NCBI GenBank assembly: GCA_937862935.1
Contig: CALMEO010000136.1
Location: forward strand, 1-34,144
Direction: 5' to 3'
From: an uncultured bacterium
GTDB lineage: Bacteria > Patescibacteriota > Gracilibacteria > Absconditabacterales > Absconditicoccaceae
Length of the DNA: 34,144 nt
The number at the start of each line of letters is the position of its first letter. Position 1 is the stretch's first letter. The notes beneath the pieces were generated by a model. That model made no database searches. It saw only the letters and a program-made list of their open reading frames with translations, and was not told where the DNA came from. Shown here piece by piece: positions 1-34,144 of the stretch. The translations under genes were made by a program, and so were the position numbers.

Positions 1-345
1 CAGGAAGTATATCACATCGAAAATATTCCACATCACGAAATCAAACATAAAGAAAATTCAATCAAAAACATTAGTGAAGAGGAAAAAGAAGTGTTGATCA
101 ATGGAAACTATATTTCAGCAAAAGATGCTCAATATATAACTATTCGAGAGATTTATAATGAGGAATTTGCAAAACTTGTATGGATGCTCCAACGGGGAAA
201 TGATGAAGCAGAAGCACGATTTTGGAGACAAATCGGTCAAAAGTGAATCTTAGAAGAATTCGAACATAGGGGAATCCAAAAAGGAGATATTTTTAAGGTA
301 CTTAGTCCATATAACGGACAAAATCCAAAATATATACAATATTAA
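1..345 (+). CDS. obg: Obg-like GTPase, C-terminal (OCT) part, 5' truncated
   Basis: The frame is open from the first base to TAA at 343-345, with one in-frame TGA (256-258 region, after 'IGQK') read as glycine. About 114 residues are visible. The second half resembles the C-terminal OCT domain of Obg/CgtA GTPases: a helix with 'EARFWRQIG' followed by 'EEFEHRGIQKGDIFKVL', the position where Obg proteins have 'L...GV..GDTVRI'. The GTPase and glycine-rich Obg domains would lie upstream of the window and cannot be seen. Obg is a ribosome-associated GTPase acting in large-subunit maturation. The assignment rests on this short tail alone, so another protein with a similar C-terminal fold is possible. 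Confidence 0.6.
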
Positions 346-349
346 TTAA

Positions 350-474
350 TGAATAATGGATAATGAAAGATGAATAATGTAGGAACCACTGGAACAAACT
401 ATTGTATAATTTACGATAGTTGGTGATCAGACAAATACCAACATTATTCATTATTAATTTTTAATTTTTCATTT
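350..474. repeat. Intergenic imperfect inverted repeat
   Basis: The gap before rlmH is a large imperfect palindrome. The left arm carries ATGAATAATG-type words (about 350-381). The right arm carries CATTATTCATTATTAA (about 441-456), its near reverse complement. The centre holds a smaller palindrome, AACTAT (397-402) against ATAGTT (416-421), with GTA/TAC continuing the stem. Similar designs occur at about 19574-19712 and 22168-22288. Transcribed, it would fold into a long hairpin ending a few bases before the start codon. Confidence 0.55.
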
Positions 475-476
475 CG

Positions 477-920
477 ATGATGTTCGTAATATTGTCTATC
501 AGTGATAGTGATAAACATCGAGGGAAGGTAGTAGAGGAGTATACAAAACGTTTAGGTAAATCTGTAAAAATAGAAAATATTAAACCAAGTAGAAATGGGA
601 ATACTCAACAGATAATCAAAGTCGATACAGAAAATATTATTGCTCATCTCAAAAAGTTTTCAGCATACAAAAAAATTCTTCTGAGTAAAGAAGGGAAGTT
701 TATAGATACAATGGAATTTCATAAGCTTTGTACCAATAATGATTGTATGTTTATCATAGGATGACCGTACGGGCTTGACGAACAATTACTGTCGAGTCAT
801 ATAGATCATAAAATTTCTTTCTGAGCTATTACGCTTCCTCATGGCTTAGCAAAAGTAACTTTACTAGAGCAGCTCTATAGAATCGGAACTATAGAACAGG
901 GGAAATCCTATCATTATTAA
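477..920 (+). CDS. rlmH: 23S rRNA (pseudouridine1915-N3)-methyltransferase RlmH
   Basis: A 147-residue protein, the normal RlmH size, once TGA at 762 and 822 are read as glycine. RlmH is a SPOUT-class methyltransferase that methylates pseudouridine 1915 in helix 69 of 23S rRNA. The C-terminal half shows the family signature: 'FIIGGPYGLDE' (SAM-binding knot, second G from TGA), then 'ISFGAITLPHGLAKVTLLEQLYR' split by the second TGA glycine, ending in the typical 'YHY'. Standard-code reading would stop at residue 95, before the cofactor-binding knot. Start is ATG 477; ATG 480 follows directly and is equally possible. Confidence 0.93.
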
Positions 921-929
921 CAAAAAAAA

Positions 930-957
930 TTGAGTTTATAGATTATTTGTATATAGT
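930..957 (+). promoter_or_regulatory. Promoter for the 986-1294 gene
   Basis: TTGAGT at 930-935, a 16-bp spacer, and TATAGT at 952-957. Transcription would start near 964. The ATG at 947 lies between the two boxes and so cannot be the start; this selects ATG 986. Confidence 0.6.
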
Positions 958-985
958 TTGTCATAAACAAAATAAAAACATAAAT

Positions 986-1294
986 ATGGAAATCACATTA
1001 AATGTAAAAGAGCTCATTGGCTTAGCTCGATTGACCGTAGAGCAAGCAGAAAAATTCTGTACCCACGCAAATTACAAACTAAGTGGATCGATATTTGTTC
1101 TTCTCGATAACCAGGAATTTCTTGGGTATACAAAATCAAGTGTACGCTTTGGTACGATTATACGTATTACTGCAAAAAACCAGGGAACTGTTACCTTTAC
1201 AGAAAAAGGAGAAAGAAGAAGTATTCTATTAGGTGACTCAATTCTTATCGTTTTCAAGGATGATAAACCAAAGTATGCTATCTTTAATGAATAA
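986..1294 (+). CDS. Hypothetical protein, 102 aa
   Basis: I do not recognise this protein. It is soluble, has no membrane segment, and looks like a helix ('VKELIGLARLTVEQAEKF') followed by beta-rich sequence ('GSIFVLLDNQEFLGYTKS', 'GTIIRITAKNQGTVTF', 'GDSILIVFKDD'). That pattern could be a small barrel, but no family motif is visible. It contains no TGA codon. A longer frame opens at ATG 947, but that start falls inside the predicted promoter (boxes at 930-935 and 952-957), so ATG 986 is preferred. The gene has its own promoter and a strong terminator, so it is probably a single-gene transcript. Confidence 0.7.
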   Translation: MEITLNVKELIGLARLTVEQAEKFCTHANYKLSGSIFVLLDNQEFLGYTKSSVRFGTIIRITAKNQGTVTFTEKGERRSILLGDSILIVFKDDKPKYAIFNE

Positions 1295-1302
1295 TAATTA
1301 TG

Positions 1303-1337
1303 CTGATACTGTTTTTCGTATCAGTTTTTTTATTTCT
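1303..1337 (+). terminator. Rho-independent terminator
   Basis: CTGATAC and GTATCAG form a 7-bp stem around a short T-rich loop, followed by a run of T. It ends the transcript of the 986-1294 gene. Confidence 0.85.
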
Positions 1338-1339
1338 TT

Positions 1340-1367
1340 TTGCAATTTGGCTACTAATTATTATATT
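1340..1367 (+). promoter_or_regulatory. Promoter for pnp and its leader
   Basis: TTGCAA at 1340-1345, a 16-bp spacer, and TATATT at 1362-1367. The predicted start near 1374 would give pnp a 5' leader of about 230 nt that includes the folded element at 1390-1512. A weaker second candidate is TTGAGA near 1530 with TATTAC 17 bp downstream. Confidence 0.55.
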
Positions 1368-1389
1368 TTTTGTGAAAGAATTTTGTAAT

Positions 1390-1512
1390 GATTAGCGAGA
1401 CAGATTATATCGTCTGAAGATGAAAATAAAGATTGAAAAGCAAAAGATGGAAAAATGAATGCGTCCATCGTTCAATTAATTTCCCTCTTTGGTCTATATA
1501 ATCTGTCTAATC
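1390..1512 (+). ncRNA. Candidate structured RNA / pnp leader element
   Basis: Nested complementarity predicts one rod-like RNA. GATTA (1390-1394) pairs with TAATC (1508-1512). After a 4-nt bulge, GACAGATTATAT (1399-1410) pairs with ATATAATCTGTC (1496-1507). An internal bubble of about 20 nt per side is purine-rich on the left and pyrimidine-rich on the right. Then ATTGAA (1432-1437) pairs with TTCAAT (1471-1476), and GATGGA (1446-1451) with TCCATC (1464-1469) as the terminal hairpin. The element lies between the predicted promoter and pnp. In E. coli the pnp leader hairpin is cut by RNase III for autoregulation, so a similar role fits. A stand-alone, 6S-like RNA is an alternative. I matched no known family. 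Confidence 0.45.
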
Positions 1513-1608
1513 GTGTATATTTTCTTTCTTGAGACCAAGACTAGTCCTTAGTATTACTATAGGCAAACCTAGTTCCAGGTTTCAGTTTTATTATCTATGT
1601 TTTTATGT

Positions 1609-3741
1609 ATGTCTATTAAAAAAAAGGAGTTTACACTTCACACACAGTCCTTCGATCGAGAAGGAAAACAACTTTCATTTGAAACGGGAAAACTTGCAGT
1701 TCAAGCTGATTGTTCATTGAGGTTCCAATTCGGAGAAACAGTATTATTATGTTCTACTGTGATGGAAAAAAATCCGAGATCAGATTCAGATTTTTTGCCT
1801 TTGATGATTGATTTTAGAGAAAGTTTCTCCGCAGCAGGAAGACTTGGAGGCGCAGCATATAGAAGAAGAGAAGGGAGGCCTTCTGATCAGTCAGTTCTTT
1901 ATTGTAGACTTACTGATAGAGCACTTAGACCTATGTTCCCTAAGGGAATGATCAATGATGTAGTGATCACTATTACGCCGCTTGCTCTTGATCAAGAATT
2001 AGATTTGGGTGTTTCAACTATTATCGGATCATCATTATCCATCATGACGGCAGGGATTCCATTTGATGGACCAGTAGGTGCAGCACAAATCGGGTATATT
2101 GATGGCAAATTCATTACTAATCCAACGAGATCTGAATCAGAAAAAAGTTTATTTTTATTATTGGTCGCAGGAAAGAAAGGATCAATCAATATGATCGAAG
2201 CGGAAGCTAATGAAGTACCAAAAGATTTGCTCAAACAAGCATTCGAATTTGGACAAAAAGCAATCGATATATCATGTGATTTTCAAACAGAGTTTCTCAA
2301 AAAGCTTACGATAGATATCAAGGAAGTTATGTATAATAAACCATCAGAAGCGCTCATTGCATATATCAGCAATATTCTTACCAAAGATAAATTAGCAGCA
2401 CTTACTGGTAATACTAAAGTACCATTCAATGAACTATCTTCTCTCTATGAAAAAGAAGTATTAGCAATATGTAAAGACAATATCGCTGACAACGAACAAT
2501 CAGATTTCACGGAAACTAAAGTGAAAATGTGAGTATTTACCGTAATAAAATATTTTCTCCGTCATCGTACGATTGATACAGGCAAAAGGATTGATGATAG
2601 AGATCAAAAAGAAATAAGATCGATTTATTGTGAAGTAGCAAGCTTACCGAGAGTACATGGAAGTGGTTTATTCCGAAGATGAGATACTCAAGTATTGACC
2701 ACGGTTACTTTGTGAGGACCAAAAGAATATCTGATTCTCGATGATATGGAAAACAATAATGTTCATCAGAGATATTTCCATCATTACAACTTTCCTCCCT
2801 TTTCTGTAGGTGAAGCAAAAGGAACAAGAGGAACAGGAAGAAGAGAAATTGGTCATGGAAGATTAGCAGAAAAAGCATTAGAAAAAATGCTTCCTACAAT
2901 GGAAGAGTTTCCTTATACTATCAGAGCAGTATCTGAATGTTTATGATCATGATGATCAACATCAATGGGGTCAGTTTGTGGCTCAACTTTAGCACTTATG
3001 GATGCATGAGTACCTATCAAAAAACCTGTTGCAGGTATTGCTATGGGATTAATGACTGACCATGATGATGACGATAACATTACTAAACATATTGTACTCA
3101 ATGATCTTATGGCGACAGAGGATTTTACGGGGGATATGGATTTTAAGGTTGCAGGAACAAGAGATTGAGTGACAGCTATCCAATTAGATACAAAATTAAA
3201 AGGTATCTCTATGAATATTGTCCATGAAACAATTGATAGGGCATGTGAAGGATATAATGAAATTATGGATACTATGTTGCAAACTATAGCTGAACCAAGG
3301 ACAAGTCTTGGTGAATATGCACCAAAAATTAAAATTATCCACATCAAACCAGAAAAAGTAAGAGAAGTTATTTGAAAGGGTGGTGATGTTATTAATGGTA
3401 TTATAGAAAAAAATCCTGGAGTAAAAATAGATTTTGAGGATGATGGAAGATGTTATATCGGTCATAGAGATCAGTCAGTTATCGATACAGTAGTTGATAT
3501 TATTTTAGAGATAGCTTCTGATTTAGAGGTTGGGCAAGAGTTCGAGGCAAAAATAAAAAGAATTGAAGATTATTGATTATTTGTAGAACTTCCCAAAAAG
3601 AAAATGTGACTTTGTCATATTTCCAATCTTGGAGAAAGATTAACAACACCACTTACTGCACATTTCAAACTCGGACAAATTATTAGAGTAAAAATAAAGG
3701 GTATAGATCCTGATGGTAAAGTTGCTGTAGTAAAAATTTAA
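1609..3741 (+). CDS. pnp: Polyribonucleotide nucleotidyltransferase (PNPase)
   Basis: A 710-residue PNPase with complete domain order: first RNase PH domain ('[20 protein letters not shown]', about 75-105), helical linker, second RNase PH domain ('[17 protein letters not shown]'), then KH domain and S1 domain. The catalytic region '[10 protein letters not shown]' is intact. The KH loop reads IGKGG and the S1 domain has 'YGLFVEL' and 'GLCHISNL'. PNPase degrades RNA 3' to 5' with phosphate. Eleven TGA codons encode glycine (2530, 2680, 2713, 2944, 2950, 2953, 3007, 3166, 3373, 3574, 3607), including the first glycine of the KH loop. None lies in the first 310 codons, although that part has about 20 glycines. 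ATG 1597, four codons upstream, is an alternative start. Confidence 0.96.
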
Positions 3742-3748
3742 CATACAT

Positions 3749-3829
3749 AAGGGGACGTGGGGAAGGGTATAAAGGCAATGAATCTAGACATTCCTATATT
3801 CCCTGTCCCATGTTCCTTTTTATTTTTTA
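3749..3829 (+). terminator. Long hairpin with T-run after pnp
   Basis: An extended imperfect hairpin. The left arm (about 3749-3780) includes GGGGACGTGGGGAAGGGTAT. The right arm (about 3789-3818) includes ATATTCCCTGTCCCATGTTC. The apex is AATG/CATT around AATCTAGA. T-rich sequence follows from 3815. It can act as the pnp terminator, although it is far longer than a minimal one. Its GGGAC/GTCCC words also occur in the gaps at 20369-20460 and 31836-31945, so it may be one of the dispersed hairpin repeats reused as a terminator. Confidence 0.65.
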
Positions 3830-3841
3830 AAATCTGTATTC

Positions 3842-4390
3842 ATGAAGTTTATCAAAACCCTTGGAATATTTTTGATTGTACTAGTTATATTAGTACTTAT
3901 CAACCGGTGGTATCTTTGAGGATTTGTACGTCTGGAGGCCAAAGAACAAAATATGGGTCCTTATACAATAGCATATGTTAATTTTGTAGGAAATTATGGA
4001 AAAGTGTGACCATCGATGACAAAGGTCTATGAAATACTCTCTGGTGCAGGCATTATCTCCTATACCGGGGTGGGTATCTACTATGATGATCCTGCTGTCA
4101 TTTCATGAGAACTTCTAAGAAGTGATATTGGGGCTATTATTGATCCACAGGATACTAACAAATTGTTTGATAATAAAGATATACAAATCAAAACGCTTAC
4201 TGCGGGAAATAAAATAGTCGTTGAGTTTCCTCTCAAAAACACATTTTCCTCTATGATAGGACCTATGAGAGTCTATCCCGTTATGACAAAATATATGGAA
4301 GAAAATGGGTACACTAATGAAATCCCTATGATTGAATTGTATGATATGCAAGCAAAAAAGATCTATTATATAGCTGAAGTGAAAAAATAA
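3842..4390 (+). CDS. Membrane-anchored GyrI-like domain protein
   Basis: A 182-residue protein with three TGA glycines (after 'RWYL', 'GKV' and 'AVIS'). Residues 3-20 form one hydrophobic segment ('FIKTLGIFLIVLVILVLI'), an uncleaved N-terminal anchor. The rest resembles the GyrI-like / SOUL-type effector-binding fold: 'GPYTIAYVNFVGNYGKV', 'VYEILSGAGI', 'GIYYDDPAVI', 'LRSDIGAII' and 'VYPVMTKYMEENGY'. In this family the pattern 'G.y.Y.DP...p...lr...G' is typical, and animal TEX264 has the same anchor-plus-GyrI arrangement. The ligand is unknown. It follows pnp by 100 bp and has a terminator behind it. Confidence 0.72.
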
Positions 4391-4412
4391 TAGGTAAATA
4401 GTATTTCAAATG

Positions 4413-4439
4413 AAGAAGGCGCCTGACAGCGTCTTTTTT
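4413..4439 (+). terminator. Rho-independent terminator
   Basis: AAGAAGGCGC and GCGTCTTTTT pair with a few G-T wobbles around the loop CTGACA, with the T-run forming the distal arm. It ends the GyrI-like gene. Confidence 0.75.
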
Positions 4440-4518
4440 AGTATATATCGAGGGAGAATGATATTATATATCATTTTAATAAATTTGGCAAAAAAATATT
4501 TTTTTTTAGGGGCTAAAA

Positions 4519-4546
4519 TTGCAAAAAACAAGAGAACAGATATACT
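4519..4546 (+). promoter_or_regulatory. Promoter of the metabolic block
   Basis: TTGCAA at 4519-4524, a 16-bp spacer and TATACT at 4541-4546 give a predicted start near 4553, 27 nt before ATG 4580. A perfect palindrome, ATGATATTATATATCAT (4458-4474), lies about 45 bp upstream and could be an operator. Confidence 0.6.
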
Positions 4547-4579
4547 TAAAGAGCAATATATTTAGCTATATACTGAATC

Positions 4580-5431
4580 ATGAAAGAAACATGAGAACAT
4601 CATCATGATAATCTTATAAAAAAAAATCATGCTAATAGGCAGGAGGATATTGCTGGTATAATGAGTGAGAAAAGAGAAGAGATGGAATGAAAAATCCTTA
4701 TACTGACCAAATTAGCAACATGTTATTATGGAACAGACAAACAGATAAATTATACGAAGTATTTACAAAAGGAAGATATTTCTATGGAAGAAGATGAAAA
4801 GAATATCTATTGAGAACATCTATATACATTAATAAAATATGAAGGGAAAAATATGTTGATTCAGATAGGTTCAGGAGAATTTACTCCAGAAATATTTACG
4901 AGAAGAGATATACCAGAACTTAACTGATTTTCACATGGACCATTACCACTATTCGTAGTAAGTGCCCGAGCAGAAGAAGAACATAAAGAAAAAAATCCCA
5001 AAAAATTTCTTAATGAACATGCTCTACTATATTCCCCCAAGTGATGAAAGGTCGAAGTACGCACAAGCTATAAACAAAGAGAAACTGATATTAATTATGG
5101 TGATAGTAATGGTATTATAGAGTATACTGATGTGATTATTATATTACAAAACGCACAGATTCATAAAACCTTTCCCAATGAAAAAAGTTTTGCAAAGTTT
5201 GTTGATAAAATAAAGGAACTTAAGACATATACCCCAGAAAAATTACGAATAAAAATCAATATAAAAGAAGAATTTTTTGAAGATAATGATCCAGTTAAAA
5301 GTTTTTATGCTACAGTGGTTTCTTGTCTTTTATATCTGAGTGACAATAATCAAGAAAAAATGTATGCACTTGTTCAATCCTTTGACGTTCATAAACAGGC
5401 ATTTATAAAAAAAATATCTTTTACCTCTTAA
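4580..5431 (+). CDS. Hypothetical protein, 283 aa
   Basis: I do not recognise this protein. The frame contains six or seven TGA glycines, among them a tandem pair in 'SPKGGKVEV'. It begins with a His/Lys-rich stretch ('GEHHHDNLIKKNH') and has no signal peptide or membrane segment. The middle part ('NMLIQIGSGEFTPEIF', 'GFSHGPLPLFVVSARAEEE') and the C-terminal half (alternating strands and helices ending 'KQAFIKKISFTS') look like a folded, soluble protein. It stands first behind a good promoter and ends 9 bp before the ribose-1,5-bisphosphate isomerase gene, so the two are probably co-transcribed. Confidence 0.75.
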
Positions 5432-5440
5432 TATATTATA

Positions 5441-6379
5441 ATGAACCTTACTCCTATCAAGATAGTTGTTGATGACATAAAAAGTATTAAAATCCAGTGA
5501 GCAACAAATATCGCTAAAGCAGGAATAAATGTTTTGAGCAAAGAAATCAAAACGCAGACTTTTAAAAATATAAAAGAATTTGATACCTTCCTTAAACAAG
5601 CAATTGTTCTGCTCAAAAACGCAAGAGCTACTGAACCTATGTTGTTTAATTGACTCAAAGCATGCTTAGCAGAGTATAAAAAGTTAAGTGAAAAAAAAGA
5701 GCAGCTAAAAACTATACAACTAGCACTTTCCAAAGTAGCTAAGGTATATGTACAAGATATCGAGACTGAGGAAGAATTAAGACCAATTATTGGAGCAAAA
5801 ATTATCAAAAAAAATATGAATATTATGACACACTGTCATTCGTGATCTGTAGTCAAATTACTAACAACAGCACATAAACAAAACAAAAAAATTCATGTAT
5901 ACAATACGGAAACAAGACCATTATATCAGTGAAGAAAAACATCACAAGATCTTGTCAAAGCAGGTGTCCCAGATACAATGATTACCGATAATGCTGCACC
6001 ATTTTTTGTAGATAATCTCTATGAATCTGACGTTTATATCGATATGGTTATTATCGGTTCTGATGCTATAAAAATTGATGGAAGTGTATACAACAAAGTA
6101 GGAAGCTTCTCTATCGCGCTAGCAGCTTGGCATTCTAAGATACCAGTTTATATCGTAGGAAGTTTGACTAAGGTAGATACAGAAAATACCGTAAAAATAG
6201 AACAAAGATCTGGTCAAGAACTACGATCAAATGCTCCGAAATGACTTGAAATTCTCAATTACGCATTCGATATGGTTCCTGCAAAATTCATAACATGAAT
6301 CATTACCGAATACGGTATTATCAAACCAAAAGATATCAAAAAAACAGTGAAAAAATACTATCCATGGATGATAAAGTAA
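5441..6379 (+). CDS. Ribose-1,5-bisphosphate isomerase (eIF2B-related family)
   Basis: A 312-residue protein of the eIF2B alpha/beta/delta superfamily, which also holds methylthioribose-1-phosphate isomerase. Motifs include 'THCHSG', 'YNTETRPLYQGRKTSQDL', 'TDNAAPFF', 'VIIGSDAIKIDGSVYNKVGS' and 'PVYIVG'. The catalytic pair known from the archaeal enzyme is present: Cys132 (in THCHSG) and Asp208 (in GSDAI). Six TGA glycines occur, several inside motifs ('HSG', 'YQG'). The enzyme converts ribose-1,5-bisphosphate to ribulose-1,5-bisphosphate, the RuBisCO substrate. RuBisCO and AMP phosphorylase genes lie downstream on the same strand, which favours this activity over the methionine-salvage isomerase. 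Confidence 0.9.
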
Positions 6380-6406
6380 AAATTTATTAGCAATAAAATT
6401 GTCAGT

Positions 6407-8698
6407 ATGGTAGAAATACAGGAAATACAACATATTAGCAATAATGATAATCTTACTATTATGGTAGAGAAACAATTTTGAGTTTCTCGAAATACATTTA
6501 AAAAAACCAATAAGGATTGGTTAGAAAAAATGGCAAAAATACCAGGGAAAGACGAAAAATATACATGAACATTACAGCAAAATATGCGTATTAGAGAGAG
6601 AATATTACAAAATAACATACTTCCTTTGCATAGTTATACTGAGATGGTCAATAAGTTTTCTCCACAACACCAAAATGCAATCAAAGAAAGGTTTACTGAT
6701 AAAGAAATCAATACATATATTAGTAATTTGCCCAAAGAGCAGATAGCAGTATTTAATACTATGTCATCTCCCCAATTAATCTGATTTTTAGAAGAACAGA
6801 TACAATGAATAAATCAAAAAAAAGAAAAAATCCAACAAGAAACAGGTTTACAAGTTGAAACATCAGAGCAGATAGCTAATCTAACCAATTTGACAGAGAT
6901 ACAAAATAGGTTATTTGATTTTTTAGAGAAAAATAATCTTATAGAATTTAAAGTAAATAAGTTAAATAGAAGGTTTGAAAATGATATAATTGAAGATGCA
7001 TTCCAAAAAAAATTACAAGAATGTAAAGGCAAAAAAAATGAATATGATAAATTAGCTCAAAAATATTGAGGTGAAAAATGAGCAGACGAACACTTGAGAT
7101 ATATGTATATGTTGGATCAGACAAAAAAATCTGATACATATGCAAAATTGAGTGATGAATCAAAATCTGAATTCAATAAGATAATAGTGGATACATATGT
7201 TATGAATCAGTGATTAGATATAGATATGTCTGCTTTTTGATTTGAATCACTTTCTAGCGATGCATCTACGACTCTGGTTGATACCTACAGTGAAAACACT
7301 TCATATGCTGCGGTATTAAATAATATATATAGTGATAAAGATAATGATATTCAAAAATTTTTTGATAAACAAGAAAATAAACTCACTGAATTAGTACCAG
7401 AAATATGAAAAGATAAAGTATATTATACAAAGTTGCTTACCTTGTATCCAGAATTAGATACTATGAAAGATGGTAAAAAAGTCTCAGAATATATGAAATA
7501 TGTAGATGAGGACATGATAGTAAATAAAGATATTACCAATGAACAAAAAAAAATTATGGAAACACTAGTACCTATATTTAAAGAGCAAGCGAAAACATAT
7601 GAAGATGAACTTCTAGAAAAAGCAAATACACTTACACAAAAAGTTGCTATAGAACAATGTGTAGCTACATTAGAAATGTTTATGGATGTGGATATCAACG
7701 AAAAAGAAAATATCATCAAAAAGTTGAATATTTTAGATAACAAGGATGCTGTTTCTTCAGATTGGGTATTACATCTTGATGGTACTATTAATGGAAAGAA
7801 AATAAAACTCTCGTACAATCTTGCTACAGGTAAAGTAACATATAAAAATTTTTTAGGAAAGAAGAATGCTACTGACCAAAGCCCAATTTCTCTAGACGCA
7901 CAAGACAATGAAACAGAAGTTCCATTGATTGAGCTACCTACTTTGGGCGCATTTGTTGAAGGAGCAAAAAATATTGATTATTCGGAAATTATTCAAAAAT
8001 CTACTACGAGAGATGAATATGACAAAAATTTTATAGAAAAGATTCAACAATCAGTGAGGTTTACTAATATGTGAGAAAATACTTTACAAAAAGATGTTCT
8101 CAAAAAGGTTATCATAAAAGATATGATTGCACAAGATATAGTTGCACTAACATGAAAAGATATATCATTAAATCAAACAACGGACGGCTTGGTTACTAAG
8201 GAACAATATCCACAAATGTATGGATTATATAATTATCTCTATAGAAGTTTAGAATATTATTCTCTAAAGTCTATTGATCAACTACAATTATTTCAAAAAA
8301 ACATTATGACTTTACTCCAATATAAAAATACCATATGAACACAATCTACAGAGACCGTGATGAGATACAAAGAAAAAAATAATGAAATGTTTGTACTTCA
8401 AATATTAACAAATCAATCCGAAATTCCTCAAATGTCCTCATTCGATAATCAATGACCAGAAGAGAAATTATGAACATTCTTTAAGTGCTTCGAAAAACAA
8501 GCATGAGGTATAACTATCATTGATATAGAGATGATGAATGATTATTTTAAAGCAGCTACTGGAACCAATAAACAGAATAATGAAGTAGGCAAATGGAAGA
8601 GGAACCAATATTTTGATAATCTAGTAAATGATTTTGATACAAAGATATCTGGTGACCAAGCTAGCATAGATTTAGATGTACAATTAAAAACAGTATAA
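6407..8698 (+). CDS. Hypothetical protein, 763 aa, within the AMP-pathway block
   Basis: I do not recognise this large protein. The table-25 frame runs unbroken from ATG 6407 to TAA 8696-8698 through about 15 TGA glycines, so it is under coding selection. It has no signal peptide and no membrane segment. It is rich in Lys, Glu, Asp, Asn and Gln and mostly helical in appearance (for example 'EEQIQGINQKKEKIQQETG', 'EKANTLTQKVAIEQCV'). A short beta-like insert occurs near residues 450-475 ('SDWVLHLDGTINGKKIKLSY'). Only two cysteines were noticed and no metal or nucleotide motif. It starts 27 bp after the isomerase gene, so it probably shares its transcript, and precedes the RuBisCO promoter. Confidence 0.8.
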
Positions 8699-8701
8699 AA
8701 T

Positions 8702-8729
8702 TTGCCAGACACAAAAAAATCAGTATAAT
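8702..8729 (+). promoter_or_regulatory. Promoter for the RuBisCO gene
   Basis: TTGCCA at 8702-8707, a 16-bp spacer, and a consensus TATAAT at 8724-8729, placed immediately after the upstream stop codon. Predicted start is near 8736, leaving a leader of about 120 nt. A second TATAAT at 8780-8785 has only a poor -35 (TTAGGG) and may be a secondary start. Confidence 0.6.
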
Positions 8730-8855
8730 TACATATCCTCGTATAGAGAAAATGTTAGGGGTCAAAAAAAAGAGATAAATATAATATCCTACAAACCAAG
8801 AAACTGAGTATTCTCTAAAATATATAGTACTTTTATTTGGTTATACCAACAAAAA

Positions 8856-10316
8856 ATGGATAGTAAAGAACTTCTATCAACACTCAATGACCACCAATTG
8901 GCTTATGTTAATTTGGATTTGCCAAATCCTCAGAATGGTGAATATATGCTCTGTGCATTTCATCTTATCCCAGGAGGAAAATTAAATATTCTCCAGGCAG
9001 CTTGTGAAGTATCAGCAGAATCTAGTACAGGAACAAATTTTCTTGTAAATACAGAAACACCTTTTTCTCGTGAAATGAATGCACTTGTCTACAAGCTAGA
9101 TATGGAAAAAAATATCGTATGGATTGCATATCCTACAAGACTTCGAGATAGTTGAGGAAATGTACAAAACATTTTAACTTATATTGCAGGAAATGTTTTC
9201 TGAATGAAAGAAATTCAAGCATTAAAATTGTTGGATGTATGGTTTCCACCAACGATGTTGGAAAAATATGATGGACCAAGTTATACCTTAGATGATATGA
9301 GAAAATATCTCAATGTTTATGATAGACCTATTCTTGGTACTATTGTAAAACCTAAGATGGGACTCACTTCTGCAGAATATGCTGAAGTAGCCTACGATTT
9401 TCGAGTAGGAGGTGGTGATTTTGTAAAAAATGATGAACCACAGGCTGATCAAGACTTTTGTCCCTACGATAAAATGGTAAGACATGTAGCTGAAGCTATG
9501 TTCAAAGCAGTCAAAGAGACAGGAAAGAAAAAAGTACATTCATTCAATGTTTCAGCAGCTGATTATGATACTATGATTGCAAGATGTGAGATGATTAGAA
9601 ATTCATGAATGGAAAATGGTTCTTATGCATTTCTTATTGATGGAACAACAGCAGGTTGGATGGCAGTACAGACACTTAGAAGAAAATATCCTGACGTTTT
9701 TATTCATTTTCATAGAGCAGGACATGGAGCATTTACGAGACCAGAAAATCCTATTGGATACACAGTATTGGTCTTATCAAAATTTGCTAGATTAGCATGA
9801 ACATCAGGTATCCATACGGGTACCGCAGGCGTAGGTAAAATGGCAGGGACTCCTGAAGAAGACGTTACTGCTGCACACAATATCTTTGGTTTGGATGCTC
9901 CAGGGCATATCTTTCAACAATCATGGGGAACTATACCAGAAAATGATGAAGATTGGTTAAAAAAAGTCGAGGAAGATCATCATCAACATTTGACAAAAGA
10001 AGATGATAGTTGGAGAAATATTAAAAAATGTTGTCCCATTATCTCAGGAGGACTCAATCCTACTTTATTGAAGCCATTTATCGATGTAATGGAAAATGTA
10101 GATTTCATAACAACTATGGGAGCTTGATGTCATGCACACCCAGGTGGAACACAGAAAGGAGCGACAGCATTGGTACAAGCTTGCGAGGCATATACAAAAT
10201 GAATTGATATCCATGAATATGCAAAAGATCATGAAGAATTGGCTCAGGCGATAGAATTCTTTGAAAAAAAAGGAAATAAAGAAATAAAAAATGCAGAAAG
10301 AAGTGAAAGTAATTAA
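8856..10316 (+). CDS. rbcL: Ribulose-1,5-bisphosphate carboxylase, form II/III
   Basis: A 486-residue RuBisCO large chain with six TGA glycines (9153, 9201, 9606, 9798, 10125, 10200). Catalytic residues are all visible: Lys165 and Lys167 (VKPKMG), carbamylated Lys191 with Asp193 and Glu194 (GGDFVKNDEP), His286-Arg287 (FHRAGHG), His320 (SGIHTG), loop-6 Lys328 (GVGKM), Ser397 (SGGLNP) and the late phosphate loop (GAGCHAHPGG). Numbering nearly equals the Rhodospirillum form II enzyme up to Lys328. About 30 extra residues then precede Ser397, matching the insertion described in the Methanococcoides form II/III enzyme. It would turn ribulose-1,5-bisphosphate plus CO2 into 3-phosphoglycerate. Flanking isomerase and AMP phosphorylase genes indicate nucleotide salvage rather than a Calvin cycle. 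No small-subunit gene is present. Confidence 0.96.
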
Positions 10317-10338
10317 TTTATTTATTATCCTACAAATT

Positions 10339-10650
10339 ATGCTTATTAATCTTACATGTATATTCTTGTTCTTAGCGTGAATATACTTTGCTATTATTAC
10401 CTACAGAGCTACTAAAAAGAAGGAGGTTTTCTTTATTATAGGAATCTTTTTGTTTTCTCTGTATCTAGAAGCTATACGATTACATCAGTGAAGTTATAAA
10501 CTATGACTTAATGATGTACTATGGACAAGTAGAGATATCCTTTGGACATGAGTTATGATTTATTTTTTTCAGTGTATGAGAGACAACTTTAGTCTTGATA
10601 AAAATATGCCTAGTCCAAAGAAAAAAATACGTACAAGAATGCTAAAATAA
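10339..10650 (+). CDS. Small membrane protein, 103 aa
   Basis: The frame from ATG 10339 to TAA 10648-10650 carries four TGA codons, so it is invisible under the standard code. Three hydrophobic segments are apparent: about residues 3-22 ('INLTCIFLFLAGIYFAIITY'), 32-46 ('FFIIGIFLFSLYLEA') and 65-80 ('SRDILWTGVMIYFFQ'). A basic tail follows ('KKKIRTRMLK'). I recognise no family. It lies 22 bp after RuBisCO and 26 bp before AMP phosphorylase on the same strand, so it is very likely co-transcribed with them. A role in substrate entry or in membrane anchoring is a guess only. Confidence 0.72.
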
Positions 10651-10676
10651 ATTTTTTATAAGTAAATTATGAAAAA

Positions 10677-12191
10677 ATGAAAAAACAGATGAAAAATCTT
10701 TTTACTGCAAGAACCAAAATTATCGATATCCATGAAGGAGAGGATTTGGTCGTATTGATTAACGAACAAGATGCTTGGGAAAATGGGATAACAAGTATGG
10801 ATAAGGCATCAATTATCTATGATGATAAAGAGTTTGTTTTTGATGTGAGTTTATCCTCTCATTTTGTCCAGCGTTGAGAAATTGGGATATATAAGGATAT
10901 TCAAGAAAAATATGAGATAAAATCTGGTCAGTTGGTTACCATAGCATTTACCAAAAACAGTTCAGAATCTTTGGATGCACTCAAAAGATGATTGAATGGA
11001 AAAAGACTTAATCAAAAAGAGATTGCTGCTATTATGAAAGATATTTCAAACAATCGTTTCACTGACATTTTGACCACGTATTTTTCTGCGATGGGGTTTT
11101 TCTTTCCTTCGAAGGATGAGGATCTCTATCGGATGGCAAAAGCGATGGCAGAAGCAGGGGAAATGCTTCGTTTTCCAGGTATAGTCGCTGATAAACATTG
11201 TATGGGTTGAGTATCAGGAAATGAGACAACAATGATTATGATTCCCTTACTTACTTCACTTGGTATCAAGATGCCAAAGACATTTTCCAAGGCTATAACC
11301 ACACCAGCTGCGACAGGAGAATGTGTAAGTGTATTGATGGATATTTCATTTAGTAAAAAAGAAATAGAATATTTGGTAAAGAAAAATAATTGTTGTTTAG
11401 TGCGAGGTGGTGGATTAGATCTTGCTCCAGCTGATGAAAAGCTTATCAAGGTGGCTTATCCCTTATCTATGCAATCATATTCAAGGACAGTTGTAAGTAT
11501 TATGGCAAAAAAATATGCAATGGGAATCAATCATTCACTTATCGATATCCCGGTTTGACCAAGTGCTAAAGTGCCCGATATGAAAACAGCGAAGTGGCTC
11601 AAGAAAAAATACGAATACGTAGGAAAAAAACTTGGTATGAAAGTGCATGTTGAGATTACTCAAGCATTACAGCCGATTGGTGCATGAGTAGGAGCAGTGA
11701 TGCAGGTAAGAGAAGTTTTGAGAGTATTACAACAACACACAAAAAGACCTATAGATTTAGAAAAAAAAGCAGTACATCTTTCAGCAAAAATTATTGAACT
11801 TGTTGGTATGGCAAAAGGTAAAGATGCTGAAAAACTTGCTTACGGACAACTTATCAGTGGTAAGGCATGGACAATGATGCAAAAAATAATCGCTACACAA
11901 CATGGTGAGCCTAAAATTATGTCTGAAGATTTGAAATTAGCAACAATACAAAAAAATATCGTAGCAGAAAAATCTGGTAAAGTAAAAGATATCGATATGA
12001 AGGTGCTAAATGTTGCTGCGAGAACGCTTGGTTCTCCATTAGATTTGCAAGCAGGATTGTATCTTCACAAAAAGCTTGGTGATATCGTAAAAAAGGGTGA
12101 GATAATCTATACAATGTATGCTAATGATGAAGATAAAATAAGATTAACAAAAGAATTCCTAGATCAGAAAAAGATGTATATAATTAGCTAA
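10677..12191 (+). CDS. deoA: AMP phosphorylase
   Basis: A 504-residue member of the thymidine/AMP phosphorylase family. About 85 N-terminal residues form the extra domain typical of AMP phosphorylases, which is absent from ordinary thymidine phosphorylases (about 440 aa). Family motifs follow: 'DKHCMGGVSGNETT' (172-185, phosphate and sugar site), 'ITTPAATGEC', 'VRGGGLDLAPADEKL', and a C-terminal domain with 'GSPLDLQAGLYLHKKLGDIV'. TGA glycines are at 10875, 10989, 11208, 11556 and 11685; the one at 11208 is in the substrate loop. The enzyme releases the base from a nucleoside 5'-monophosphate with phosphate, giving ribose-1,5-bisphosphate. An out-of-frame ATG at 10669 overlaps the start region; ATG 10677 is the first in frame. 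Confidence 0.93.
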
Positions 12192-12246
12192 AAGCTTAAA
12201 GCTTAAAGCAAAAAAATACATATGTTTTATACAATAAAGATTGTTT

Positions 12247-13245
12247 ATGACTAATATTATAGCTACGATATGACCTGCAATCAATAGTGAGGAACAACTG
12301 ATCAACTGCTATGAAAATGGTATCAGAATTTTAAGGTTCAATTTTCCTCATTATACCAAGGAAACAGTAGCTAAAGATGTCAAAACTATCCGCAGAGTAG
12401 AAAAAAGAATCGGTAAGAAATTTGAACTTTTGCTGGATACAGAATGACCGCAAGTGAGAACATGAGTTGTAAAGACTCCGATTTCTTATATCTTATGAGA
12501 AAGGTTTAGAATCGTATCAGAAGAGAAAAAAAGAGGAGATCGTGATCTCTTATGTGATTATGCGTCGTTGATACAAGACGCAAAAATAGGAACAATCATT
12601 AAAATAGATTCAGGATTGTTTGATGTAAAAGTGGTAGAAAAATGATCAAAAAGTTTGGTGGTAGAAGCGTTGATGTCATTTACCGTGGGATCAAGAAGAC
12701 ATATAAATACTCCAGGTATTCATTACAAATTGCCTACGATCACCGCAAAAGATTTTGATGATATTCTGTTTGCTATTCAAAACAAATTTTCTTATATAGC
12801 AGTGAGTTTTACGAGAAGCAAAAAAGATATCCAAATATTGAGAGATTTTCTCAAGAAAAATAAAGGAGATCAGATCAAAATAATTGCAAAAATAGAAAAT
12901 CAAGAGGGTATAGATGATATCGAAAATATTATCCAGGTAAGTGATGTGATAATGATTGCTAGAGGAGATTTATGAACTGAATTACCCCTAGAAACAATTC
13001 CAGCACATCAGATATATATTATCAAAAGATGTAAAATACAAAATACTCCTGTAATAGTAGCAACCCAAATGCTCGAAAGTATGATAAACAATCCAGTACC
13101 TACGAGAGCAGAAGTAAGTGACATATTTTATGCAGTACGTGAAGGTGCTGAATATGTAATGCTATCATGAGAAACAGCAATTGGTAAATATCCAATAGCA
13201 TGCATAAAAGTAATGAATAAAATAATAATCGAGGCAGAGAAATAG
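12247..13245 (+). CDS. pyk: Pyruvate kinase, short form without C-terminal domain
   Basis: A 332-residue protein holding the A and B domains of pyruvate kinase but not the C-terminal allosteric domain (usual length about 470). Motifs: 'ILRFNFPH', 'LLDTEGPQVRTG', 'KIENQEG', '[13 protein letters not shown]', 'VATQMLESM', 'PTRAEVSD', '[15 protein letters not shown]'. Seven or so TGA glycines fall at conserved glycines (T-G-P, R-T-G, G-D-L-G, L-S-G-E-T). Two active-site positions are unusual: Pro replaces the Ser of NFSH, and Gln sits in GPQVR where potassium-dependent enzymes have Glu and potassium-independent ones Lys. The enzyme makes ATP and pyruvate from phosphoenolpyruvate, the energy-yielding end of the route that starts with AMP phosphorylase. 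It begins 55 bp after that gene. Confidence 0.92.
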
Positions 13246-13278
13246 AGATAAAAATATAATTTATTCTCATACATATAT

Positions 13279-14154
13279 ATGAAACAAAGAAACACTAGAG
13301 ATAGAATTGATCATATACACAATAACTCGCATCATCCGATAGGGGAGGAGATTTTTGATGTATTTGATACATTTGATAAACAAAAAATCTCCAATTATGT
13401 TATTAGACAAGTAATTAAACATAAGGTTTCTATGCTTACTTTTGGGAAACAGGGTGAAATATATAAAGTACCTTTGCCCTATGAATGATGAGAAAAATAT
13501 TTTCTTGTAGCAAAGAAAAAAAAAGACACATGAGATTATGATTTAAGAAATGAGTTTCGTCTACAAAATCAAACATATGATAAAGTAAAACATCCTACAG
13601 TAAAGATTCCAGAACTTTTTGGATATCAAGAAATGCCAAATGGAGAGCAATTTATAGTGATGGAATATGTCCCAGGACAAACCCTATATACCTTATTACT
13701 TAATAAAGTAATTGCAAAAAATAAACCAGAACGAACACCGGCAAAAGATGATAGAGAAGCAGATAGTAATATGTTAAAAATTTTTGGTCTAGAAACAACA
13801 AAACATACGTTGTGAAAGATAGAAGCTAATCCATATATATACAGAAATTTCAAACGAATGAAATTATTTACGCAAGAACAAGCTAAAGAAATTAAAAAAA
13901 ATCTAAAAGAATTTTTAGATAATATGCACAAAAACTGAATATATCATAGAGATTTATGAACAAATATAAGAAATATTATATTCTGTCCAGATGGAAAGAT
14001 ATATCTTATAGATTTTTGAAAAGCTAAAAACATAGAAGACATAAAAAAGTGAGATGATATCTATAGAGAATACACAGAAAAAGGAATAGATGAATATGCT
14101 TCTGATGAGGAAATTATGGATATTATAGATACATATACAGAAAAAGATACATAA
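13279..14154 (+). CDS. Protein-kinase-like protein
   Basis: A 291-residue cytosolic protein with a protein-kinase fold signature. Visible are a lysine strand 'KYFLVAKKKK' after a Gly-rich turn ('FGKQGEIYKVPLPYEGGEK'), a hinge 'FIVMEYVPGQTL', the catalytic loop 'YHRDLGTNIRNIIF' and the metal-binding 'IYLIDFGKAK'. TGA supplies the glycines of HRDLG and DFG, so a standard-code reading destroys the active site. The catalytic loop has two extra residues: the asparagine that normally lies five residues after the catalytic Asp is seven away, or four if the earlier Asn is used. No membrane segment or sensor domain is seen. It starts 33 bp after pyruvate kinase. The substrate is unknown; a small-molecule kinase of the same superfamily is possible. 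Confidence 0.78.
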
Positions 14155-14213
14155 AAATACGAACAAGGATATAGGAACAAGTACTTTTCTCCTGTTACTA
14201 AATTGTAGTATAT
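14155..14213. repeat. Member of the dispersed intergenic repeat family
   Basis: Contains AGGAACAAG and TTACTAAATTGTAGTA. The same words, slightly changed, occur in the gaps at 20369-20460 (AAGGAAC, TTACCAAATTATAGTT) and 31836-31945 (ACTAAATTAGTAC, AGGAACAAGGG). The remainder of the 394-bp gap (14214-14548) holds the minus-strand relic and a promoter. Confidence 0.4.
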
Positions 14214-14498
14214 TTAATTTCTATATCGTTCTTTAAATCTTTCATATTGGACTAGAATATGTTCATATGCTTCTCGTACTGTTTTTTTTGTTTTTTCAAA
14301 AACACGCGTTCGATAATCATTAAGATATGATCATCAGATAACAAAATCAACGAGTCGGTTATTTAATCTTCTCTCTATATTTTTGATCATTCGTAAGTAC
14401 GAGAATAAAATAGGTTTTCATTATCTTACGATAAAAAAACTCTTGTATTTATCAAGTCAAAAAAATACAATTCCCCATAAAGAATATAAAAGTAACAT
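14214..14498 (-). pseudogene. Decayed small gene, or a 58-aa CDS at 14214-14390
   Basis: On the minus strand a coherent frame runs from ATG 14498 to TAA 14214-14216 with several TGA glycines, broken once by TAA at 14421-14423. The upstream piece reads 'WGIVFFGLDKYKSFFIVR'. After the TAA it continues 'GKPILFSYLRMIKNIERRL', 'VDFVIGGSYLNDYRTRVF' and ends in a basic helix 'HILVQYERFKERYRN'. ATG 14390 could start a 58-residue product alone. The mix of 'FFGLDKY', a Lys/Arg-rich helix and 'GGSYLNDY' loosely recalls the 3' end of bacterial reverse transcriptases, but that is weak. The forward promoter of the next gene overlaps it, which suits a dead gene. Confidence 0.35.
14443..14471 (+). promoter_or_regulatory. 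Possible promoter for the secreted 3D-domain gene
   Basis: TTGTAT at 14443-14448, 17-bp spacer, TACAAT at 14466-14471; predicted start about 70 nt before ATG 14549. Weaker than the other promoters listed here. Confidence 0.35.
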
Positions 14499-14548
14499 AC
14501 TGTTGTATACATAAATGTAGTGAAATATGTTTTAGTCATCCGCTATCT

Positions 14549-15709
14549 ATGGTAAAAGAAATTATTCTATCATTGATCATTATCTCATCAATTGTGAGTT
14601 TCGCTAATGCTTTTGATGTTTCTGGTTGTCAAGAAAAAATATTTACTGTTACTGCATATTATTCACCAAAAAGTGGGCAAGTATTCTATTATAAACCAAA
14701 TTTTGTAGAAGAAGTGATACTAAATGGTCAATGATATTTTGGAGCATCAGGCAAGAAAGTTTTTAATGGTATGTTGGCATGACCAGTATCATATCCATTT
14801 TGATCTTTGATATATTTTCCATGATTTGGTATAGGAGAAATCGCTGATAGAGGAGGAGCTATTGTGGTATCAGGAGAAAGAGGGCAAATCAACGACCGTA
14901 TCGATGTATGGATGGGAAACGGAGAAGAGGGATTGATCAGAGCACTCACGTTTGGTAAGAAAAATATGACAGGATATTTTTGTAATGCATGAACCGTCAA
15001 TGTTTCAGCAAAAGATAGGCTCTTGCGAAATAATGTTCCTGTATTAAAAAATTTTTTTGATATAGCCTTGCGAGTACAACAGCTTGAAGAAGGAAGAAGT
15101 GATATTCGAACACGGACACTACAAAAATATTTAGTCAAATTAGGATATCTACACAAAAAATATCGAAATGGAAGTTACGAAAGTCATACAAAAAAAGCAC
15201 TTTGTGCTTACCAAGTAGCTCACCGCATAGTGTCTAGTAAACATCATGATTGCGGAATATTTGGGAAGACGACGAGATATGTTATGAAACTAGATGTACA
15301 AAAGAAATGACTCCTGCCAAACAATCTCTATGCTACGGGGACCTTTGCCAATATATTAGAATTAGCAAAATATTATAATGGTAAACCAGCTGAAGATGTT
15401 CTACCACCTGCTATACAACAATGAAATAATATAATAGTACACACAACAAGCAAACCAAATGCTTTTAGATTCTATAGAGCTTATAGTAAGTGAGAACAAT
15501 CTTCAGAGATAAAAATTCTTCAAAGATTCTTACAGTCTCAATGATTATACAGCGGAGCAATTGATGGGATATACTCCAAAGCTACAACCAACGCCGTCTA
15601 TGATTTTCAAAAAAAACACACACTGATTTCTGATAGTGATCCATTGATATTGAGATGATTCTTTGGACCAAAAACAAGATTCAAGATCAACGAATTGAGA
15701 AATTCATAA
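14549..15709 (+). CDS. Secreted 3D-domain protein with two peptidoglycan-binding domains
   Basis: A 386-residue exported protein. Residues 1-21 form a signal peptide (hydrophobic 'IILSLIIISSIVSFANA', probable cleavage after ANA). Residues about 30-155 match the 3D / double-psi beta-barrel domain: 'FTVTAYYSP', 'FNGMLAGPVSYPFGSLIYFP', 'GIGEIADRGGAIV', 'DRIDVWMGNGEEGLIRAL'; the Asp residues of this domain are kept. Two peptidoglycan-binding type-1 repeats follow: 'RTRTLQKYLVKLGYLHKKY' to 'TKKALCAYQ', and 'EIKILQRFLQSQGLYSGAI' to 'TTNAVYDFQKKH'. About eleven TGA glycines occur. Related proteins are lytic transglycosylases or RlpA-like cell-wall proteins, so wall remodelling or attack on a host wall is plausible. 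It appears to be a single gene. Confidence 0.85.
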
Positions 15710-15718
15710 AAAATATAT

Positions 15719-15746
15719 TTGACTTATAGACAAAGATAAATATAAA
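15719..15746 (+). promoter_or_regulatory. Promoter for the 15769-16272 gene
   Basis: TTGACT at 15719-15724, a 16-bp spacer, TATAAA at 15741-15746. Predicted start near 15753, 16 nt before the ATG. Confidence 0.6.
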
Positions 15747-15768
15747 ATATTTCTAAAAATAAAAAAAT

Positions 15769-16272
15769 ATGATATACTTTTCACACACAGATAAAGAACA
15801 GTATAGTATCCATACGTTCTTGAAGGGAAAGCAGTACCGACAAAACTATCTTATCCTAGTAGTAATCACCATAGAAGATCAAATGCTCATGGCAAAACAG
15901 CTCTATCGATCTCATCTTGATGGGATAAACTGGCTTTTAACGAGCAAAGAAGCACTTATTACACTGATGGAACGGTACAAAGATCATGATCTTCTTGACC
16001 TTTTTGTAATGGAACTCACGATGACCGGGCATAAATCTGATGCTTGTACTATCCACAATTGGGAGATGTTATTTATTGACCATGAACCCAAAACAGATCC
16101 TTTTGATGATGCTTTAGCAAAGGTGATGAATGGTATGTTGGATCAGATGCTTTTCAATTACCATGATGAGTCAAAAACTCATCAAAAGAGGATAGATTCT
16201 CTCTGCTGTGATCTTATAGCTTCTGGTATGTTTCAGATGCAGTCTGATCCCAGGAAAGTGATGGGAAATTAA
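15769..16272 (+). CDS. Hypothetical protein, 167 aa
   Basis: I do not recognise it. It is soluble, with no signal peptide, and rich in Met, His and Asp ('HDLLDLFVMELTMTGHKSDA', 'DALAKVMNGMLDQMLFNYHD'). The C-terminal half looks helical and contains two Cys in 'SLCCDLIASGMF'. It has its own promoter and a textbook terminator. It uses no TGA for its six glycines, and its composition (more G+C, codons such as CTC, CGG, ACG) differs from its neighbours. This suggests a different origin, although six glycines are too few to prove it. Confidence 0.75.
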   Translation: MIYFSHTDKEQYSIHTFLKGKQYRQNYLILVVITIEDQMLMAKQLYRSHLDGINWLLTSKEALITLMERYKDHDLLDLFVMELTMTGHKSDACTIHNWEMLFIDHEPKTDPFDDALAKVMNGMLDQMLFNYHDESKTHQKRIDSLCCDLIASGMFQMQSDPRKVMGN

Positions 16273-16278
16273 ATACCG

Positions 16279-16302
16279 TCCCCGTGTTTCGGGGATTTTT
16301 TT
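16279..16302 (+). terminator. Rho-independent terminator
   Basis: TCCCCG (16279-16284) pairs with CGGGGA (16290-16295) around TGTTT, followed by seven T. Ends the 15769-16272 gene. Confidence 0.9.
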
Positions 16303-16344
16303 ATATCATAAATACAGATATCTATATCGGATTATCCATGTATG

Positions 16345-17307
16345 CTAAATCTTTTCAAAAAGGAATTGTCATCTCGAATCGTTGATAAGACTTTGGATAA
16401 GTTTAAAATTATGTCCTTCAAAAAATTTTATGAGTCCATTAGCATCATAGGTGTAGATATTTACTATTTGTAACTCTTCTCAGGGCAGAATAGTAGTAGT
16501 TTCATTTTTTATAGTAAAACTGATTTTTTTATTGAAGACAAAACTATATTGATAATTGATTGCTTCGAGATGTTCTATATTATTAGTTTTGAGTGAAAAT
16601 TCTCATGATTCTCCTGTGATATTAAATTTTTCAATCGGATTGAGAAAAAGCTTTGTCATCTCATTATTTGAGAGATATGCATAATATTTTTCAAAATCTT
16701 TGAGGTTATCTTTAGTAGTTTTACCCGATCTCAAACGAACATCGAGCCATATCTTTTCTCCAGGTTTAAGTAAATTATAGAGAATATCTATGATATTATT
16801 TGGGTTAATGTTTCAAAAAGTATTACTAAAGAAAGTAAATATTTTGATATCATCATTCATCGTCAATTGTGTCAGTTCTCTCCTAAATTCATTGGTTGAG
16901 AAGTCTGCGCAGATAAAGTTTTTATTCACGTGTTCGATATTATGCATTCTTTCTATAGAGAGCTCCAACATATTTTTTGATGAGTCAACCCCATAATAAT
17001 CGATATGATAGCTATTATGGTTCATATGTTCAAAAATAAATGATTCTATATCAGAATTTCCGCATCATAAGCTGATGATAGCCATTTTTTTATCTTTAGA
17101 AAAGATATATTTAGTTCCAAAATCTACAAAGAGATCATAAGGATAGGCACTATAATATACCTTGTCTGTATTGACAACATCATAATAATTTGCTGCTCAT
17201 CCCTGCATGTAGAGAAATTTTTGTTCTAGTGTTCTATTCCTGAGACAAAATGAAAATTCATCGCTCAATGTAGCATCAGAAATGAGATTATAGATTTGGT
17301 TATTCAT
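16345..17307 (-). CDS. Class I SAM-dependent methyltransferase (EgtD-like)
   Basis: A 320-residue protein from ATG 17307 to TAG 16345-16347, with six or so TGA glycines. Methyltransferase motif I is 'MAIISLGCGNSDIESF' (first G from TGA). Motif II is 'IDYYGVDSSKNMLELSIERM', followed by 'NFICADFSTNEFRREL'. Then come 'IKIFTFFSNTFGNINP' and 'LLKPGEKIWLDVRLR'. The last parts resemble the histidine N-alpha-methyltransferase (EgtD / DUF2260) family, in which '.G.t.gN..p' follows the cofactor domain. The substrate cannot be assigned from the sequence. It begins 38 bp after the HD hydrolase gene on the same strand, so the two are probably one operon. The standard-code reading leaves only a 70-residue fragment. 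Confidence 0.8.
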
Positions 17308-17345
17308 GGATAAGAAGATAAGAAAAATAAAGCTTCTGGTATATA

Positions 17346-18251
17346 TTATGAAAAGCTGGTATGTATTTTTAACTTACTCTTGAGTCATTCGAATACATTT
17401 CATTTTTTATATTTGAAGATTGCCAAAAATTTTCCATTAACGGTTTGTTGAAGTGAAATAATATCAATTTTTTCATCAAAGGTTCTGCTTTCTATAAGTT
17501 TTTCAAAGACTTCTTTGTCATTTATCTCCCAAAATATACGATTAGAATTGTTATATACGAGATTGAACGTATCGTTATCAAAGTCAAAAAATGTTTGATT
17601 GAGGAGTGTTTCTTTAAAGCTTTTAGGTGTCGTAATATGATTTGCCAAAAGATAATGATGAAGGAGATCAGCAGAGAAATCAATCGATTTGGGTTTGTTT
17701 GAATGTAATCCAAAAAGTTTTTTCAATGGCTCGTAGATAGCTTGTGTCTCGAAACTCATTCTAATCTGTTTATGTGGTTCAAGTCATCACAAGGTAGTGA
17801 TATTATTTTCTCTATCATGGAGTTTGAGTAAGATGCATCTGACATCATACATTCCACCATAAAAAATTTTTTCTATTCTATCAGAAAATATATGAGTAGG
17901 GGTAGCTAAAAAATAGTCTGTAGTATCTGTCACCGCATCCACGATAAATCCAACTTCTTGACCGAAGTCGGTATAAATAGTATCAATATCGATATTTTCG
18001 TTATCTTCTACACAATCATGTAAAATACTTGCAACAAGTAAATTGATGTCGTTAAACCTTTTTGCTCAAATAAGGGCAACACTGAGAGGGTGTTCTATAA
18101 AAGGACCTCAGGAATATTTTCTCTTTTGTCCTGCATGCGCATGAAGTGCAAAATCACATGCTTGCTGGATAATAGGAAAATGCTTCACAAAATACGGATA
18201 TTTTGATGATAATATATCGAGAAATTCTTGTACTAACGCTTTCTCTATCAT
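17346..18251 (-). CDS. RelA/SpoT-type HD phosphohydrolase (small alarmone hydrolase-like)
   Basis: A 301-residue protein. The N-terminal part is the HD domain of RelA/SpoT enzymes: 'HAHAGQKRKYSGGPFIEHPL', 'SILHDCVEDNENI', 'FGQEVGFIVDAVTD', and later 'LLKLHDRENNITTLGGLEPH' and 'SFETQAIYEPLKKLFGLH'. The metal-binding His, His-Asp and Asp are in place, as is the downstream Glu-Asp. There is no synthetase, TGS or ACT domain, so it should only hydrolyse (p)ppGpp or a related nucleotide. The last 120 residues are unfamiliar. TGA codons supply GG in YSGG and LGG, and another TGA at 17400-17402 adds a 17-residue tail before TAA 17346-17348. An upstream ATG at 18305 would add a hydrophobic stretch but is outside the likely transcript. 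Confidence 0.82.
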
Positions 18252-18279
18252 ATCATTACTATATACATAAACAAATAAT

Positions 18280-18307
18280 ACCATACATATATACACCAAA
18301 AACACAA
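18280..18307 (-). promoter_or_regulatory. Possible promoter for the HD hydrolase operon
   Basis: On the minus strand, TTGTGT (18302-18307), 16-bp spacer, TATGGT (18280-18285). The -10 is poor. If correct, transcription starts near 18273 and the start codon must be ATG 18251. Confidence 0.35.
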
Positions 18308-18370
18308 GGAGAAATCCTTTATATAGCTACGATACAGCTCTTTATATGTAGTGATATAAAAAAATACAAT

Positions 18371-18400
18371 AAAAAAAACCTCCTCCCAGATACGGGAAGA
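18371..18400 (-). terminator. Rho-independent terminator of the lipoprotein gene
   Basis: On the minus strand TCTTCCCGTATCTGGGAGGA forms a stem (CTTCCC with GGGAGG-type pairing) followed by a run of eight T. Confidence 0.75.
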
Positions 18401-18423
18401 GATCAATGTAGCAGAGACTTATA

Positions 18424-19206
18424 CTAGAGAGCATTATACTGCTCAATAATGTTTGCTAGTATTTTTCTGGCTGGAGCAGGGATTACGTGAGCTGTTCTCC
18501 ACAATTTATATGCCCGCCCAAATTCGGAGCGATCACTACCAAAGGCAGTGGGGAATTTTCTGAAGAAACTGTCTTCAAATTCCTTCCATTTAGGGTGATA
18601 CCACACACCATCGGTAGACGAGGTAGAATGGATTTTGTAGAATTTTGTGAATTCGTTGGCGTATTCTTTGTGGAATCCCTCAGTAGAGTACTGGTCCTTG
18701 AGATAGGGAAGAATATCTACATTTACTGAAGATACATTAAGTTTTTTTTTGAGCCAGGCGATGCGTGCATGCTCAGATAAAAAAACTTTTTGCCAGAGTG
18801 CAGGATTAGCAATGAATGCTTTCCGTAGGAAGAGATATCCTGACTCTTTGCATATATCCGATATTGCCCAACGGAATGAAGCAAATGAACCATCTGATTG
18901 GATATATTGGCAGGCATGCATAATATTGCCGCCGTTCCAGATAGGAACAATTCCCAGAGGGAAAAGGTTCATGTTGTTTAGTGTATCTTCAATTTCAGTC
19001 GCAGCAATGGCTTCATCGATTCTTTCTCTATCTGCCTTCTGAAATTGATCAACGAGGTTCTGAAGATCTGCTTGCTGCTGTTGGCAGTCAGCAAGTTGTT
19101 GCTGGTTCCCATTATCAGGTGTTGTGTGATTATTGTTCCCACCACCACAGGCAACCATACTTACAAGGATAGCTATTGCTATCATACTGTTCATAATTTT
19201 TTTCAT
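18424..19206 (-). CDS. Lipoprotein of unknown function, possibly acquired
   Basis: A 260-residue protein from ATG 19206 to TAG 18424-18426. It has a lipoprotein signal: basic start, hydrophobic 'MIAIAILVSMVAC' with the lipobox Cys at residue 20, then a polar linker 'GGGNNNHTTPDNGNQQQ'. A Gln-rich coiled-coil-like stretch follows (about 38-62), then a helical domain with several Trp ('FASFRWAI', 'KLWRTAHVIP') and no motif I know. It would sit on the outer face of the membrane. All 13 or so glycines use GGN codons and none TGA. The gene is visibly richer in G+C than its surroundings and has its own promoter and terminator. This points to recent acquisition from an organism with the standard code. 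Confidence 0.85.
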   Translation of the reverse strand: MKKIMNSMIAIAILVSMVACGGGNNNHTTPDNGNQQQLADCQQQQADLQNLVDQFQKADRERIDEAIAATEIEDTLNNMNLFPLGIVPIWNGGNIMHACQYIQSDGSFASFRWAISDICKESGYLFLRKAFIANPALWQKVFLSEHARIAWLKKKLNVSSVNVDILPYLKDQYSTEGFHKEYANEFTKFYKIHSTSSTDGVWYHPKWKEFEDSFFRKFPTAFGSDRSEFGRAYKLWRTAHVIPAPARKILANIIEQYNAL

Positions 19207-19233
19207 TTTTTGTTATGTATTTTTGTTTAATAT

Positions 19234-19261
19234 AATATAAACATTTTATGATAAATGTCAA
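19234..19261 (-). promoter_or_regulatory. Promoter of the lipoprotein gene
   Basis: Minus strand: perfect TTGACA (19256-19261), 16-bp spacer, TATATT (19234-19239). Start is expected near 19227, about 20 nt before ATG 19206. Confidence 0.65.
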
Positions 19262-19394
19262 TAGTAAAAAGAGAATAAAAAAATAAAAAAATATCGAGTT
19301 TAGGGGTGAATTATTCCGTCTAATTTAAATATGAACTAAGATATATATATAGTATAGCTAGATATAACAGAAACTCTTATATATTTTTTCTTGT

Positions 19395-19414
19395 AAAAAG
19401 GATTTATCCTTTTT
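19395..19414. repeat. 20-bp palindrome upstream of the rplJ promoter
   Basis: AAAAAGGAT and ATCCTTTTT are separated by TT, a 9-bp stem. It lies between two direct copies of TTTTCTTGTAAAAA (about 19386-19399 and 19411-19424), just before the -35 box at 19429. It could be an operator, an upstream activating element or a bidirectional terminator. The rest of 19262-19394 shows nothing I can name beyond AT-rich sequence. Confidence 0.45.
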
Positions 19415-19428
19415 CTTGTAAAAAAGAC

Positions 19429-19456
19429 TTGCAATTATACCCAATTTTCCTATAAA
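19429..19456 (+). promoter_or_regulatory. Promoter of the L10-L12 operon
   Basis: TTGCAA at 19429-19434, a 16-bp spacer, TATAAA at 19451-19456. The predicted start, near 19463, is exactly at the 5' edge of the L10 leader element, which supports both calls. Confidence 0.65.
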
Positions 19457-19462
19457 ACTACC

Positions 19463-19572
19463 ATAACTACCCAAGACAGTAGGTTGCTAAACGCATAAAA
19501 CATCAATTCCTACCTAGGTTCACATACAGATAATATTTTTTGTATAAGAACCTTGCCAAAGGTCTTTTTTTA
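19463..19572 (+). promoter_or_regulatory. Ribosomal protein L10 leader with attenuator
   Basis: The element carries the L10-leader hallmark: ACCCAAGACAGTAGGTTG on the 5' side and ATTCCTACCTAGGTTC on the 3' side, with AGTAGG pairing CCTAC(C). Equivalent AGACAGTAGG/CCTACC leaders bind L10(L12)4 in other bacteria and control rplJL. Downstream, ACCTT (19550-19554) and AAGGT (19559-19563) plus seven T form a terminator. The segment GAACCT (19548-19553) can instead pair with AGGTTC (19516-19521). Terminator and antiterminator are thus mutually exclusive, as expected for autogenous attenuation. Confidence 0.7.
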
Positions 19573-19573
19573 A

Positions 19574-19712
19574 ATTAAAAATGAATAATACAAAATAAAT
19601 AATGAGAGAATGGTAAAATTTATAAGCTATGGTACCTTACAATAGTTTATAAAATACACAATCCAACATCATTCATTGTTAATCATTAATCATTAATCAT
19701 TTATTTATAAAG
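19574..19712. repeat. Intergenic imperfect inverted repeat before rplJ
   Basis: Same design as 350-474. ATGAATAAT words lie on the left. A central palindrome pairs TATAAGCTATGGTA (19621-19634) with TACAATAGTTTATA (19638-19651). The right side carries CATTCATTGTTAATC followed by tandem AATCATT copies (about 19680-19705). It separates the L10 leader from the rplJ start codon. Confidence 0.55.
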
Positions 19713-19724
19713 TTATATAGTAAG

Positions 19725-20366
19725 ATGACGATAACCAAAGAAAAGAAAAATCAGCTCTTAGCAAAATATAAGGGAGATCTAAGTAGCGCAACAAACGCCG
19801 TGATTGTAAAACAATCAGGTATCCCTGTGACGCTTGCCAACAAAATCAGAATGGAACTTAAAGTTGCTGATGGGAATATGAACATCATCAAAAAGAGAAT
19901 TTTTCTAAAGGCACTCAAAGACGCAGGTCTCGAAGAGATAGGTGTAGATACTTTAGAAGGATCAGTATTTGCATTGTATGCAACAGAAAATGAATTTTGA
20001 CCACTCAAAGTAATCAACAAATATTTGAAAGAGTTTAAAAAAGCCAACAAAGGATCAGAATTTACGTTCTTGTGAGGTTGGTTTGAAAAAAAATGGCAAG
20101 GTGGTGAATATGTTGATGAACTTGCTAATATACCTACAAAAGAAGAATTATTATCCAAACTTTGTTACTTATTCAGTTATCCATTACAATCATTTGCTTG
20201 TGCACTTAATGAAGTTGCAAAGAAAAATGGTGGAGCAGTAGAAATTAAAGCTGAAAGTAAAGAAGAAGTCAAAGTGGAAGTAACGACAGAAGAAACAAAA
20301 GAAGTCATTGCGAGCGAAAGTGAAGCAATCCAGGAAGAAAAAATAGAAGAAACTCCATCTGTATAA
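19725..20366 (+). CDS. rplJ: Ribosomal protein L10
   Basis: A 213-residue L10 with TGA glycines at 19998 and 20073. The N-terminal domain shows the family pattern: 'LLAKYKGDLSSATNAVIVKQ', 'TLANKIRMELKVAD', 'MNIIKKRIFLKALKDAG', and 'LEGSVFALYATENEFGPLKV'. The C-terminal helix that holds L12 dimers is followed by about 40 acidic residues ('ESKEEVKVEVTTEETKEVI' and beyond), making the protein longer than the usual 165-175. L10 anchors the L12 stalk on the large subunit and binds its own leader. It lies directly before rplL, the standard pair, and behind an L10 leader. Confidence 0.93.
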
Positions 20367-20368
20367 AG

Positions 20369-20460
20369 ACAGGTACAAGGATAAAGGAACTAAAACCAAG
20401 TTCCTCGTCCCAAGATACAAGTCCCTCATTACCAAATTATAGTTGTTAACGTATTGTAAC
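20369..20460. repeat. Intergenic hairpin repeat between rplJ and rplL
   Basis: Contains AAGGAACT pairing AAGTTCC around AAAACC, then GATACAAGTCCC and TTACCAAATTATAGTTG. These words recur near 3749-3829, 14155-14213 and 31836-31945. A GTTAACG/CGTATTGTAAC inverted pair closes the segment. In the rplJ-rplL gap such a hairpin could tune the high L12:L10 ratio. Confidence 0.5.
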
Positions 20461-20478
20461 ATATCCTTTATATTATAA

Positions 20479-20880
20479 ATGTTTCAAGAAATGGAATTAT
20501 CAAAAAATGCTCAAAAAATACTGGAGCTCATCAAAGAAATGACTGCAGTAGAAATGAATCAACTTGTAAAAGCTATTGAAGAAGAATTTGGAGTTAGTGC
20601 TGCTGCTATGGTAGTTGCATGAGCTGCTGGTGGAGCTACTGGTGGAGATGCTGCTGGTGGAGCACAAGCAGATTCTGTTGATATCGAATTGACGGATATT
20701 GGACAACAAAAAATCTGAGTTATTAAAGCAGTCAAAGAACTTCTTGGACTTGGGCTTAAAGAAGCAAAAGATTTAGTTGAAAAAGCACCTACAGTAATCA
20801 AAGAAAAAGTGAAGTATGAAGAAGCTGAAGGTATCAAAGCTAAATTGGAAGCTGAATGAGCTACTATCTCTTTCAAGTAG
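20479..20880 (+). CDS. rplL: Ribosomal protein L7/L12
   Basis: A 133-residue L12. The N-terminal dimerisation helices read '[20 protein letters not shown]'. A flexible Ala/Gly hinge follows ('[20 protein letters not shown]'), then the C-terminal factor-binding domain '[20 protein letters not shown]', '[13 protein letters not shown]' and the final 'EGATISFK'. Three TGA glycines occur, one in the hinge and two in the globular domain. L12 recruits translation GTPases to the ribosome. ATG 20491 ('MELSKNAQ') is closer to the usual L12 start and may be the true one. The gene ends in TAG. Confidence 0.96.
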
Positions 20881-21001
20881 AGCTTAGAAAAGGACGAGGA
20901 AATTAGATAATAGGACTTAATATACATATGTATGTAAGGTCTAAAAACTAAAATCTAGGGTCCAAAAACTAAGATCTTTTATTTATCAAATCGCAAAAAT
21001 T
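20881..21001. repeat. Intergenic repeats between rplL and rpsB
   Basis: An imperfect palindrome centred on ATACATATGTAT (AGGACTTAAT...GTAAGGTCT arms) is followed by a tandem imperfect repeat of about 20 bp: GGTCTAAAAACTAAAATCT and GGTCCAAAAACTAAGATCT (about 20938-20978). Confidence 0.5.
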
Positions 21002-21664
21002 ATGAGTATATCTGTAAACGATATAATCGAGGCACAAGCTCATATTGGTACGCTCAAAAGCGAAGCTCACCCAAAAACCAATAAATATTGGGCTGGGGTA
21101 GTAAACAATATAGCAGTGATTAATCCCGAATCCATTATAGAACAGATCGAAAACGCAAAAAAGAAAATTCAAGCAGCAAAAGCTGAATGAAAAGAAATTT
21201 TGATCGTTTCTGAAAAGAAAATGTATGCGGACGAACTCGAAATTTTAGGTGAAAAATATGGATTTAATTATCTGAATTACAAACTTCCTTCTGGATTTTT
21301 GACAAATTTTGAAACACTTAAAAAGAGAATAGAATCTATGAATACTATGGCTCGTTTTGTGGACACAGAAAACTATCTTTCTTTGACTAAAAAAGAACAG
21401 TTAGTATATAAAAGAAAACTTGCAAGAGTATTGAAAATATACAAAGGAGTAAAGGGTCTCACCAAGAAACCAGAATTAGTAATCGTTCTTGATGGACAAA
21501 TGATGGATAATTTCATCAATGAGATAACAAAAACTCCTGACGTCCAGAGTATTATTATAGCAGGCACAAATTTTGCTAGACGATGGGCAGAAGATAGTAT
21601 AATTCTTGCAAATATATGAAGTCACAAGAGTGTAGATTTTATCCTAAACAGTATGTTTAGTTAA
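21002..21664 (+). CDS. rpsB: Ribosomal protein S2
   Basis: A 220-residue S2, slightly short for the family (about 230-250), with TGA glycines at 21188 and 21617. It shows 'DIIEAQAHIGTLKSEAHPKT' (the conserved AG.H.G..t..WNPK region, quite divergent), 'VAVIN' / 'IAVINPESIIEQIENAKKKI', 'LPSGFLTNFETLKKRI', 'LTKKEQLVYKRKLARVLKI' and 'PELVIVLD'. The last strand 'SIIIAGTNFARRWAEDSIIL' replaces the usual 'PVIAIVDTN.DP'. S2 binds S1 and the mRNA exit side of the small subunit. In most bacteria rpsB and tsf are adjacent; here a membrane-protein gene separates them. Confidence 0.9.
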
Positions 21665-21714
21665 TTTCTTGCGCATAGAATTGCGTAAAGCAATTTATAT
21701 TCTCTTCGATTCAT

Positions 21715-22167
21715 ATGGAAGAAACAGGTCAGTCCAACACAATTGGGCAAATGTCAGAAACAACTACTCCTATGGTGATTGAATCCTCAAAAGAGATCTA
21801 TATACCTAGTAGTACCGAGAAAAAGAGGGCAGTAATGATGTATCTTCTTATAGGGATCATTGTAGTCGCATTCAACAATCAAAAAAAAAGTGATTTTGAA
21901 TACTTTCATCTCAAACAATCTTTGTGATGGCGAGCTGTATTTCTCCTTCTTATAGTAGTGTCTTCAATATTTATGTTTATCCCTTTGATAAAATATATCC
22001 CCATATTTTTGGTGGTGATTATGGTCGCTTTCTTGGCTATCTTTATCAAACGCGCTCGAAATGGTAAATATACAATATCAGAGGAAAATAAACTGGCGAT
22101 ATTTGTCGGCTTAGGAGAATGGATTATGAATTTATTTGAGATTAATAACGAAGAACTTCCAAAATAA
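21715..22167 (+). CDS. Tic20/DUF4870-like membrane protein
   Basis: A 150-residue protein with one TGA glycine (21925). The polar N-terminus (about 1-38) is followed by hydrophobic segments near 40-53 ('AVMMYLLIGIIVVAF'), 73-90 ('AVFLLLIVVSSIFMFIPL') and 92-110 ('YIPIFLVVIMVAFLAIFI'). Between them is 'FEYFHLKQSLGWR', the 'FH.rQs.g' motif of DUF4870/Tic20-like small membrane proteins. The function of that family in bacteria is not settled. It is inserted between rpsB and tsf on the same strand. Confidence 0.68.
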
Positions 22168-22288
22168 TAAATAAATAATGAAAAACAAATAAAAAAATTA
22201 CATGTTATACACTATGTTAAATTACAATAGTCTGTAATCAAATAAACCATATATTATTCATGCTTAATTTTTAATTATTAATTAATTG
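22168..22288. repeat. Intergenic imperfect inverted repeat before tsf
   Basis: Third copy of the 350-474 type. It has AAATAATGAAAAAC on the left, a centre CTATGTTAAATTACAATAG (22212-22230), and TATTATTCATGCTTAA with TAATT repeats on the right, ending at the tsf start codon. Confidence 0.5.
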
Positions 22289-22290
22289 GT

Positions 22291-23091
22291 ATGTGAAATA
22301 TCGAATTATTAAAACAACTAAGAGATATCACATTTGCTCCTCTTAAGGATTGTAAAGATGCTTTACTTGAAGCAGGCGATGACTTAATAAAAGCACAAGA
22401 AATTCTTAGGAAAAAAGGAATTGCAAAAGCATGAACGAGAGCTGAAAGACAAACAAATGAAGGAATTGTAAAAGTACAAGAAAAAGAAGGAAAAATAGTC
22501 GGACTCAAACTTTTATGTGAGACAGATTTTGTCGCAAAAAATGAAAATTTCCAAGCATTATTTGACTCAGTGATAACCAAAATTGCACAAAGCAATAAAG
22601 AAATAACTGCATTAGAAGACCTTGATCCTACAATAGCAGAAGCTATCGATAACGAAGTAAAAGAATTTATGGGGAAAACAGGTGAAAATATGGCTATCGG
22701 TGGTGTTTTGGTAACAACAGAAAAAGCATTTATCTATAATCATCCAGGAAACAGAGTTGCTTCGCTTATCTTTTTTGAAGGAGGAAACGATGAGATAGCA
22801 AAAGAACTTGCTTTGCAAGTAACTGCTATGAATCCCGCTTTTGTTTCTTTTGATCAAGTAGATGCCAACCAGACTGCACAGATGAAGGAAGAATTTGAAG
22901 CTGAACTCAAAGCTGCTGGAAAACCAGAAGCTATGATCGCACAGATTGTTGATGGTAAAATAAAAAAATCATTGGCTGATGTCGTTCTTCTAGAACAAGA
23001 ATATATTAGAGATGGTGCAAAGAAAGTAAAAGAAATTTTGCCAGCTGATATGAAAGTACATAAATTTATCAGAATGGCTATTGGATCGTAA
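22291..23091 (+). CDS. tsf: Translation elongation factor Ts
   Basis: A 266-residue EF-Ts. The N-terminal UBA-like domain reads '[20 protein letters not shown]' and '[20 protein letters not shown]'. The nucleotide-exchange signature '[16 protein letters not shown]' and the later '[15 protein letters not shown]' and '[16 protein letters not shown]' are clear. EF-Ts recycles EF-Tu from GDP to GTP. Codon 2 is TGA (ATG TGA AAT), read as glycine; another TGA gives the glycine of 'AKAGTRAERQ'. Standard-code annotation would therefore start only near 22570 and lose the first 93 residues. Confidence 0.95.
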
Positions 23092-23118
23092 ATTTTTACT
23101 ACCTTACATAATAAAATA

Positions 23119-23685
23119 ATGCAAAAGTATGATGTAGTGTTGTTGCTTGACGCGTCTTTATCAGAGACTAATCGTAAAGAGGTGGTTTCTGAATTTGAAA
23201 AACTCATCAAAAAAAATATCGTTCAACAAGATGATATGGGGCTCCAACAATTAGCCTACAATTTAGGGAATAAAGCTTGAAATGATAAGGCATATGTGTA
23301 TTCATATTGTATCGAGGCGCAAGCTGAAGATTTGGATATGATAAAAAAGAATGTCTTGTATAATAAAGCTATTAAGAGATATTTCATTTTCAAAATGAAT
23401 AAAAATGACAATTTTGCTTTATTTGAGAAAGTTAATGATGAACTTAAAGCAATTATAGAAACATGGGATGCTAAGAAACTTTGACAAAAAGTAAATTTTT
23501 TCGCTGATAAGAAAAACGAGAAATATCTTGATCGAAAATCAATATCAATATTAAAGAAATATGTCACGAGATTTGGTAATATTAAACCAAGAGCATATAC
23601 ACAAAATTCTGTAGGTACACAAAAGAAACTCAAAACAGCAATTCTTAGAGCTAGAGAACTCGGATTTATAGCGTATAAAAAATAA
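23119..23685 (+). CDS. rpsF-rpsR: Fused ribosomal proteins S6-S18
   Basis: One 188-residue frame holds two ribosomal proteins. Residues 1 to about 115 are S6: 'MQKYDVVLLLDASLSE', 'LQQLAYNLGNKAGNDKAYVY', 'NVLYNKAIKRYFIFKM'. Residues about 130-188 are S18: 'YLDRKSISILKKYVTRFGNI', 'KPRAYTQNSVGTQKKLKTAI', 'LRARELGFIAYKK'. The link contains TGA at 23482-23484 (codon 122), read as glycine. No ATG, GTG or TTG start in this frame precedes the S18 part after that codon, so S18 can be made only by reading UGA. S6 and S18 bind each other on the small-subunit platform and are usually separate neighbours (rpsF-ssb-rpsR). The gene starts 27 bp after tsf. Confidence 0.9.
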
Positions 23686-23760
23686 ATTAAGAATAAGGAC
23701 TCGGAGATAAGAGAGAAAAAATGTCTCTCGTGCCTTTCAACCTCCTACCAATGTCTAAAA
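23686..23760. repeat. Intergenic hairpin before rpmH
   Basis: AGAGAGA and TCTCTC around AAAAAATG form a hairpin, flanked by AAGGACTCGG-type words that resemble those in other gaps. The rpmH start is preceded by AAAGGA, one of the few good ribosome-binding sites in the window. Confidence 0.4.
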
Positions 23761-23783
23761 TTTATCATTTATTATAAAGGAAA

Positions 23784-23939
23784 ATGGCTAGTAAATTAAG
23801 AAGAGTAAGAAAATATTCTCGAATTAAGAGAATCGGTAAACATGGATTTAGAGAAAGAATGTTAACTCCAGGAGGAAGAGCAGTACTGAGTAGAAGGAGA
23901 AGAAAGGGAAGAAAACAGTTGACCGTTCAAAGATCGTAA
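23784..23939 (+). CDS. rpmH: Ribosomal protein L34
   Basis: A 51-residue very basic protein with the L34 signature '[20 protein letters not shown]' and '[10 protein letters not shown]'. The N-terminus '[18 protein letters not shown]' replaces the usual 'MKRTYQPSK'. No TGA is used; its glycines are GGT or GGA. A ribosome-binding site (AAAGGA) lies 4-9 bp before ATG. L34 is normally found with rnpA near the replication origin; here it sits between the S6-S18 fusion and rpoB. It is too small to stand out in a simple ORF scan but the match is unambiguous. Confidence 0.95.
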
Positions 23940-24039
23940 ATCGGTTTTTGAATTTTTTTGTTTTTAGCGTGAAGAAAATTTTTGACTATCTTGCGTATAG
24001 ACCCGACTCATCGTTTATTTTCTTATCACAGATAACCTT

Positions 24040-27807
<3,768 letters not shown>

Positions 27808-27932
27808 AATAATTAATGATACATGATACATGATGCATGAACATTATATGAGTATAACCAAATAGTTCTTGCATCTTAAATCTTGTATCTCTTAATCATT
27901 AAGTCATTTATTTTCTTACTAAGAAATTTAGT
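27808..27932. repeat. rpoB-rpoC gap with imperfect inverted repeat
   Basis: AATGATACATGATACATGATGC (about 27815-27836) is an imperfect reverse complement of GCATCTTAAATCTTGTATCTC...AATCATT (about 27870-27897). ATACATG is tandemly repeated on the left arm. It ends in TTAATCATTAAGTCATTTA, very like the sequence before rplJ and before rpmA. Confidence 0.5.
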
Positions 27933-31772
<3,840 letters not shown>

Positions 31773-31835
31773 TATCTACACAAAAGCAAAAATAAGCAAA
31801 ATAAAGCTTGAAAATGGCATCGAAATTGCTATACA

Positions 31836-31945
31836 CAAAATCTACTAAATTAGTACATAGGAACAAGGGATAGGGAAAAGGGATATATAAAAACATCCTA
31901 GTTCCAAATACCAAGTCCCCTAATTCTTTTTAATCATTAGTTACA
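31836..31945. repeat. Intergenic hairpin repeat before rpmA
   Basis: Contains ACTAAATTAGTAC, AGGAACAAGGGATAGGG and, on the other side, ATCCTAGTTCC and ATACCAAGTCCCC, which pair with it imperfectly. The AGGAACAAGG and CAAGTCCC modules match those at 14155-14213 and 20369-20460. It ends in TTTAATCATTAG shortly before the rpmA start. Confidence 0.5.
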
Positions 31946-31951
31946 AAGTAA

Positions 31952-32224
31952 ATGGCACACAAAAAAGCCGGTGGATCGGCAAAAAATCTTAGAGATTCGA
32001 AACCAAAGTATAGATGAGTCAAGGTTTTCGGATGACAGAATACTGTCGCTGGAAATATCATCATTAGACAAAAAGGATCTAAATTTGAATGTGGAAAAAA
32101 TGCATATTTGGGAAGCGATTTTTCAGTTCATGCAAAGATTGATGGAGTAGTTACATTCAGCAAGAAAAAAGTAGTCAGATTTGATGGAAGAAAATATCTT
32201 AAGACTATCGTAGATATAAAATAA
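31952..32224 (+). CDS. rpmA: Ribosomal protein L27
   Basis: A 90-residue L27 with TGA glycines in 'YRGVKVFGGQ' (both families' conserved G positions). The N-terminus 'MAHKKAGGSAKNLRDSKPKY' is the typical form that reaches the peptidyl-transferase centre without a cleavable Firmicutes-type extension. 'GNIIIRQKGSKFECGKNAYL' and 'HAKIDGVVTFSKKK' complete the match. It is not next to rplU, its usual partner, but follows rpoC. Confidence 0.95.
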
Positions 32225-32318
32225 GTATTAGAGTAAACGGCCATATGTTAAAATGCACACAACGCTTTTAACAATGTATTGTTTAGTCATTTAGTCGTTT
32301 TATCGTTTTATCGTTACC
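32225..32318. repeat. Gap between rpmA and rpmF with hairpin and tandem repeat
   Basis: GTTAAAA (32247-32253) pairs with TTTTAAC (32266-32272). Just before the rpmF start there are tandem TCGTTTTA copies preceded by TTTAGTCATTTAGTCG. Confidence 0.5.
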
Positions 32319-32319
32319 A

Positions 32320-32550
32320 ATGACAATCGGTCCAAAAAAGAAAATTTCCCAATCACAAGGACGCAAAAGGCATTCTACATGGGAGAGATTAAATATCAAG
32401 AGAATGGTAGAAGCTCACAAAGTTTCAATATGCAAAAACTGTGGAGCCAAAAAACTTTCTCATAGAGTATGTCCAGTATGTGGATATTATAAAGGTAAAC
32501 AAATCATTACCATCAAGAGTAAGAGTAAAGAGACAGTGGTAGATGCATAA
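32320..32550 (+). CDS. rpmF: Ribosomal protein L32
   Basis: A 76-residue L32. The basic N-terminus 'PKKKISQSQGRKRHSTWERL' matches the family's 'P.rk.S.sr...RRshw'. A four-cysteine zinc ribbon follows: 'CKNCGAKKLSHRVCPVCGYYKG'-type spacing (CxxC, then CxxC). It is longer than the usual 56-60 residues because of a C-terminal tail 'KSKSKETVVDA'. No TGA codon is used. It precedes the nusB-like gene. Confidence 0.94.
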   Translation: MTIGPKKKISQSQGRKRHSTWERLNIKRMVEAHKVSICKNCGAKKLSHRVCPVCGYYKGKQIITIKSKSKETVVDA

Positions 32551-32666
32551 TATAAAATAGCTAAAAGAGTAAAGCTTGAAGCTTTTGTCCTTTAAAAAGT
32601 CAAAGGGTAAAACTTGTTGCTTTGCTCACTCAGAATATGGTCTTTAGTCTCTTTCAAATCCAAAAC

Positions 32667-33206
32667 ATGAATATCAAGGCAAGAATCAATGCGAGAAAAA
32701 TAGTACTTTCCTATTTGTATCAGCATTGTTTTTTTGTTAATCTGATACAACAGGATAAAATGATTACCGAGTCCTTATTTATCGATTATATTTTTAAGAC
32801 AGATAAGGGGATGTATGATGAAGAAAAGGAAAAACTCAAAACACAAATAAAAACGCATATAACGTTGTATACTATAGAAGATTTCAAAAATTTTACTGAT
32901 TGTTTTTTCGACGAACGGTTGATAGAAGATATTGATTTTGATTATATCTCCAAGGTAGGAATCAACTTCACAAAATATATCGATGAGATACAAGAAAAAG
33001 TAGATAGTTACGCACAGACTTTTCAATATGTTCAGATGGATCCATTAGATCAAGCAATATTTTTGCTTGGTTATACAGAATGGAAAGAATTGTGAACCCC
33101 AAAAGAAGTGTTACTCAATGAGATGATAGAACTCGCAAAAAGATATTCTGATGAATGAGCACCAAAACTGCTCAATGGAATTATGCACAAGATAGTCAAT
33201 CAATAA
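32667..33206 (+). CDS. nusB: Transcription antitermination factor NusB
   Basis: A 179-residue NusB-family protein with TGA glycines in 'KELGTPKEV' and 'SDEGAPK'. The start 'MNIKARINARKIVLSYLYQ' matches the first NusB helix ('R..AR..alq.LYq'). The end 'MDPLDQAIFLLGYTEWKEL', 'TPKEVLLNEMIELAKRY', 'KLLNGIMHKIV' matches the last helices ('iP..V.iNEaVeLAK', 'FvNgvLd'). The middle is divergent. NusB with S10 promotes read-through of rRNA operons. A longer frame opens at ATG 32622, but the first 15 residues have no counterpart in the family, so ATG 32667 is chosen. A terminator follows. Confidence 0.85.
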
Positions 33207-33221
33207 TAAAAAAAAGAGAGG

Positions 33222-33247
33222 ATGTATCATTGGGATACATTTTTTTG
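33222..33247 (+). terminator. Rho-independent terminator after nusB
   Basis: ATGTATC (33222-33228) pairs with GATACAT (33234-33240), followed by a T-run. It closes the long ribosomal/polymerase block. Confidence 0.85.
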
Positions 33248-33250
33248 TAT

Positions 33251-33278
33251 AAAAAAATCGCCCGTAATAACGGACGAA
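33251..33278 (-). terminator. Rho-independent terminator after pyrF
   Basis: On the minus strand CGTCCGT and ACGGGCG form a stem around TATT, then seven T. It faces the nusB terminator. Confidence 0.85.
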
Positions 33279-33298
33279 ATAGAGTAGTATTGTATGGT

Positions 33299-34144
33299 TT
33301 ATAGTAAGTCATTTTTGATGAGAATTTGTGCCATTTCGCTTTGCATTTCATGTGCTTCAACGCCTGCGTGAAGTGCAAAGTGTTTTTCATCCATACCACA
33401 ATTCATACCCGCATAAAGAATGCTCCTAGAAGCATTAACAAGTAAACCACATGTCTTGTTTATTCCATATTTACAAATTTCTTGTAGGTTACCACCTTGT
33501 GCACCAACACCCGGAATAAGCAGGAAATGATTGGGAACTATCTGGCGAATTCTTTTTAAATAGCTCGCTTGAGTAGCTCCTACCACATACATAATATTGT
33601 CGGTAGTTCCCCATCCTTGGCTTTTTTGGAGCACTTCTTCGTGTAGACTAGGTGGATGATCTAATGATCTCCCTGCGATTGGCAACATCTGAAAATCAAA
33701 TGCTCCCTTGTTGGAAGTAAGGGCAAGAATAATCGCCCATTTACCCGGAAACTCAAGAAATGGTTTTACGCTGTCTTCTCCCATATAGGGAGCGACGGTG
33801 ATTGCATCAAACGGCATTCTTCCAAGAAATGCTTTCGCATACATAGTCGATGTATTCCCGATATCTCCGCGTTTTGCATCAGCGATGATAAAGATGTCAG
33901 GATAATTGAGTACAATATACTGCATTGTTCTTTCAAGTGCAAGCCATCCTGCGGCTCCATAGCATTCGTAGAATGCAAGATTGGGTTTATAAGCTACAGT
34001 GTACTGAGCTGTTGAATCAATGATTGCCCTATTGAAATTGAACATGGAGTTTTCAGGATCGTCTTCAATGATCATGTGTTTTGGAATTTTGTTTAAATCA
34101 GTATCCAAACCGACGCACAAGAAGCTCTGTTTCTTCTTGATTTG
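33299..34144 (-). CDS. pyrF: Orotidine 5'-phosphate decarboxylase, type 2, 5' end outside window
   Basis: The frame is open from the window edge to TAA 33299-33301, giving 281 visible residues; the start codon is beyond the edge ('[10 protein letters not shown]' continues upstream). The catalytic signature '[19 protein letters not shown]' and the phosphate loop '[12 protein letters not shown]' are intact, as are '[13 protein letters not shown]' and '[13 protein letters not shown]'. Length and motifs fit the type 2 enzyme. It makes UMP from orotidine monophosphate. None of its 22 or so glycines uses TGA, and it is richer in G+C than the other genes, unlike the adjacent native block. This fits acquisition from a standard-code donor. 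No other pyrimidine gene is in the window. Confidence 0.93.

Follow-up and report, generated by a model that had tools for sequence, protein, structure and literature searches.

In other bacteria, S6 and S18, two ribosomal proteins of the small subunit, pair as a heterodimer prior to rRNA binding (PMC4647458). This bS6/bS18 heterodimer is made of two chains, and in the rpsF-ssb-rpsR operon the gene for SSB lies between those for S6 and S18. Covalent fusions are described for ribosomal proteins of eukaryotes: eS31 and eL40 are the C-terminal parts of ubiquitin-RPS27a and ubiquitin-RPL40 (PMC10296562). The locus reported here lies in the window, by which we mean the whole 34,144-nucleotide stretch of DNA that was analysed; it comes from one of a group of tiny, uncultured bacteria in which UGA encodes glycine. 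The locus shares with the bacterial heterodimer the same domains, the operon order, the S6 fold and, probably, the RNA-binding arginines of S18, whereas S6 and S18 are here encoded as a single chain. As in the ubiquitin fusions, the C-terminal part is a ribosomal protein; in contrast to them, the partner is ribosomal as well. The arrangement of these known ribosomal proteins is new and repeated. In agreement with the original prediction, which knew of no description of such a fusion, none was found in the open literature searched.

The rpsF-rpsR fusion gene (23119..23685, plus strand, as are all features of the gene given below) encodes 188 amino acids followed by TAA when read with genetic code 25. 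Only two codons read differently with table 11, TGA 54 (23278..23280), within the S6 part, and TGA 122 (23482..23484), both decoded as glycine. The S6 profile PF01250 matches residues 3–92 (23125..23394) with 43.8 bits (cut-off 27), and the S18 profile PF01084 matches residues 134–184 (23518..23670) with 44.2 bits (cut-off 21). NCBIfam also names both parts but below threshold, S6 with 38.3 bits (TIGR00166, cut-off 42.9) and S18 with 35.1 bits (TIGR00165, cut-off 38.75); annotation may therefore overlook S6 or S18 in such genomes and count them as absent. A separate rpsR, which had been named as a possible refutation, was looked for in the whole genome (1.32 Mb in 141 contigs, 95% complete), where no second S6 or S18 was found above cut-off. 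Likewise, none of the three start codons considered (ATG, GTG and TTG) occurs in frame beyond codon 100 of the fused gene, so that the S18 part has no ordinary start of its own, as had been stated. A search for an rpsF leader RNA in the window and at 20 loci gave no hit at the Rfam threshold.

The same fusion, which was to be sought in relatives, indeed occurs in many of them. A search of 59 genomes gave full-length matches throughout the genus, in each of its eight other genomes, and in many members of the family, and the fused frame is also present in seven public contigs, including candidate division SR1 and Gracilibacteria records. Many of the surveyed genomes are fragmented assemblies. 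S18 was detected in 47 of 49 family genomes; in 30 of these 47 it shares an intact frame with S6, 16 have separate genes and one (G031) has a broken frame. The covalent fusion originally proposed is thus real, with both Pfam domains in one frame that is conserved across many genomes. Three candidates for long fusions (G016, G025 and G032) were rejected, each having a stop codon and a gap of 30–66 nt. In one genus with split genes (g18; loci L031, L044, L093, L094 and L095), S6 ends in a long acidic, glutamate-rich tail that the fused proteins lack.

Twenty-eight genomes with the intact fused frame, belonging to 9 genera, make up what we call the main clade. On the rpoC tree this clade comprises 31 rows with a support of 94–95, S18 being undetected in two of them. 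Grouping the main clade with G015 was not rejected (p-AU 0.93), whereas the tree test rejected a grouping of every fused row, G034 among them, into a single clade (p-AU 1.8e-57). G034 groups with the split genome G014 on this tree and its linker differs, and it was probably fused separately; it looks like a third origin. Another fusion was found in family f28, from the same phylum but another class, where S6 and S18 are joined in all five genomes with S18 (fusion loci L160, L162, L163 and L164) and where the frame contains no UGA. A scan of 380 genomes from 314 genera of the phylum gave full-length matches only in the window genome and in these five f28 genomes (E values of 1.2e-51 to 2.8e-76), the next best match, at 2.7e-20, having an internal stop. 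As judged from sequence, the number of independent origins is at least three, or two if G034, a single unconfirmed genome, is left aside.

The linker (residues 93–133, 23395..23517) is about 41 residues long and corresponds to the former C-terminal tail of S6 joined to the former N-terminal arm of S18. Its length is the same in the 28 main-clade genomes, the alignment being free of gaps over residues 93–141. A comparison of seven close genomes gave dN/dS values of 0.074 for S6, 0.10 for the linker, 0.046 for the linker core (residues 114–133) and 0.153 for S18. The linker core is under strong purifying selection, and the constant length and low dN/dS indicate that this is the frame in which the linker is translated and that selection maintains it. 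A conserved basic motif, [KR][KR]xG[QN][KR], surrounds the junction, about where S18 starts in split relatives.

AlphaFold2 models of 30 fused proteins, predicted as whole chains, have a mean pLDDT of 89.2 and a pTM of 0.84, with values of only 71–78 at residues 111–130; a helix is predicted at residues 102–114 of the linker. The pTM suggests that the S6 and S18 domains have a defined mutual placement in the predicted chain. The S6 chain of a 70S ribosome fits residues 1–98 of the model with a Z of 15.8 and an rmsd of 1.3 across 95 residues; the list of structural matches is filled by S6 entries and is hence uninformative on the S18 part. No PDB chain matched both parts in a sequence search, in which S6 and S18 hit different chains. 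Two arginines of the S18 part, R177 and R179, are invariant in the alignment of the fused proteins. In an alignment by eye with the E. coli sequence, they probably correspond to R61 and R63 of S18, with leucine 176 in the place of K60. In E. coli, K60, R61 and R63 contact RNA or matter for RNA binding (PMC4647458). Our reading of these data, to which we assign a probability of about 85%, is that the gene encodes one permanent chain, bS6-linker-bS18, that assembles as a single unit on the 30S platform.

The main rival to an uncut chain is post-translational cleavage, in which the fusion would be a precursor, translated whole and then cut by a protease within the linker to release S6 and S18. 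Ubiquitin-ribosomal protein fusions of eukaryotes do get cut. The basic motif at the former S18 start could be read as a cleavage site, and the confidence of the AlphaFold2 models is lowest around it. However, such a site requires no constant linker length, yet this length is constant over 9 genera, and the motif is missing from the other fusions (G015, G034 and family f28). We consequently regard cleavage as unlikely. Another rival is that S18 is additionally made on its own, from a start inside the fused frame. Some genomes do have GTG, TTG or ATG at or near codon 125, and G015 reads ATG AAG AAA AAA where the old start stood. Nevertheless, such codons are absent from the gene of the window past codon 100 and, between aligned codons 112 and 140, from roughly half of the main-clade genomes, which makes an internal start very improbable. 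An assembly or sequencing error that deleted a stop and a start, named at the outset as a possible refutation, was checked for and not found. Errors or changes do occur in these assemblies, as illustrated by G031 (locus L024, minus strand, about 1700–1800), where the fused gene has a one-base frame break and the two sister genomes are intact. That 28 genomes from 9 genera, and the seven public contigs, all show this one uninterrupted frame refutes this explanation for the main clade and leaves it hardly conceivable as an account of the fusion; G015 and G034 are lone cases.

Just as hard to credit is a switch at codon 122, with UGA read either as stop or as glycine and S18 supply following UGA decoding, as the original prediction had it. 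Its best argument is that codon 122 is TGA in eight of the nine genomes of the genus, and in three others. Across the 28 main-clade genomes, however, only these 11 have TGA and the remaining 17 have GGN. The reading of this codon as glycine therefore stands (28/28), but its role in deciding the length of S6 does not: TGA 54, which the prediction did not mention, lies upstream and would halt translation first, giving a product that ends at residue 53 instead of a normal-length S6. UGA is moreover a routine glycine codon in the window genome (20 in rpoB and 19 in rpoC, or 20% of the rpoC glycines), so that every gene depends on UGA decoding to the same degree. Retention of TGA at codon 122 resembles that at rpoC glycines, where 4 of the 18 TGA columns of the window genome stay TGA in all seven close genomes, and codon 122 is accordingly not special but an ordinary glycine codon. 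The f28 fusion, with no UGA in its frame, further shows that fusion is independent of UGA. These observations also dispose of UGA capture, the conversion of an old UGA stop of S6 into glycine, since in split members of the family that use code 25 the S6 gene stops at TAA or TAG. The fusion is nested within a family that uses UGA as a sense codon throughout, so that reassignment preceded it.

With the uncut bS6-linker-bS18 chain as the preferred reading, the single chain would replace the S6:S18 heterodimer on the 30S platform. Because S6 and S18 pair before rRNA binding in other bacteria, joining them would fix their supply at 1:1 and make the pairing step intramolecular. CPR genomes are reported to encode only some half as many ribosome biogenesis factors as is usual (PMC12641178), which makes simpler assembly a plausible benefit of the fusion. 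We infer both the uncut state of the chain on the ribosome and this benefit. In an uncut chain, moreover, S6 would have no free C-terminus and S18 no free N-terminus. The C-terminus of S6 is polyglutamylated in Pseudomonas (PMC11957791). RimI, the acetylase of the S18 N-terminus, had no match above cut-off in any family genome; as fused and split genomes alike gave none, no link between RimI and the fusion is seen.

The join is real, conserved over half of the family and of more than one origin, so that two essential partner proteins of the ribosome can turn into one chain. That two small-subunit proteins now form one uncut ribosomal chain, and have come to do so at least three times in Patescibacteria (main clade, G034 and f28), is likely in our view. 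If so, neighbouring ribosomal proteins would here be produced as one chain, something rare in nature, and repeatedly so in separate small-genome lineages; as a natural experiment, this would allow a test of what S6:S18 pairing contributes to 30S assembly.

Gene order in the family points to a route towards the fusion. In five deep split genomes the order is S6, ssb (PF00436), S18, as in the rpsF-ssb-rpsR operon. In contrast to that operon, neither the nearer split relatives nor the fused genomes have SSB between the two genes: in the former, a gap of 25–66 nt separates S6 from S18, and in the fused clade the gap is gone and ssb lies elsewhere wherever it was found. This succession of gene orders suggests that ssb was lost from between rpsF and rpsR first and that fusion came later. 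The short gap would then have been closed, and both the stop codon of S6 and the start codon of S18 lost.

Other features of the window were noted in passing. A RuBisCO gene (8856-10316, plus strand; NCBIfam PRK13475, 616 bits) lies near genes for a thymidine/AMP phosphorylase-like protein (10677-12191, plus strand) and an IF-2B family protein (5441-6379, plus strand). Proteins of these kinds belong to the AMP salvage route known from CPR bacteria and archaea. Two frames, of 763 aa (6407-8698, plus strand) and 260 aa (18424-19206, minus strand), have no Pfam match. Upstream of rplJ, a Ribosomal protein L10 leader RNA was detected at 19452-19577 on the plus strand, with 51.5 bits (cut-off 44).
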